Source of the DNA: an uncultured Desulfobacteraceae bacterium
GTDB lineage: Bacteria > Desulfobacterota > Desulfobacteria > Desulfobacterales > Desulfatirhabdiaceae
DNA: 57,509 bases
Reading direction: 5' to 3'
Assembly: GCA_903839535.1 (NCBI GenBank)
Contig: CAIMCT010000428.1
Location: 1-57,509 of the forward strand
This document shows, one piece after another, positions 1 through 57,509 of the stretch (position 1 is the stretch's first letter; each line of letters begins with the position of its first letter). Under the pieces are notes generated by a model. The model was not told the DNA's origin and searched no databases. It saw nothing but the letters and a program-made list of their open reading frames with translations. The position numbers and the translations under genes were made by a program.

Positions 1-309
1 GGGGATTTTTCAGGTGGATAGCCTCCTAAATCCCCCCTAACCCCCCTTTTTCAAAGGGGGGAATCCTTTCGATTTTAGTATTTTAGATTAGCGGGCACAA
101 GAGCGTTCGATGAAAATTAAGAATGATACAAAAAAATCACAGCACATCGGGAGGCGATTTACTCTTGTAATTCAAGGCAAATATATTGACACACGCCGGT
201 CCTTATGATAGCGACTCTTCCTGTTGGATCATCCGTAATGATGCTCTCGGAGAGCTGTTGTCCATTAGGGTTATTTTGGGTTTTTTCTGATTCAAACAAA
301 GGAGCTACC
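1..309. other. Intergenic region upstream of the repeat protein
   Basis: I see no gene here. It holds a C-tract/G-tract palindrome at about 28-61 (CCCCCC...AAAGGGGGG) that recurs at 10097-10122, and a short piece at 92-109 (GGGCACAAGAGCG) related to the CTCTTGTGTCGGCTAC repeat found elsewhere in the window. A frame is open from 205, but the Shine-Dalgarno (AAAGGAG at 298-304) sits before the ATG at 310, so the upstream part is taken as untranslated. Confidence 0.6.
28..61. repeat. Palindromic C-tract/G-tract intergenic repeat
   Basis: A run of C residues (tcccccctaaccccccttt) is followed by caaagggggg and can fold back on itself. A related element, cccccctttgaaagggggg, lies at 10097-10122 just upstream of the leuC-like gene. 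It belongs to the small dispersed palindromes of this genome; no function can be read from it. Confidence 0.6.
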
Positions 310-1035
310 ATGTCACACTCGGTACCCACGCCATTTTTATCCGGCGAGAATCTTCTCACGGACGACAATGATGTCATCCTTCTAACAGATGAAATACTCC
401 CATCAGATGATGATGGTGGTGATATCATTGAACTCTGTGATCTGGATGATCGTTCTGGTATCCAGGAATTTATGAAGTTTCCTGATTCAGCAAATGATAA
501 AACTGATTTTATTGATCTTTGCGATGTTCTCGAAGAGCCAGATTACAAACCAGATTACAAACCAGATTACAAACCAGATTACAAACCAGATTACAAACCA
601 GATTACAAACCAGATCACAAACCAGAACACAAGACAGACCACCTGCCGGAACTCTCCGAAACGGGAGCAGCAAAACTATCTGGCGGATACATATCCCCCG
701 ATACTGAATACCGGTTGGATGACCTTCAGCATTTAATTGATGAAGTAGTTCAAGATTCCCACGCGCCACATCGGGATTTCCCCGGAATTTATTCAGAGTT
801 CAACAAACCAACCGAAAAAGATGCCGCTATTTATGAAAAAATGGTGGCGTTTCAGCCCATGTACCAGATAGAAGCCGTTATGGAGAGGGTAATTCGAAAT
901 CTTTTTGCAGAAAGGATTGGACTTATTTTGGATGAAGTCGTAACAGCGACGGTTACACGAGAGATTGAAAATCTAAAAAAAATCCTTTTGGATTATCTGG
1001 CATCGGGTCGGTCTGCCGATAAAATCAAGTATTAG
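310..1035 (+). CDS. Acidic hypothetical protein with PDYK tandem repeats
   Basis: The product is about 241 residues and I do not recognise a family. The ATG at 310 is chosen because AAAGGAG precedes it at normal spacing. The N-terminal third is rich in Asp/Glu/Ser/Leu, with ILLTDEILPSDDDGG-type segments. The middle (about residues 78-113) is a run of the tetrapeptide PDYK (later PDHK, PEHK). The last ~60 residues, ending LLDYLASGRSADKIKY, look like a long amphipathic helix. This layout (acidic linker, low-complexity spacer, C-terminal helix) suggests a scaffold or polar adaptor protein, but that is inference. It is transcribed towards valS and separated from it by a terminator. Confidence 0.7.
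   Translation: MSHSVPTPFLSGENLLTDDNDVILLTDEILPSDDDGGDIIELCDLDDRSGIQEFMKFPDSANDKTDFIDLCDVLEEPDYKPDYKPDYKPDYKPDYKPDYKPDHKPEHKTDHLPELSETGAAKLSGGYISPDTEYRLDDLQHLIDEVVQDSHAPHRDFPGIYSEFNKPTEKDAAIYEKMVAFQPMYQIEAVMERVIRNLFAERIGLILDEVVTATVTREIENLKKILLDYLASGRSADKIKY
541..648 (+). repeat. 12-bp in-frame tandem repeat (PDYK)
   Basis: Six perfect copies of GATTACAAACCA are followed by two diverged copies (gatcacaaacca, gaacacaagaca). The unit is a multiple of three, so copy-number change by slippage would lengthen or shorten the protein without a frameshift. Confidence 0.95.
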
Positions 1036-1062
1036 TTTGGCATTTTTTACTGTTGTTCTTAC

Positions 1063-1100
1063 GGGATTGGGGAGCAAACGTGAATCCCCTTTTCTTTTTT
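1063..1100 (+). terminator. Rho-independent terminator after the repeat protein
   Basis: GGGATT and AATCCC pair around a loop of about 14 nt and are followed by CTTTTCTTTTTT. It lies between the repeat protein and valS and suggests that valS starts a new transcription unit. Confidence 0.6.
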
Positions 1101-1184
1101 ATGGCAAAGTCTCAGTGTTGTAAACATCGCACGATGATTGTTTATGAAAATCCCGTAATACTCATTTTTTCTTAGGAGTAAGTA

Positions 1185-3845
1185 ATGCTTATGGATCAGC
1201 CTGATAAAGGATACGAACCTCAGAATGTTGAAAAACGCTGGTATGCTTTCTGGGAAGAACATCAACTGTTTGCTGCAAATGAAAGCGATTCCCGTCCCGG
1301 TTATTCGATTGTTATTCCCCCTCCCAATGTCACCGGTGTTCTTCACATGGGACATGCGCTGAATGTAACGCTTCAGGATATCCTCTGTCGGTATCACCGA
1401 TTGAAAGGCCACAATGTTCTCTGGATGCCCGGCACTGATCATGCTGGGATCGCTACTCAAAATGTGGTGGAAAAAAAACTTGCAAGCGAAGGTCGAAGCC
1501 GGCAGCAACTTGGTCGGGAGAATTTTATTGATGCGGTGTGGGCATGGCGTAAAGAGTCCGGAAGCGCCATCATCCATCAACTCAAGCGACTAGGCGCATC
1601 CTGCGACTGGGCGCGGGAACGTTTTACGATGGATGAAGGACTGTCTCTATCTGTCAGAAAGGTTTTTGTTGAGCTTTATCACCAAGGGCTGATTTATCAG
1701 GGTGACTACATCATCAACTGGTGCCATCGCTGCCACACAGCGCTGTCTGACCTTGAAGTCGAGCATGAGGAGATTTCCGGAAATCTTTATCAGATACGTT
1801 ATCCCTTTCCCGATAATTCCGGTGGCATTGTGATCGCCACCACCCGGCCGGAAACCCTTTTCGGAGACACTGCTGTAGCCGTTCATCCAGAAGATGAAAG
1901 ATATCAGAATCTGCCTTCCGACACTGTCCTTCTGCCGCTTACGGATCGCCGTATCCCAATTATTCGGGATGCATTCGTGGGAATGTCCTTTGGAACCGGC
2001 GCATTAAAAGTGACACCAGCTCATGATCCGAATGACTTTGAAATCGGAAACCGGCACAACCTTCCCAGCCTCAAAGTAATTGACGATCATGGCCTCATGA
2101 CGGATGGCGCTGGTATATTCGAAGGAATGGACCGTTTCAAATGCCGGGAGGCCGTTGTTCAGAAGCTTCAGGAGCAGGGACTCCTGGTTGGAATTGAACC
2201 CTATCCCCACAATGTCGGCCACTGCTATCGATGCAAAACCGTTGTCGAACCCAATTTATCCAGACAGTGGTTTGTTAAAGCAAAACCGCTGGCTGAAAAA
2301 GCCATCGCGGCGGTTCAAAATGGCCAAACCCGTATCATACCTGAGGTTTGGGCTGCAAATTATTACGAATGGCTGAACAATGTCCGGGATTGGTGCATTT
2401 CCAGGCAGATATGGTGGGGACATCAGATTCCGGCGTGGACCTGTGAGGCCTGCGGAAAGATGACCGTATCCCTGATGCCGCCAGATACCTGCGCTTCATG
2501 CGGTCATTCGGTGTTGATTCAGGAAACCGACGTTCTGGATACCTGGTTCAGCTCTGCACTGTGGCCGTTTTCCACAATGGGCTGGCCGGAAAACAGTCCG
2601 TTGTTGAAAACTTTTTATCCCACTTCTGTTCTGGTAACCGGCTTTGATATTCTTTTTTTCTGGGTTGCCCGAATGATGATGATGGGTATCCATTTCATGG
2701 GTGATGTTCCCTTTAAGGATGTATATGTTCACGCCCTGGTTCGGGATGAAGCCGGCAAGAAAATGAGCAAGTCCAAAGGCAACGTGATTGATCCGCTAAC
2801 CATAATGGATCAGTATGGCACAGATGCCTTTCGTTTTACCCTTGCGGCGTTCGCCGCCCAGGGCAGGGATGTCAAGATGTCTGAAAAGCGGGTTGAGGGA
2901 TACCGGCACTTCATAAACAAGCTCTGGAATGCGTCCCGCTTTGCCTTGATGCACGTCAATCTGGATTCAACAACCATTCCAACTGGAGCATTGTCTCTTC
3001 CCAATCAATGGATTTTATCCCGGTCCGAAAGCGTGATCCAATCTGCTATAGAGGCGCTTGAGGCCTATCATTTCAATGATGCGGCGGGTCTGCTCTACCA
3101 GTTTGTCTGGCATGAACTCTGCGACTGGTATCTTGAGGCCGTCAAGCCAGCCTTGTACGGGAAAGAAGGAGATGCAATCCTGGAACAGACGCGGGCGGTG
3201 CTGTGGCGGGTTCTCAAAAACACACTGATCAGTCTTCATCCGTTCATCCCTTTTGTGACGGAAGAAATCTGGCATAAGCTGCCCGGAACCCAGGGCTCCA
3301 TTATGAATGCAAGGCTTCCACAGGACAGCGACCCCGGCTTTGGCCAGTTTGTGAATCCTGAATCCGAGCAGCAAATGGCCATCATTATCAACATAATTAC
3401 CGGTGTCAGAAATATCCGTGGTGAGATGAATCTTGCGCCGTCCTTAAAGCTTAATGCTCTGATTCAAACTGACCTTTCTGTAATCTCGGACACGATTCGC
3501 CAGCATGGAGATATCATCATTCACCTGGCAAGGCTGGAGAGACTCTCCGTTGACGTGCTGGGAGAAAGGCCGAAGTCGGCGGCAACCGCCATTGTCGAGG
3601 GCGCCATCATATATGTCCCCCTGGAAGGTATTCTTGATTTAACCAAAGAAATACAGCGTCTTGAAAAGGAAATTGAGAAGCTGAACGACGAGCTGAATGG
3701 CGTTTCCAAAAAATTGAATAACGATGATTTCCTAAGCAAGGCACCTGTAGATATCATTGAAAAGGTCAAGGGCAAACACGCTACACTGTCCGACAAACAG
3801 CAGCACCTGCAAAACAATCTGAATAAGATAAAGGCGCTCCTATGA
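1185..3845 (+). CDS. valS: Valyl-tRNA synthetase
   Basis: This class Ia aminoacyl-tRNA synthetase attaches valine to tRNA-Val in the cytoplasm. The 886 residues match the usual bacterial length. The HIGH signature appears as HMGHA at residues 54-58 and the KMSKS loop as GKKMSKSKGN near residue 525. The CP1 editing domain lies between them (TTRPETLFGDTAVAVHPED), and two CxxC zinc-type pairs are visible (CHRCH, CYRC). The C-terminus has the typical Val-RS coiled-coil arm (LTKEIQRLEKEIEKLNDEL). The start is supported by AGGAG six bases upstream. Its stop overlaps nadC by 4 bp, so the two are translationally coupled. Confidence 0.98.
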   Translation: MLMDQPDKGYEPQNVEKRWYAFWEEHQLFAANESDSRPGYSIVIPPPNVTGVLHMGHALNVTLQDILCRYHRLKGHNVLWMPGTDHAGIATQNVVEKKLASEGRSRQQLGRENFIDAVWAWRKESGSAIIHQLKRLGASCDWARERFTMDEGLSLSVRKVFVELYHQGLIYQGDYIINWCHRCHTALSDLEVEHEEISGNLYQIRYPFPDNSGGIVIATTRPETLFGDTAVAVHPEDERYQNLPSDTVLLPLTDRRIPIIRDAFVGMSFGTGALKVTPAHDPNDFEIGNRHNLPSLKVIDDHGLMTDGAGIFEGMDRFKCREAVVQKLQEQGLLVGIEPYPHNVGHCYRCKTVVEPNLSRQWFVKAKPLAEKAIAAVQNGQTRIIPEVWAANYYEWLNNVRDWCISRQIWWGHQIPAWTCEACGKMTVSLMPPDTCASCGHSVLIQETDVLDTWFSSALWPFSTMGWPENSPLLKTFYPTSVLVTGFDILFFWVARMMMMGIHFMGDVPFKDVYVHALVRDEAGKKMSKSKGNVIDPLTIMDQYGTDAFRFTLAAFAAQGRDVKMSEKRVEGYRHFINKLWNASRFALMHVNLDSTTIPTGALSLPNQWILSRSESVIQSAIEALEAYHFNDAAGLLYQFVWHELCDWYLEAVKPALYGKEGDAILEQTRAVLWRVLKNTLISLHPFIPFVTEEIWHKLPGTQGSIMNARLPQDSDPGFGQFVNPESEQQMAIIINIITGVRNIRGEMNLAPSLKLNALIQTDLSVISDTIRQHGDIIIHLARLERLSVDVLGERPKSAATAIVEGAIIYVPLEGILDLTKEIQRLEKEIEKLNDELNGVSKKLNNDDFLSKAPVDIIEKVKGKHATLSDKQQHLQNNLNKIKALL

Positions 3846-4669
3846 CACAGTTTCTTAACCAATTAATTGATATGGCGCTCGCCGAAGATATAGGCGCAGG
3901 CGATATCACCACCGATTATCTGGTTTCTTGCGACAGTCAGGGACAAGGAATAATTGTTGCTAAAGAAAATATAGTTCTTGCCGGATTGGATATTGCCAAA
4001 ATGGTTTTCCAGCGGCTCGATCCAAAGATTCACTTTCAATCAGCTTATGAAGACGGGGCAGAAATCGCCTGCGGGGAAACGGTGCTGTCTTTGGAAGGCA
4101 GGCTTAGAGCGCTTTTGACCGCAGAGCGGCCTGCTCTTAATTTTTTACAGCACCTGTCCGGCATCGCCACCCAAGTGCGGACTTATGTAAAAGCCCTCAA
4201 GAACAGCCGGGTCAAGCTTGTAGATACCCGAAAAACAACACCGGGATGGCGGGTTCTTGAAAAGTATGCAGTGCGTATGGGCGGAGCCCATAACCACAGG
4301 ATGGGACTTTTTGACGGCGTTCTGATAAAGGACAATCACATAGCCGCCTGCGGCGGGATTCAGCAAGCGGTCGCTGCAGTCAGAGAACATATTTCGCATC
4401 TTATCAAGATTGAAGTCGAGGTCTCGGACCTTGCTGGCATCCTTGATGCACTTAAATCCAAGGTGGATGTCATTATGCTCGACAATATGGATATCGCCCA
4501 TATTCGGGAGGCAGTTTCCGCTATCCGGAACCGAGCCATTGTGGAAGTCTCTGGCGGCATCACCCTTAAGCAATTAACCGCTCTGGCGCGAACCGGCGTT
4601 GATTTGATTTCGGTCGGAGCCATGACGCATTCGGCAAGGGCCGTGGATCTAAGTATGAGAATCCAATAA
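3842..4669 (+). CDS. nadC: Nicotinate-nucleotide pyrophosphorylase (carboxylating)
   Basis: Quinolinate phosphoribosyltransferase converts quinolinate and PRPP to nicotinate mononucleotide, CO2 and PPi in de novo NAD synthesis. The 275-residue length is normal. Diagnostic segments are LVDTRKTTPGWR, the MGGAHNHRMGLFDGVLIKDNH active-site region and the C-terminal VEVSGGI/DLISVGAMTHSA barrel strands. The ATG overlaps the valS stop (ATGA), an unusual but clear operon pairing. No nadA or nadB lies in the window. Confidence 0.97.
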   Translation: MTQFLNQLIDMALAEDIGAGDITTDYLVSCDSQGQGIIVAKENIVLAGLDIAKMVFQRLDPKIHFQSAYEDGAEIACGETVLSLEGRLRALLTAERPALNFLQHLSGIATQVRTYVKALKNSRVKLVDTRKTTPGWRVLEKYAVRMGGAHNHRMGLFDGVLIKDNHIAACGGIQQAVAAVREHISHLIKIEVEVSDLAGILDALKSKVDVIMLDNMDIAHIREAVSAIRNRAIVEVSGGITLKQLTALARTGVDLISVGAMTHSARAVDLSMRIQ

Positions 4670-4690
4670 CAGCAGGTAATTCACCAAATA

Positions 4691-4727
4691 TTGACCGTTG
4701 ACGGTCAACGGTCAACGGTCAACGTTG
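4691..4727. repeat. TTGACCGTTGACGGTCAACGG palindromic repeat
   Basis: A fold-back array of GTTGACC/GGTCAAC units sits between nadC and the rhomboid gene. Closely related elements occur at 16534-16563 and 45045-45073, always just outside a gene. A frame stays open through it, but the ATG at 4733 downstream is the better start. Confidence 0.8.
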
Positions 4728-4732
4728 TATAT

Positions 4733-5704
4733 ATGATCCCTATTCGCGACACTCTTTCTTCAAAGAATTACCCGGTGGTCAACACCGGCATAATCGGGCT
4801 GAATGTTCTGGTTTACCTGATCCAGATGGCCCAGGGAGGGCAGGAAGATCGATTTATATACATTTATGGTTTGGTGCCTGCCAGGTATTCCGTGCCCCAT
4901 ATCGCTTCCTACTTCAGCATCGAACAGCAGCTTTTTTCCCTGATCTCCTTCATGTTTCTGCATGGTGGTTTCTGGCATCTTCTGGGGAACATGTGGTCCC
5001 TGTATATTTTTGGCGACAATATCGAAGATCGCCTTGGATCCTTGCAGTACCTGCTGTTTTATCTGCTCTGCGGACTGACATCCGGCCTGTCCCATCTGCT
5101 GCTGAACCTCAATTCCAATGTTCCTACCATAGGAGCCAGCGGCGCGATCGCCGGGGTTATGGGTGCCTATTTTCTGCTCTTCCCAAAATCTCGAATTCTG
5201 ACATTGATTCCCATCTTGCTGATTCCGTTTTTTATAGAAATTCCGGCTTATTTTTATTTGGGGATATGGTTTCTTCTCCAGTTTCTGAGCGCTGCGGGCA
5301 GTTATGGCGGCGCTGGAGGCATCGCCTGGTGGGCGCATATAGGTGGCTTCGTTTCCGGAATGATCTTGTTAAAGTTCTTTCATATTCTTCCCGATTCCGG
5401 CTTCACAAAGCACCTGCGCAAAGTAACTGAAAAAAGAAAAACCTCCAGGCTTCAGGTTATTCGCACTTCAGGGGCTGGAAGCGAACCTCATCTCTACGGC
5501 GTGATTCAGGTCACTCCCTGGGAAGCTTTTTCGGGTGCAAACAAGATGGTTAACATTCCATGGGGATTTTATAACCGGACGATTCGCGTACAGGTACCGC
5601 CGAATATGAAACAGGGGTCAATCATCAGGCTCAAGGGAATGGGACGTCAGATGCCGGAAGGACTGCAAGGAGACCTCATGCTGAAAGTGACCATCCAGTC
5701 TTGA
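4733..5704 (+). CDS. Rhomboid-family intramembrane protease fused to a DnaJ C-terminal-like domain
   Basis: The first ~225 residues are a rhomboid: six or so hydrophobic segments, the N-terminal WHLLGNMWSLYIFGDNIEDR loop, the catalytic serine in GASGAIAGVMGAYF and the catalytic histidine in WAHIGGFVSG. It should cleave transmembrane substrates within the membrane. The last ~75 residues (YGVIQVTPWEAFSGA...VPPNMKQGSIIRLKGMG...GDLMLKVTI) read as a DnaJ/Hsp40 C-terminal substrate-binding domain on the cytoplasmic side. The start at 4733 is preferred over 4691 because the upstream codons lie in a repeat. It may be cotranscribed with nadC. It converges on the DUF2156 gene with only 4 bp between stops. 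Confidence 0.88.
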   Translation: MIPIRDTLSSKNYPVVNTGIIGLNVLVYLIQMAQGGQEDRFIYIYGLVPARYSVPHIASYFSIEQQLFSLISFMFLHGGFWHLLGNMWSLYIFGDNIEDRLGSLQYLLFYLLCGLTSGLSHLLLNLNSNVPTIGASGAIAGVMGAYFLLFPKSRILTLIPILLIPFFIEIPAYFYLGIWFLLQFLSAAGSYGGAGGIAWWAHIGGFVSGMILLKFFHILPDSGFTKHLRKVTEKRKTSRLQVIRTSGAGSEPHLYGVIQVTPWEAFSGANKMVNIPWGFYNRTIRVQVPPNMKQGSIIRLKGMGRQMPEGLQGDLMLKVTIQS

Positions 5705-5708
5705 TAGT

Positions 5709-6632
5709 TCAGCTTGGCGTTTTTTTAAGGACGAGTTCATAAGACTTTACCCGCATCACCGGATAATAGGACTGTTTGGCCTTGGCGAGTCCAGGAACAT
5801 TCATGTCGCTTTCCTTGTTGATAAAAACATACCCATTAAACAGAAGACGGGCGCATTGACTGTCAAAATACTGATAAAGACCTTTTATCCTTGAAAATGC
5901 CTTTTCAAAGTGCAAAACGCCCATAGCGGCTGTCAGATATGACCCGATGCCAAAGGCGCTGACCTTTCCATCTATACGCAATAACAGCCCCTGTGATGAA
6001 AAAACATCCAGATTCTGTAAGGTATTTAAGGCGGCCAGGCGTTCACAGGCCAAGTCTTCCTTCAGATTGGAGTCACATTTGCGCTCTTCGCACCACTCAT
6101 TCAGAAACTGGATACATTCCGGGGCTTGTTCCGGCGTTATTGGAGCCATACTAACCCGGCCCTTGTCAAGATACTCTTTGGTAAACTGGTTGATAAGATT
6201 ACGTTTTTTGGAATACTTGTTTCCTTTTAACTCCGCCAGATCCGATGTTCGATATACATAGTCGTCGTATTCCTCCTGTTCCCGAACCGTGAACAAGGCT
6301 TCCACACGCTTGATTTCATACTGCTGAAGATAAGTATCGGTAACAAACCAGTAGGATTTATAATCCAGTTTCCGGGCAAGCGCGTACAGGGCTTCGGGCG
6401 AATATTGTCTTTGAGGAGATATAGGCAGGATAAGGTGACGTTTTTCCTTCTGACGGTTAAATTCTGCGGATACAATCAGCGTATCGCCATCAATTGCTCC
6501 AAAAGGCTGATATTCATCATTGATCCAGGAAAGAAGCGATGGCAGGGAATAGACGCACAGGCGGTGCCGCTGGTGTTCAAAAAAAGGCTTCAGCAGAGGA
6601 TAATCCACTGGTGTTAGCGGTAATAATTTCAT
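5709..6632 (-). CDS. DUF2156 (phosphatidylglycerol lysyltransferase C-terminal-like, GNAT-fold) protein
   Basis: The 307-residue protein resembles the DUF2156 family, which has a duplicated acetyltransferase-like fold related to FemAB and to the soluble part of MprF. Visible features are the KGNKYSKKRNLINQFTKEY segment typical of this family, the FLNEWCEER helix and the closing FINKESDMNVPGLAKAKQSYYP motif. The substrate is unknown. It is the last gene of a minus-strand group with a GNAT protein (25 bp away) and a GGDEF response regulator. Confidence 0.85.
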   Translation of the reverse strand: MKLLPLTPVDYPLLKPFFEHQRHRLCVYSLPSLLSWINDEYQPFGAIDGDTLIVSAEFNRQKEKRHLILPISPQRQYSPEALYALARKLDYKSYWFVTDTYLQQYEIKRVEALFTVREQEEYDDYVYRTSDLAELKGNKYSKKRNLINQFTKEYLDKGRVSMAPITPEQAPECIQFLNEWCEERKCDSNLKEDLACERLAALNTLQNLDVFSSQGLLLRIDGKVSAFGIGSYLTAAMGVLHFEKAFSRIKGLYQYFDSQCARLLFNGYVFINKESDMNVPGLAKAKQSYYPVMRVKSYELVLKKTPS

Positions 6633-6657
6633 AAATCAGACTTTTTCCTTGATGGTT

Positions 6658-7125
6658 TCAATACCACAGGGTCCGCTTAAATATTTTTTTACTCAGCATG
6701 GGCATGGCGCCGGGTATTTCAGAAAAGCCCAGACCGCGATACAATGGCTGTGTGCCTTGTTTGGCGATAAGACCGATCCATGTCATTCCATCCTGCTCCA
6801 GACGATCCATGATGATTTTCATGATGCTGGAGGCGATTGCCAGCCTTCGCGCCTCTGGCCTGACCACTATGTCCTGAATATAGGCATCGCTTGCTCTGTC
6901 GCTTATGGCTCGCCCCATCCCCAGAATCACTCCTGTTTCCTGAACCGCCACCACAAAGCAGTGACTACCGGAAATGATTCGGGCAAGCTTCTCTATGGTG
7001 TCTCCGAACTCCGACCACCAGCCTGCAAGGCAGTAGAGATGACGGATCTGAAAGAGATAATCCTCTCGTTGACGATCAGAGAAGGTATTCCAGCACTCAT
7101 TTAAACATGTAAGGGTATAAATCAT
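6658..7125 (-). CDS. GNAT-family N-acetyltransferase
   Basis: This 155-residue single-domain protein has the GNAT core: a beta4 strand (AYIQDIVVRPEARRLAIASSIMKIIMDRL), in which the usual R/QxxGxG/A acetyl-CoA loop appears as RRLAIAS, and the C-terminal YRGLGFSEIP motif. The acyl acceptor cannot be predicted. The gene starts 6 bp after the GGDEF regulator stop, so translational coupling is likely. Confidence 0.85.
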   Translation of the reverse strand: MIYTLTCLNECWNTFSDRQREDYLFQIRHLYCLAGWWSEFGDTIEKLARIISGSHCFVVAVQETGVILGMGRAISDRASDAYIQDIVVRPEARRLAIASSIMKIIMDRLEQDGMTWIGLIAKQGTQPLYRGLGFSEIPGAMPMLSKKIFKRTLWY

Positions 7126-7131
7126 TGAAAA

Positions 7132-8046
7132 TCAACTTGCTGCAGTTGGTGGAAGGAAGGACACCTTGTTGCGACCACTTTCTTTTGCGGCATACATGGC
7201 CTTGTCGGACCTGTTGACAAACGTTGTCAGTTCTTCTCCCGGAGAGTATTCTGTGACACCAATGCTCAAGGTAACCTGAACGGATATGTCCGCATACGGA
7301 TAAAATGCTATACATTCAAGTGCATATTGTATCCTGTCAGCCACACTTATCGCCTCATCAACATCCGTATAGGGCAAAATGGCAGTGAACTCTTCTCCCC
7401 CATACCGGTAAGCAGTATCCATGGTTCGCAGGCAGGTTTTGATCATCTGACCAACGGTGCTTAAAACCTTGTCGCCTTCCAGATGGCCGTATGTATCATT
7501 GTAATTCTTGAAAAAATCGATATCAAGGAGCAATAGCGCCAAGGAATGACTATAGCGGTTGGCTCGTTCAATCTCCATTTTCAACTGAGCAAAAAAATGT
7601 CTTGAATTATAGAGCTGCGTCAGACTGTCGGTGATGGCCAGTTGCTGAAGATCCGCCATCATACGGTTGCGTTCCTGTCTGAGCTCCCGCTCCTTGAACA
7701 CTCTTTTTATCCGAAGCAGCAGCTCCTGAAATCTTATGGGTTTAAAGACAAAATCGCTTGCGCCCTTCCCAATAGCTTCTTCGTAGGAATACTGACCGCT
7801 ATAACCGGTCATGACAATAACATCAATATCATAATCTTTTTTTATGATATCCGTCAGCTCAAGCCCATCCATCCCAGGCATCATTATATCGGTTATAACT
7901 ACTTGAAATTCTGCTTTTTTAAGAATCTCAATGGCATCTTCCGCGCTGGAAGCCACCTGGCAGTCAAAGCCGGTCATTTTGACAAATTCCGACATGGAAT
8001 CGCGGACAGGCAAATCGTCTTCAACAATTAATATTCGTCGATTCAT
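7132..8046 (-). CDS. Response regulator with GGDEF diguanylate cyclase domain
   Basis: The N-terminal receiver domain (residues ~4-118) has the acidic pair EDD, the phospho-acceptor Asp near residue 53 in VVITDIMMPGMDG and the later conserved Lys (FKPI). A short coiled linker leads to a GGDEF domain with an intact active site (YRYGGEEF). An RxxD inhibitory site, RTMD, lies five residues before it, so product inhibition by c-di-GMP is expected. It should make c-di-GMP on phosphorylation (PleD/WspR logic). The ATG at 8046 is preferred; a TTG start three codons upstream is possible. No cognate kinase is adjacent. Confidence 0.93.
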   Translation of the reverse strand: MNRRILIVEDDLPVRDSMSEFVKMTGFDCQVASSAEDAIEILKKAEFQVVITDIMMPGMDGLELTDIIKKDYDIDVIVMTGYSGQYSYEEAIGKGASDFVFKPIRFQELLLRIKRVFKERELRQERNRMMADLQQLAITDSLTQLYNSRHFFAQLKMEIERANRYSHSLALLLLDIDFFKNYNDTYGHLEGDKVLSTVGQMIKTCLRTMDTAYRYGGEEFTAILPYTDVDEAISVADRIQYALECIAFYPYADISVQVTLSIGVTEYSPGEELTTFVNRSDKAMYAAKESGRNKVSFLPPTAAS

Positions 8047-8250
8047 GGTAGCCAAGGGTCCGAACGCATGATACGAATGGTTTCATCCAGAAAACGGGGC
8101 AGTTTCGATGTTATAATCATGGCCGTTGTTGACATCATTCAAGAGAATCTGTTAAAAAGAAACAATATTTTTATACTCTTATCTTAATTAACTTGAATGA
8201 ACACAGGTGTCAACTGACTTTTTTCTGAACAAAGTCAGGGAGAATACGAA

Positions 8251-10062
8251 TTGCAAAAGAATACCATCAGCTCTATCAGGAATTTCAGTATAATCGCCCA
8301 CATTGACCATGGCAAATCCACCCTGTCCGACCGTCTGATTCAGGCCACAAATATGGTGTCCGACCGGGATTTCAAGGATCAGATGCTGGATTCCATGGAC
8401 ATTGAACGGGAGCGCGGCATTACTATTAAGAGCCAGACCATCTGTCTTCCCTATATCGCCAAAGACGGCAATACTTATCATTTAAACCTGATTGACACTC
8501 CGGGGCATGTTGACTTTACCTATGAAGTATCACGCGCTCTGGCTTCCTGTGAAGGTGCCCTGCTTCTGGTGGACGCCAGTCAGGGGGTGGAAGCCCAAAC
8601 CATCGCCAACCTTTACCTGGCTATGGAACACAATCTTGAGATCATTCCCATTATCAACAAAATAGATCTGCCTTCGGCTGATATTGAACGGGTGAGAAAT
8701 CAAATTGAATCCGACCTCGGTCTGGATCCGGACAAGATTATTCTGGCATCGGCCAAGGAAGGCATCGGTATCCAGGATGTCCTGGAAGGTGTTGTCACCG
8801 TGTTGCCCCCTCCGGTTGGCGATCCTGATGTTCGACTTGAGGCGCTCATTTTTGACAGCCATTATGATGCCTACCGCGGTACCATCGTCCATTTTCGGGT
8901 ATTTCAGGGAACCATTAGAACCGGCGACACCATCATGTTCATGTTCAACAATGCCCGCTACAAGGTTGAAGAAGTCGGAATATTCCAGATTAAGCGGGTG
9001 CCTCAGCCACAACTGTCTGCGGGTCAGGTTGGATATCTCATTGCCGGCATAAAAACGGTCAGCGATACCCGCTGTGGAGACACCATTACCCATGCCAATG
9101 CCCCATGCGAAAGCATCAAATCAGGATTCAAACTTGCCAAACCCGTTGTTTTTTCTTCACTTTATCCAATTGCCGCCGATAATTATGCAGAATTGGCGGA
9201 AGGTCTTGAAAAACTTCAATTGAATGACGCATCTCTGGTATATGAGAAAGATTCCTCAGCAGCTCTGGGCTTTGGCTTTCGGTGCGGGTTTCTCGGGCTT
9301 TTACACCTGGAAGTGGTACAGGAAAGGCTGGAACGTGAATTTGACCTGTCCCTGATTCTGACAGCGCCGTCCGTACAATACCAGTTGGTCATGAAGGACG
9401 GATCCACACAGATCATCGATAATCCAGCCCTTTATCCTGATCCCATGTCCATACAAGCCACCCGTGAACCCTTCATTCGCGCCACCATCATTGTTCCCGA
9501 CAGGTACATGGGTGCAGTTATGAAGCTCTGTCTGGATCGCAGAGGGAACAATACCAATTACCAGTATCTTACCAACAACCGGCTGGAGATGTTCTTTGAA
9601 CTTCCCCTATCTGAAGTTGTTTACGATTTTTACGACCGACTCAAATCCATCACTCAAGGATATGGATCATTCGATTACGAACTGATTGATTTCAGGGAAA
9701 CCCAGTTGGTCAAGATGGATATCTTGATTAATGGCGAACGGGTGGATGCCCTCTCCCAACTGGTTCACAAAGATCGGTCTGTTGAGCGGGCAAGAGTGGC
9801 CTGCGAAAAGCTTCAGGAGGAGATTCCCAAACAAATGTACAAGATCGCCATTCAGGGAGCAATCGGCGGGAATATCATTGCACGAACAACAGTATCTGCT
9901 TTTAGAAAGGATGTTACGGCCAAATGCTATGGCGGTGATATTTCGCGTAAGCGAAAACTTCTTGAAAAGCAGAAAGCAGGAAAAAAACGCATGAAGATGG
10001 TGGGTAAAGTCATGATCCCGCAATCGGCGTTTCTGGCGGTGTTAAAGACGGATACGGATTAG
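8251..10062 (+). CDS. lepA: Elongation factor 4 (LepA) GTPase
   Basis: This is the ribosome-associated back-translocating GTPase. The 603-residue protein has the G1 motif AHIDHGKST, the switch region ERGITIKSQT, DTPGHVDF, NKIDLPSAD and the LepA-specific C-terminal domain (RTTVSAFRKDVTAKCYGGDISRKRKLLEKQK, KRMKMVGKVMIPQSAF). Translation appears to start at TTG 8251, eight bases after AGGGAGA, with no usable ATG nearby. It is divergent from the GGDEF gene across about 200 bp. Confidence 0.98.
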   Translation: MQKNTISSIRNFSIIAHIDHGKSTLSDRLIQATNMVSDRDFKDQMLDSMDIERERGITIKSQTICLPYIAKDGNTYHLNLIDTPGHVDFTYEVSRALASCEGALLLVDASQGVEAQTIANLYLAMEHNLEIIPIINKIDLPSADIERVRNQIESDLGLDPDKIILASAKEGIGIQDVLEGVVTVLPPPVGDPDVRLEALIFDSHYDAYRGTIVHFRVFQGTIRTGDTIMFMFNNARYKVEEVGIFQIKRVPQPQLSAGQVGYLIAGIKTVSDTRCGDTITHANAPCESIKSGFKLAKPVVFSSLYPIAADNYAELAEGLEKLQLNDASLVYEKDSSAALGFGFRCGFLGLLHLEVVQERLEREFDLSLILTAPSVQYQLVMKDGSTQIIDNPALYPDPMSIQATREPFIRATIIVPDRYMGAVMKLCLDRRGNNTNYQYLTNNRLEMFFELPLSEVVYDFYDRLKSITQGYGSFDYELIDFRETQLVKMDILINGERVDALSQLVHKDRSVERARVACEKLQEEIPKQMYKIAIQGAIGGNIIARTTVSAFRKDVTAKCYGGDISRKRKLLEKQKAGKKRMKMVGKVMIPQSAFLAVLKTDTD

Positions 10063-10096
10063 AGTCCATTTTAACCAATGTCCGTGAAAAATATCC

Positions 10097-10122
10097 CCCC
10101 CTTTGAAAGGGGGGAAGTTGGC
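10097..10122. repeat. C-tract/G-tract palindrome
   Basis: CCCCCCTTTGAAAGGGGGG is a copy of the 28-61 repeat, lying between lepA and the leuC-like gene. A frame is open through it from 10078, but the dehydratase probably starts downstream at GTG 10180. Confidence 0.75.
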
Positions 10123-10179
10123 ATTTTCATCATTAGGGGTGAATGCCCGATCCATGACCATTTACTGGAGAGAAACAAC

Positions 10180-11457
10180 GTGGGAAGAACTGTTGCTGAG
10201 AAGATATTTGATACTCACCGGGTCAACAACCCCTTTGGCGATATTCATGTCATCCGGCTGGATGCTGTTTTCTGCCATGAGATTACCACCCCCATCGCAA
10301 TTAATGATTTGATCGCCCGCGGAAAAGACCGGGTGTTTAGCCCATCAAAGCTTAAAGTCGTCATTGATCATGTCTCACCTGCCAAAGATGCCAAGACAGC
10401 GCTTCAGGGCAAGATTCTTAGGGACTGGGCCCGTCGTCATAGTATTCCGGATTTTTTTGATATCGGCAGAAACGGCATCTGTCATGCGCTTTTCCCTGAA
10501 AAAGGCTTTGTCCGACCGGGCTATACCATCATCATGGGAGATTCCCACACCTGTACCCATGGCGCTTTTGGGGCCTTTGCCGCAGGCGTGGGAACAACCG
10601 ATCTGGAAGTCGGCATTCTCAAAGGCGTATGCGCCTTTCACTATCCCCATTCCATCAAGATCATCATCACCGGAAGCCTGCCCGAAGGTGTCTATGCCAA
10701 AGATGTGATTCTTTCGATTATCGGACGTATCGGAGTAAATGGCGCTACCAATAAAATCATTGAATTTACAGGGCCTGTAGTCGATGCCATGAGCATGGAA
10801 GGTCGCATGACATTATGTAACATGGCTGTTGAAGCCGGGGCCACCTGCGGAATCTGCTACCCTGACAGAACGACTGTTGATTATCTTTGGGAATTTATTC
10901 AAAATGATTATGGCAGTCCTGATGAGGCTCTGGATGAATTTTTAAAATTTCTTCCGGATGAAGATGCCGACTATGAGGAAATTCTGGAACATGACGTGTC
11001 GGTATTGGAGCCTCAGGTAACATTCGGGTACAAGCCCGATCAGGTTACCTCTGCGCAAAATTTAAGTGGAACGCCAGTTGACCAGGTATACATCGGATCG
11101 TGTACAAATGGCAGAATTGAGGATTTGCGAATTGCCGCTCGGGTGCTGAGGGGCCAAAGGATTAAAGATACGGTTCGGGGCATCGTATCGCCTGCCACGC
11201 CAAAAATTTTTCGCCAGGCCCTTGAGGAAGGCATCCTCCAGACATTTATGGATGCCGGGTTCTGCGTCACCAATCCCACATGCGGAGCCTGTCTGGGAAT
11301 GAGCAACGGGGTCCTTGCGGAAGGCGAGGTCTGTGCATCCACTACTAACCGCAATTTTAACGGAAGAATGGGAAAAGGTGCCATGGTGCATCTGATGAGT
11401 CCGGCAACAGCGGCGGCTACTGCATTGGCCGGACATATCACCTCATGGGTCCCCTGA
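10180..11457 (+). CDS. leuC: 3-isopropylmalate dehydratase-type large subunit (LeuC/HacA family)
   Basis: The 425-residue protein is the short aconitase-superfamily large subunit that isomerises 2-isopropylmalate (leucine pathway) or homocitrate-like acids. Cluster-ligand cysteines appear in YIGSCTNGR and in TNPTCGACLGM. Also visible are the DSHTCTHGAFGAFAAGVGTTDLE segment and the final FNGRMG motif. The GTG at 10180 is chosen because GGAGA precedes it and MGRTVAEKIF is the family's normal N-terminus; the extra upstream codons encode a repeat. The small subunit follows at 11562. Specificity (leucine synthesis versus a homoaconitase/aconitase role) is not decided by the sequence alone. Confidence 0.93.
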   Translation: MGRTVAEKIFDTHRVNNPFGDIHVIRLDAVFCHEITTPIAINDLIARGKDRVFSPSKLKVVIDHVSPAKDAKTALQGKILRDWARRHSIPDFFDIGRNGICHALFPEKGFVRPGYTIIMGDSHTCTHGAFGAFAAGVGTTDLEVGILKGVCAFHYPHSIKIIITGSLPEGVYAKDVILSIIGRIGVNGATNKIIEFTGPVVDAMSMEGRMTLCNMAVEAGATCGICYPDRTTVDYLWEFIQNDYGSPDEALDEFLKFLPDEDADYEEILEHDVSVLEPQVTFGYKPDQVTSAQNLSGTPVDQVYIGSCTNGRIEDLRIAARVLRGQRIKDTVRGIVSPATPKIFRQALEEGILQTFMDAGFCVTNPTCGACLGMSNGVLAEGEVCASTTNRNFNGRMGKGAMVHLMSPATAAATALAGHITSWVP

Positions 11458-11467
11458 CTTCTCGCAG

Positions 11468-11517
11468 GTAGAGCCGGCATCCTACCAGCTCGGCAGCCGG
11501 CAAGATGCCGGCTCTAC
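11468..11517. repeat. GTAGAGCCGGCATC...GATGCCGGCTCTAC palindrome
   Basis: An almost perfect fold-back element of about 50 bp separates leuC and leuD. A sister copy sits at 57419-57470. Its position inside what should be one operon means that transcription either reads through it or is attenuated there. Confidence 0.85.
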
Positions 11518-11561
11518 GGATTTCTTTAACCAACAGCCACCCAAAACAAATGAGAGTATTT

Positions 11562-12086
11562 ATGAAACAATTCAGCGGACCGGTTCTTTTTCTGGATCGT
11601 TCAGACATCAATACGGATGAAATCATCCCCGCCAGATATTTAACTGAAAACACCAGAGAAGCGCTTCAGCCATTTCTTCTTGAGGATATCGTTCTGGAGG
11701 GTTTCAACCCGGGAACTGACATTCATGCAAAATCGGTGATTATCACCCGCGCCAATTTCGGCTGCGGTTCTTCCCGTGAACATGCGCCCTGGGCGCTTGA
11801 GACAAACGGCATTCATCTGGTGATTGCAGAAAGCTTCGCTAGAATTTTCAAACAGAATATGTTTAACTGCGGCATGATGGCCATCGAGCTTCCAGCCGAG
11901 ACTCTGAATGAGATATTTTCCACTTATGCAGGAACAGAGACACATTTAATCACTCAACTCGATAAAAACCATTTTATTTTAAAAAATCAAAATCATACCC
12001 ATACCATTTCATTTTCCCTCTCCGGGTTCAACTTGGCGCTGGTCGTAGCCGGCGGGTGGGTGGAGTATGCGGATATTAATTATTGA
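11562..12086 (+). CDS. leuD: 3-isopropylmalate dehydratase-type small subunit (LeuD family)
   Basis: The swivelling small subunit partners the leuC product. It has about 174 residues with the family motifs FLDRSDINTDEIIPARYL, ANFGCGSSREHAPWAL and IAESFARIFKQNMFNCG. ATG 11562 is preferred; in-frame ATGs at 11550 and 11505 are alternatives with weaker context and would include repeat-derived codons. The closing segment (LALVVAGGWVEYADIN) is normal. Confidence 0.93.
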   Translation: MKQFSGPVLFLDRSDINTDEIIPARYLTENTREALQPFLLEDIVLEGFNPGTDIHAKSVIITRANFGCGSSREHAPWALETNGIHLVIAESFARIFKQNMFNCGMMAIELPAETLNEIFSTYAGTETHLITQLDKNHFILKNQNHTHTISFSLSGFNLALVVAGGWVEYADINY

Positions 12087-12256
12087 CGGGTCCTTTCCGG
12101 CAACCTTTTCCCGGTTCGACTTCATCATTACCGCAAAAAAATAATTTCATTGCTTGACTCCACCTGGTAATTGATATATGGACCTTTCCCGATAGATATC
12201 AAAATATCTGGTGAAATATTTCACCGTAATTCCATGAAGAAAAGGAGACTTGTTGA

Positions 12257-12445
12257 ATGGCTTTTAACCCCGTTGTTGATGAAGACAAATGTGAAGGCTG
12301 CGAAGAATGCGTGGATGTTTGCCCTGTTGAAGTATTTGAAATGGTTGATGGAAAATCATCCCCAGTCAATGCTGAAGAATGTCTTGGCTGCGAAAGCTGC
12401 GTTGAAGTCTGTGAAGTTGGCGCGATCACCGTCGAAGAGACCTGA
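12257..12445 (+). CDS. Ferredoxin with two [4Fe-4S] clusters
   Basis: This 62-residue low-potential electron carrier has two CxxCxxCxxxC(P/E) motifs: CEGCEECVDVCP and CLGCESCVEVCE. The strongly acidic composition and size match clostridial-type ferredoxins common in sulfate reducers. AAAGGAG precedes the ATG. It is monocistronic as far as visible and converges on tsaD. Confidence 0.97.
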   Translation: MAFNPVVDEDKCEGCEECVDVCPVEVFEMVDGKSSPVNAEECLGCESCVEVCEVGAITVEET

Positions 12446-12456
12446 TCAGACACTCC

Positions 12457-12487
12457 GTTCCCTGGACCTGAATCAAGGACCAGGGAA
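12457..12487. terminator. Inverted repeat between convergent ferredoxin and tsaD
   Basis: TTCCCTGGACCT...AGGACCAGGGAA forms a near-perfect 12-bp stem across the gap between the two converging genes and overlaps the tsaD stop. There is no clear T-tract, so it is a weak or bidirectional terminator candidate only. Confidence 0.4.
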
Positions 12488-13492
12488 CTTCAGATGTTGC
12501 TGCGGTATCACCTTTGAATAGACATCGTCGGCCAAACTGCATACATGGCCGGCGCGGAGGTAATGATAACCAGTCGCAGCAATCATGGCGGCGTTATCTC
12601 CGCAGAATGCCAAAGATGGAATAAAAACCGAAAGTCCTTTTTCTGCAGCAGATGCCTTAACCTTTTCCCTTAAACGTGAATTGGCGGCTACGCCCCCTAC
12701 AACCGCTATCCGGCTGCACTGTCTGGACAGGGCGGCATAAGTAACCTTGTATGTCAGCACATCCGCCACTGCCTCCTGAAACCCTGCCACGATATCCGGA
12801 ATGCTCTCCTTGAAATCATGTATCTCAATATAGCGCCGAACGGCGGATTTAAGTCCGCTGAAACTAAAATCAGAATCCGCTTTATCCAGATAGGGCCGGG
12901 GAAATTGTATGCGAAACGGATCACCCTTCCGGGATATTTCTTCGATCGCTACGCCGCCAGGATATCCCAGACCCAGCATTTTTGCCACCTTGTCAAAGGC
13001 TTCTCCTGCGGCATCATCACGGGTCTGGCCCATCAGTTCACAGGCGGTATGGGACGTTACATGGTAAATTCCGGTATGCCCTCCGGAAACCAGCAAAGCA
13101 ACAAATGGAAACTCTGGAGAATCAGATTCCAGAAACACCGAATGAATGTGCCCTTCAAGATGGTTCACTCCCACACAGGGAATGTTCAGCGAGTATGCGT
13201 AGGCTTTGGCGAACGAAAATCCGACCAGCAGCGCACCGATCAGGCCAGGCCCCTGAGTAACAGCCACGGCGTCAAGCTGGTTTGACGGAATCCCAGAGCG
13301 ATTAATTGCTTCAGAAACCACTTGCGAAATGGCTTCCAGGTGTTTGCGGGAAGCCAGCTCTGGAACAACGCCCCCATAAGGGTGATGAACAGTTGTCTGT
13401 GAAGCCACAACTGATGAATGAACTATAGTTCCGCCGCTGACTACAGCAGCCGCTGTTTCATCGCAGGATGTTTCGATACCCAATATATTCAT
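12473..13492 (-). CDS. tsaD: tRNA N6-adenosine threonylcarbamoyltransferase
   Basis: TsaD (Gcp/YgjD/Kae1) transfers the threonylcarbamoyl group onto A37 of ANN-decoding tRNAs. The ASKHA-fold protein of 339 residues carries ILGIETSCDETAAAVV at the N-terminus, the metal-binding HLEGHIHS histidines, LLVSGGHTGIY, the LGYPGG segment and the C-terminal VGGVAANSRLR and FCGDNAAMIAATGY. The stop of the upstream WecA-type gene overlaps its start (ATGATG), so the two are coupled. Confidence 0.97.
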   Translation of the reverse strand: MNILGIETSCDETAAAVVSGGTIVHSSVVASQTTVHHPYGGVVPELASRKHLEAISQVVSEAINRSGIPSNQLDAVAVTQGPGLIGALLVGFSFAKAYAYSLNIPCVGVNHLEGHIHSVFLESDSPEFPFVALLVSGGHTGIYHVTSHTACELMGQTRDDAAGEAFDKVAKMLGLGYPGGVAIEEISRKGDPFRIQFPRPYLDKADSDFSFSGLKSAVRRYIEIHDFKESIPDIVAGFQEAVADVLTYKVTYAALSRQCSRIAVVGGVAANSRLREKVKASAAEKGLSVFIPSLAFCGDNAAMIAATGYHYLRAGHVCSLADDVYSKVIPQQHLKFPGP

Positions 13493-15321
13493 CATGGCTC
13501 TTCAGGATCAACGTTTTCAATGTGAATGGAGAACTGCTTCAGGCCCAGATTATGTTGCATGCAGAATGCACGGACGGCCTGCAGCCGATCCGGATCATTT
13601 TCCCTGAAGGAAATGAGCAGGCTGGTGACCGTTTTTTGCTGAATCAGAGCCTGCAGATTGTCGAATGTACCCAGAACTGAATATCCCTGAAGTTTTTTTC
13701 CGGTCTTCAGGGGATCATCATCAATAAAGCCAACGGGTTTAATCTTCACCCGTTTATTGTGAAGGATTTCCCTAAGCAGTATTTCCCCTCCTCTTCCCGC
13801 CCCGTAGATCAGAATCTTTTCACCGGAAAGAGCCTTTCGTTTCATGGCATCCCCGGTCAGCCTGAAAAACCCGCGGGTCCCCAGAATGGCTCCGGTGGTT
13901 ATAAACCAGTCCATAATAAAAATGCCTTTTGAAAAATCTTCAAACCGATACGCAAAGGTCACTGCCGCAATCGAAAGAAAAGAGGCAAGAGTGGATGCTT
14001 TCAGATACACTGCAACATCATTGGAACTTAGATATCCCCAGAGGCTTCGGTACACCCCCATCAAGAAAAACGCCGTGAGTTTACAGGCGATCACCGCTGG
14101 AAGCGATTTCAAAAACACCTTGAAATAATATGGAAAATGGGGTGAATCAAATCTCAGCCGGTAGGAAAGATAATAGGAAAAGGCAATGAGACAAAAATCG
14201 AGAATAACCAGGACAATCTGTTTTTTGTAGGTCAGCTCTACAAGAATTGGGGTAAAAGTTCGGCCGCGAAGCACAGAAAACTCTTTTTCCGGATACACGC
14301 GCAGTTGAGACAGATAGATTCCCATAAGAAGAATCGACAACATCAACGGGATAATGACAGACGGAGACGTGAAGGTATCGCTTCTGCTTACAAAAAGGGC
14401 AGCGGTTCCGGATACCAGCCCGACCCCGTATAAAAACAGCACGGCTTTTTTTTCACTGAACCCCATCAGCACAAGACGATGGGATGTATGATCCTTGCCG
14501 CCGGTTGAAGCTTTTCTCCCGCTGAGAAGTCTTACCAGCGTCACCATAGTGGTGTCGAGTATGGGAACCATGGCGACCATCACCGGAACGGCAATGGAAG
14601 TCATGGAATTGCCGGCGTTCATTCCAGGCAAACCAAGGCTGAGCAACGAAATACCAAAGCCGATCATCAAAGAGCCGCAGTCGCCCATGAAAATGGATGC
14701 CGGGTTGAAATTATACACCAGAAACGCAGCAGATGCACCGGCCAGTATGGCGGCGCATCGTGAATACTCAGGGTTGGTTCCCGACAAAATAATCGCCAGA
14801 AATACAGCGGCGATAATGCCGGTCCCCGCGCAGAGACCATCCATGTTATCCAGCAGGTTAAAGGCATTGCTGATCCCCACAATCCAGAAAATGGTCAACA
14901 GTGTGTCGAGTGTCAACGAAGTAACCCACTGAAGCCTGAAGCCCAGAAACGCTATAAGGGACGCAATCAGAATTTGACCCAGCAACTTGCTCTGGGGTTT
15001 TAACCGGAATACATCATCTGCAAATCCCAGTAAAAACATGAGGGTGATGGCAATGCTAAAAACCGGTGCAAAAGAAGAAATGGCACCGGCATTCTGCGGG
15101 GTTGTCAGGGGAAGGAGCGTGGCGCTGAAATCCGAAATGACAAACAGTGGAATTGCGACTGCCAGGTAAATGGCAATCCCTCCGAACAGCGCTGTTGGTG
15201 TATTGTGCCACCGGTCTTCAGCGGGACATGCCATCCAGCCCCTTTTCAGGGCGATTTGACGGACGATTGGCGTCAGAATCAGGCAAATGGCAAAGGATAT
15301 TCCAGGAAACAGAAGGGTCAT
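13492..15321 (-). CDS. WecA/MraY-type glycosyl-1-phosphate transferase fused to a FlaA1/CapD-like N-terminal module
   Basis: The 609-residue membrane protein has two parts. Residues 1 to ~330 are a polyprenyl-phosphate N-acetylhexosamine-1-phosphate transferase: about ten hydrophobic segments, NAFNLLDNMDGLCAG, the FMGDCGSLMIGFG motif and HRLVLMGFSEKKAV. Residues ~365-609 resemble the N-terminus of FlaA1/CapD/WbpM proteins: four membrane segments, then a Rossmann fold (ILIYGAGRGGEILLREI, GFIDDDPLKTGKKLQGYSVLG). The SDR dehydratase domain of full CapD proteins is absent. It likely initiates surface polysaccharide or O-antigen synthesis on undecaprenyl phosphate. It is followed directly by tsaD. 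Confidence 0.88.
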   Translation of the reverse strand: MTLLFPGISFAICLILTPIVRQIALKRGWMACPAEDRWHNTPTALFGGIAIYLAVAIPLFVISDFSATLLPLTTPQNAGAISSFAPVFSIAITLMFLLGFADDVFRLKPQSKLLGQILIASLIAFLGFRLQWVTSLTLDTLLTIFWIVGISNAFNLLDNMDGLCAGTGIIAAVFLAIILSGTNPEYSRCAAILAGASAAFLVYNFNPASIFMGDCGSLMIGFGISLLSLGLPGMNAGNSMTSIAVPVMVAMVPILDTTMVTLVRLLSGRKASTGGKDHTSHRLVLMGFSEKKAVLFLYGVGLVSGTAALFVSRSDTFTSPSVIIPLMLSILLMGIYLSQLRVYPEKEFSVLRGRTFTPILVELTYKKQIVLVILDFCLIAFSYYLSYRLRFDSPHFPYYFKVFLKSLPAVIACKLTAFFLMGVYRSLWGYLSSNDVAVYLKASTLASFLSIAAVTFAYRFEDFSKGIFIMDWFITTGAILGTRGFFRLTGDAMKRKALSGEKILIYGAGRGGEILLREILHNKRVKIKPVGFIDDDPLKTGKKLQGYSVLGTFDNLQALIQQKTVTSLLISFRENDPDRLQAVRAFCMQHNLGLKQFSIHIENVDPEEP

Positions 15322-15371
15322 GAAAGAGCCATCAAGCGATAGTGAAGAATCAAGCAGGTTTACTTATGAGG

Positions 15372-16415
15372 TCATATCCAGTCAATTCTTTCATCGGAAT
15401 CTTTTCTCTCAACAACCTCGCCCATCAAAAACGCCTGCACCTCCACGCCGTTTAATCGCTCCAGCACGTCCTGAGCGGACTGCGCCGGAACGACAGCAAT
15501 CATTCCGATGCCGTTATTGAAGGTGCGCATCATCTCAGTATCCGAGACGTTTCCCGCATCCTGAAGAAATTTAAAGACCGGGGGGATCGACCAACTGCCC
15601 TTTCTGATCAGCACTTTGCAGGAACGGGGAAGGATTCTTACAACATTTTCAGAAATACCTCCGCCCGTAATATGGGCAAGGCCATGAATGGGAAGATCAC
15701 GGATCAATCGCAGTATGGTTTCAGAATATATCCGGGTGGGCATCAACAATTCTTCGCCAAGGGTTCTTCCCAGATCTGGTATATATGCATCAATCGACAG
15801 CTTTAGTACATCAAAACAGATTTTTCGAACCAGGGAATACCCATTGCTGTGAAGACCGCTGGATGAAATGCCGATCAGTTTGTGACCCACCCGGATTTCA
15901 GAACCGTCAATAATCTTGTTGTTATCCACAATTCCAACAGCAAAACCAGCCAGGTCGTACTCATCGTCCTGATAGATGCCGGGCATTTCTGCAGTTTCCC
16001 CGCCGATTAGCGCACAATTGGCCAGCCGACATCCTTCGCCAATACCCTTGATGATATCTATGGCCACTTCTGTTTTCAGGTGGCCCACTGCAAGATAATC
16101 CAGAAAAAAAAGCGGTTTTGCACCCTGAACTATCACATCATTAACACTCATGGCCACCAGATCAATGCCGATTGTATCATGTGTATTCGTCATGAATGCG
16201 ATCTTGAGTTTGGTACCCACCCCATCTGTTGAACTGACCAGAACAGGCCTTTTAATATTGGCCAGATTGAGAGAAAACAAACCACCAAATCCACCGATTT
16301 CCCCCATAACACCGGTTCGTGGCGTGTGGCTGGCGATGGATTTGATCGCGTGTATCAAATCGTTTGCTCTATCAATATCAACACCTGCATCCGCATAGGT
16401 TAGGGGCTTGACCAT
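15372..16415 (-). CDS. purM: Phosphoribosylformylglycinamidine cyclo-ligase
   Basis: PurM (AIR synthetase) makes aminoimidazole ribotide from FGAM with ATP. The 347-residue protein has the standard N-terminus (LTYADAGVDIDRAND), STDGVGTKLKIAF, MSVNDVIVQGAKPLFFLDY, GGETAEMPG and HITGGGISENV. AAGGAG precedes the ATG. AIR is also the substrate of the BzaF-type enzyme at 34468, a metabolic link only. Confidence 0.98.
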   Translation of the reverse strand: MVKPLTYADAGVDIDRANDLIHAIKSIASHTPRTGVMGEIGGFGGLFSLNLANIKRPVLVSSTDGVGTKLKIAFMTNTHDTIGIDLVAMSVNDVIVQGAKPLFFLDYLAVGHLKTEVAIDIIKGIGEGCRLANCALIGGETAEMPGIYQDDEYDLAGFAVGIVDNNKIIDGSEIRVGHKLIGISSSGLHSNGYSLVRKICFDVLKLSIDAYIPDLGRTLGEELLMPTRIYSETILRLIRDLPIHGLAHITGGGISENVVRILPRSCKVLIRKGSWSIPPVFKFLQDAGNVSDTEMMRTFNNGIGMIAVVPAQSAQDVLERLNGVEVQAFLMGEVVERKDSDERIDWI

Positions 16416-16533
16416 GATTATCTCCTTGATAATGGACTGAAACTTGAAATTATTTCGAATAATTAAACATTTTTGCTCAAAAAGTCAAAACATTTTTTGA
16501 CATGTAGAGAGTTGTATTGTATGGAATGATATT

Positions 16534-16563
16534 CGTTGACCGTGAACGGTGAACGGTCAACGG
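16534..16563. repeat. CGTTGACCGTGAACGG palindromic repeat
   Basis: CGTTGACCGTGAACGG/TGAACGGTCAACGG folds back on itself and is the same family as 4691-4727 and 45045-45073. It occupies the divergent gap between purM and the aminotransferase. Confidence 0.8.
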
Positions 16564-16596
16564 ATGTCATTTCCTACTTTTGCTTAGAGGTGTATC

Positions 16597-17763
16597 GTGA
16601 CAAAATTCGCCAGACTGGACCGACTGCCGCCTTATGTCTTTGCCACAGTCAACAAGATCAAGATGGAAGCCAGACATGCGGGAATAGACATCATTGATCT
16701 GGGAATGGGCAACCCTGATCTGGGAACCCCGCGCCATATTGTCGACAAAATGATTGAAGCAGCTCAAAAACCTCACAACCATCGCTATTCCGCTTCGATG
16801 GGAATCACCCGGCTGCGGCTGGCCATATCCGAGTGGTACAAAAGGCGTTTTGACGTGGATATCGATCCGGACTCGGAAGCAATCGTGACCATCGGTATCA
16901 AGGAAGGCCTTTCTCATCTGGTTCTGGTCACCATTCGGCCGGGTGATGTGGTCTTTACACCTAACCCCACCTATCCGATTCACCCTTATTCCGCCATCAT
17001 TGCCGGCGGTGATGTCCGGGGAATTCCCGTGGGTCCGGGCTGTGATTTTTTCGAGAACCTGATCAACGCCACCAAGCAGACCTGGCCGCGGCCAAAGGTA
17101 CTCATCATTTCTTATCCCCATAATCCAACCACGGAAGTTGTTGACCTGGAATTTTTCCAGAAAATTGTGGACTACGCCAAAGAGCATGACATGCTGATAA
17201 TCCATGATTTCGCTTATGCCGATCTAACTTTTGATGGCTATAAGGCGCCCAGTTTTCTGCAAGCCAAAGGCGCAAAGGATGTGGGCGTGGAATTTTTTTC
17301 CTTGTCCAAAAGCTACAGCATGGCCGGTTGGCGCATGGGATTCTGCGTGGGAAACGCCGAAACCGTTGGCGCCTTGAAGCGCATCAAAAGCTATCTTGAT
17401 TATGGCGTTTTCCAACCCATCCAGATCGCCTCCATCATCGCATTGAACGGCCCCCAGGAATGCGTTCAGGAAATCCGGGACACTTATATGGAAAGACGGG
17501 ATGCCCTGATTTCCGGCCTTAACCGGATTGGTTGGGAGATTAAAAGCCCTAAAGGGACCATGTTCGTTTGGGCTAAAATTCCCGACAGATTCGTCAAAAT
17601 GGGATCTGTGGAATTTGCGAAGTTTTTGATTAACGAAACCCAGGTGGCGGTATCCCCCGGCCTGGGCTTTGGCGAATACGGTGATGATTATGTCCGATTC
17701 GCCCTTATTGAAAATCCCATGCGGATCAGTCAGGCCGTTCGGGGCATTCGAAAGGTCATGTAG
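16597..17763 (+). CDS. Class I aminotransferase (AlaC/LL-DAP aminotransferase-like)
   Basis: This is a PLP-dependent fold-type I enzyme of 388 residues. The Schiff-base lysine is in [17 protein letters not shown] (about residue 237). Other family motifs are [35 protein letters not shown] and the C-terminal [13 protein letters not shown]. The closest families are alanine transaminase AlaC and related diaminopimelate aminotransferase homologues. Start is GTG 16597 with AGAGGTG upstream. One base separates it from hom, so an aspartate-family amino-acid role is plausible, but the substrate is not proven. Confidence 0.9.
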
Positions 17764-17764
17764 C

Positions 17765-19129
17765 ATGAAAACAATTAACATTGGACTTCTGGGTTGTGGC
17801 ACGGTCGGAACCGGTGTCGCCAGAATCCTGATCCAGAATCAGGAGATCATCCGTTCCAGGGTGGGCGCTACGCTCAACCTGAAACGCATCGCTGATATCG
17901 ACATTGATCGCGACCGGGGAATTGTCTTTGAAAAAGATGTGTTTACGGCAAATGCAGATTCGATTGTCACAGATCCGTATATTGACATCGTCGTTGAAAC
18001 CATCGGCGGCCTGGGTATTGCCAAGATGTTGATATTAAAAGCCATCGCCAATGGTAAACAGGTGGTCACCGCCAACAAGGCGCTTCTGGCCAGCGAGGGG
18101 AACAGCCTTTTTCGAATTGCCGCAGATAAAGGAGTGGAGCTTGCCTTTGAGTCCAGCGTTGGCGGCTGTATGCCTGTGATCAAAACGCTTCGGGAATCGC
18201 TTGTCGGAAACCAGATACAGGCCATGTCCGGAATTCTGAATGGAACATGCAATTATATTCTATCCAAAATCACCGATGATGGCGACACTTTTGAAATGGC
18301 TCTGGCCAAAGCGCAGAGCAAGGGCTTTGCGGAAGCTGACCCCACTTTGGATGTCGAAGGCTTTGATACCGCCCACAAACTGGCGATACTGACTTCACTG
18401 GCTTATGGGACAGATCTTTGCATTGATGATATTTATGTTGAGGGCATATCTAAAATCACCCCTCTGGATATTGAATTTGCTGGGCAGTTCGGCTATAAAA
18501 TCAAGTTGCTGGCAATCAGCAAAAACAGGGGCAATGCCGTCGAAGCCCGCGTTCATCCGACCATGATTCCATTTGACAATATTCTATCGAGCGTCAATGG
18601 TTCGCTGAATGCCATCACCATCACCGGCGATGCCGTGGGTGACATCCTGCTCTATGGCAAAGGTGCGGGCATGATGCCGACTGCCAGCGCCGTTGTCAGC
18701 GATGTGGTGGACATTGCCAGAAACCTTTTAACCGGCTCTGTCGGCAGGGTGCCGCTGCTTTCCTATCAGAAGGATTACATTCACCGGATTCCGGTAATGC
18801 CGGTTGATGAAATCATCTCTCACTATTATTTTCGGTTCGCCGCTCTTGACCAGCCCGGCGTGCTGTCCAAAATTTCGGGAATTTTGGGAAACCACGGAAT
18901 CAGCCTGAAATCCGTACACCAGAAGGGCCGCAAGTCCGAAGGTTCGGTTCCGCTTGTCATGATGACGCATCTGGCCAGAGAATCCAATGTTCAGCTTGCT
19001 CTTTCCGAGATTGTTCATCTGGAGGTTGTCAGCGACATGCCTGCGTTGATCCGTGTGGAAGACTCCAACTGTTCCGATTACAAAGATGTGTATGGGGGGC
19101 CAACCCCTATCGAGGCGTTATGTATATAG
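17765..19129 (+). CDS. hom: Homoserine dehydrogenase with ACT domain
   Basis: It reduces aspartate semialdehyde to homoserine, the branch point to threonine and methionine. The 454 residues include an N-terminal Rossmann fold (IGLLGCGTVGTGVA), the catalytic middle (VTANKALLASEG, ESSVGGCMPVIKTLRE, GILNGTCNYILS, DPTLDVEGFDTAHKLAIL) and a C-terminal ACT domain (YFRFAALDQPGVLSKISGIL) for feedback by threonine. The ATG at 17765 is the family's normal start; longer open sequence upstream overlaps the aminotransferase. Its end overlaps thrH by 10 bp. Confidence 0.97.
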   Translation: MKTINIGLLGCGTVGTGVARILIQNQEIIRSRVGATLNLKRIADIDIDRDRGIVFEKDVFTANADSIVTDPYIDIVVETIGGLGIAKMLILKAIANGKQVVTANKALLASEGNSLFRIAADKGVELAFESSVGGCMPVIKTLRESLVGNQIQAMSGILNGTCNYILSKITDDGDTFEMALAKAQSKGFAEADPTLDVEGFDTAHKLAILTSLAYGTDLCIDDIYVEGISKITPLDIEFAGQFGYKIKLLAISKNRGNAVEARVHPTMIPFDNILSSVNGSLNAITITGDAVGDILLYGKGAGMMPTASAVVSDVVDIARNLLTGSVGRVPLLSYQKDYIHRIPVMPVDEIISHYYFRFAALDQPGVLSKISGILGNHGISLKSVHQKGRKSEGSVPLVMMTHLARESNVQLALSEIVHLEVVSDMPALIRVEDSNCSDYKDVYGGPTPIEALCI

Positions 19130-19725
19130 TGTGTTCAGACCTGGAAGGTGTTTTTATCCCCGAAATCTGGATAAATGTTGCGGAAAAAACCGGAATTTCT
19201 GAACTTCGGCTCACAACCCGCGATATTTCCGATTACGATGTTCTGATGAAAAAACGCCTTCAAATCCTTAAAGAAAACCGCCTGAAGCTTTCGGATATTC
19301 AGGCGGTCATAGACACCATGAATCCGCTTGAAGGTGCGCTGGAATTCCTGAACTGGCTCCGCTCCATCACTCAGGTGATTGTGGTATCCGATACGTTTAA
19401 GGAGTTCGCCGGCCCCATGATGAAAAAACTGGGCTGGCCAACCCTTTTTTGTCATTCCCTGACGATTGACCCCAGCGGCATGATCATCAGCTACGATCTT
19501 CGTCAGCAGCGGGCCAAAGAGAAAACAACGCTCGCAATGAAAAGCCTGAATTATCAGATTATCGCCATGGGTGATTCCTATAACGACATCGCCATGCTAA
19601 AAGCTGCGGACAAAGGGCTGTTGTTCAGGCCGCCCGAAAACGTGATTAGGGAATTTCCTGAATTTCCGGTAACCCATGACTACGACAGGTTGAAAGAATT
19701 AATTCAGGCCATCATCAACGAATAG
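19120..19725 (+). CDS. thrH: Bifunctional phosphoserine phosphatase / homoserine phosphotransferase
   Basis: This HAD-superfamily enzyme of 201 residues closely resembles Pseudomonas ThrH, which moves phosphate from phosphoserine to homoserine. Visible motifs are the nucleophile region CSDLEGVFIPEIW, TTRDISDYDVLMKKRL, VVSDTF (motif II) and MGDSYNDIAML (motif IV). Overlap with hom is strong context: the pair would deliver O-phosphohomoserine for threonine synthesis in an organism lacking, or supplementing, ThrB. Confidence 0.95.
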   Translation: MYIVCSDLEGVFIPEIWINVAEKTGISELRLTTRDISDYDVLMKKRLQILKENRLKLSDIQAVIDTMNPLEGALEFLNWLRSITQVIVVSDTFKEFAGPMMKKLGWPTLFCHSLTIDPSGMIISYDLRQQRAKEKTTLAMKSLNYQIIAMGDSYNDIAMLKAADKGLLFRPPENVIREFPEFPVTHDYDRLKELIQAIINE

Positions 19726-19749
19726 CATTTTTTTCAACAATGGACACTG

Positions 19750-20166
19750 ATGTTAACACATCGCACCCCGTACCGCGTTATCTACGGCGACACCGACAAA
19801 ATGGGATTTGGCTATCACGCCAATTATTTTCGCTGGTTTGAAACTGCACGTGCGGAAATGTTTCGTTACAATGGTCTTCCCTACAAGGAAATTGAAGCTC
19901 GTGGTTTTTTTCTTCCCGTATCCGAGCTGCACTGCAAATTTCTTTATCCAGTGCAGTATGATGATCTGCTAATCATTGAAACCTCACTCGACAGCAGCAT
20001 TCGGGGCGGCATCAAATTCGACTATACGGTCTTCGATGAAAATGGGGTGCGTCCACTGGCCAGAGGCTATACACGGCATGCTTTTATGGACAAGGCAGGC
20101 AAAGTGGTCAGACCACCTGATTTTTTCACCCAGATCATTCGCAAGCATTCCATTTTCACCGGATAG
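19750..20166 (+). CDS. Acyl-CoA thioesterase, YbgC/4HBT hotdog family
   Basis: The 138-residue hotdog-fold protein carries the catalytic segment YGDTDKMGFGYHANYFRWFETAR with the Asp typical of YbgC-type thioesterases. The rest (FDYTVFDENG, ARGYTRHAF) fits the family. It follows thrH by 24 bp. The acyl-CoA substrate is unknown. Confidence 0.92.
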   Translation: MLTHRTPYRVIYGDTDKMGFGYHANYFRWFETARAEMFRYNGLPYKEIEARGFFLPVSELHCKFLYPVQYDDLLIIETSLDSSIRGGIKFDYTVFDENGVRPLARGYTRHAFMDKAGKVVRPPDFFTQIIRKHSIFTG

Positions 20167-20189
20167 GTTGGCCTCTGAACTCAAAACCG

Positions 20190-20552
20190 ATGCAATTTTT
20201 ACAGGAAACGCCACAGGGCATCGTCATAAAAATTTATGTTCAACCCCGATCTTCCCGAAACCGGATCATCGGTCTTCACGGTGATGCCCTCAAGATTACG
20301 ATTCAGGCCCCTCCGGTCGATGATGCCGCCAACCGCATGTGTGTCGAATTTTTGGCCAAATGTTTGAACCTGCCCCGTTCAGCCATTGAAATTATTGGTG
20401 GCCACACCAGCAGAATGAAACGGTTGCTGCTGCGATTCGCCCCAGGATTTGACTCAACGGAACAAGCTGAAACCTACAAACAAACGCTGTTATCACTTCT
20501 CGACAATTCCTTATCTCAAGTATCGCTACAGAACAGTAAAAAAACAGCTTGA
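20190..20552 (+). CDS. DUF167 (YggU-family) protein
   Basis: The 120-residue protein matches the YggU/DUF167 family: VQPRSSRNRIIGLHGDALKI, the IQAPPVDDAANR segment and IEIIGGHTSRMKRLLLRF. The family is small, widespread and of unknown biochemical role. It closes the plus-strand run before the accessory region. Confidence 0.93.
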   Translation: MQFLQETPQGIVIKIYVQPRSSRNRIIGLHGDALKITIQAPPVDDAANRMCVEFLAKCLNLPRSAIEIIGGHTSRMKRLLLRFAPGFDSTEQAETYKQTLLSLLDNSLSQVSLQNSKKTA

Positions 20553-20590
20553 TTTTCTGACCGCTTTCAATCTGTTATGCATACATTCGA

Positions 20591-20636
20591 TGCGGGGTGG
20601 AGCAGCCTGGTAGCTCGTCGGGCTCGTAACCCGAAG
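20591..20636 (+). pseudogene. Truncated initiator tRNA (tRNA-fMet 5' half)
   Basis: The 46 bases match the 5' half of bacterial initiator tRNA almost base for base: acceptor strand CGGGG, D-arm GGAGCAGCCTGGTAGCTC, and anticodon stem with GGG/CCC pairs flanking the loop. Homology stops after CCCGAAG; there is no variable loop, T-arm or 3' acceptor strand. The anticodon loop reads CTCGTAA instead of CTCATAA, so it is also mutated. The following bases belong to unrelated sequence, so this is a broken copy left at an insertion or rearrangement point. Confidence 0.85.
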
Positions 20637-20639
20637 AGA

Positions 20640-20880
20640 ATAATGGTAGGGTATCCCAAACCTTTTCAGAAATGGAGCGAAGCAGTTCTTTGTGGCGCTT
20701 GCACCGATCTCTGATGTTCAGGAAGGCATGCAGAAAACACAGAATCACAGCGATGTTCGGGAATAAATCCTTCCATGCCCTTTGGTTCCATCCATCCGTG
20801 TTCACGCTCTTTGGCTGGTAGATTGGCTTGAGGTTCAATGCTTGCTCTTTGAAGTGTCCGTAACCGTCAGTCTTGTACCG
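20640..20880 (-). pseudogene. Transposase fragment
   Basis: On the minus strand about 80 codons read KTDGYGHFKEQALNLKP, then VNTDGWNQRAWKDLFPNI, then VILCFLHAFLNIRDRCKR. I recognise this as the interior of a transposase-like family with a conserved NTDGW...W..LFP...CFLHAF..IRDR segment. No start, no catalytic ends and no terminal inverted repeats are visible. The reading frame joins unrelated sequence at both sides. Confidence 0.65.
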
Positions 20881-20884
20881 CACA

Positions 20885-21074
20885 TCAGGACCGGTGCGAG
20901 CTGGACCATCCCGCCGGCATCCCGCACATCCTGCGGAGTGAATCCTGAACCGGAAAGGACATGCGCCAGGAGTTCCTCCTCGTTCTGCGGAAAGAGGTGG
21001 CCGTAGCCGAGGTGTCGCGCGAGCTCCGATTGGATGAAAAAGTCGGGCCTGGCCTTTCCCACGGGCTCGATCAT
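20885..21074 (-). pseudogene. Molybdopterin oxidoreductase fragment
   Basis: In a different minus-strand frame from the transposase piece, about 60 codons read ARPDFFIQSELARHLGYGHL, FPQNEEELLAHVLSGSGFTP and DVRDAGGMVQLAPVLM. This resembles the late part of DMSO-reductase-family catalytic subunits (typical text: ARPDxxIxxELARRLGYGxLxPQTEEE). Both flanks are missing, so it is a decayed remnant. Confidence 0.6.
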
Positions 21075-21086
21075 GCGTTCGCTGAC

Positions 21087-21368
21087 TTAGGAGCATCTTC
21101 GACCAGATAAGGAACTTGATATCTCTAAGAAGTCTGGAATCATGCCGATCTGAGTAAATGCAAACTGAACCTCGTGCTTTCCGCCGATGAACGAGTTTGC
21201 GGTTGAAACATACATCATTATTGATCCCGGCAACATCAATGCGCCAGTCAGGAAGCCTATGAAATTTTCAGGTTTTCCCGTGCCGTAAGGGAAAATGAAT
21301 ACATTCTTTGTTCCGACTTTGTAGCAAATCACCTTGTTGGTTCGAACAGTTGTCTTGGTCCGACCCAT
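21087..21368 (-). CDS. Small hypothetical protein downstream of the patatin gene
   Basis: About 93 residues from ATG 21368, with one hydrophobic stretch (NFIGFLTGALMLPGSIMMYV). I do not recognise it. The reading frame also runs upstream to 21437 across the patatin stop. It may be real and follow the patatin gene, or it may be part of the remnant zone. Confidence 0.3.
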   Translation of the reverse strand: MGRTKTTVRTNKVICYKVGTKNVFIFPYGTGKPENFIGFLTGALMLPGSIMMYVSTANSFIGGKHEVQFAFTQIGMIPDFLEISSSLSGRRCS

Positions 21369-21405
21369 TGCCCGTATCCCATTGCGCGGATGCGCAATGT
21401 TCACG

Positions 21406-23652
21406 TTAAAAAGGTTTTCCGAGGTATAAATATACACTACTGTTGTTGTCCATTGAGCGCCCGTAACCTATATACACTGGCCCGATAGGACTGTCGGCGG
21501 CAAGGAATATGCACGAGGATTCAAGCAACCCTTCCGGACTGCCCGGCACAAGCGGATTGCCGACTTGGCCAACTTCGAACGAAATACCAGCGTAAACCCC
21601 CTCAAGCAGGCTTCCTTTCAAAAGCCTGTGATAATAAATGATACGGCCGAATTTCAAATCATCTCCAACTAACTGACCAGTCGCGTAGCCCGACTGCTGC
21701 ATAAAACCACCCCACTGGAACAGGTCATAACGCGGCAACGTATCGGAGCCGATTCGGCCGCCGGCTTTCGCACTAAAGTGGAACGTATGCGAACCAAATG
21801 AACGGACGAAAGATCCATCGCTGTCCCACTTGGTATAGTCCTGATCGGCTCCGAGCAGGCTGCTCGAGTTGAACATATTCAGTCCTGCGCTCCAGCCCGA
21901 ATGCGGAAATTGTACGCTGTCGAGTTGATCAAGAAATAGCCGGGTCTTAAATGCCCCTTGCGTGACATTGTCATCCCCCGGTGACAGGCTTTGCGGCCCT
22001 GTGTCGAGTTCCGGGGAGAGTACGCCACCCAACATGCCGATCCGCAACTCGCCATACCGCGTGAACTGGCTGCCGATGTCAATTCCGGCAAGAATGGAAG
22101 TCAAGTCATAGCTCGCGATGCGACGGCTTTCATTGTAGAGGTCTGTCGTGCGTCTCTCATACGAAGCATGCGGTGCTATGAAGAAGAAGCCCCGGTCATC
22201 AAGCGGTTGGTAGAACTCACTCATGAAACTGTTGGTGCGCCCGATCTGTAAATTGCTGCGCCACTCCGCACCGAGCGTGTTAAGCCAGGTTCTGCGATAG
22301 CTGGCAAGAAGGTTGAAGTACGAATCGCCCTGCAGATCGCTGCTCAGCCCCAATCCGAAACGCAGGTAGTCCGGTCCCCAGGATTTTTCGACTGCATCCA
22401 CCGCAAGCACCCGCTTGCCGGGTTCCTCCAGGAAACGATAATTCACATGTTCAAAATTATCTGTGCCGTAAATGCGACGCATGTCACGGTCGAGTATCTG
22501 CTGATCTATTTGCTGGCCTGTCTGAGTCTCCATCACCGCCTGAACCGTTATTGGGTTGACACGATGCAGATTCTCCATCCGGATATCGTCAACCGCCCGC
22601 AGGTCAGGCGCTGAGGCAACCATTTGATGCCGGCGCAACGAAGCGTATTCTTCGGACGGGATGGAGAGCTGGGCGAGACGTTCGGCCACCTTGCGCGCTG
22701 CAGTCTCGCCAAGAGGGCTAATCTGTGGCAAGTTGTCAAAGTCACCGGTCGAAAAATCTCCCAACTCCGGCGAGATCAGAATATCGGTTGGTTTCAGCAA
22801 CGCAAGCGAGGTCTGGACATTCTGCTCGGTCAGAATACTGAGTACCTGCCCCGACACGCCGAGGATTCCGGTCAACTCTTCGCGCTTCAACAGCGGCGTT
22901 CCAACATTCACAGCGATAATGATGTCGGCACCCATTGAGAGTCCGGTTTCCACCGGCAGATTCTGGGTGAGCATGCCGTCAACCAGCAATCTGCCGGAGA
23001 TCTCCACCGGAGCAACAGCAACAGGGACAGACATGCTGGCGCGCATCACGTTGGCGAGTTCTCCATCTCTGAAAATCACGACTTTGCCGGTCACGAGATC
23101 CGTTGCCACGGCGCGGAAAGGAATGGGCAAATCATCGAAATGGTGAAAGCCTTTTGCCTTGGAGAGCTGGCGCAGCACCGTCTCAAGCTGGACCCCGGAT
23201 ACAAAGCCTTTGGGAAGGCCCAGTTTTCCGTCATTAAACCCGATATCCGTGCCGACAAAAATATTGTAGTCATCCTGTTTGCGCCGCATGGACAACTCCT
23301 GGCGAGGTGGTTTTTCTTTAAACAGAAGCTCGGTAGATATCCCAGCGATGATTTTCTCCATTTCCGGTACGCTGGTTCCCGTTGCGTAGGCGGCGCCGAC
23401 CAACGCTCCCATGCTGTTGCCGGCAATGCAGTCAATGGGCACGCGGTACTCTTCCAGAACCTTTAGCACACCAACGTGAGCCGCACCCCGCGCACCCCCG
23501 CCGGACAGCACGAGACAGATTTTTGGCCGTTTGGCACCGCCCGCCGCGCTGGCTGATTCATCGGCCCTGGCCGGTATCGCAGCGGCAAGAAGGAAGGCGG
23601 TCAGGATCAGCCAGAACGTGGCTATTACTGCTCCAGAATGAATGGTTTTCAT
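21406..23652 (-). CDS. Patatin-like phospholipase with POTRA and outer-membrane beta-barrel (type Vd autotransporter)
   Basis: The 748-residue protein has an N-terminal signal sequence (FWLILTAFLLAAAIPARADE) and a patatin domain (~residues 42-320). That domain has the oxyanion-hole GGGARGAAHVG, the nucleophile in GNSMG and the catalytic Asp in VDGML. A POTRA-like segment follows (~350-430), then a 16-strand-type barrel that ends in a C-terminal Phe (YLYLGKPF), the BamA recognition signature. This is the PlpD/FplA architecture: a lipase exported and possibly released by its own barrel. Its start overlaps the stop of the DUF4105 gene by 4 bp. A diverged copy of its last 15 codons lies at 25021-25070. 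Confidence 0.93.
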   Translation of the reverse strand: MKTIHSGAVIATFWLILTAFLLAAAIPARADESASAAGGAKRPKICLVLSGGGARGAAHVGVLKVLEEYRVPIDCIAGNSMGALVGAAYATGTSVPEMEKIIAGISTELLFKEKPPRQELSMRRKQDDYNIFVGTDIGFNDGKLGLPKGFVSGVQLETVLRQLSKAKGFHHFDDLPIPFRAVATDLVTGKVVIFRDGELANVMRASMSVPVAVAPVEISGRLLVDGMLTQNLPVETGLSMGADIIIAVNVGTPLLKREELTGILGVSGQVLSILTEQNVQTSLALLKPTDILISPELGDFSTGDFDNLPQISPLGETAARKVAERLAQLSIPSEEYASLRRHQMVASAPDLRAVDDIRMENLHRVNPITVQAVMETQTGQQIDQQILDRDMRRIYGTDNFEHVNYRFLEEPGKRVLAVDAVEKSWGPDYLRFGLGLSSDLQGDSYFNLLASYRRTWLNTLGAEWRSNLQIGRTNSFMSEFYQPLDDRGFFFIAPHASYERRTTDLYNESRRIASYDLTSILAGIDIGSQFTRYGELRIGMLGGVLSPELDTGPQSLSPGDDNVTQGAFKTRLFLDQLDSVQFPHSGWSAGLNMFNSSSLLGADQDYTKWDSDGSFVRSFGSHTFHFSAKAGGRIGSDTLPRYDLFQWGGFMQQSGYATGQLVGDDLKFGRIIYYHRLLKGSLLEGVYAGISFEVGQVGNPLVPGSPEGLLESSCIFLAADSPIGPVYIGYGRSMDNNSSVYLYLGKPF

Positions 23653-24692
23653 TTACCTGGCTCCCGGATACGCAGCGAAAAATCCGCAGCGGTATCGGCC
23701 GTCTGCGCCCGAGCATTGGCATGAGCACGCCTTTCGAGTTCTGGAAAGGGCAAGCTGTTATCCAGACTTTCCATTTCATAGAGGTATTCCGGAATATGGC
23801 CGCTTAGCAGAATCTTCCAGTTGAACGGTAGATGGTCCGGATTGACGCGTGTGTTCAGCCAGATGTTGGTGGAGCAGTTAGTGGTCAAGGTGTTGTAAAA
23901 CCTGGGGTGCGCTTTCAGTGCATTGATCTGGTCCATATACGACAGGAACAGTCGTCGGCCGTTCTCGATAGTTCCATGATGCGCTCGATAGATATAAACA
24001 TCCTCCGGCGGATCATGGCGATAATTGGTGCGCAGCCGGATGACATCCCGCTCATCGGCTACCACATAGTAGAGTTCATATTGACGAAAGAACCCTTTAA
24101 GTGTCGAATACCCTTCCCCCTTTTCCTTGCGTGCTTCTATGGAAATAGCCAGATAATCGCCGCCGGCAAATGCAAAGCTAAGAAATACATGCGCTATGGT
24201 TGGCCCCATCCAGTAAACGGCCACCACATCCACCGCCTCCAGTTTGTCCAGGTCGAAAAGCTTGTCGTAATAGGCGGGGGTATAGTCGGTTTCACTGAGG
24301 TACTCGAAATTGCGTATGTTGTGTACAGTGATCCGATCGCCGTCTATTTCGGCCCATGAAAGTCGAGCCACATCCGGCTGCCAGTCCCGGTCGTTGGAAG
24401 GCGGGATAGGTAAGAACCAGAGAATGACAAACAAAAAAAAGCACAAAAAAACCGAAATAGATATGCCTACCGGGCGGACCTTCAGCAGTGTGCCGATCGA
24501 GACCAGCGCGACCCCGATGGATCCCGGCAGCCTGAGTCCATCCGGCAGGTTGGAATAATAAACGGCCAAGGTTTCCCAGCCGGTAATAGTCAGCAGGATC
24601 AGAACCGTCACCGTCCATCCGATTAATCGAAAAAGGTTTTTGACAGGCGATCTGTGCACACGCACTGATGTTCCGGCATTAAAACTTGGCAT
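23649..24692 (-). CDS. DUF4105 membrane protein
   Basis: The 347-residue protein has three N-terminal membrane segments (VTVLILLTITGWETLAVYY; LPGSIGVALVSIGTLL; VFLCFFLFVILWFLPIP). A DUF4105 domain follows, with HVFLSFAFAGGDYLAISIEARKEKGE, YYVVADERDVIRLRT and the conserved YNTLTTNCSTNIW. The His/Glu/Arg and NC residues suggest a peptidase-like active site, but the family's activity is not established to my knowledge. AGGAGG precedes the ATG. It is translationally coupled to the patatin autotransporter, suggesting a shared envelope or lipid role. Confidence 0.85.
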   Translation of the reverse strand: MPSFNAGTSVRVHRSPVKNLFRLIGWTVTVLILLTITGWETLAVYYSNLPDGLRLPGSIGVALVSIGTLLKVRPVGISISVFLCFFLFVILWFLPIPPSNDRDWQPDVARLSWAEIDGDRITVHNIRNFEYLSETDYTPAYYDKLFDLDKLEAVDVVAVYWMGPTIAHVFLSFAFAGGDYLAISIEARKEKGEGYSTLKGFFRQYELYYVVADERDVIRLRTNYRHDPPEDVYIYRAHHGTIENGRRLFLSYMDQINALKAHPRFYNTLTTNCSTNIWLNTRVNPDHLPFNWKILLSGHIPEYLYEMESLDNSLPFPELERRAHANARAQTADTAADFSLRIREPGK

Positions 24693-24706
24693 ATACCTCC
24701 TGGGAA

Positions 24707-24820
24707 CTATTCGCTATCCATGCCCGTTTGCGATTTCAACGAATCGACATGTATGCCATGCTTAACGACCTTGATGACGGTCGGCGGCATGACTAAAAGA
24801 ACCCGATTCTTGCATAACAT
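24707..24820 (-). CDS. Possible 37-residue small protein
   Basis: A short frame begins MLCKNRVLLVMPPTVIKVV and ends TGMDSE. It has a strong GGAGGA Shine-Dalgarno ten bases before the ATG. It ends 14 bp before the DUF4105 start, so it would lead that operon. No homology is recognised. The support is the ribosome-binding site and position only. Confidence 0.35.
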   Translation of the reverse strand: MLCKNRVLLVMPPTVIKVVKHGIHVDSLKSQTGMDSE

Positions 24821-25352
24821 ACAGATATTTCCTCCGGGTTAAATTTTAAGTCTCTCTTTCAAGAGCGCATTCACTTGAATGGTTGTGCCTTTTTTAAACG
24901 TTAATGTCAATAAATTGTCTGAATAAAAATATCTTGATTTATGATAGTGGATTCACTATCGAATGTTCCCGTTTTGTAAAGTATCTCAAACCAGTTAATT
25001 GCACCTGCAGTACACTGTTCACGTTAAAAAGGTTTCCCGAGGTACAAATATACACTGCTGTTGTTGTCCATGGGTATCGTAACCGGGGTTCGTAACCGGG
25101 GTCGAACCAAGCTATCATACGGGGATTTCATCATAAATGCGCCAATGAGGGGCGTTTTTATGGTTTAGAGGGGCCTTTACGCAACCAAAATGATCGTGAC
25201 AAGATGACTACGCATCTCTCAGTTCATGGCCGGCTTCGCTCGAAGTTATCTTCCTGTCGAGCTTTTCGAAGAAAGAGTTCGTGATTGTCTTTGGTGCAGA
25301 TTGCGAGTTATTATTATGGACAATGGGTGTTATTGGGTGTATTATTGGTTTG
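24821..25352. other. AT-rich gap with patatin 3'-end ghost
   Basis: There is no convincing gene. It holds the duplicated patatin 3' end at 25012-25070, followed by a short direct repeat of CGTAACCGGGGTT (about 25078-25104). The reading frame of the Fic gene is open back to 25281, but its start is placed at 25353. Confidence 0.55.
25017..25070 (-). pseudogene. Ghost of a second patatin gene: duplicated last 15 codons
   Basis: These bases match 21398-21453 with only three differences over about 54 bp. On the minus strand they encode MDNNSSVYLYLGKPF-stop, exactly the end of the intact patatin protein. All three differences are synonymous, and the match extends 8 bp past the stop. Upstream of these codons similarity fades quickly and the frame is lost. 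It is best read as the residue of a paralogous, once-functional copy. Confidence 0.8.
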
Positions 25353-26402
25353 ATGATACGAACCGACACTATCCAGATCACCCCGGAGATATTGGGCATG
25401 ATCGCCAAGATCGACGAGTTCAAGGGCGCATGGCGCGCCTTGGGTACACTTGCGTCAGATCGTATGTCGGCCCTGCGGCGCGTGGCGACAATTGAGAGCA
25501 TCGGCTCATCCACCCGTATTGAGGGTGGTAGGCTGTCCGACCGTGAAGTTGCGCGCTTGCTGTCATGCCTGCATATCAAGACATTCGCCACCCGCTACGA
25601 GCAGGAGGTTGCAGGTTACGCAGAAGTGATGGACTTGGTGTTCTCGTCCTGGCAGGACATCACGCTCACCGAGAGCCACATCAGGCAGATGCACCGCGAC
25701 TTGCTGGTTTACAGCGAAAAGGACGCATGGCATCGCGGCAACTATAAGACATCCTCTAACAGCGTCGTCGCGTTCGACGGGGACGGTGTGCAAATCGGCG
25801 TGGTGTTCGAGACGGCAACGCCCTTCGACACACCGCGCCTGATGACCGAGGTGGTGGCCTGGATGCTGGAAGAACGAGGTGCGGAGCGTCTGCATCCACT
25901 GCTGCTGATAGGCTTGCTGGTTGTCATCTTTCTGGAGATACATCCCTTTCAGGACGGTAACGGGCGGCTCAGCCGGGTGTTGACTACGCTGTTGCTTCTG
26001 CAGGCGGGTTACACATACATGCCATACAGCTCGCTGGAAAGTGTGATCGAGCAGAATAAGGAGGCCTACTACTTAGCCCTGCGGCAGACGCAGGGGACGA
26101 TCCGCACCGACACGCCGAACTGGCAACCCTGGCTGGTGTTTTTTCTGCGCTCCTTGGCCGAACAAGTGCGACATCTCAACAAAAAGATCGAGCGAGAGAA
26201 ACTGGTACTTGCGCCTTTGCCGGAGCTGTCGTTGCAGATCGTCGAGTTCGCGCGCGAGCATGGCCGTATCACGATGGGCGACATCATCCGGCAGACTGGC
26301 GTGAGTCGCAACACCCTGAAGAAACACTTTCGGGCACTGGTCAAACATGGCTTCCTCAAACGGCACGGCAGTGGCAGGGGTGTTTGGTACGAGCTATCTT
26401 AA
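25353..26402 (+). CDS. Fic-domain protein with C-terminal winged helix
   Basis: Fic enzymes transfer AMP (or other nucleotides/phosphates) to protein hydroxyls. The active-site motif HPFQDGNGRLSR is intact. An N-terminal [S/T]xxxE[G/N] inhibitory helix is present (SSTRIEG), so the enzyme is class II and self-inhibited. The DUF4172-like N-terminus (ITPEILGMIAKIDEFKGAWRAL) and a C-terminal winged helix (MGDIIRQTGVSRNTLKKHFRAL) fit the common ~370-residue Fic/DUF4172 proteins. The start is uncertain (25281, 25323 or 25353); 25353 fits the family N-terminus. It stands alone and converges on the MFS gene, and looks G+C richer than the flanks, suggesting transfer. Confidence 0.9.
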   Translation: MIRTDTIQITPEILGMIAKIDEFKGAWRALGTLASDRMSALRRVATIESIGSSTRIEGGRLSDREVARLLSCLHIKTFATRYEQEVAGYAEVMDLVFSSWQDITLTESHIRQMHRDLLVYSEKDAWHRGNYKTSSNSVVAFDGDGVQIGVVFETATPFDTPRLMTEVVAWMLEERGAERLHPLLLIGLLVVIFLEIHPFQDGNGRLSRVLTTLLLLQAGYTYMPYSSLESVIEQNKEAYYLALRQTQGTIRTDTPNWQPWLVFFLRSLAEQVRHLNKKIEREKLVLAPLPELSLQIVEFAREHGRITMGDIIRQTGVSRNTLKKHFRALVKHGFLKRHGSGRGVWYELS

Positions 26403-26472
26403 CGTCTTTGCGAGTTGCTGGAGCATCCGGCGCTGAGAGATGGGTCCAGAGCGCCGTATCGAATGTCAAGAG

Positions 26473-27897
26473 TTATTTTCCCAGGCTGTTTTCTATACTG
26501 TTCCTTGTTTCTGGCAGGGTCAAAGCGGCCAAGAGGTTTAGCCCGGAAAGAAAGACGAGATATAGTGCTGGAGCAGAAACGGTATGATAGTGTTTGATTA
26601 GCCATGTGGCCATGAGTGGGGCTGTACCTCCAAATATACACAGGGAGATATTGTAGGCGAGGCCGATGGCGCTGTAGCGAAAACGTGGGGGGAACAAATC
26701 AACTAAGGCTGCAGGAATTGGCCCCAGAAAAAAACCCATCAGGACGGTGAAGCAAAGTTGAACCAAAAGGACAGGGAAAAATCCACCTTGGGAGCTCAAT
26801 AGAAAGAGCGGCCAAGACAAGAGGGTCATACCTGCTGAACTCCACACAAGAAGAGTTTTTCGTCCAAGCTCGTCAGAGAGTCGCCCAGTTATAGGAATCA
26901 AAATAATCAGGAGTATCAACGATAAAGTATTGAGGGCCGCAGTGTAAGGCATGTAAGGGTGGACAAAATGTTCCAAATAAGTTGGCCACCAGATGAACAG
27001 AGTGTAGAATCCACCACCGACTAGAATGACCAACATTGAGGCATGGAAAATGCTGCCCGGAACGAGTTGCACCGCTTCAACAACCGGATTACCACCAAGA
27101 TGCCCCTTCGCTTTCATTTTCTCAAAAACCGGCGTTTCCGTCAGTTCCTTGCGCATCCAGACAGCCGCGAAAGCGATAAGCACGCCAGAGAGGAAGGGCA
27201 GACGCCATCCCCAATCCAGCATGGCATTTGGTCCCAACACTACATTGAGACCAACGGCGCTCAGTGAGCCCATCAGCATCCCAGCATAGCAACTTGCAAA
27301 CGTCCAACTGCTGAAATAGCCTAGCTGTTCAGGCGGAGCGTTTTCGGCGACAAAGGTTATCGAACCAATAAGTTCGCCCCCCACAGAAAGCCCTTGCGTT
27401 ATGCGTAGCAAAATAAGGAGGATTGGCGCGAGCAATCCGATTTCTGCATGAGTAGGCAAAACACCTACAAGAAATGTAGGCGCTGCCATCATCATCACCG
27501 AAAGTTGGAGCGCTTTCTTACGGCCGTATTGATCGCCGATGTAGCCTAAAAGCACCCCTCCGACAGGCCGTGCGATAAAAGCCGCCGCAAAAACGCTGAA
27601 AGCCCCCAGTAGCGAATCCAGAGGATCATCCGAAGGAAAAAAATTCTCCCCTATCATAGGGGATAGGAAGCCGAAAACCGCAAAATCATACCATTCGAGA
27701 GCATTGCCGATAATGCCACCAAACATATTCTTGCGCAAAGCGCCAGTTCGATTTCTATACGCGTGTTTTTTGCCATGTGCGATCTTTGCTTGATGGAGCA
27801 ACATAATGCAATTCATCAGATCCGTTAGGTTCTTTACATCTGCGGTGTCAGCCTTAGTCTTTAGAGATTCCTCATTATGTTGCTGATCTATGGACAT
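26473..27897 (-). CDS. MFS transporter, metabolite:H+ symporter (MHS/ProP-like) family
   Basis: A 474-residue inner-membrane symporter of the MHS group. Visible features are GNALEWYDFAVFGFLSP at the first membrane segment, RPVGGVLLGYIGDQYGRKKAL (the MFS loop 2-3 signature), RITQGLSVGGELIGS and twelve hydrophobic segments. Substrates of this family are osmolytes or carboxylates (proline/betaine, citrate, ketoglutarate); which applies here is not visible. ATG 27897 with AGAGGA upstream is preferred; a TTG ten codons earlier is possible. It has an unusual ~45-residue hydrophilic N-terminal extension. A ghost of its 3' end lies at 28559-28605. Confidence 0.92.
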   Translation of the reverse strand: MSIDQQHNEESLKTKADTADVKNLTDLMNCIMLLHQAKIAHGKKHAYRNRTGALRKNMFGGIIGNALEWYDFAVFGFLSPMIGENFFPSDDPLDSLLGAFSVFAAAFIARPVGGVLLGYIGDQYGRKKALQLSVMMMAAPTFLVGVLPTHAEIGLLAPILLILLRITQGLSVGGELIGSITFVAENAPPEQLGYFSSWTFASCYAGMLMGSLSAVGLNVVLGPNAMLDWGWRLPFLSGVLIAFAAVWMRKELTETPVFEKMKAKGHLGGNPVVEAVQLVPGSIFHASMLVILVGGGFYTLFIWWPTYLEHFVHPYMPYTAALNTLSLILLIILIPITGRLSDELGRKTLLVWSSAGMTLLSWPLFLLSSQGGFFPVLLVQLCFTVLMGFFLGPIPAALVDLFPPRFRYSAIGLAYNISLCIFGGTAPLMATWLIKHYHTVSAPALYLVFLSGLNLLAALTLPETRNSIENSLGK

Positions 27898-28353
27898 AAA
27901 TCCTCTGAAAAAATGAAAAAACTTCAACCCTGCGACTTAGTTCTATCAAACATCTCAGGGCATTAAGACCGGTGCACACAAATCCTCTGTTTTGTAAAAA
28001 AATGTTTTATCACCGTATGCCATTATTAAAATCCGTCAAGTTTAAATCTTTTCGTTATTTTTTGCCCTGTCCCGTAATATTCCGCATTTTTCTTGCAAAC
28101 GTTCAAATTTTTAACTTTACGCCAGTTGTATCCACTATCGTTTAACAACGAGTTAACCGGCAGCCCGAGCGGGCTGTCCGGTTGAACGACTGGTTAAACG
28201 GCTATTAGTCCGTGTTTTTATAATCTCACGACAGAGACTCTCACTGCTATAAAGCCGACTAATTTATTTCTCAATTTACTATCATCTTTCTGTGAGACTT
28301 TCCGACAACAATTTGTTGTCTCTTGACACTATTATATTCTAATTATCGGTTGG
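27898..28353. other. Gap with attC-like site
   Basis: AT-rich, with no gene visible. It holds the attC-like element at 28140-28199. The sequence to the left (27960-28139) shows nothing I can name. Confidence 0.5.
28140..28199 (-). repeat. attC-like integron recombination site
   Basis: Sixty bases are bounded by GTTTAAC and GTTAAAC, which fit the RYYYAAC and GTTRRRY core sites of attC. Between them inner complementary arms (GAGTTAACCGG with CCGGTTGAAC) surround a CAGCCCGAGCGGGCTG hairpin. The arrangement R''-L''-hairpin-L'-R' is as in integron cassettes. A second, related element is at 33387-33444 in the same orientation. No integron integrase is present in the window. Confidence 0.6.
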
Positions 28354-28572
28354 TTAGACTGAGATAGTAGCTTCGTCAAAAACAAACTTCAATGCTCCGA
28401 ACAGCTTGTTCAGGTCTGTAACAGTAAAGCTGTCAATATTTTTTATTACAAGAAACCTATCATGCAACCGACAAACCATTAACATATTGATAACACTTGT
28501 GATATATACCATATTGAAACGAGAACATTCAACAAGTAGCTTGACTTTGCATGAATAAGTATCGAATGTCAA
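28354..28572 (-). CDS. Possible STAS-like small protein
   Basis: A 72-codon frame (TTG start) contains VKLLVECSRFNMVYITSVIN and DRFLVIKNIDSFTVTDLNKL. This spacing resembles the later half of a STAS (anti-sigma antagonist) domain, but it lacks the first strands. It begins inside the transporter ghost, so it may be a fragment. A low-confidence call. Confidence 0.3.
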   Translation of the reverse strand: MTFDTYSCKVKLLVECSRFNMVYITSVINMLMVCRLHDRFLVIKNIDSFTVTDLNKLFGALKFVFDEATISV

Positions 28573-28605
28573 GAGTTATTTTTCCAGGCTATTTTCTATA
28601 CAGCA
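28559..28605 (-). pseudogene. Ghost of the MFS transporter 3' end
   Basis: About 46 bases match 26456-26502 with three differences. The match covers the last ~10 codons of the transporter (SIENSLxK-stop) and 17 bp beyond the stop. One codon difference changes Gly to Glu, one is silent and one is at the edge. Similarity ends abruptly on both sides. It is the same kind of relic as the patatin ghost. Confidence 0.7.
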
Positions 28606-28970
28606 ATTATAGTTATTAACTGAAGCGTCGAGACCATTTTCTTAAAACGGACAAAATATCGGCAAAGCATGTTTCAAGCTGCTATTTCGCCAATTGGTTC
28701 AAAATCACACCATGAATTCGCCATAATTAGAATTGCTGGTAATCCAGCTCACGACAATTTTGTTATGCTCGATATAAGTAGAGAAAACAGGGGGGTTGCC
28801 ATTTGGCCACTCATGTAAAATCAGGCGCTTGTACGGAGAACAAATTTATCCTGAGTGAAAAGTATCAATTGAATAAACGGCATAGAATCCTTCACTATCC
28901 AGAGTTAATGGATATTTTCATCCGGATGCCTTGCCTTCTATATTGGAGTCCTTCAAAATGGATGTTTTCA
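28606..28970. other. Gap downstream of the methyltransferase
   Basis: No supported gene. A minus-strand stretch at about 28705-28845 is open for ~45 codons (includes PYKRLILHEWPNGNPPVFST, then WITSNSNYGEFMV) and has a protein-like composition but no start codon; it may be another gene fragment. A plus-strand frame at 28803-29204 is antisense to the methyltransferase and is not supported. Confidence 0.4.
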
Positions 28971-29735
28971 TCAAGTCTGTTTTTCGGGTTTTTGCGCACG
29001 AATCAGTACACCACGGGTTTTGGGGGAACTGTTCAAACCGGTTTCAGACACAAGCTGGGCATCTGCAAATCCGTTTTTTTCAATCAGTGCCAGGAAATCC
29101 TTTCCCGGTATTGCGCCGCCCTCTCACTGAAACCAGTTGGAGAGGCGATCCTTGAGGCTTTTCGGAGTGCCGCCCGCCGCCATCACCTGATCGCCAATCA
29201 TTAGGTGCCCGCCGGCCTTCATCACCCTCAGAATTTCACGCACGGCCGCATCTTTGTCCGGAATCAGGTTGATCACGCCATTGGAAATCACCACGTCAAA
29301 ATGATCGTCGGGAAACGGCAGGTGTTCACCAGTGGCGGAGTGAAAAGTGACATTTTTCAGATCAGTCAACCTCAGATTGGCCTCTGCCCGCTGAAGCATT
29401 TCCGGTACAATATCCACGCCAATCGCTTTGCCTTCAGGTCCCGTCATCATTGCCGCCAGAATTGTATCTACTCCGGCGCCGCAGCCGATATCCAGAACCG
29501 TAGCGCCTTTGTGGATCACACCGAGCGAAAACGGATTGCCTACACCGCAATATGAAGCAGCAACATCGTCGGGCAGGTTATCGATCAAATCAGCATCATA
29601 TTGAAGCACCTCAAGCCCAGCCCGGCCGGTGGAATATTTGAACTGGCCTTGCGGACTGTCCGCAACTCTGGAATACTTATTGCGAATGCCGGCTGTGATT
29701 TGTTCGAGAGATTCTTGCGTTATTTGATATTCCAT
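28971..29735 (-). CDS. ArsM-like SAM-dependent methyltransferase, apparent selenoprotein (Sec204)
   Basis: Class I methyltransferase of 254 residues if UGA at 29124-29126 is read as selenocysteine. The SAM site is intact (VLDIGCGAGVDT, IGVDIVPEML, FPDDHFDVVISNGVINLIPD). The frame stops after NWFQ at UGA and then continues unbroken for 50 codons (EGGAIPGKDFLALIEKNGFA to IRAQKPEKQT), which is the normal C-terminus of this family. The UGA falls where arsenite methyltransferases have their third essential Cys (NWxxCxxGA). C63 (YCGVGNP) is present, but the second ArsM Cys position is Gly153, so arsenite is not an assured substrate. Start ATG 29735 has AGAGAG upstream. It is the last gene of the ArsR-rhodanese-Trx-TVP38 group. 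Confidence 0.85.
29090..29126 (-). promoter_or_regulatory. Candidate bacterial SECIS for the methyltransferase UGA
   Basis: Read on the minus strand, UGA is followed by 15 nt and then CCGGGAA-AGGAT-TTCCTGG: a 7-bp stem with one G-U pair and a 5-nt apical loop containing GG. The loop starts about 22 nt after the UGA. This matches the known bacterial SECIS geometry, in which the hairpin is immediately downstream and a G lies in the first two loop bases (compare the AGGUC loop of E. coli fdhF). Confidence 0.65.
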
Positions 29736-29829
29736 TTATTTCTCTCTTTGAAAGTCCGTGTATTATAAGTTCTTCGGTTGCTGTTTTGCAGTTGTATGTC
29801 TCTTTGTTCATGGTGCGCTTCGTTTCTAT

Positions 29830-30528
29830 CTAAGCAATCCAGGTCTTCTGCGACACCCTCAGCCTTTCAATGGTTTTCGGAATGAAAAATGAGAAGACAA
29901 AGAGTCCAAGGGAGAATAATATCTTCCAGGAAAGCAATCCTCCCCACTGGCCGCTTGACCAGACATCCTTGATCGTTCCCACAAAGAATGTGAAGATGAA
30001 TGTGCCGACGATGATGCCGAGCGCTGTGCCGGAGAAATAATCAAGAAAGCGCACGCGGGTGAGTCCCATACCAAAATTCATCGGGGTAAATGGAAAATAC
30101 ACCAGGCGCAGATAAAGGACCGTGGCAAAACCGTTTCGCTCGATGGCTTCATCGTATTTCCCGAGCTTGTCGCAGACGAGGGATGCGGCAAAATCCCTGC
30201 CAAGGTAGCGCCCGATGAAAAACGCCAAGCTCGCGCCAAGCATGGCTCCTACCCAGACGTAGAGAAAGCCGTAGTAGGGACCAAATATCGCTGCGCCAAC
30301 AGTGGCAAGAAGTGTTCCAGGGATGAAAAGGCAGACACCCGCGGCGTAGGTGCCTATGTATGCCACAGGTGCCCAAGGCCCTGCAGCCTCAAGGAGAAGC
30401 CCCAGTCTTTCAACAGTAAGATGCTCTCTCAAGGGAGTGAAGCGCGCGATCACAATAGCCGCAACAAGGAAGATAACTAATACAGCCGCCTTGATTGTAG
30501 GCCCTCTGCGATTCTTATTTGATTCCAT
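29830..30528 (-). CDS. TVP38/TMEM64 (DedA-superfamily) membrane protein
   Basis: The 232-residue inner-membrane protein has an N-terminal anchor (AAVLVIFLVAAIVIARF). The SNARE-associated/DedA core follows: FIPGTLLATVGAAIFGPYYGF, GAMLGASLAFFIGRYLGRDF, LYLRLVYFPFTPMNFGMGLT. Re-entrant helices with this glycine/proline pattern are typical of the family, some of whose members move lipids or ions. In sulfate reducers and mercury-resistance loci such genes often accompany redox operons. AGAGGTGG precedes the ATG. It sits between two apparent selenoprotein genes on the same strand. Confidence 0.9.
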   Translation of the reverse strand: MESNKNRRGPTIKAAVLVIFLVAAIVIARFTPLREHLTVERLGLLLEAAGPWAPVAYIGTYAAGVCLFIPGTLLATVGAAIFGPYYGFLYVWVGAMLGASLAFFIGRYLGRDFAASLVCDKLGKYDEAIERNGFATVLYLRLVYFPFTPMNFGMGLTRVRFLDYFSGTALGIIVGTFIFTFFVGTIKDVWSSGQWGGLLSWKILFSLGLFVFSFFIPKTIERLRVSQKTWIA

Positions 30529-30642
30529 AAGTCCACCTCTGATTTTTTTGCTGCATCATTCCATAAGTCCGTCATCACCTGGCACACCTGAGAGCGGGTT
30601 ATGGCGGTGCCGCTGCGGGCATCATGACAGTTCCTGTATCCC

Positions 30643-30960
30643 TTATTTAAACAGCCGAGCCAAAATCCCCTTCTTCTTCGGCCCTGGCTCAATTATTCCC
30701 AAACATCGGCAGATAATCTTTTCCACCTTGTCCTGTGAAATACCGGCACCTTCGACTACGATCTCATCTGCGACCATGACGGCCGGTGCAATAGGCAGCT
30801 CCAGTTCGAAGTATTCATCGTTCTGGTACTCCGCCATGGGTTTAGACATGACTTCGATCTCAATATCCTTGTATTTTTCGCCCAACCTGGGCATCATTTC
30901 GAGAAAACCCTTTCACGGCTTTCCATTGGGTTCGTTCAAGAAAAATCTTACATTTAGCAT
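30643..30960 (-). CDS. Small thioredoxin-like selenoprotein (Sec16)
   Basis: If UGA at 30913-30915 encodes Sec, the gene gives a 105-residue protein. It begins MLNVRFFLNEPNGKPU, then KGFLEMMPRLGEKYKDIEIE, and later has the Trx-fold cis-Pro strand (LPIAPAVMVADEIVVEGAG). The Sec sits where a thioredoxin or glutaredoxin has its active-site Cys. Two more cysteines lie near the end (ICRCLG). The upstream start is compelling: AAAGGAGAGATAAA-ATG is the best ribosome site of the operon, and the frame is broken only by this one UGA. It lies 15 bp after the rhodanese-DsbD-Trx gene. It is probably a cytoplasmic redox partner. Confidence 0.85.
30880..30915 (-). promoter_or_regulatory. Candidate bacterial SECIS for the thioredoxin-like UGA
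   Basis: Twenty nt after the UGA a hairpin GCCC-AGGTT-GGGC (extendable by a U-G pair) presents a 5-nt loop beginning AGG, at about +24 from the UGA. Loop composition and spacing agree with the methyltransferase hairpin and with bacterial SECIS rules. Confidence 0.6.
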
Positions 30961-30975
30961 TTTATCTCTCCTTTC

Positions 30976-32727
30976 TTAGTCGCCGCTTCTCTTTAGCTCC
31001 GCCATACGGCCAAGGAATTGATCGGGCGGGAAGTAATCCACCAGACGCAGGTCCCGCCTTTCCTTGCCGCAGGTATCCAAAAACACGATGGTCGGCACCC
31101 CTTTCACCTCATATTGCGCAAGCAACCGCTCATGCAAAGGGGTACCACCCTTGGTCACATCCACTTTGATCATGACAAAGTCACTCTCCGCCTGCTTGAC
31201 GACTAAAGGATCATGAAGGGTGACTTCCTCGATTTCCAGGCACGGCGTACACCAAGTGGCATAGAAATCGATGATGACTAACTTTTTCAAGTTTTGAGCT
31301 TCTTTCAGAATTTCCTCTGAATAGGGTTTCCAGGTAACACCCGGCCCCTGCATGGCCCATGACGCGACAAGGAATGTGGCCAGAACCAGACATGTTATAC
31401 CGGCTCCGCTCTTCAGCCAGGGGAATGCCCGAAAATTGGCCTGACTTTTGTCAATCCATCCTAAGTGCAGACCCGCGGCCAGGGCCACAAGAGCAATCTG
31501 AATGGTTCCCCAGTGACCGGGAAGAACAGGTCTGATGAAATGGACGGCCATTCCAACCAGAACCCAGCCCATGAGCTTTCTCACCCAGATCATCCAGCCA
31601 CCAGAGCGGGGGAGTTTTTTTAGTTGCCCCGAAAACATGGCAAGAAAAAAGAGGGGCAGCCCTAGGCCGAGACTCAAGGTAAAAAAGATCACGAACCCGA
31701 GCCAAGGGCTTGCCATGCTTGCAACCCAGGTCAGGAGCCCCAGCACGAAGGGACCGATACATGGGGCTGCAACAACCCCGAGGGTCAGACCCATAAACAA
31801 ACTACCCAAATAACCCGAATATGATTTTGAGGCAGCCTGCGTCAGGCCGCTTGGAAGACGCATTTCCCACAGCCCGAAGAGACTTGTTGCAAAAAAGATG
31901 AGAACCGCCGCCACAACAATTAGGACAATGGAGTTTTGGAGCATCGCGCCCATAAGGCCGCCTGTCAGGGAGGCAACCACCCCGAGCAGGGAGTTGGTAA
32001 CGGCAAGGCCCATCATATAGCACAAGCCGTGCGCTACAAGCTTTCCCTGTCCCACTCCCTCCTTTGTGGCCTGGCCGCCAAAATAGGAGACAGTGATGGG
32101 AATCAGGGGGTAGATGCACGGGGTGAGGTTTAAGGCCATGCCGCCTGCAAAGATACCAAGAAGAGTCCAAATCATGGCCCAGCCATAGAGAGGTCCTGGC
32201 GCTTTGGTCTCTTCTCCTGATTGAGCCAGACCTGCTGAGGCGCTATCAACGGGCATCCCCTTTCCTTGCCATTGAGGATAACCATAAGGATCACGATAAA
32301 CGTTTTTATAGCCAAGTTTTACGGCCACACGGGCCGCCGAGTCGCTGCGGACTCAAGTGAGACCCGCTCAGTAGAAAATGATGGTGCGATCCTTATCCGG
32401 CCCCAGGAAGGTTTCGAGCGCCGGAGCCTTGCGCCATCTCGACCATCCGGTGGGTTCGATGGGAAAGTTCACCGCACCCTGAATATGCCCTGTCCGGTAC
32501 TCCCACTCCTGACGGGTGTCCACCAGAAGGAGACTATTGGCATCTTTTTGATAGCGTTCTGAAAGCGCTTCGGTGGTAATAATCCTGTAGCCTCCGGTCT
32601 TGCCTTCGGCCAAAACATCATCCCATGTAGCCTGCTTGGGAGTAACGGAGCGATTGGTGAACCAAAGGGCTCCCACCGTTAGCAATACCGCCGCAAAGGC
32701 TATGAATGTCATTTTCCTGTTCTGCAT
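30976..32727 (-). CDS. Rhodanese-DsbD-thioredoxin fusion, apparent selenoprotein with two Sec (120, 125)
   Basis: Reading UGA at 32368-32370 and 32353-32355 as Sec gives one 583-residue protein. Residues ~6-24 are a membrane anchor or signal. Residues ~45-157 are a rhodanese domain (LLLVDTRQEWEYRTGHIQGA, active loop IIFY-U-AGLT-U-VRS, then AVKLGYKNVYRDPYGYPQWQ). Residues ~181-435 are a DsbD/CcdA membrane domain with its two Cys (TPCIYP ~204, APCIGP ~323). Residues ~465-580 are thioredoxin with WCTPC (~493-496). Both UGA codons fall where rhodaneses carry Cys, the second at the catalytic position. The DsbD part would pass electrons from the thioredoxin across the membrane. ATG 32727 has AAAAGG upstream. 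Confidence 0.87.
32321..32370 (-). promoter_or_regulatory. Candidate SECIS hairpins for the two rhodanese UGA codons
   Basis: First UGA (32368-32370): 12 nt later TGAGTC-CGCAGC-GACTCG forms a 6-bp stem with G in loop position 2. Second UGA (32353-32355): 15 nt later GCGGCC-CGTGT-GGCCGT forms a 6-bp stem with G in loop position 2, about +21 from the UGA. The two hairpins abut and the second UGA lies in the first stem, so they can form in succession as the ribosome advances. Confidence 0.5.
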
Positions 32728-32754
32728 AAAAGGGCCTTTTCTGTCGAACAAAAA

Positions 32755-32877
32755 CTATTCAGGTTCTGCACTTTTCCCCTCACGATTGAGCTTTGAAAGG
32801 AGAAATGTCGCTCCCCCTCAGGGAGAGCTTTGTCTTTTCTGCAAGCTACCATCAATAATTCTTTGAATTTCTTCCAT
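32755..32877 (-). CDS. Speculative 40-residue selenoprotein or short leader peptide
   Basis: Between arsR and the fusion gene, ATG 32877 (with GGAGGT upstream) opens MEEIQRIIDGSLQKRQSSP, stops at UGA 32818-32820, then continues GGATFLLSKLNREGK to TAG. With Sec this is 40 residues; without it, a 19-residue peptide. No family is recognised. The nearest downstream hairpins (CTCA-ATCG-TGAG) do not satisfy the apical-G rule. The region may simply be a leader. Confidence 0.25.
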
Positions 32878-32902
32878 GGAAAAAATTATCACCTCCATCG
32901 GG

Positions 32903-33298
32903 CTAAAAAGTCTTTCTTGCAGAGATAAGATCAGTTGCCACCGTGGTAAGAATGCGGACAACATCCAGAATTCTGGAGTCTGAAAGTTCGTAATAGATAA
33001 AAGGACCACTGCGCTCAATTTTGGCCAGAAGAGAGCGTTTTAGCTCTCTGAGGTGGTGCGAAACGAGAGGCTGAGACAGCCCGAGCTCTTCGACGATGCC
33101 ACCCACCGACTTTTTCCCGCTGCTGATGCAAAGCAGAATCCGCAGGCGGTTTTCATCCGAGAGGCTTTTGGCCAGAAAAGATACCGTCTGGAAATGTTCA
33201 TCGCGAAGCTGGATCGAGTTTGAATGGTTCTCAAGCAACGCTCTCTCTTCCGCCATTTTACTGACGCGTTGTTTTGAGTTTTCCAATCTATTAAGCAT
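32903..33298 (-). CDS. ArsR-family transcriptional regulator
   Basis: A winged-helix repressor of the SmtB/ArsR type, about 131 residues. The DNA-binding core is visible (FLAKSLSDENRLRILLCI, VGGIVEELGLSQPLVSHHLRELKRSLL, YYELSD). The classic arsenic ligand pair ELCVCDL is absent: the corresponding helix reads ILLCISSGKKSV with one Cys, so the inducer may differ. ATG 33298 has GGAGG upstream; ATG 33316 is possible. It heads the minus-strand selenoprotein group and probably regulates it. Confidence 0.88.
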   Translation of the reverse strand: MLNRLENSKQRVSKMAEERALLENHSNSIQLRDEHFQTVSFLAKSLSDENRLRILLCISSGKKSVGGIVEELGLSQPLVSHHLRELKRSLLAKIERSGPFIYYELSDSRILDVVRILTTVATDLISARKTF

Positions 33299-33386
33299 CT
33301 CCACACGAACCTCCATAATTCACAGTATAAATTCTCGCGCCTTCAAAGCAGCAAAAATATCTTTTCCTCCACCTTCGAGCTTCGAC

Positions 33387-33444
33387 GGCTAACAACGAAT
33401 TCAGCGGCGGGCGTTAGTCCGTCCAATGCAATGACGGGTTAGGC
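33387..33444 (-). repeat. attC-like site at the 3' end of the hypothetical gene
   Basis: On the minus strand it begins GCCTAACCCGTCATTG and ends CTGAATTCGTTGTTAGCC. The TAA stop of the 33439-34044 gene lies inside the GCCTAAC core, the classic gene-cassette arrangement. It aligns with the 28140-28199 element (shared TAACC.GTC.TT and TCGTTGTTA blocks). The trailing core GTTAGCC departs by one base from GTTRRRY. Confidence 0.6.
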
Positions 33445-34044
33445 ATTTTGTTGAACCATCTCTGTTAAAATTCCGACTATCTTTTCAATATCGTTGATAT
33501 AGTAATTATCTGCATCAATATATACAGTGTCTTTTATAAGCTTTATAAATTTCCATTCATCTCCGGTAGTTACTCCTCCATAGACAGAAGATAAATCATA
33601 CCCTTCCTTCTCATTATATATTTGGGAGGCATACATTTCTGCAATACATTGCCCCAAACCGGAGACAATATTTTCATTCTTTGCCTCTGTTATTGTAATA
33701 ACCGGACTGTCCAAATAAAGTTGCTCCGGAGAATTGCTGAATATAAAATCACAAAATCCTGTAAGCCCTTTTTCTTTATCAACATTGAAGTCTATGCCGG
33801 AAAACAAACTGATTTTATCTGAAAATTTTTCTTTTATTTCCAATAATATATTAACAATTATCATTTCCGATCTGGCTTTCTCGGTGTTAATCGCCAGGGC
33901 TAAGGGAATATTTCTCTTTAAGGTATTCTTAAGATAACTGCTTATTTCAACTGATTTGATATGAGAAAAGACAGAGTTTTTCTCAACAATCTTTATATTC
34001 AGCTCTGATTTGATTTTTTTTAAAGTAAAATCACTGTATGCCAC
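33439..34044 (-). CDS. Hypothetical protein, possible PD-(D/E)xK-like fold; integron-cassette gene
   Basis: The 201-residue protein is Lys/Ile/Asn-rich and clearly more AT-rich than its neighbours, suggesting transfer. SPVITITEAKNENIVSGLGQ resembles the strand-E-x-K core of PD-(D/E)xK nucleases, followed by CIAEMYASQIYNEK and a Trp strand (EWKFIKL). It is otherwise unrecognised. Its stop codon sits in an attC-like site, so it reads as a gene cassette. AAGGAG precedes the start. Confidence 0.75.
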   Translation of the reverse strand: MAYSDFTLKKIKSELNIKIVEKNSVFSHIKSVEISSYLKNTLKRNIPLALAINTEKARSEMIIVNILLEIKEKFSDKISLFSGIDFNVDKEKGLTGFCDFIFSNSPEQLYLDSPVITITEAKNENIVSGLGQCIAEMYASQIYNEKEGYDLSSVYGGVTTGDEWKFIKLIKDTVYIDADNYYINDIEKIVGILTEMVQQNA

Positions 34045-34194
34045 TGTTCATCTCCTTAAAAAAACTGACGACAAGCTAATCATATAAATACATGTTTATA
34101 TGTTGCGAGGCATCCTGTCAAGAAAAATGATTAAAATATCTTGACTAAATGTCGATCATCCTGTAGCAACGCTGTCAACAATTTATAAAAAGAC

Positions 34195-34368
34195 GATCGC
34201 CCGGTTATCGGAACACGGTTGAATTCCGTGACGGTCCCATCGCTGTAACCGGAATATCCCTTGCATTCGCCTCCCAGGATTTTTGTGGAGACGGCCACTG
34301 ACCTCTTCATGTCGGGAAGGTTGCAAGGAGAGGCTCCATCCGGAAGTCAGAAGACGGACTGGGCGATC
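34195..34368 (+). ncRNA. Cobalamin riboswitch
   Basis: The P1 stem closes with GATCGCCC (34195-34202) and GGGCGATC (34361-34368). Inside are GGTTGAATTCCGTGACGGTC, the ACGGCCACTGA segment and GGAAGTCAGAAGACG, the ligand-binding core pattern of adenosylcobalamin riboswitches. It is followed by a strong terminator, so excess cobalamin should switch off the bza/cobT operon. Confidence 0.92.
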
Positions 34369-34390
34369 TGATTTGAGAGCGCGATGGCAA

Positions 34391-34433
34391 AGGGCTCTGA
34401 GGAGACATTAATCTCCTCAGAGCCCTTTTTTTT
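34391..34433 (+). terminator. Riboswitch-controlled rho-independent terminator
   Basis: AGGGCTCTGAGGAGA and TCTCCTCAGAGCCCT form a perfect 15-bp stem with a 6-nt loop, followed by eight T residues. It lies between the riboswitch and the first gene and is the expected expression platform. Confidence 0.93.
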
Positions 34434-34467
34434 GATGAATCCATTCAGATAAGGATATGAGTGTTCA

Positions 34468-35787
34468 ATGAAAACCCAGATTGAATTGGCGCGTGAAGGC
34501 GTTATTACCAGCCAGATGGAAAAGGTGGCGGTCGATGAGGATTATTCTCCGGAGATAATCCGTAATCGCGTTGCAAAGGGGGAGATCGTCATTCCTAACA
34601 ACCCCAACCGACCCGATCAGATCGTCAGGGGGATCGGTTATGGGCTGAGAACAAAAGTCAATGCGTCCATCGGCACTTCTTCGGATATCTGTGATATTGA
34701 TGATGAAGTACGCAAAGCAATAGCCGCTGAAGAGGAGGGGGCGGACACGCTCATGGAACTCTCCGCAGGTGGAAATCTCGACCGGGTCCGAAGGGAGGTT
34801 TTGGCTGCCACCCGCCTTCCTGTTGGCAATGTTCCCCTTTATCAGGCGTTCAAGGAGACTGCCAGGCGATACAAGGATCCAAGTCGGCTCGAACCAGAAT
34901 ATCTCTTCGATCTCATTGAACAGCAACTTGCAGATGGCCTCAGTTTCATGGCGATTCATTGCGGAATCAACCAGTACACCATCGAAAGGCTTCGCAAGCA
35001 GGGTTACCGTTACGGCGGGCTGGCATCAAAGGGAGGAACATTCATGGTGGCGTGGATGGATTCAACCGGAAAGGAAAACCCGCTGTACGAGCAGTTCGAC
35101 CGTGTCTGCGGCCTTATGAAAAAATATGATGCGGTTCTTTCTCTTGGAAACGGTATCCGTGCTGGTGCGATCCACGACAGCCACGACCGGGCGCAAATGG
35201 CGGAGATGATCATCAACTGCGAGCTTGCCGAGATAGGCCGCGAGATGGGATGTCAGATGATGGTGGAAGGTCCTGGACATGTTCCTCTTGATGAGATTGA
35301 GGGAAACATCATGCTTGAAAAGCGGATGAGCGGAAATGCGCCATATTATGTTCTCGGCCCGATTCCCCTGGATACCGGAGCAGGCTACGATCATGTGGGA
35401 GCCGCCATCGGCGCCGCGCATTCGGCGCGGTATGGTGCGGACCTGATTTGCTACATCACGCCCGCGGAACACCTTGCGCTGCCAACGGAGGCGGATGTCC
35501 GGGAAGGTGTCAGGGTCACCCGGCTGGCCGTTCGGGTGGGAGACATTGCCAAATATCCGGAAAGGCGGGATCGGGAAAAGCGGGCCGGGCTGGCAAGAAG
35601 GGATATGCGCTGGGGCGATCTGGAAAAGGAGCTGCTCTTTCCGGAAATCGCCAGAAAGAAAAGAGCGGAGAGAGCGCCCCATGAGGAGCAGACCTGCACC
35701 ATGTGCGGTGATTTCTGCGCTATGAAAAAGGGAATGGAGGTTTTCAAGGATGATATTCGGGGCGATAAAATCTCACGGGTGGAATGA
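34468..35787 (+). CDS. bzaF: ThiC paralogue, 5-hydroxybenzimidazole synthase (BzaF-like)
   Basis: A radical-SAM enzyme of the ThiC family, 439 residues. BzaF converts aminoimidazole ribotide to 5-hydroxybenzimidazole, the first step of anaerobic lower-ligand synthesis; ThiC instead makes the thiamin pyrimidine. Family features include GYGLRTKVNASIGTSSD, ADTLMELSAGGNLD, GNGIRAGAIHDSHDRAQ, VEGPGHVPLDEIE and a C-terminal cluster motif CTMCGDFC (spacing CX2CX3C). The choice of BzaF over ThiC rests on context: cobalamin riboswitch upstream, cobT and methyltransferase/radical-SAM genes downstream. AAGGA precedes the ATG. Confidence 0.88.
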   Translation: MKTQIELAREGVITSQMEKVAVDEDYSPEIIRNRVAKGEIVIPNNPNRPDQIVRGIGYGLRTKVNASIGTSSDICDIDDEVRKAIAAEEEGADTLMELSAGGNLDRVRREVLAATRLPVGNVPLYQAFKETARRYKDPSRLEPEYLFDLIEQQLADGLSFMAIHCGINQYTIERLRKQGYRYGGLASKGGTFMVAWMDSTGKENPLYEQFDRVCGLMKKYDAVLSLGNGIRAGAIHDSHDRAQMAEMIINCELAEIGREMGCQMMVEGPGHVPLDEIEGNIMLEKRMSGNAPYYVLGPIPLDTGAGYDHVGAAIGAAHSARYGADLICYITPAEHLALPTEADVREGVRVTRLAVRVGDIAKYPERRDREKRAGLARRDMRWGDLEKELLFPEIARKKRAERAPHEEQTCTMCGDFCAMKKGMEVFKDDIRGDKISRVE

Positions 35788-35817
35788 TCCCTTTCAAATA
35801 CATAAGGAGGTTTGAAA

Positions 35818-36879
35818 ATGGAAAAACTTAAACATACCATCGGTTCCATAAAAACACCCGACAGATTGATTTATGAAAAAGCTCTTGCGAGGCTTGCGGA
35901 TCAGGCGCGTCCGGCAGGGAGCCTGGGTATCCTCGAAAACGTTTCAGCCCGGCTTGCCGCCATCGCTGGGACTCTTGATGTTCGTCTTCAGAACAAGGTC
36001 ATTGTAACCTGTGCCGGCGATCATGGGATTGTAGCGGAAGGGGTTAGTCTATTTCCCCAGGAAGTGACTCCCCAGATGGTTTTGAATTTTGTTGGTGGAG
36101 GGGCTTCGATAAATGTACTCGGAAAGCATGCCGGCGCCAGGGTCATTGCCGCCGATCTGGGAGTCAATTACGACTTCGATCCAGCCCTTCCCATCTTTCA
36201 CAAGAAAATAGGAAAGGGAACGGCGAATTTTGCAAAAGGTCCGGCTATGACGCGGGAGGAAGCAATCCGATCCATCGAAGCCGGTATCGAGATCGTCGCT
36301 GAACTTCTCGGACAGGGGCCTGTGGATATTCTGGGTACCGGCGACATGGGGATTGGCAACACCACGCCATCAACTGCTGTCATTGCCGCATTTTCAGGGA
36401 TTCCGGTTGAAAAGCTGACGGGCCGGGGCACCGGTATTGGTGATGCCGCGCTCAGGAACAAGATCGCTGTCATCGAAAAAGCTTTGTTGATGCATTCGCC
36501 CGACTCTCGTGACCCTATTGATGTTCTCGCCAAGGTAGGCGGATTCGAGATCGGCGGACTGGCAGGGCTTGTGATCGGTGCGGCGGCAAAGGGGATTCCC
36601 GTGGTCTGCGACGGCTTTATCTCCACCGCAGGGGCGCTGATCGCCTGTGAGCTGGCTCCGGCTGCAAAGGCTTATCTGTTCACAAGCCACCGGTCCGTGG
36701 AGGTGGGGCACCGGTACATGCACGAGAGACTCGGCATCGAACCCCTGCTGGATATTGGCTTTCGGCTGGGAGAGGGAACGGGGGCCGCAATCGCCATGGA
36801 ACTGCTCGATGCCGCCACCCGGATTTTGGCGGATATCAAGACATTCGCGGAAGTGGCCATCAAAAATGCTCAGATCTGA
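35818..36879 (+). CDS. cobT: Nicotinate-nucleotide--dimethylbenzimidazole phosphoribosyltransferase
   Basis: CobT activates the lower-ligand base as its alpha-ribotide for attachment to cobamide. It has 353 residues from ATG 35818, which has AGGAGG upstream. Motifs: ARPAGSLGILENVSARLAAI, CAGDHGIVAEGVSLFPQEVT, GTGDMGIGNTTPSTAV, CDGFISTAGALIA and SHRSVEVGHRYMHERLG ending with the catalytic Glu in FRLGEGTGAAIAM. It overlaps the next gene by 14 bp. Confidence 0.97.
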   Translation: MEKLKHTIGSIKTPDRLIYEKALARLADQARPAGSLGILENVSARLAAIAGTLDVRLQNKVIVTCAGDHGIVAEGVSLFPQEVTPQMVLNFVGGGASINVLGKHAGARVIAADLGVNYDFDPALPIFHKKIGKGTANFAKGPAMTREEAIRSIEAGIEIVAELLGQGPVDILGTGDMGIGNTTPSTAVIAAFSGIPVEKLTGRGTGIGDAALRNKIAVIEKALLMHSPDSRDPIDVLAKVGGFEIGGLAGLVIGAAAKGIPVVCDGFISTAGALIACELAPAAKAYLFTSHRSVEVGHRYMHERLGIEPLLDIGFRLGEGTGAAIAMELLDAATRILADIKTFAEVAIKNAQI

Positions 36880-38536
36880 CGATCCTTCACGCAATAACAA
36901 TGGCGATGCCGATCCTTCCGATGTGGATTATCAGAACCTTGAGAATCTCTCCACTGCCTACTGGCAGTCGGAGGTTCTCTTTGCTGCGCTGGAACTGAAG
37001 CTCTTCGACCACATCGAAGCCGAACAGGCTACCACCAAAAAGATTTGTGTGCTATCCGGGTGCAGAGAGGAAGGTCTGTACCGTCTCCTGAAGGTGATGA
37101 AGCGGATGGAACTGATCGGGGAGAGCAAAGGGAACTGGTTCAACAACCAGGTTGCCCGGCGCTATCTGGTCAAGAAGAGTCCCTTCTACATGGGGGATTT
37201 TTTTCTCTACCGCCGCGCCATGCAGGAAAACTTTCGCCTTCTGACGCGGAAAATCTCTTCGGATGACGATCCTGAAGCGGCGAGCTGCGGACATTCTTGT
37301 TCTGTTTCAGATTCAGTGACAGATTCGATAGAAAATTACGCTGTCAGAAACTTCAACTATGTCCGGGCATTGGATCAACTGGCAAAGGAGAAGGCAAGAG
37401 AAATCGCTGAAATTCTCTTTCGTGCAACCTGGTTATCGCCAGTTCTCGATATCGGCGGCGGAGCAGGATCGCTTTGCCGCTGCCTCATGAAACGAATTAC
37501 GCTCTTGTGTCGGCTGAATTACGAATTAGGAATTCCTGATGCATCCGGTTTATCGCGGGGAGTTCTTCTGGACCTTCCAGAGGTGATTGAGGTTGCACGG
37601 AAGATTTATCCGGATGAAGCGGATTGGGAAGGGATCAAGACAGTCAGTGCCGACTTTCGTTTTCACGCGTTTGAAAAAGGGGAAACCTTTGGTCTGATCG
37701 TGATGAGCAATTTTCTCCATGCTTACGGAGAAAAAGAGGCCCGGAGCCTGCTCGAAAAGGCGCTTGGCCTTCTCAAGCCAGGGGGAAAGATTCTCATTCA
37801 CGACTATTTTCCCGACCGCCTGGGCCGCAGTCCGCAGAAGGGACCCATCTACGATCTTGCCATGATGCTGAATACCTATGACGGCGAGTGTCATGAGGCT
37901 GCCAGAGTGATTTCCTGGCTTGATGCAGCCGGCATTCGGCAAAGCGTTGTTCTTGATCTTGAAACAGACAGCTCTGTGATCCTGGCCGGGGAAAAACTTT
38001 CGCTCTTGTGTCCGCTACGGAATCATCTTGTCTCCTTGCCGCTTCAGTGGGCCGATATCGCTATTGCCGATGGATTCAGACTGGCAGTTCCCATCCCAAC
38101 GGAAAAGATTGTCACAGCCCCATGGGTCAGACTCAAATGCAGGTATGGATGCAAAGGTTTCGGAAAGAATCTTCAGTGCCCCCCGAACGGTCGGGACGAC
38201 TTAGATACAGAACGACTGCTCAGTTCCTACAAATGGGCGATTCTTCTGGAAGGAACCCCTCCCGGAAGACAGTTTCATCAACGGCTGCTCGGCCTTGAGA
38301 AAAAGGCTTTTCTCAGCGGACTGCACAAGGCATTTGCCATGGGTGCCGGTCCATGCACGGTTTGCGACAATTGTCCCGGCGAGGGGGCTTGCAACAGAAG
38401 TGATCTGGCCCGGCCTTCGATGGAGGCCACGGGGATCGATGTCTATCAGACGGCAAAAGAAGCTGGCCTGCATTTGGTTCCGGTGAAGGAGAAGGGGCAG
38501 TATGTCAAATACATCGGTTTGCTGTTATTGGAGTAA
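36866..38536 (+). CDS. bzaC: BzaC-like O-methyltransferase fused to a DUF2284 domain
   Basis: The product has 556 residues. Residues ~20-375 are a class I methyltransferase of the plant-type dimerising group (AYWQSEVLFAALELKLFDHI, VLDIGGGAGSLCRCLM, GVLLDLPEVIEVA, FLHAYGEKEARSLLEKAL, GGKILIHDYF). BzaC methylates 5-hydroxybenzimidazole. Residues ~385-556 are a Cys-rich DUF2284 domain (LKCRYGCKGFGKNLQCPP, CTVCDNCPGEGACNR), probably metal-binding. Two segments look inserted: about 20 residues after LMKR (37494-37556) carrying the CGCTCTTGTGTCGGCT repeat, and CGHSCSVSDSVTDSIENYAV near residue 145. The linker between the two domains also carries a repeat copy (38001-38018). Confidence 0.85.
   Translation: MLRSDDPSRNNNGDADPSDVDYQNLENLSTAYWQSEVLFAALELKLFDHIEAEQATTKKICVLSGCREEGLYRLLKVMKRMELIGESKGNWFNNQVARRYLVKKSPFYMGDFFLYRRAMQENFRLLTRKISSDDDPEAASCGHSCSVSDSVTDSIENYAVRNFNYVRALDQLAKEKAREIAEILFRATWLSPVLDIGGGAGSLCRCLMKRITLLCRLNYELGIPDASGLSRGVLLDLPEVIEVARKIYPDEADWEGIKTVSADFRFHAFEKGETFGLIVMSNFLHAYGEKEARSLLEKALGLLKPGGKILIHDYFPDRLGRSPQKGPIYDLAMMLNTYDGECHEAARVISWLDAAGIRQSVVLDLETDSSVILAGEKLSLLCPLRNHLVSLPLQWADIAIADGFRLAVPIPTEKIVTAPWVRLKCRYGCKGFGKNLQCPPNGRDDLDTERLLSSYKWAILLEGTPPGRQFHQRLLGLEKKAFLSGLHKAFAMGAGPCTVCDNCPGEGACNRSDLARPSMEATGIDVYQTAKEAGLHLVPVKEKGQYVKYIGLLLLE
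37500..37516. repeat. CGCTCTTGTGTCGGCT repeat copy inside bzaC
   Basis: Seventeen bases match the palindromic repeat at 38828-38884 (one arm). It lies in an apparent in-frame insertion between the methyltransferase glycine motif and the GVLLDLPEV segment. Confidence 0.65.
38001..38018. repeat. CGCTCTTGTGTCCGCTAC repeat copy inside bzaC
   Basis: It differs by one base from the repeat arm in bzaD. It sits at the junction between the methyltransferase and DUF2284 domains and may mark where the two were joined. Confidence 0.5.
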
Positions 38537-38539
38537 GTA

Positions 38540-39949
38540 ATGAAAATTTTCCTTGTTCAGCTTCCCACTTCCCACCACGGCTCCGGCGAGAAAGTCTATC
38601 CCCTGGGCCTTTCCAGGCTTTCCAGTCTTGTTCCGGCGGAATACACAAAAAATGCTCTGGACATGAATCTTTTTCCCGACCCATGGCCGGAGTTGAAAAA
38701 GGGGATCGAATATCTGCGACCGGACATTGTTGCTTTTTCCCTGAGAAACATTGACCCTCTTGCCGGCCACATGGTCTCCTATCTTTCATCCCTAAAAACA
38801 GCCGTCGCCCTGGTGCGAAAAATAGCGGACGCTCTTGTAGCCGACGCTCTTGTGTCGGCTACAAGAGCGTCGGCTACAAGAGCGCTTCCGGATACGCGGA
38901 TATTGGTTGGAGGTCCTGCCTTTTCCCTCTTTGGAACACGGCTAATGGAAGCGGTTCCCGATATCGACTATGGATTGGTGGGGGAAGGGGAGCGTGCGTT
39001 TCCCGCAATCATTGGAAGCTGTATCGATGCCGGTGCGGTTCCGGGTCTGCTCTGGCGAAAAGATGGCATTATCCATGAGAATATACCGGGTCCGCGCATT
39101 TCTCTGGATGAGATTCCCCCCATGGATATTGCCACCTTCGATCCTGCGGATTACACCAAGGGAAATGCATATATCGCCGCTGTCGGGATAGAGGGAAAGC
39201 GCGGGTGTGATCTAAGCTGCGGCTACTGTGTTTACCCCAGCCTCAGCGGGGGGAGAATGCGCCTTAGGCATCCGGAGAAAATCGTGGATGAGATCGAATT
39301 TCTGAACCGGGAACACGGCATCGCTCTCTTTCATTTCACGGATGCGGTGGTCAACCGGCCTGTCGATCATTTCGAGGCGTTGATGGAAGAGCTCATTCGC
39401 CGAAAACTTGATGTCAGTTGGACAGGCTTTTTCAGAGAAGACACCCTGGATCACAGGCTCGCAGCGCTGGCCCAGGCCGCAGGACTGGTCGCCATCTATT
39501 TTTCAGCGGATTCACTTACGGAGTACGGTTTGAAACTTCTCGGAAAACGGCTGAGCAAGCAGGATATTCTGAGGGCGGCAAAGGTTACTGCCGATAGCCA
39601 TATTCTGACCGTATGCCATTTTCTGCTTAACCTTCCCGGAGACGGTGATGTAGAAACAATAGAGGCCTGGGAAACGCTGGATCGCTTGCTTGAAATACAT
39701 GAAGGCGCCGCAAATCTTGGGGCCGTGATCTTCAACCATGTCAGGCTCTATCCCGGGGCGCCGCTGACAAAGCGGCTGATCAGAGGGGGGAATCTCTCCC
39801 CCGAGATTGATCTCCTTTACCCATTCTATCATAACCCACCGAGATTCTCCCATCTCCTTCACGAGATGGAAGCCTACTGCCACTGCGCCGGTGTTTTTTC
39901 GAGGCTGAAACCGGCGTTTAGCAGGGTGTCGAGCATGGAGAATACATGA
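38540..39949 (+). CDS. bzaD: B12-binding radical SAM protein (BzaD-like)
   Basis: A 469-residue radical SAM enzyme with an N-terminal cobalamin-binding-type domain (residues 1 to ~165) and the CX3CX2C cluster motif in KRGCDLSCGYCVYP (~residue 220). In known bza operons BzaD/BzaE add methyl groups to the benzimidazole ring. Residues ~96-115 (ADALVADALVSATRASATRA) are encoded by a palindromic repeat inserted in frame before LPDTRILVGGPAFSLFG. The stop overlaps the next gene by 4 bp. The assignment to D rather than E follows gene order. Confidence 0.82.
   Translation: MKIFLVQLPTSHHGSGEKVYPLGLSRLSSLVPAEYTKNALDMNLFPDPWPELKKGIEYLRPDIVAFSLRNIDPLAGHMVSYLSSLKTAVALVRKIADALVADALVSATRASATRALPDTRILVGGPAFSLFGTRLMEAVPDIDYGLVGEGERAFPAIIGSCIDAGAVPGLLWRKDGIIHENIPGPRISLDEIPPMDIATFDPADYTKGNAYIAAVGIEGKRGCDLSCGYCVYPSLSGGRMRLRHPEKIVDEIEFLNREHGIALFHFTDAVVNRPVDHFEALMEELIRRKLDVSWTGFFREDTLDHRLAALAQAAGLVAIYFSADSLTEYGLKLLGKRLSKQDILRAAKVTADSHILTVCHFLLNLPGDGDVETIEAWETLDRLLEIHEGAANLGAVIFNHVRLYPGAPLTKRLIRGGNLSPEIDLLYPFYHNPPRFSHLLHEMEAYCHCAGVFSRLKPAFSRVSSMENT
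38828..38884. repeat. Palindromic repeat inserted in frame in bzaD
   Basis: CGCTCTTGTAGCCGAC pairs with GTCGGCTACAAGAGCG around GCTCTTGT, and another GTCGGCTACAAGAGCG-type arm follows. Relatives occur at 47444-47497 and 53632-53666 (intergenic), 37500 and 38001 (in bzaC) and 92-109. The insert is a multiple of three and keeps the gene open. Confidence 0.9.
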
Positions 39950-41442
39950 AAATCATCGTGCTGGAGCACCCGAGAATCCGTTCGGAAAACCGGTTCAACG
40001 ATATCGCCAACACCCCCCTCTGGTCCTGCCTGATGGGCGGCTATGTGGCATCGGCCCTAAAGTCTGCCGGCCATGAGGTCACATTGATTGACTGCACGGT
40101 GAACGGCTGGGATTTTTCCCGGACAGTTGATGAAATCATGGCGTTACCCCCGACCCTTCTGGCGGTGAATTGCGTTTATATCTGGGAAAATAGCGGTGCG
40201 ATCTTTGATTTTTTTCAGAATCTTAGAAGTGCGGGTTTCAGGGGCCACATCAACCTCTTTGGATTCTATCCCACCCTGGCGTATCGGATGATTCTGAGCT
40301 CCAGCAAGGACGTGGACACCATTTGCGTGGGAGAGTGCGAGATCACGGTCAAAGAACTGGCGAGCTTTCTGGAAGCCTTGAACGCTACCGGGGAAATTAT
40401 AGGACTTGCCCATCGAAGCGGGGAAGATATCCGGATGGCCGGCCCCAGAGCGCCCCTTCGGGACCCTGATCTCTTTGACCTTCCGCTACGGGCGGATGGC
40501 GGGTTTAGAACCGCGTCGATCCTGGGAAGCAGGGGGTGTTATAACCACTGCAGCTTCTGCCCGGTCCCTTCCTTCTACAACAACGGCCCCCTCTGGCGGG
40601 GAAGGAGTCCGGAAAACATCCTTCTTGAAATGAAGGCGCTCATTTCAAAGGGAATCCGGAATTTCTACTTTGCAGACCCCAATTTCATCGGTCCCGGAAA
40701 GAAGGGAAAAGATAGGACACTGAGGCTGATGGAATTGATCCGCCCCTTAAAAATCACCTTTGGCATGGAGACAAGACCGGAAGACCTCGACGAAGAGATA
40801 CTGGAAAGCCTGGTTTCTTCGGGGTTCACCAGCATGCTCCTGGGTGTGGAGAGCGGCTCCAGTAGCCTTCTCGGCCAGCTCTCCAAGGGAGCCACATTGA
40901 ACGGCAGCGAGCGTGCCATTGCACTCTGCCGCAGCTTTGGCATTGATCCTGAAATTGGTTTTCTGATGTTCGTTCCGGACAGCACCCTTTCCGATCTTGC
41001 TGAAAATCTTGAATTTCTGCGGAAAAACGAACTCTTGAATCGGCTTGACCGGACGGCCAACCTTTTTTCCCATTCTCATATTGTACTCATGGGAACCAGC
41101 GGATACCAACGATACGAAAAAGAAGGCAGACTCATTCCGGCCGGCTATATGGGATTTGAAGGAGAAATTGAGTACACCGATAAAAGGGTGGCATGGATGC
41201 GGGACGTGGTGGTCTTTGCATGTCATCATGTTTTGAGGCGGAGTGCTTCATCGGATTCCCCTATCCACTGGCGAAAACCCCAGGAGCAGGGTCCCGCCAA
41301 AAGGGTCAACGACTACCTGGTGAGGATATTCGAAAGGCTTCTGAAAAACGCTGAATCTTTCAGAACATTGGATGATCCGGAAATGGTGAAGAAAGATATC
41401 GAAAAGGAGATTAACGGGGAGATATACTTCGAACAGCCGTAA
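39946..41442 (+). CDS. bzaE: B12-binding radical SAM protein (BzaE-like)
   Basis: A 498-residue radical SAM enzyme. The N-terminal cobalamin-binding-like domain includes GGYVASALKSAGHEVTLIDC; the cluster motif is RGCYNHCSFCPVPSFY (~residue 200), followed by FYFADPNFIGPG and GMETRPEDLDEEIL. It is predicted to act with BzaD in methylating the lower-ligand precursor towards 5,6-dimethylbenzimidazole. It ends the riboswitch operon and is followed by a palindromic repeat at 41459-41495. Confidence 0.82.
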   Translation: MKIIVLEHPRIRSENRFNDIANTPLWSCLMGGYVASALKSAGHEVTLIDCTVNGWDFSRTVDEIMALPPTLLAVNCVYIWENSGAIFDFFQNLRSAGFRGHINLFGFYPTLAYRMILSSSKDVDTICVGECEITVKELASFLEALNATGEIIGLAHRSGEDIRMAGPRAPLRDPDLFDLPLRADGGFRTASILGSRGCYNHCSFCPVPSFYNNGPLWRGRSPENILLEMKALISKGIRNFYFADPNFIGPGKKGKDRTLRLMELIRPLKITFGMETRPEDLDEEILESLVSSGFTSMLLGVESGSSSLLGQLSKGATLNGSERAIALCRSFGIDPEIGFLMFVPDSTLSDLAENLEFLRKNELLNRLDRTANLFSHSHIVLMGTSGYQRYEKEGRLIPAGYMGFEGEIEYTDKRVAWMRDVVVFACHHVLRRSASSDSPIHWRKPQEQGPAKRVNDYLVRIFERLLKNAESFRTLDDPEMVKKDIEKEINGEIYFEQP

Positions 41443-41458
41443 TCTGCACTTTCCTTAT

Positions 41459-41495
41459 GCTCCCTCCCCCAGCGGGGGAGGGTTGGGGGGGGCGT
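41459..41495. repeat. CTCCCTCCCCCAGCGGGGGAGGG palindrome
   Basis: A GC-rich fold-back element lies between convergent bzaE and the mini-thioredoxin gene. Relatives are at 48331-48372 and 57475-57507. The stem could terminate transcription, though no T-tract follows. Confidence 0.85.
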
Positions 41496-41508
41496 GAGCT
41501 GGAACGTA

Positions 41509-41796
41509 TCAGGTCTGCATCATCCGGTCCAGAACTTCCCTAAGGATTTCCGGACCGGGTGTCATATCAAAGACCAGTTCGCCATCAATGTAGATGGAGG
41601 GTACAGGAGGCAGACCGCCGCGCTTTTGAGCGAGTTCATCAAAGCGAAGCGCCCCTTCTTTTTTGGTGATGATGACTTTTTCCCATGTGAGCGCATCGCC
41701 GTAATCCGGCGCGACTTCCGCTACCACCAGCGCCATATACACACAGGGAATGCAATGCTCGCCTTCATGAATTACTTCTATGTGGACGGTTTTCAT
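41509..41796 (-). CDS. Thioredoxin-like small protein (CIPC motif)
   Basis: Ninety-five residues from ATG 41796. The N-terminal strand is followed by an active-site CxxC (EHCIPC), then ITKKEGALRFDELAQKRG, the cis-Pro strand PPVPSIYIDGELVFDMTPG and a closing helix. It is shorter than thioredoxin and resembles the glutaredoxin/thioredoxin-like proteins common in sulfate reducers. It pairs with the similar gene at 41848 (51 bp apart), and they share about one third of residues by eye. Confidence 0.85.
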   Translation of the reverse strand: MKTVHIEVIHEGEHCIPCVYMALVVAEVAPDYGDALTWEKVIITKKEGALRFDELAQKRGGLPPVPSIYIDGELVFDMTPGPEILREVLDRMMQT

Positions 41797-41847
41797 GTTT
41801 GCGTACCTGATGCATTTTGGAGAGTGCAAAAATGGTAAAAACCGTTG

Positions 41848-42189
41848 TCAAGTCTTAACACTGCCAAACTCGGACAAAGCTTCTTCTATGGCGGCTACCA
41901 GATCGAACTGCGGCGGAATCTGATCAAAGATCAGTTCACCGTTGATCAGCAGAGAAGGAACAGGCGCAAGCCGAATATGTTTATGAACGGCATCTTTTCC
42001 GAACAATTCATAAGAAAGTTCCAGGAATCGCTTTTTGCCCTTTCCTATCATAATATCCACGCGCCGGTATTCGACACGGTCTTCATATAACGGCAGTATT
42101 TCCTGAATCGCCGCATCCATGAAAAAGCAGGGAAGGCAGTAATCTGCTTTATACATGACTTCGAGAACTATCTTTTTACCGGATTCCAT
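41848..42189 (-). CDS. Thioredoxin-like small protein (CLPC motif)
   Basis: A 113-residue thioredoxin-fold protein. Active-site motif YCLPC, the linker MIGKGKKRFLELSYELFGKDA, cis-Pro strand APVPSLLINGELIFDQIPP. GGAG lies 7 bp before the ATG. It is the first gene of a two-gene set with 41509-41796 and likely arose by duplication. Electron donor and targets are unknown. Confidence 0.87.
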   Translation of the reverse strand: MESGKKIVLEVMYKADYCLPCFFMDAAIQEILPLYEDRVEYRRVDIMIGKGKKRFLELSYELFGKDAVHKHIRLAPVPSLLINGELIFDQIPPQFDLVAAIEEALSEFGSVKT

Positions 42190-42679
42190 TGTGGTACTCC
42201 ATTTTAAGGTAACTAATAAAAAAACTAATTCACATGGATGGACAGGATAAAAAAGCTAAACTTCTGTTTTTATATCTTTTATCATGTTCATCCTGACCAA
42301 AAGACAAGACTGGTCATGTAATATTTTTTATTACATGAAGAGCAGGATTGAGTATTCAGGGACAGTATTCCTCTTCTCTGGATGAACTCGTAAAAAGTGA
42401 AAGTTGGGATGGCAAAGTAACTCGATGAACACCTATCAGATAACTCCAATATGTTCAATATCAAACATCGAAAGGCACCTTTACAAAGGGGATGATGTCA
42501 TTTTCATGTTTGGGTGATTCATACGCATTAATTTTGATTGATATTTTATGTACCTTGCAGCATATTGAAACACATATCCGAGTCGTGTTTCACGCTGATG
42601 AGCTCAGCCGTGCAGGGTAGGTCAGTGGATGGTTGCCCGTACTTAACCTGATGATATCTTGAGAATACGAGGAGAAAAA
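42190..42679. other. AT-rich gap upstream of the mini-thioredoxins
   Basis: I see no gene, repeat of known family or RNA motif in these ~490 bp. It must hold the divergent promoters of the mini-thioredoxin pair and of the 42680 gene. Confidence 0.5.
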
Positions 42680-42949
42680 ATGGTAGATTTTTCTGATAAA
42701 CCAAGCTGGCTGGGCCCCATTTATGCCGTAACCCTGATTAATGCGTGGTACGCCGCCCTGAATTTGCACCTGGCTGAAAAAGGAGTTCTTACAGATGAAG
42801 ACAGAATCGCCATCCTGGCGCGTGTTCAGTCCCAGTGCAAAGATATGGAATTGTACATGGCCACCGAGGGGCAACAACCTTTTTCTACCCGTGACCTGAT
42901 GAAAAAGTTTGAAAAAATTGCGATGTTTTCTGCCAGGTCTCAGCCTTGA
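42680..42949 (+). CDS. Small hypothetical protein upstream of the cobalamin adenosyltransferase
   Basis: An 89-residue protein starting at ATG 42680, with CGAGGAG upstream. It has a hydrophobic/aromatic N-terminal half (KPSWLGPIYAVTLINAWYAALNLHLAEKG) and a charged helical C-terminal half (FSTRDLMKKFEKIAMFSARSQ). I do not recognise it. Its place 101 bp before the adenosyltransferase suggests a cobalamin- or methyltransferase-related role. Confidence 0.6.
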   Translation: MVDFSDKPSWLGPIYAVTLINAWYAALNLHLAEKGVLTDEDRIAILARVQSQCKDMELYMATEGQQPFSTRDLMKKFEKIAMFSARSQP

Positions 42950-43050
42950 AATGGCGCACAGAGACAGGTTCACCATATTTTTCACCGCATCACCGTGGTT
43001 CCAGGAAAATTTAATGTTCAACCTGAAAGCAAAAAGGCAGAGAAAAACGG

Positions 43051-43647
43051 ATGACGATTTATTCCGGTAGCGGGGATCGGGGAAAAACCAGTCTATTAAG
43101 TGGTGAGCGGGTACCCAAGAGTCATCCCCAGATCGAAGCCTGCGGTGATTTGGATGAGCTCAATTCCGTTATTGGCGGTATCAAGGCGGTGCTGCCCCTG
43201 GATTGCCGGGATATGTCGGCTGAACTTTATCGCATTCAATCGAACCTGCTGACAATCGGTGCATTTATTGCCGTATCACGAAGCTCGGCAGTCCTTGATG
43301 ACATACCCACAATTTCCAGCAAAGAGGTGGAAACACTGGAAATGGCCATTGATTCGATGCAGGCCGAATTGCCGGAACTCAAAGGGTTTATTCTTCCAAA
43401 CGGGCACATTTCGGCTGTGATGGCCCATATCGCCCGGACCGTATGCCGCCGGGCTGAACGCCATGTGGTCGGACTTTCACTGGAAATCAATGTCGGGAAG
43501 GTGCTGAATCATCTGCGGTATCAGATGATTTACCTGAATCGCCTGAGCGACTACCTGTTTACCGTGGCCCGTTACTGTAACCTCATGGAGGGAGTTACCG
43601 AGGAGCTCTATCAAACGCGTTCAGGTCTCTCTGTCCATGGAGATTGA
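43051..43647 (+). CDS. PduO-type cob(I)alamin adenosyltransferase
   Basis: It transfers the adenosyl group of ATP to cob(I)alamin. The 198-residue protein has the ATP motif GSGDRGKTSLLSG, the CGDLDELNS segment, the RTVCRRAERHVV arginine helix and LNRLSDYLFTVARYCN. Substrate-side residues look intact. Its 3' end overlaps the 3' end of the convergent DUF1638 gene by 27 bp. It links the bza operon to cobamide use. Confidence 0.93.
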   Translation: MTIYSGSGDRGKTSLLSGERVPKSHPQIEACGDLDELNSVIGGIKAVLPLDCRDMSAELYRIQSNLLTIGAFIAVSRSSAVLDDIPTISSKEVETLEMAIDSMQAELPELKGFILPNGHISAVMAHIARTVCRRAERHVVGLSLEINVGKVLNHLRYQMIYLNRLSDYLFTVARYCNLMEGVTEELYQTRSGLSVHGD

Positions 43648-44454
43648 CAAACACGCTGTTCGGATGAAGCCTGAGTTCGCTGCATGGGACTCTGCCCGCG
43701 ACTTCGCCTCTTCCCAGGCATTTTCCAAAAGTGTGAGAGTTCCGGGACGGATTTCGGTTTTTAAGTTGTATTTCTCGTTGAATTCCTGGATGTTCTCTCT
43801 CATTTTGGCTTCCCCCAGAACTGGGGTGGTCAAAATAAGGCTGCGCTTGTAGTTGGCCATCAAGCGTTTCATTATCTTGTCTTTTTTAGGGATTAAATTT
43901 TCTGGTAAGTTCGATGACAAGATTTTTTTCCAGTGTCTTGAAAACCCGGCGTTCATGAACATCGTGCCGGCGCACTGGCACTGTTCCGCATAATATTTTT
44001 CCGTGCCCCCGATGATGAGTCCTACGCAGTCATCTACGGGGTGTTCCTGTTCCATCGGAAGCAATACCGGAACGGGAATATCTTTAAAAAGGTCGTCCGC
44101 ATGATTCAGCGCGTTTCCGCATAGTCCATATCCCAGAAGCACGGCATCCACAAAAGGAGCCATTTTTTCAACCGCTGTCGTCACACCGTGCGTTAAATTG
44201 GGTATGTTGGAATGAAGCCCCACTTCCAACACTTGGACCAGAACGGCAAGTCCGTGGGTTTCTGCTTTTGCGAATTCTTCAACGCCCACAATCCGATGCA
44301 CCGGTTTATTGGAGTCATTTTCCAGCCCCATTATCATTTCTTTGGAAAATTCGTCAGATGCAATCCAGATTTCCGAAACATCCGGATCGTTTGACAGAAC
44401 ATGGGCGATCTCCAGTTCCAATATCTGGCAGGTCACCACGCCTAGTTTAGCCAT
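43621..44454 (-). CDS. DUF1638 protein, corrinoid methyltransferase-associated
   Basis: A 277-residue cytoplasmic protein of the DUF1638 family: LGVVTCQILELEIAHVL, DAVLLGYGLCGNAL, PMEQEHPVDDCVGLIIGG, YYAEQCQCAGTMFMNAGF. Conserved Cys residues (Q-x-C-Q-C, GLCGN) suggest metal or corrinoid handling. DUF1638 genes commonly sit with MttB/MtaB-type methyltransferases; the biochemical role is unknown. ATG 44454 is preferred to 44466. Confidence 0.85.
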   Translation of the reverse strand: MAKLGVVTCQILELEIAHVLSNDPDVSEIWIASDEFSKEMIMGLENDSNKPVHRIVGVEEFAKAETHGLAVLVQVLEVGLHSNIPNLTHGVTTAVEKMAPFVDAVLLGYGLCGNALNHADDLFKDIPVPVLLPMEQEHPVDDCVGLIIGGTEKYYAEQCQCAGTMFMNAGFSRHWKKILSSNLPENLIPKKDKIMKRLMANYKRSLILTTPVLGEAKMRENIQEFNEKYNLKTEIRPGTLTLLENAWEEAKSRAESHAANSGFIRTACLSISMDRET

Positions 44455-44515
44455 ATCGTGTTCCATTTTGGTCGCAGGGTTGCAACATAGACCTCGCCCA
44501 TTTCGGCTTTCCTTG

Positions 44516-45028
44516 TTAATGTATCTTTTGCATCCGGATTCCCGAATAAACAGCCTTGCATACGCCACTGACCCCGCCCTTGAGCCCTTCCGGGTTTTTG
44601 AACCCTTCGCTGCTCTGAAGGCTTTTCAGGTAAGCCGCGCAGTCCGAAATATCCTGGTAAGTCCTGGCGGCAGGTTCTGCAGTGGTAACGGCAAACAGCC
44701 AGCCCATGTCGTAGGGATCCTGGTTGATTACCGAGGGATTGTTTTTGGCTGCGGTGTTGAAGCGAATGATGCCCTGAACCGGAGAATCAACATAAAGTAT
44801 CTTGCCGGTGATTGCAAAAAGTACGGACTGGCCCTGTTCAACCGTTTCGCCGTCTTCCACCAGAAAGTTCAAGTCCTGGATTCCGCCGGAAAGCATCAGG
44901 GCCGCTTCGGAAAAGCCAAAGATAATGGCGCTGCCGTCCAATCTTGCCCAAAGCCCTTGTTTCACAAAATAGCGAAGATTGTCGGGCAGGGTCACCTGAC
45001 ACCCCAGAAATTTTTCAATTATTGCCAT
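44516..45028 (-). CDS. GcvH-like (lipoyl-type domain) protein
   Basis: The 170-residue protein resembles glycine cleavage H protein: VTLPDNLRYFVKQGLWARLD, LNFLVEDGETVEQGQSVLFA, then a lysine in the ITGKILYVDSPVQGIIRFN hairpin at the lipoyl position and NQDPYDMGWLFAV. The usual ESVKAVSD context is changed to ITGKILYV, so lipoylation is uncertain. No gcvT or gcvP lies nearby; instead DUF1638 follows 61 bp downstream. It looks like a repurposed H protein of the methyltransferase locus. AAGGAGG precedes the ATG. Confidence 0.82.
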   Translation of the reverse strand: MAIIEKFLGCQVTLPDNLRYFVKQGLWARLDGSAIIFGFSEAALMLSGGIQDLNFLVEDGETVEQGQSVLFAITGKILYVDSPVQGIIRFNTAAKNNPSVINQDPYDMGWLFAVTTAEPAARTYQDISDCAAYLKSLQSSEGFKNPEGLKGGVSGVCKAVYSGIRMQKIH

Positions 45029-45044
45029 TGCACCTCCTTAAAAC

Positions 45045-45073
45045 TCGTTGACCGTTCACGGTGAACGGTTAAC
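45045..45073. repeat. CGTTGACCGTTCACGGTGAACGG palindrome
   Basis: A near-perfect fold-back (CGTTGACCGTTCAC/GTGAACGGTTAACG) of the 4691 and 16534 family, between the ParA gene and the GcvH-like gene. Confidence 0.85.
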
Positions 45074-45085
45074 GCTTTTCATTTC

Positions 45086-46069
45086 TCAATCAAATGCTAT
45101 GTTTGCGGATGATGCTATTTTGGCGGCCAGTTTTTGAAACTCCGTATAACAATTCCTGACAGCTTCAACGTGGGCACCAATCGCACCATCTGCGGATTTA
45201 AGGAAAAAAATTGGCTTGCGCGCCTCCATCGCCATTGGGATCAGACTTCGATGATGCTTGAGCAATGAAAGACAGTATGGATCATGCGCAACCAGTGGCA
45301 AAGACACAATCTTTTCACTCAGAACGGCTTCCCGATAAACTCCAGGTATTTGAGCCATCCACCGGTTATGTGCATTAATCTGGCGGGTATCAAGAATCCC
45401 ATTCTGCATGACAATGTAGCCGACAGGTTGCATCGCACCATTGGGCATCGGCAAATCAGGCGGTGCTTTGGTAAGGAGCTCAGCCCAAACGGCGCGCCAC
45501 TCCCGCAGCGCAGGTCCAAGATTCCTGAGACCTTGTAGAGAGAAAATATCCGGGGCCAGCGGCAGACAAACCTGATCTGAGGCAATTAAGGCCGAGCGAT
45601 TGATAGCGCCCAGATTGGGACCGACGTTGATCAAAGCTATTTTCGCTCCCCATTCTGCTCCCCGTTTTACAATGCGATAAAACGCCGACATGGTGCGAAA
45701 AGCGGATTCGTTGCGATTATGGCAGCGAGACCACGCATCCGAAAGCTTGTTTTCAAACCGTGATAAGCCAAGGTCGCCTGGAATAAGGCCGAGATTCCCG
45801 CTAATCATCTCCACGCGGGGTTCTGCAATATCTCCGGTCCCACGCAAAATTGATCGAATTGCTCCATACACAGTGTCGGGATGTTCGTCATCGGGCCACA
45901 AAGCTTCCAGGCGTTCCGCGTCAAGAAACATGGCGGTGAGATTGGCTTGCGGGTCAAGATCGACAACAAGCGTTTTGACACCATGGTCTGCAAACATCCA
46001 TGCCAGGTGATACACAAGAAATGTCTTGCCCACACCACCTTTGTTGTTGAAGAATGCGATTGTCTTCAT
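45086..46069 (-). CDS. ParA/MinD-family ATPase
   Basis: A 327-residue P-loop ATPase with the deviant Walker A FNNKGGVGKTFLVYHLAWM and DLDPQANLTAMFLD. No ParB follows. The first codons overlap the stop of the AlbA_2 gene (ATGA), making a coupled two-gene unit with AGGAGG upstream. Later segments (LINVGPNLGAINRSALIASD) fit orphan ParA-like proteins often carried on mobile DNA. Likely accessory; the function of the pair is unknown. Confidence 0.88.
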   Translation of the reverse strand: MKTIAFFNNKGGVGKTFLVYHLAWMFADHGVKTLVVDLDPQANLTAMFLDAERLEALWPDDEHPDTVYGAIRSILRGTGDIAEPRVEMISGNLGLIPGDLGLSRFENKLSDAWSRCHNRNESAFRTMSAFYRIVKRGAEWGAKIALINVGPNLGAINRSALIASDQVCLPLAPDIFSLQGLRNLGPALREWRAVWAELLTKAPPDLPMPNGAMQPVGYIVMQNGILDTRQINAHNRWMAQIPGVYREAVLSEKIVSLPLVAHDPYCLSLLKHHRSLIPMAMEARKPIFFLKSADGAIGAHVEAVRNCYTEFQKLAAKIASSANIAFD

Positions 46070-47250
46070 GCATTGTTCCTCCTGATGGTTACGCCAAATA
46101 CCTTGTCGTCAATTTCGAATTCGGCGGGCTGATTTCCATTGGCTTGTAATAATGCTTCTGCACGCTGAATTCCGTAGCCAAATTTATTAACATAACCCAT
46201 TGCCTTGAGAGCTTCAGCAATCACTGGATTGCGATAGCTGTTGCGTCGCCTCAGGGTTTCTCTGGTGACAGTCCCGTATAGCCCACCAGGGTTCTGGATT
46301 TCAATTCGATCTTGGAACCAGTAAAAGCGGATCGGGCTGGTGGAAGCATAGTCACGATGCATCACCGCATTATGAAAGAGTTCCCGTATTGACCATTCAG
46401 GATAGTCCGGCAATGTCTTGTCTCGAAATCCCTCGTCCTCTGCCATCCCAATGCTGTTATATGCGGTGATTTTAGCGCGAAGCCCATCTAATACGGTGCG
46501 CAAATCGCCCGACAGCTCCAGTTGATCGTTCGGAATTTCCATCATGGTAGTACCTGAAAATTTCAGAAATTGAACGTATCCACCTGGCAAATAAAAGCGC
46601 GGGTTATTGGCGAACAATAATAATCCCGCCACGGTAGGCTTGTTCGTCTGCAAGTCAAAGCAACGCAGCGACGCAAGCTTTTCTTCTGTCGATCGATAAT
46701 TATTTGCGATTATTTCAGTATCTACGGTTTGGGCGCGATATTCGTCAAATAACCTGATATTCAATTCATTGATATTGGCTTCCGTTACCGGAAGAGAATC
46801 GAACGTATTCACAAGAGATGATCTACGTTCCGAAAGTATGCGCTCTTCTTGTTCATTGGCGACAGCCCGACGGGGACCAACCCTGATATATACCCGGCCG
46901 CGATACCGAACAGGAGGAACGGTGGATGCCTGCACCTCGACAACCGCAACATCTCCGCCAGGAAATGCAAACTTTTCTACTGACATCGCCGGAGAAGGCA
47001 GTACGTTGCCATCTGAACGAATACTTGCCAGATTTAACAACAACTCGTCAGTGATGGTCATACCTGCCAAACTGCCATTGTCTTTGGCCCCGACAATCAG
47101 GTAACCGGGACAACGGTGATTTGGGTAATCATTAGCAAAAGCGCATATCACTTCGCAAAACTTGTCGGTCTTGGATATGGAAATCGTGCGTTCCACACGA
47201 TCAGATTCCAAATCTGACAATAATTGTTTCAGTTGATTTTCATTTATCAT
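46066..47250 (-). CDS. AlbA_2 (Schlafen-like) putative DNA-binding / ATP-binding protein
   Basis: The 394-residue protein has an AlbA_2/Slfn domain (residues ~15-125: ERTISISKTDKFCEVICAFA, GYLIVGAKDNGSLAGMTI, RYRGRVYIRVGPRRAVA). An HATPase-like C-terminal part follows (PEWSIRELFHNAVMHRDY, IEIQNPGGLYGTVT, FGYGIQRAEALL). Such proteins are called transcriptional regulators or, in some contexts, phage-defence components. ATG 47250 has GGGGG upstream; longer open frame to 47412 is unlikely to be used. Coupled to the ParA-like gene. Confidence 0.88.
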   Translation of the reverse strand: MINENQLKQLLSDLESDRVERTISISKTDKFCEVICAFANDYPNHRCPGYLIVGAKDNGSLAGMTITDELLLNLASIRSDGNVLPSPAMSVEKFAFPGGDVAVVEVQASTVPPVRYRGRVYIRVGPRRAVANEQEERILSERRSSLVNTFDSLPVTEANINELNIRLFDEYRAQTVDTEIIANNYRSTEEKLASLRCFDLQTNKPTVAGLLLFANNPRFYLPGGYVQFLKFSGTTMMEIPNDQLELSGDLRTVLDGLRAKITAYNSIGMAEDEGFRDKTLPDYPEWSIRELFHNAVMHRDYASTSPIRFYWFQDRIEIQNPGGLYGTVTRETLRRRNSYRNPVIAEALKAMGYVNKFGYGIQRAEALLQANGNQPAEFEIDDKVFGVTIRRNNA

Positions 47251-47443
47251 GGTACCCCCGAAGAGATGACTGATGACGGAACAAACATCTGTCCTCTGAG
47301 TTCCGGCGTTGGATACGGTGATGCAAGTGTATCCACCGACCCAAAGCCAAATGGTATTATGGCCTGTTATCGCATTGAAAGGCAATTCATTTTTTTCGCC
47401 AAAAGATATCATGGCCGTCTCAGGACATGAACCTGTGTCGTTT

Positions 47444-47497
47444 TAGCCGACGCTCTTGTGGCGGCTAAAAGAGCGTTTGAAAGCCGACACAAGAGCG
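47444..47497. repeat. GACGCTCTTGTGGCGGCTAAAAGAGCG palindrome
   Basis: A diverged copy of the 38828-38884 repeat with its two arms (AGCCGACGCTCTTGT and ACAAGAGCG) in intergenic DNA upstream of the AlbA_2 gene. Confidence 0.8.
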
Positions 47498-47500
47498 TTA

Positions 47501-47600
47501 CTGAATGGTGGTGCCCGGAGATTTTTGATAAGATTAGCAGGCTTCCGCCGGAAAAGATCGCGGTTGTTGAGGAATTTGTAGCGTTTAGATGTACATTATG
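47501..47600 (+). pseudogene. Possible antitoxin-type gene remnant
   Basis: On the plus strand the sequence reads EWWCPEIFDKISRLPPEKIA then VVEEFVAFR before a stop. The LPPEKIAVVEEFVAF segment is typical of small DUF2281/AbrB-linked antitoxin proteins. There is no start codon and the 5' part merges with the palindromic repeat, so it is a relic. Confidence 0.4.
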
Positions 47601-47633
47601 ATCAAGGTGGCGGACAAGCTTTCTGAAAAGTTT

Positions 47634-48221
47634 TTACAGCAATTTTGTACCAATCAGAATAGTTCCCAAGCCTTGTTCATCCAACCCATTGAAATATCGT
47701 TTCTTTAAATAAACGTCACTTGGGGTGACTGGGTTGGAGTAGATAATTGTGCGGGAGGCGGTATTATCACCAGTGATGCTCCAGTCTGCAGGGATACCCG
47801 GTGTTTCAAAATAGCAAATTTTCTGCATGATATCTTGGGGAAAGGATATTCTGGTTTTGTAGATGACAAAATTTTTATGCAGAAACCAGACATCCTTTCG
47901 ACCGGACAACTGAGCAATACGGTCTTCGTCCCGAATTTCTTCTCCGACGATTTTATCTCCTTTTTTGATGATCAAGGCAGGATGACATTTCTGGTCGAAA
48001 TCCATATTGGTCAGGGCGACATAAACAGCATCGCAATTAAGGACTGCACGAACTCCCGTGTTGATGACCTTTCCCAATCCCATGAGAGATCTGTTTTCTG
48101 CATCTTGTTCGATATCCAGGATGATCCGGCGGTCACCGTCTGACACGGTGCAGGCACTCACAATCCCTTTTACCTTGCTTAACATCTTCAGCATCACTTC
48201 ATTTGGTTTTGTGTCATCCAT
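47634..48221 (-). CDS. Hypothetical protein at the end of the C1 locus
   Basis: About 195 residues from ATG 48221 (an upstream in-frame ATG is at 48251). The N-terminal part (KPNEVMLKMLSKVKGIVSA, then DGDRRIILDIEQDAENRSLM) and the C-terminal part (FFLHKNFVIYKTRISFPQD-type strands) suggest an alpha/beta fold. I do not recognise it. It is the last gene on the strand that carries mtaB and its accessory genes, separated from the Fe-S protein by a palindromic repeat. Confidence 0.65.
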   Translation of the reverse strand: MDDTKPNEVMLKMLSKVKGIVSACTVSDGDRRIILDIEQDAENRSLMGLGKVINTGVRAVLNCDAVYVALTNMDFDQKCHPALIIKKGDKIVGEEIRDEDRIAQLSGRKDVWFLHKNFVIYKTRISFPQDIMQKICYFETPGIPADWSITGDNTASRTIIYSNPVTPSDVYLKKRYFNGLDEQGLGTILIGTKLL

Positions 48222-48330
48222 CGCTTTTGTTCTAACTTCCGCAACCAGCACTGACGGTTCTTATATGATATTGCAATCAATATTCGAAATGAATTCAGGT
48301 ATACTGCCAACTGTCACAATCTGCACTTTT

Positions 48331-48372
48331 GGACCCCCACCCCAACCCTCCCCCGCTGGGAGAGGGAGCATA
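48331..48372. repeat. CCAACCCTCCCCCGCTGGGAGAGGGAG palindrome
   Basis: A copy of the 41459-41495 and 57475-57507 family in inverse orientation. The 20 bases that follow (cataaggaaagtgcagatta) also match, inverted, the flank of the 41459 copy, so the repeat unit is longer than the palindrome. Confidence 0.8.
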
Positions 48373-48429
48373 AGGAAAGTGCAGATTATGCCCGTTTGCA
48401 GTATAACTTCAATATATTCGCATGTAAGA

Positions 48430-49065
48430 TCAAGATAAAGATTCCATTTTGTTTTTCATGACAAATAGCGGAAGCAGAAATCCGGATACAGGTCCAACCA
48501 CTACCTCCCATCTGGTTAATTGCCGAATGGCATTCTTCTGTGATTCGGCCAATCCTGGTATGATGAGCGTCGGTCGACTGATTTTCATCTCGACCGCGTT
48601 TTCCTGCATGGATTTCCATACATCAATGGCTTTGAACAGCCGTTCGGCTACGGCATTATCAACGGAGTAACCATGTGTAAATATGGGTAGCAAAAAAGCA
48701 TGTGAAGCTGTCTGTTCAAAAATGGTTTGTATGATATGTACGGTACCTCGAAAATTACAGGTGATCAGTAAGGGATCGTCAGCACCTGGGGAACCAATTT
48801 CGATTAACCGGCAATCTGTCTGCTCCATCATGATATTATAGGGAATAGGATCTTTATTCATTTTTACGATTGAGGCCATGACATTGGCAAGATCGGCGGG
48901 TAGTTCAGGACAGTTGTGCGGCGCCAGTTTTTGGGTTAGAACGGCTTCGGCAAATTCCACACAGCTGCCAAAGCCGCAGGCCCCACAGTCAATTTCGGGT
49001 AAATAACTACTTAAATCTTCGGCTTCAGGCGGATAAATGCTGGCCATTTCCTGTTCAACGACCAT
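48430..49065 (-). CDS. CoFeSP/AcsC-type [4Fe-4S] domain protein
   Basis: A 211-residue protein. The N-terminal Fe-S motif CGACGFGSCVEFAEAVLTQ, then APHNCP, is the four-cysteine cluster domain found in the large subunit of the corrinoid/iron-sulfur protein and in corrinoid activation proteins. The rest (TCNFRGTVHIIQTIFEQTAS, MKISRPTLIIPGLAESQK) has no named domain I can see. It lies 62 bp after rubrerythrin in the mtaB group and could pass electrons to the corrinoid activator. GGAGGTGACG precedes ATG 49065. Confidence 0.85.
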   Translation of the reverse strand: MVVEQEMASIYPPEAEDLSSYLPEIDCGACGFGSCVEFAEAVLTQKLAPHNCPELPADLANVMASIVKMNKDPIPYNIMMEQTDCRLIEIGSPGADDPLLITCNFRGTVHIIQTIFEQTASHAFLLPIFTHGYSVDNAVAERLFKAIDVWKSMQENAVEMKISRPTLIIPGLAESQKNAIRQLTRWEVVVGPVSGFLLPLFVMKNKMESLS

Positions 49066-49127
49066 TATCGTCACCTCCACAGAAAAACATCTGATTTCTA
49101 TAGTTTTTCAGAAAAATATCGTGCGGA

Positions 49128-49700
49128 TCAGTCAACGGAAATAAATTTTTGGGAGTCAACACCACAATAGGGGCATTTTTTCGGCGGCTGATTCTCGACT
49201 GTGTGACCGCATACTGGGCAGATATGATAAACAGGTGTCTGAACGGAATCCAGATCACGCGATGCTTTTTTGAACAACTTTGCATGAACCATTTCGATAG
49301 ACATCGCGTACTCCAGGCTGTACCTGGCATCAAGTGCATTTTCTTCGACTGCATCCCGAATCATGGCAGGATACATCCTTTGAAACTCTTCTGTTTCACC
49401 ATCAAGTGCGGCTTTGAGATTTTCCGCTGTCGTTTTAATGCCGCCTTCTGATTCAAGCTGTACAATGGCAATGGCTATTTTTTTTTCTGAATCAAGATCG
49501 GCAATGATCTGGTCTTCCGCTTGTAAAACGTGCTGGTGGGATTTTGCGTGGATTTTCTCGGATACCGCAGCAGCTCTAAAAAGTCGCGCCACTCCGGCAT
49601 ATCCTTCTGTATCAGCCTGTTTTGCAAAGGCGCGGTAACGAATGCTTGCATGAGCCTCTCCGTCCAATGCATGACGAAGGTTAGTATCTGTTTTGTTCAT
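49128..49700 (-). CDS. Rubrerythrin
   Basis: A 190-residue non-haem di-iron protein that reduces peroxide in anaerobes. Two ferritin-like ExxH helices are present (LDGEAHASIRYRAFAKQA, AVSEKIHAKSHQHV, then YSLEYAMSIEMVHAKLF), with a C-terminal rubredoxin-type site CPVCGHTVENQPPKKCPYCG. GGAG precedes ATG 49700. It sits between the activator and the Fe-S protein and probably protects this oxygen-sensitive locus or donates electrons. Confidence 0.93.
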   Translation of the reverse strand: MNKTDTNLRHALDGEAHASIRYRAFAKQADTEGYAGVARLFRAAAVSEKIHAKSHQHVLQAEDQIIADLDSEKKIAIAIVQLESEGGIKTTAENLKAALDGETEEFQRMYPAMIRDAVEENALDARYSLEYAMSIEMVHAKLFKKASRDLDSVQTPVYHICPVCGHTVENQPPKKCPYCGVDSQKFISVD

Positions 49701-49726
49701 TGCATCGCTCCTGTTATAAATGAGGG

Positions 49727-49776
49727 GGCAGGGTACAGGTACAGACGACGGAGAGAAATCCCCGTTATCTGTTCCC
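49727..49776. repeat. Inverted repeat related to the one downstream of mtaC
   Basis: The sequence acaggtacagacgacggaga...ccccgttatctgttccc folds back imperfectly. It shares the ACAGA(C/T)GACG(A/G)AGAGAAAT core with the larger inverted repeat at 56492-56562. Confidence 0.5.
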
Positions 49777-49812
49777 ATTTTGAATTGGCGGCGGTACAGA
49801 TATCCTGATGAT

Positions 49813-51873
49813 TCATTCTCCAGGGGAGGTGATCAGCGCAATCAAATCGAACACTTTGTCCTTGCAGGCTCTTTCACATCTTCGACAGGCTACGCCATCG
49901 CAAAGAGCCAGATTGATGGATATTCTGAAATCATCTTTCCCCGTTTCCATTTTCAGCGCATTTTCGGGGCACTCGATGACACAGGCTTCACAGCCCGTAC
50001 AGCCATCGAAACGAAATGATCGAATTCGTCCGATATCGGAAACAATTTTCAAACCCATCCGCCCCAAATCCGAAATGTCTCTTTCGACTGTTTTGATGAC
50101 TTCCGGACGATCTGTCACTTCCCTGATTTCGGGCAAACCATATTTTTTCAAAAATTTCTGGTATTGGCTAAAAGGCATGCCTTCGGTCCAGAAAGCCAGT
50201 TCCAGAATATAGACCTTTTCAAATGTCTTGGATGCTGCAAACATGCAATGGTGCTGCCTGAGATCATCCGCGACCTTCTTCATGCGCCAGAGCGCATCAT
50301 CTGTTTTGACCAAATCTCTTGCCATGGCCAAAGATGTGTTGCCCACCTGATATATTTTTTGAACGCCGGCGGGAATCATGCCGATTTCCTGAGCTTTAAT
50401 GGCATCCACATATGTACCGGACGCACCGGAGCAGTAAGCCACTTTGATATCATTCAAATCAATGCCAGCTTCATGACAAAGCGTGATATGGCCTGCTCTG
50501 ACGGCACCGATCGCCTTGCCAGCTTCCAACAGGTCTTTTTCGGTAAATTTTATGCCATTGGAAAGATGTATTTCCGTATCCAATGTGTCTATGCGGGGAA
50601 TTTTGATCAACCTGGCTTTCAGACATTGACTGATCAGTCCAACAACACCGGTTCCGGTGATTCCGACTGCAGTGATTTCTCCGCGTTCAAGCTGCTTTCC
50701 GGTATTCGGATCTACCGTATCTCCAGGACGAGCGTTCATATCCTGATCGAGAACAAAGGTTTTCAGCCTTCCTTTTATGGGTTTGCCGCCGCCATTTATA
50801 TTGCTTTTGGTCGCGCTGATTACACAGCCAATGGCGGAACTGTTGTCGCTATTTCCATCATTCTCAAATATGTTATTGTCCAGACACAATCGGCCGGATG
50901 AGCGTGAAGAGCATCCAGCCGGGGTCAAGGTTTCTGGTTCAAATTCGACATCGGTAATTGCACCTGGAAGCGCCAGAAGGCCATCTTCGATATGCTGGCC
51001 TTCCAGTGCTGGTCCAGCGGCGGTGGAGCCAGTATAAACTTTTCCGTTTACCAGAAGCGCAATTTCGTTATTGGTGCCATAGTCTGTTACAACGACAATC
51101 TCTTTCATGTCCAACATGCCGGTTTGAATCATCATGGCAAGCGCATCCGCCCCGATTTCATGCTGAACCGCAGGTGGAATCAGAACATCCACTTCGGGTG
51201 ACAGGTCAAGACCTGAAATTTCATGCGCCTTCACGATCATGGCATCGCGTTTGGGAGGCTCTACACCCAAAGCATCCAGTTTTCTTTTGCCAGCATAGGC
51301 CAGATCCCTGAATTCAATCTTCTGAAAAAGAGACAGTTGTATGGGATTTCCACATACCGCCAATCGAACGATTTGATCTTTTTCTATCCGCAGGTTGTCA
51401 ATCACCGTGTTGACAGCATCCAATACAATCTGATGGGTCTTCTCCAAGCCTATTTCCAGGGCGAAATGCAGATGGTCTATCACATTGGCTCCGGGAAGGG
51501 GATGGCGTGTGGTAACAGCCGTAGATAAAATCAAGCCGTTCTGGTCGAGATCCAGAGCCTGTCCGCGAAACCCGCTGGTACCCAAATCCAGTGCAATGCC
51601 GATTCTGGTCAATTGTCGTTCCACTCCTTTTTGATTGAACGTGTCATCGGCAGGATCAATCGGGTTCATGGGGTCTTTCAGCCGGCGCCAACATTTTATG
51701 CAAATCCAGTTTTCTTCCCCATCGGTCGATATCTGAGGATAATGGTCGTATAAATCATAATGTTCTTTTCGAATTCCAGCCCAGTACTGTTTCACCTCCG
51801 TACAGGACAACCGCCTCCCCAGATCGTTCTCCGCGTCCGAATGCCAGCGGCCACATTTTGTACAACCCAGCAT
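49813..51873 (-). CDS. RamA/RACo-type ATP-dependent reductive activator of corrinoid proteins
   Basis: A 686-residue activator that returns inactive Co(II) corrinoids to Co(I) at the expense of ATP. The N-terminus has a Cys-rich region (CTKCGRWH, CIKCWRRL, residues ~3-65). The central DUF4445/ASKHA part includes IALDLGTSGFRGQALDLD, VVVTDYGTNNEIALLVNGKV, GITGTGVVGLISQCL, GAVRAGHITL and NTSLAMA. The C-terminus has two ferredoxin-like clusters (CTGCEACVIECP; CDGVACRRCERACK), the RamA hallmark. About 45 residues near 52-60% of the length (CSSRSSGRLCLDNNIFEN, then SATKSNINGGG) interrupt the ASKHA fold. Start 51873 is the family-like choice; the frame is open to 52146. Confidence 0.88.
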   Translation of the reverse strand: MLGCTKCGRWHSDAENDLGRRLSCTEVKQYWAGIRKEHYDLYDHYPQISTDGEENWICIKCWRRLKDPMNPIDPADDTFNQKGVERQLTRIGIALDLGTSGFRGQALDLDQNGLILSTAVTTRHPLPGANVIDHLHFALEIGLEKTHQIVLDAVNTVIDNLRIEKDQIVRLAVCGNPIQLSLFQKIEFRDLAYAGKRKLDALGVEPPKRDAMIVKAHEISGLDLSPEVDVLIPPAVQHEIGADALAMMIQTGMLDMKEIVVVTDYGTNNEIALLVNGKVYTGSTAAGPALEGQHIEDGLLALPGAITDVEFEPETLTPAGCSSRSSGRLCLDNNIFENDGNSDNSSAIGCVISATKSNINGGGKPIKGRLKTFVLDQDMNARPGDTVDPNTGKQLERGEITAVGITGTGVVGLISQCLKARLIKIPRIDTLDTEIHLSNGIKFTEKDLLEAGKAIGAVRAGHITLCHEAGIDLNDIKVAYCSGASGTYVDAIKAQEIGMIPAGVQKIYQVGNTSLAMARDLVKTDDALWRMKKVADDLRQHHCMFAASKTFEKVYILELAFWTEGMPFSQYQKFLKKYGLPEIREVTDRPEVIKTVERDISDLGRMGLKIVSDIGRIRSFRFDGCTGCEACVIECPENALKMETGKDDFRISINLALCDGVACRRCERACKDKVFDLIALITSPGE

Positions 51874-52202
51874 GATATCAATTAATTCCCTGACAAAAAA
51901 AGGTGAACATATACTTTGAGCGGTCAATAACTGAGTTTTAGAATTGAAGGCAGGGGCGACCGGCCGGTCGCCCTTACTTATGCCCGCGTACAGCATACCT
52001 TCCTGTATTCCGGAATTGCTTCGGCACCCTGCTGATGCAAAAAAAACGCATTCCGTCATTCCGGGGTTAACCCTGAATGACGGCTTTCTGCTTGATTGCA
52101 TGGCGGATGGCTTTTCATGCAAATCCAACCGCACCGCGTCGAGCATTGCGTCTTGTTTATGCTATTGCCGATCAACATATCAGTCTGTTCAGGCGAACGG
52201 GC
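51874..52202. other. Gap between mtaB and the activator gene
   Basis: No gene. It holds a palindrome, CGTCATTC...GAATGACG, around a GGGTTAACCC centre at 52054-52082, and a frame open into the activator that I regard as non-coding. Confidence 0.5.
52054..52082. repeat. CGTCATTCCGGGGTTAACCC palindrome
   Basis: CCGTCATTC and GAATGACGG enclose GGGTTAACCC. It is a nested palindrome between mtaB and the activator that could act as a processing or attenuation hairpin in a polycistronic transcript. Confidence 0.75.
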
Positions 52203-53579
52203 TTAGAGTCCGTATGATGATGGATTGAATCCCTTGACATTTTTGTATTTTTTCAGACAATTGTCAATGAATGTGCCTTCATCATCCGGCAGGGCTTCCA
52301 GCTCTTTCATGGCCTTGTTCAGTGCATCGTTCTCAAGTTTGGTGAGTCTCATCTTTTTGTCGCCCAGAATTATTTGGCCTGCCTTGATTGCGCCAGCTCT
52401 TGCACTGGCATAATTGCTTTTTCCCCGGTTCTGGACAATAGCGTTACCAACTTCCCATGCGTTGTCCGGTGCGAGAATCAGACTGTGTGAATCCCGGTAC
52501 ATGTCGGAGTTGACCAGAATTTCCTTCATCTGCTGCTGATAGCCCAGCTCGATGGCGGAGTTGAACATGGCGCAGTCATACCCCAGAATCTCGGCAAAGA
52601 CTGATGTCGTGGTAGCGCCAAACATGTCATGGTATTCCACGGCTTCATTGCTCCACAGATCGCATACCGAAGCAATGAGGTTACCCGCCAGATCGGAATG
52701 GGCGCAGGCGCTGGTTTTACCTTCGCAGGAGATAGGAACGCCTGCCATGGCCTTGATGATGGGGTCTTCATAAGCACAGTCTTTTGTCGGACCAGTGGCA
52801 CCGCACTCGTAGGCTACAAGGGTTCTGGATGCTGCAATGGCCCTGGCCAAAGCCGCCATGACATGAGGAACATCCTTGGAAGTCATGCCGCCGGCCATGA
52901 ACATGGCGGTATTGGCCTCGGAGCAGTTGGTGTCGCCACCTGCGATGCAGTTGTTCTTTTTGGCGATAGCCACAATCTGATCCCACATCCACTCCATATC
53001 AATGGCACCCAGTACGCCGATGCCAAACAGAATCCCCTCAATATCGTTACGGATGATGGCATGGTCAAAAATCTCCTTGCCCCCCATGGACTCAATGGAA
53101 ACAATGTCAGCATACTTTGCGACTTCATTGAAAGATTCAAGAACCTCTCGGGTATAATCACTATTACGCATATCGACCATATCGGGTTTGCGAAGATCGG
53201 CGGGGGTGGAACGGTACGCAGCCTTCAATCCATATTTGGTCAGGTAATCATCCATCTGTCTGGCGGTCTGAGCAGCAATTTCACCGCCCCATTTTGGATT
53301 ATGCGTCATCTGAAAGATATGCTCATTTTCAATCTGCAAGGTGGGATGCCCAACAATAACCATTCTTTCCAGGGCATCGCCGTTGGCTTTTTCATATTCA
53401 CGCAGCAATGTTTTCATGGTCTTTTCACTGCCCGGCCGTGGATGCGGCACAACCTCGGGATGCACAAATCCGCCGCCGATTACAATTCCCCTCTTGGTGG
53501 TCACGGGATACTTGGCCGTGCCGAACATCATTTCTGCTCCATCTTTGTAAGCCATCTTGGTGAGTCTATTACGCGCCAT
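52203..53579 (-). CDS. mtaB: Methanol:corrinoid methyltransferase (MtaB)
   Basis: MtaB transfers the methyl group of methanol to the corrinoid of MtaC using zinc. The 458-residue protein begins like methanogen/acetogen MtaB (LTKMAYKDGAEMMFGTAKYP, IGGGFVHPEVVPHPRPGSEK, TLLREYE). Probable zinc ligands are visible: Glu in IVSIESMGGKEIF, Cys in AGGDTNCSEANTAM and Cys in YECGATGPTKDC. AAAGGGGGAAT precedes the ATG. A sigma-54 promoter is at 53750-53765. MtaC and the activator lie on the same strand. The exact alcohol or other methyl donor is inferred from family only. Confidence 0.92.
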   Translation of the reverse strand: MARNRLTKMAYKDGAEMMFGTAKYPVTTKRGIVIGGGFVHPEVVPHPRPGSEKTMKTLLREYEKANGDALERMVIVGHPTLQIENEHIFQMTHNPKWGGEIAAQTARQMDDYLTKYGLKAAYRSTPADLRKPDMVDMRNSDYTREVLESFNEVAKYADIVSIESMGGKEIFDHAIIRNDIEGILFGIGVLGAIDMEWMWDQIVAIAKKNNCIAGGDTNCSEANTAMFMAGGMTSKDVPHVMAALARAIAASRTLVAYECGATGPTKDCAYEDPIIKAMAGVPISCEGKTSACAHSDLAGNLIASVCDLWSNEAVEYHDMFGATTTSVFAEILGYDCAMFNSAIELGYQQQMKEILVNSDMYRDSHSLILAPDNAWEVGNAIVQNRGKSNYASARAGAIKAGQIILGDKKMRLTKLENDALNKAMKELEALPDDEGTFIDNCLKKYKNVKGFNPSSYGL

Positions 53580-53631
53580 TATGATTCCCCCTTTTTTTGT
53601 TCATGAAAGATTAGATACCCGGTGTAAATTA

Positions 53632-53666
53632 GTCGACGCTCTGGTGTCGGCTACAAGAGCGTGTCC
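53632..53666. repeat. GTCGACGCTCTGGTGTCGGC palindrome
   Basis: CGACGCTCTGGTGTCGGCTACAAGAGCG is a copy of the 38828-38884 family, lying in the 5' leader of mtaB. Confidence 0.8.
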
Positions 53667-53749
53667 TTGATCTCTGCTGGCTGAATATATCGGCTTTTCC
53701 TCCTTTCGTGATTCGATAACCCCATGATCACTTAATTGTCTTTAGATTT

Positions 53750-53765
53750 AGCAATCAATATGCCA
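53750..53765 (-). promoter_or_regulatory. Sigma-54 (-24/-12) promoter of mtaB
   Basis: On the minus strand TGGCATATTGATTGCT fits TGGCA-N6-TTGCT, with both invariant GG and GC dinucleotides at the correct spacing. It lies about 170 bp upstream of the mtaB ATG and next to a gene for a sigma-54 activator. Confidence 0.8.
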
Positions 53766-53885
53766 CAGTGTCGATAGATTGAATTATTTATAACATACTG
53801 AATACATAGTTAATATATTAAATAATTTTACTCGCTGCACCCATTGGATTTCCAGATGTAACCATCGGTAGCAGATATGTCTGTC

Positions 53886-53898
53886 GAATGTAACATTC
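53886..53898. promoter_or_regulatory. Candidate upstream activator site
   Basis: GAATGTAACATTC is a perfect 6-bp inverted repeat about a single base, partly nested in TGTC...GACA. It is centred about 125 bp upstream of the -24 element, in the range used by sigma-54 activators, and overlaps the last bases of the activator gene. Confidence 0.5.
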
Positions 53899-55315
53899 AG
53901 TGACACTTAGATGATGAAAGACCATATTCTGAAAGCCTCAGATAGAGCAGTCGTCGCGTAATACCCAGCATTTTTGCCGCCGCAAGTTTGTTGCCGTTGG
54001 TCATTTCAAGCGTTTTCACCAGCAACTCCTTTTCAACATCCTGGAGACGGACCCCTCCCTCGGGCAGTTGATTAATCAGGCCGGTGGAGTGGATGGCCAT
54101 ACCTGCTTTCTGACACAATTCTTCCGGAAGATACTGAATGATCGATTCTCCGCCTGGGCAGGTAACCAGAAGCCGCTCTACAATATTAGCCAGCTCCCGT
54201 ACATTACCAGGATAGCTGTAACTCAGCAAAGCATCTTTGACTTCTTCGGTCATTACGGGTAAAGGCATATCCATTTCTCTGGCATAGACTTCCAGAAAAT
54301 GATTCAGCAGCAGGGGAATGTCTTCCCTTCTGTCTCTCAAGGGCGGAATAGTGATGGGCACAACATTCAGGCGATAGAACAGATCATCCCTAAAGCGCCC
54401 CGATTTTACATCCTTCTTCAAATCCTGACTGGTGGCTGCAATAATCCGTACATCGGTTTTGATGGTGACATTGCCTCCGACTCGCTGGAATTCTTTTTCC
54501 TGGAGCACCCTGAGCAATTTGACCTGAAGCGACTTGTCCAGTTCACCGATTTCATCCAGAAACAGGGTGCCGCCACTGGCAATCTCAAATTTGCCTTTTC
54601 GCTGCTGCATCGCCGATGTGAATGCGCCGCGTTCGTGGCCGAACAGTTCGCTTTCCATCAGACTGGCTGGAATGGCACCGCAGTTGATTGCCATAAATGG
54701 AAAATTTTTGCGTGTGCTGGTCTGACAGATCGTTTGGGCAACCAACTCTTTGCCCGTACCGCTTTCACCCTGAATCAAAACAGTAGCTGATGTGTGTTTT
54801 AAATTTTCGATCAGTTGATAAACGGCGTTGATACCACGGCTTTTACCGATAATCACCCCAAAGCGATGCCTATGTTCATCGGGTTTGGACTGCCGTTTCT
54901 CATGTCGGTCTTTCGCCCCCATTTTTTGGGCGATTCCCATCAGAATTGTATTGAGATCTCGTTTGAGGCTCGGCCCTGAGTATTCATAAAATCCACCGCC
55001 CTGGTATAGAAAAGGACCCATCGGACCGGTAATCAGAATTGCGGCATGGGGTGCGATTCGCCTGGCCTTCTGAAAAAATCCACCGCCTCCCATTTCTGCG
55101 GATTTGATGTCAATTATTATGATGGACACTGTATTTGATTGGCTGTTCAGCACGGCCAGTCCCTGCTGCTCATCCGCCACCCAAAGTGGATCGAAGTCCT
55201 TTGAAGAAATGAACTGTGGCAGAGACTGAAATGTCCGGTACCGATCATCGACAATCAGAACCAGTGGCTTATTGCCTTTCAGTTGTTTGAATGTTTCTAT
55301 TTCAGAACATATCAT
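53897..55315 (-). CDS. Sigma-54-dependent response regulator / activator
   Basis: The 472-residue protein has a receiver-like N-terminus ([32 protein letters not shown]). The AAA+ domain follows, with Walker [13 protein letters not shown], the sigma-54 contact loop GAFTSA, Walker [10 protein letters not shown], then [17 protein letters not shown]-terminal Fis-type helix-turn-helix closes it ([22 protein letters not shown]). Start at ATG 55315 is a judgement; a TTG at 55351 is possible and there is no strong ribosome site. It probably activates mtaB from the -24/-12 promoter just downstream. Confidence 0.92.
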
Positions 55316-55408
55316 TTGATAAACATTCGATGAATGGTGAACGGAAAGCAAAAGCCATTACGAATTATGAATAAAAAGGGAAAAGGAAAAAAGGGCGATA
55401 ATAATTCG

Positions 55409-56473
55409 TCATTCGTCATTCGTCATTCCGTTGAGAAATGCCATCTCAATCATCTCCCGGTTCAGGTTTTTGCCGATAATGGACACTTTGCTCTGGTTAA
55501 ACGGCCTGACCGGCTGAATGGACACATCGCCGGAAGCCAACTCCAGTATCTTCCAGCCAGTCTCCGTTAGGAATATCCCCTTGGCGCGAACTACTTCACC
55601 ATACGCAGACAGGGAAGCGGTCATCCGAAGAAAAAGACTTTCCAGAGACTTCAGATCAAACCTGTTGTCGGCAAATACCAGACCAAAGGATTCGTATCCC
55701 AAAGCGTCCGCATCTTCGTGAAAATGAGGCTGCAATTCGGCATCTTCCGGTCGATCGTATATTTTAACTGCTGGCCGGGAGGGAACTGGCCCCATACCGG
55801 TTTTGGTTGGCTGCTGAGCCGTCTCTTGTTGATGATTGACCGAATGTGTCGTTGCATCACTTTTTTTCAATTTATATCCGGAAGACACAGAAAGGGCGGC
55901 GTGATACTCGTTCCAGTCGATGCCTCCGAATTCGGTCATGAAGACCGTCAGTTCAGGATTGATCGCGGAGATTGCGGACTGAATCACCATAGCTTTGCGC
56001 CGTTCTACCCGGTCACATTTATTCAACATGATGATATGAGCGTTTTCCACCTGCGATTCGACAAAATGCCGGTTGGCCCGATACAACCCCATGAAACCGG
56101 TAGCATCGGCAATCAGTATTTTGTGAATTTGGGTTATTTCCTGCTCGAACAATTGAGTATTGAGAATCCACTGAATCTGTCCTATGGTGGCGACACCTGT
56201 GGGTTCAATGATAATTCGGTCTGGCTGAATGGTACGGCTGATTTCCAGAATTTGAGCCTGAAAATCAGCCTGAAGCGTACAGCAGATACATCCGCTGGGC
56301 ATTTCCACCACATTGCCGCCCTGTGACGATAGAAGCTCACCATCAATACCCACATCGCCAAATTCATTGACCAACACCACAATCTTTTCATGAGAATCCC
56401 ACTCTCGCAGGATTCGCGTGATAAACGTGGTTTTGCCGGAGCCTAAAAAACCAAAAATTACATCAATAATCAT
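55409..56473 (-). CDS. CobW/P47K-type GTPase
   Basis: A G3E-family GTPase of 354 residues that may deliver or insert metal. P-loop GFLGSGKTT, the metal-binding CXCC in SGCICCTLQAD, IIIEPTGVA and NKCDRVERR. The C-terminal domain has a His-containing segment (ELQPHFHEDADALGYESF). In MtaBC-type loci such proteins are plausible cobalamin- or zinc-handling chaperones. It follows mtaC by 95 bp. The last codons overlap a short ATTCGTC tandem at about 55405-55430. Confidence 0.9.
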   Translation of the reverse strand: MIIDVIFGFLGSGKTTFITRILREWDSHEKIVVLVNEFGDVGIDGELLSSQGGNVVEMPSGCICCTLQADFQAQILEISRTIQPDRIIIEPTGVATIGQIQWILNTQLFEQEITQIHKILIADATGFMGLYRANRHFVESQVENAHIIMLNKCDRVERRKAMVIQSAISAINPELTVFMTEFGGIDWNEYHAALSVSSGYKLKKSDATTHSVNHQQETAQQPTKTGMGPVPSRPAVKIYDRPEDAELQPHFHEDADALGYESFGLVFADNRFDLKSLESLFLRMTASLSAYGEVVRAKGIFLTETGWKILELASGDVSIQPVRPFNQSKVSIIGKNLNREMIEMAFLNGMTNDE

Positions 56474-56491
56474 CTTCGATACACTTTCAAA

Positions 56492-56562
56492 GAAGAGTGC
56501 AAGGTGCAGGACAGATGACGAAGAGAAATATCTGTCGTCTGTCCTCTGTATCCTGCACTCTT
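56492..56562. repeat. Long imperfect inverted repeat between mtaC and the GTPase gene
   Basis: AGAGTGCAAGGTGCAGGACAG...CTGTCCTCTGTATCCTGCACTCT forms a stem of roughly 25-30 bp with small mismatches around GACGAAGAGAAATATCTGTC. It could be an RNA-processing or attenuation hairpin; a related smaller form is at 49727-49776. Confidence 0.7.
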
Positions 56563-56567
56563 ATCTG

Positions 56568-57314
56568 CTAACCGTTCCATTTACTTCGCATGGATTCCCA
56601 TTTTTCGCCGGTCAACGCATCCTCTGCCAAGCCTGGCGCCTGGCTGGCTTCCTTGCCATATATGCCCAGATCGAAACCGGTCACATATTCCTCACAAACC
56701 GCCCCACCTCCGCAGATAAAGGGAATCGCAAGACCCGCAGCTTTAAGCTGATGCGCGATCTTTGGAAACGCGGTCATTGTGGTGGTCATCAAAGCGGTTC
56801 CGGTAACCATTACGGGACGATGCTCTTTACATGCCGCCACTACCTTGTCAACCGGCACATCGGCGCCCAGATCGATTACCTCAAATCCATTGGCGTTAAG
56901 CAGAGCATTGACAATGACCTGGCCGATATCATGGATGTCGCCTTCGGCTGTATGGGTGACGACTTTGCCTTTTCTTTCCATGGATTTGCCCATGGCAGTT
57001 TCGCACTTGGCGATGCCGATATTCATCGCATCCGAAGAGAGGATGACCTGGGGCAGAAAATACACGCCTTCTTCCCACAGCCGGCTCACTTCGTTCATGC
57101 CAGCGATAAGCGCATCGTTAATGATATCGAGCGGCGTTTTCGTTTTCAGAGCCTCAGCGACAGCAGGGGCGATACCGTCTTCATCTCCATCTACCACGAA
57201 TTTTGCAATGCTTTGCAGAATCGGATCTTTGGAAACCTGTTTGGCTTGTCCAACTTTTTCGAGGTCGAGATCGTAACGTTTAAAAATATTCGAAAAATCA
57301 TTTAAAGTCTTCAT
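56568..57314 (-). CDS. mtaC: Corrinoid protein of the MtaC/MttC type
   Basis: MtaC carries the methyl group on its cobalamin between MtaB and the next methyltransferase. The 248-residue protein has the four-helix cap (VDGDEDGIAPAVAEALKTKT, NDALIAGMNEVSRLWEEGVY FLPQVILSSDAMN) and the B12 domain with the base-off histidine in EGDIHDIGQVIV, then NGFEVIDLGADVP and the TALMTTTM loop. GGAAAGG precedes ATG 57314. It is the first gene of the minus-strand C1 group in this window. Confidence 0.93.
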   Translation of the reverse strand: MKTLNDFSNIFKRYDLDLEKVGQAKQVSKDPILQSIAKFVVDGDEDGIAPAVAEALKTKTPLDIINDALIAGMNEVSRLWEEGVYFLPQVILSSDAMNIGIAKCETAMGKSMERKGKVVTHTAEGDIHDIGQVIVNALLNANGFEVIDLGADVPVDKVVAACKEHRPVMVTGTALMTTTMTAFPKIAHQLKAAGLAIPFICGGGAVCEEYVTGFDLGIYGKEASQAPGLAEDALTGEKWESMRSKWNG

Positions 57315-57418
57315 AATCAAATTCCTTTCCTCATTTAAAATTGAATATTGAAATGGCTCCGGCAGGAACCACGTACATCCTTTGGTCAGATATACTGTAC
57401 ACTGGCATAATCTTTCGC

Positions 57419-57470
57419 CGTAGAGCCGGCATCTTGCCGGCTGCTGCAGCCGGCAGGATGCCGGCTCTAC
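57419..57470. repeat. GTAGAGCCGGCATC...GATGCCGGCTCTAC palindrome
   Basis: A near-perfect fold-back; the sister of 11468-11517. The two share both arms almost exactly and differ in the loop region. Confidence 0.9.
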
Positions 57471-57474
57471 TTGC

Positions 57475-57507
57475 ACTCCCTCCCCAGCGGGGGAGAGTTG
57501 GGGGGTT
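57475..57507. repeat. CTCCCTCCCCAGCGGGGGAGAG palindrome
   Basis: A third copy of the CCCTCCCC-GGGGGAG family, at the window edge next to the preceding palindrome. Confidence 0.85.
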
Positions 57508-57509
57508 CA

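Follow-up and report, generated by a model that had tools for sequence, protein, structure and literature searches.

A methyltransferase gene and a radical SAM gene lying next to each other carry copies of a short repeat that also occurs between genes, which raises the questions of what the inserted unit is, how it spreads and what its reading as peptide means for the hosts. A preliminary description had taken a palindromic element to be the insert, likened it to protein-coding repeats of Rickettsia and suggested that it can be exapted as peptide. The analysis leads us to a different reading: the repeat, here called V, is probably a non-autonomous mobile sequence of 15 bp that inserts at AC^R (the caret marks the insertion point) without target duplication, and nests in itself; it would be moved by an enzyme acting in trans and yield peptide as a tolerated by-product.

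The 15-bp unit and its copies

The window, meaning the whole 57,509-nucleotide stretch analysed, is contig C428 of the source genome (G000), a 5.66-Mb assembly in 580 contigs that is 99.46% complete. V is a non-palindromic sequence, GCTCTTGTGTCGGCT, variable at positions 9-10 and composed of GCTCTTGT (part y) and GTCGGCT (part x). A search pattern with positions 9-10 free and G or C at position 12 found 148 exact copies in the source genome, and the reversed pattern, searched in the same way, found none. The 290 other genomes of the class had 0-3 matches each, except for G232 with 11, and any match at all occurred in 57 of the 291 genomes, source genome included. We rejected G232 as a second carrier, since all 11 exact matches sit in one identical longer repeat that differs from those of V. 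A genome of the same genus, G001, has no exact V. The 17-mer consisting of C, V and A is present in 83 copies in the source genome and absent from the 37 relatives searched, and an inverted pair of V (one mismatch allowed) was found in one of the 395 genomes of a phylum sample, namely the source genome. A search for a viral source with two 17-mers returned single matches on five contigs, which we took as chance. In 1.5 Mb of G001, seven 13-mers present in 6 to 8 copies apiece led to six unrelated contexts, and no clear family similar to V was recognised.

Many copies of V are embedded in other repeats. Of 121 contexts, 76 belong to seven flank clusters with 6-21 members each; in one of these clusters, with nine members, the leading units come from a head-to-tail tandem. 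Independent insertions are thus fewer than copies, many copies having multiplied inside longer host repeats. Copies with more than one or two mismatches, and those lacking flanks because they lie near contig ends, were dropped from the counts.

Within the window, CGCTCTTGT occurs 10 times, against a mean of 0.43 and a maximum of 3 in 100 shuffles. The repeat reported in the preliminary description is therefore real, and its named copies lie where they had been placed, with small corrections (Table 1); the two between genes, given as 47444 and 53632, are nests of V. The palindrome described inside both genes was found in bzaD, but both bzaC sites (37500 and 38001) are single 15-bp units. The product of the gene named bzaC matched no curated BzaC model in a profile search.

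Table 1. Copies of V in the window and the two genes that host them
Feature	Position	Strand	Evidence or remark
bzaC (name from the preliminary description): O-methyltransferase fused to DUF2284, 556 aa, two V units	36866..38536	+	Pfam PF00891 and PF10050
bzaD: B12-binding radical SAM protein, contains the 60-bp nest	38540..39949	+	TIGR04385 BzaD, 390.7 bits, below the cut-off of 450
V unit, CCCGCT subtype, inside longer host repeat F3	90..104	-	Missing from the preliminary description
V unit GCTCTTGTGTCGGCT in bzaC linker, read TLLCRL, within short CGAATTA tandem	37501..37515	+	Not a clean insertion versus G001 or L174
V unit GCTCTTGTGTCCGCT in bzaC, read SLLCPL, between methyltransferase and DUF2284 domains	38002..38016	+	Exact 15-bp insertion versus G001
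Fourfold V nest in bzaD (4 x 15 bp, alternating orientation), +20 residues	38824..38883	-	Exact 60-bp insertion versus G001 and L174
Twofold V nest, 30 bp, between ORFs	47445..47474	-	In no ORF of at least 50 aa
Single V unit, separated by 7 bp from the nest at 47445-47474	47482..47496	-	Sequence pattern match
Twofold V nest, 30 bp, between ORFs	53631..53660	-	In no ORF of at least 50 aa

Empty sites, insertion target and nests

Orthologous DNA was drawn from a 1.53-Mb reference made up of G001 stretches and the loci L172-L175. Both flanks were matched there for 14 of 130 V clusters, and four of these 14 were clean, with net gains of 15 bp in bzaC (38002), 30 bp in an ABC ATPase gene (L129), 45 bp in a GH26-like gene (L132) and 60 bp in bzaD. 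Two matched sites showed a net loss, of 27 bp at bzaC 37501 versus L174 and of 7 bp at L132 2729. L060 was 75 bp longer than the reference in an unclear alignment, and a clean orthologous edge was not obtained at this locus or at L083, L097 and L105. In the remaining seven matched clusters the stretches were 70 to 243 bp longer in the source genome, several of them being host repeats that contain V.

The alignments thus bore out two of the insertions proposed earlier, those in bzaD and at bzaC 38002, but not the one at bzaC 37501, which we rejected as a clean insertion because it also gave no clean alignment with G001. This site is a variable linker of bzaC, here a short tandem repeat, and removing V leaves the CGAATTA tandem unbroken; at locus L141, removal of V likewise leaves an unbroken short tandem repeat. 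The bzaD insert, expected to add about 20 residues and keep the frame, does exactly this: it encodes ADALVADALVSATRASATRA in frame, and precisely these 20 residues are missing from the orthologues at L172-L175 (4/4). The four named relatives of BzaD come from metagenomic genomes assigned to Desulfobacterales or Deltaproteobacteria. Orthologues with the same residues and no repeat, which the preliminary description had named as the finding that would speak against insertion, did not occur at bzaC 38002 or bzaD.

Host repeats within the source genome provided paralogous empty sites as well, and the edges of V are placed to within a base. The empty form of host repeat F1 reads GACGAC^AAAACAAGAG or GACGAC^AAAAGCGAAG (contigs C9 and C415), and the filled form has V between C and A, at the junction GACGAC^AAAA. 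Among 18 F1 places found by one pattern, in a listing where places fitting on both strands appear twice, V was present in 11 (two with one mismatch), a diverged copy in one and none in six. Host repeat F4 is empty as GTGAGAAAC^AATTTTCATTCATGG in C101 and C504, with an empty variant in C185, and carries V at the junction GTGAGAAAC^AATTTTC in C122 and C192. Comparison of filled with empty F1 and F4 sites revealed a gain of 15 bp and no target duplication. G001 differs in one or more of the bases adjoining V at every clean orthologous site (4/4), which makes it possible that 17 bases replaced two, C and A being brought in with V; the F1 and F4 pairs favour plain insertion, since C and A are already there when the site is empty.

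The insertion point is AC^A or AC^G. In 44 collapsed contexts, a set biased for the target because it was partly found by a pattern demanding C before and A after V, position -1 was C in 39, -2 was A in 35, and +1 was A in 31 and G in 12. In a flank-blind set, for which copies on contigs C1-C378 were listed regardless of flanks (places on C357 and C378 left out), AC^R was present in 20 of 22 collapsed contexts, versus a background of 2.3% of positions.

In the middle of V's reverse strand, AGCCGAC^ACAAGAGC, lies an AC^A target; insertion of V there produces x' y x y', with further rounds leading to 45 and then 60 bp. Of the 122 distinct contexts, 88 held one unit, 20 two and 10 three, and 4 were called higher; in some of the triple and higher calls the outermost layer was poor and was later trimmed off. 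Nests thus make up 34 of the 122 contexts, whereas the centres of ~150 copies represent 0.06% of AC^R sites. Every nest found was inverted, and no same-orientation nest was present in the stretches examined (122 contexts), as the target rule predicts, because forward V has no AC^R site at its centre. The F4 flank cluster contained 8 members with one unit, 8 with two, 4 with three and 1 with four, besides empty ones, so that 0 to 4 units occur at one type of host repeat. The palindromes are secondary nests of V, and the mobile unit is not the palindrome, as had been supposed, but the 15-bp non-palindromic sequence.

The main rival for the nests and for the head-to-tail tandems, found in a PKS gene (L096, seven units) and a LysM protein gene (L089, three units), is that V was dispersed somehow and that both structures then grew in place by polymerase template switching, with a jump at the junction of y and x, the copying of one unit and a jump back. 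Such switching would add whole units, as seen in nests and tandems, and would produce the F4 ladder at one host-repeat position; the seven L096 units are mostly alike, and the flanking C and A would offer a one-base homology for both jumps. However, it leaves unexplained why single units at unrelated sites share AC^R, and the L089 tandem mixes subtypes. The inner and outer units of twofold nests agree at positions 9-10 in 11 of 20 but differ in nine (six with GT outside and GG inside), several of the nine sharing the GTTGACC host type and hence being fewer independent cases. With nine of 20 mixed, the inner unit need not be a local copy, which speaks for part of the nests having gained V from elsewhere, as far as subtypes can tell, and makes template switching less favoured; we regard it as an explanation with a modest chance of being right.

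Mobilisation and relation to known repeats

If V is mobile, as we prefer, whole units would enter between the C and the A or G of AC^R, and, inverted, the centre of V's own reverse strand, building the ladder of 15, 30, 45 and 60 bp. An enzyme acting in trans would recognise V or its nests together with the AC^R target, and perhaps works, like HUH/Y1 enzymes, on single-stranded DNA (for HUH enzymes, see PMC6006769, in part). Single-strand action is proposed because of the lack of target duplication and the lopsided target. A candidate search for the mobilising enzyme found none; it gave one Y1 match in the genome, with no V near.

This Y1 match, an ORF of 347 aa, raises the alternative of a REP/REPIN system mobilised by a RAYT-like protein of the source genome. 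GTAG/CGTC-tagged REPs, REPINs and RAYTs are described, in the passages concerned of PMC3116915, PMC6006769 and PMC3733652, as high-copy, species-specific, frequently dimeric and partly intragenic, and V is similarly abundant, confined to one species' genome, often doubled and in some copies intragenic; its nests, moreover, are palindromic, high in copy and specific to the source genome. Nevertheless, the 88 single contexts have no inverted repeat, and V lacks a hairpin with GTAG or CGTC at its foot. The Y1 gene is not flanked by V: the 4.3-kb stretch around it (L138) contains no V, even with up to two mismatches, and has a different hairpin. Genomes of the same genus that have 0-3 V matches also contain Y1 matches, among them G001 with five Y1 matches and no exact V. 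On these grounds we rejected the Y1/RAYT protein as driver and consider a REP/REPIN system unlikely.

V is non-autonomous and dispersed like a MITE, but has no terminal inverted repeats and, at F1 and F4, no target duplication; its length is roughly one fifth of the minimum of 70 bp that PMC3733652 gives, in the part concerned, for MITEs. A closer likeness is to the small dispersed repeats (SDRs) of cyanobacteria (Elhai et al. 2008), which, as cited in passages of PMC2884548, PMC4390886 and PMC3116915, are some 20 bp long and perhaps mobile, one of them having inserted precisely inside HIP1. V is also very short, dispersed over unrelated contexts and precisely inserted at a short target (AC^R in 20 of the 22 flank-blind contexts). 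The differences are length (15 versus some 20 bp), the other phylum from which SDRs are described (PMC2884548, in part), and the self-nesting ladder and codon-sized unit, which do not appear in the citing descriptions of SDRs; the comparison is one of descriptions, not sequences. By analogy, V seems best filed with very small dispersed repeats, with SDRs closer than the RPEs of Rickettsia.

It is possible, though we put this forward only tentatively, that V represents mobile DNA of a kind of its own: a codon-sized 15-bp unit, moved by an undescribed enzyme into AC^R without duplication, which has its own reverse strand as a preferred target and whose palindromes grow unit by unit, also in conserved genes. 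A literature search, with most subscription journals outside its scope, found no paper describing a self-nesting unit of 15 bp. To our knowledge, a precisely mobile sequence of 15 bp would be among the smallest mobile units. If V does move precisely, it does so with too few bases to accommodate the two ends of a classical transposon. The 0-4 unit ladder at one host-repeat position shows how a palindrome can arise from a simple unit, a possible origin of REP-like repeats.

Host genes and reading phase

A hand tally by ORF, and by Pfam domain or orthologue, placed 28 V clusters in 20 genes (27 in 19 without L089 2538, an N-terminal case at residue 6 that was kept). V-hosting ORFs without Pfam support (L193, L123, L139 and the first L066 ORF), ORFs left unscanned and N-terminal cases with a doubtful start (L070, L074, L113 2485 and L132 2729) are outside this tally. 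V is stop-free in every frame, and its junctions can create a stop in two of six phases. Since 15 bp is five codons, the host frame is not shifted, stops arising only at some junctions. The whole-codon length would make V a natural agent of five-residue insertion mutagenesis, here of MutL, a histidine kinase, PKS/NRPS and B12 enzymes.

The 28 clusters fall into three phase classes, with 20 read as ALVSA/ADTRA and four in each of the other two. With a stop check at each site, ALVSA/ADTRA is overrepresented relative to the expected 0.42 of stop-free AC^R sites in ORFs (20/28, p = 0.0017; 19/27, p = 0.003), and p is 0.0004 when only one stop-making phase is counted. One vote per gene, leaving out the mixed gene L075, gave 15/19 (p ~0.001), or 14/18 (p ~0.002) with two homologous NRPS sites as one. 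Because clusters that share a gene are not independent of each other, this bias only hints that peptides are filtered for harmlessness, and does not point to a function; the encoded peptide would then be a by-product that is tolerated and filtered only for harmlessness.

These phases bear on the likeness to Rickettsia. RPEs are about 150 bp long and encode a conserved peptide (PMC10969869), and they insert in frame within unrelated genes (PMC10969869 and PMC3733652, both in the parts concerned). In-frame insertion is the one feature that V shares, orthologues backing it in bzaC (38002), bzaD, the ABC ATPase and the GH26-like gene. However, V is about a tenth as long, has no palindrome in its unit and is read in three phase classes instead of as one conserved peptide, and many copies lie in host repeats. 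Selfish protein-coding palindromes of the RPE type, exapted as peptides, are thus a very improbable explanation, and the suggested exaptation finds no favour in these readings. Least credible is a motif kept by selection (an uptake sequence or protein-binding site) or an assembly artefact instead of an inserted unit, which would fit the many copies, some close to contig ends, but not the exact orthologous and paralogous empty sites or the in-frame copies in conserved-domain genes over many contigs.

Within its hosts, genes with conserved domains, V sits in linkers and loops, and where domains are mapped it often falls between them: at residue 374 of MutL, between DNA_mis_repair (to 332) and MutL_C (from 429); at 803 of the histidine kinase, between HATPase (to 746) and receiver (from 824); at 233 of a SPOR protein, ahead of SPOR (from 250); and at 811-846 of a PKS, between acyltransferase (to 696) and carrier domain (from 1018). 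The BzaD insert is placed between a helix (78-98) and a strand (120-124) in a predicted structure, with pLDDT <50 at residues 102-114, the model itself being weak (mean pLDDT 56.4, five sequences). V was also found within domains, in a PKS acyltransferase (L068), NRPS domains (L113 and L119) and a helix-turn-helix protein (L066). When the L068 acyltransferase was aligned to 4mz0, gaps of 15 and 3 residues opened at V.

V units inside coding sequences

In the gene called bzaC, a single copy of V, the 15-bp dispersed repeat unit, is located between the two fused domains. The PKS-type ORF on L075, another stretch of the same genome (G000), contains five V units, all of which are in frame.

Inter-domain stretches of this ORF also resemble further non-coding repeats, GTTGACC/GGTCAAC and TATTTCGG-like, in frame. 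Nested V units in L075, where one V is inserted inverted inside another, are flanked by a repeat type similar to the CGTTGACCGTGAACGG type of the window.

Features and their coordinates
Feature	Location	Details
12-bp tandem repeat	window 514-657	CCAGATTACAAA and variants
Second REP-like inverted repeat	window 11464-11519 and 57418-57474	GTAGAGCCGGCATCTTGCCGGCTGC type; two places
CGTTGACCGTGAACGG-type repeat	window 4695, 16533, 45045	n=3
bzaC	window 36866-38536	O-methyltransferase + DUF2284 fusion
PKS-type ORF	L075 (G000 C109) 650-6598	1983 aa
Y1 transposase-match ORF	L138 1368-2411	347 aa; sole match in G000

Host repeats and the Y1 transposase-match locus

Compared with the same-genus genome G001, stretches of G000 at L105, L130, L093, L097 and L195 were longer by ~200 bp (197-236 bp), and host repeats, the longer repeats carrying V inside, were present within these longer stretches. 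These V-bearing host repeats may themselves be mobile elements.

A different hairpin, CATGAAATAATGGA...TCCATTATTTCATG, adjoins the Y1 transposase-match ORF.
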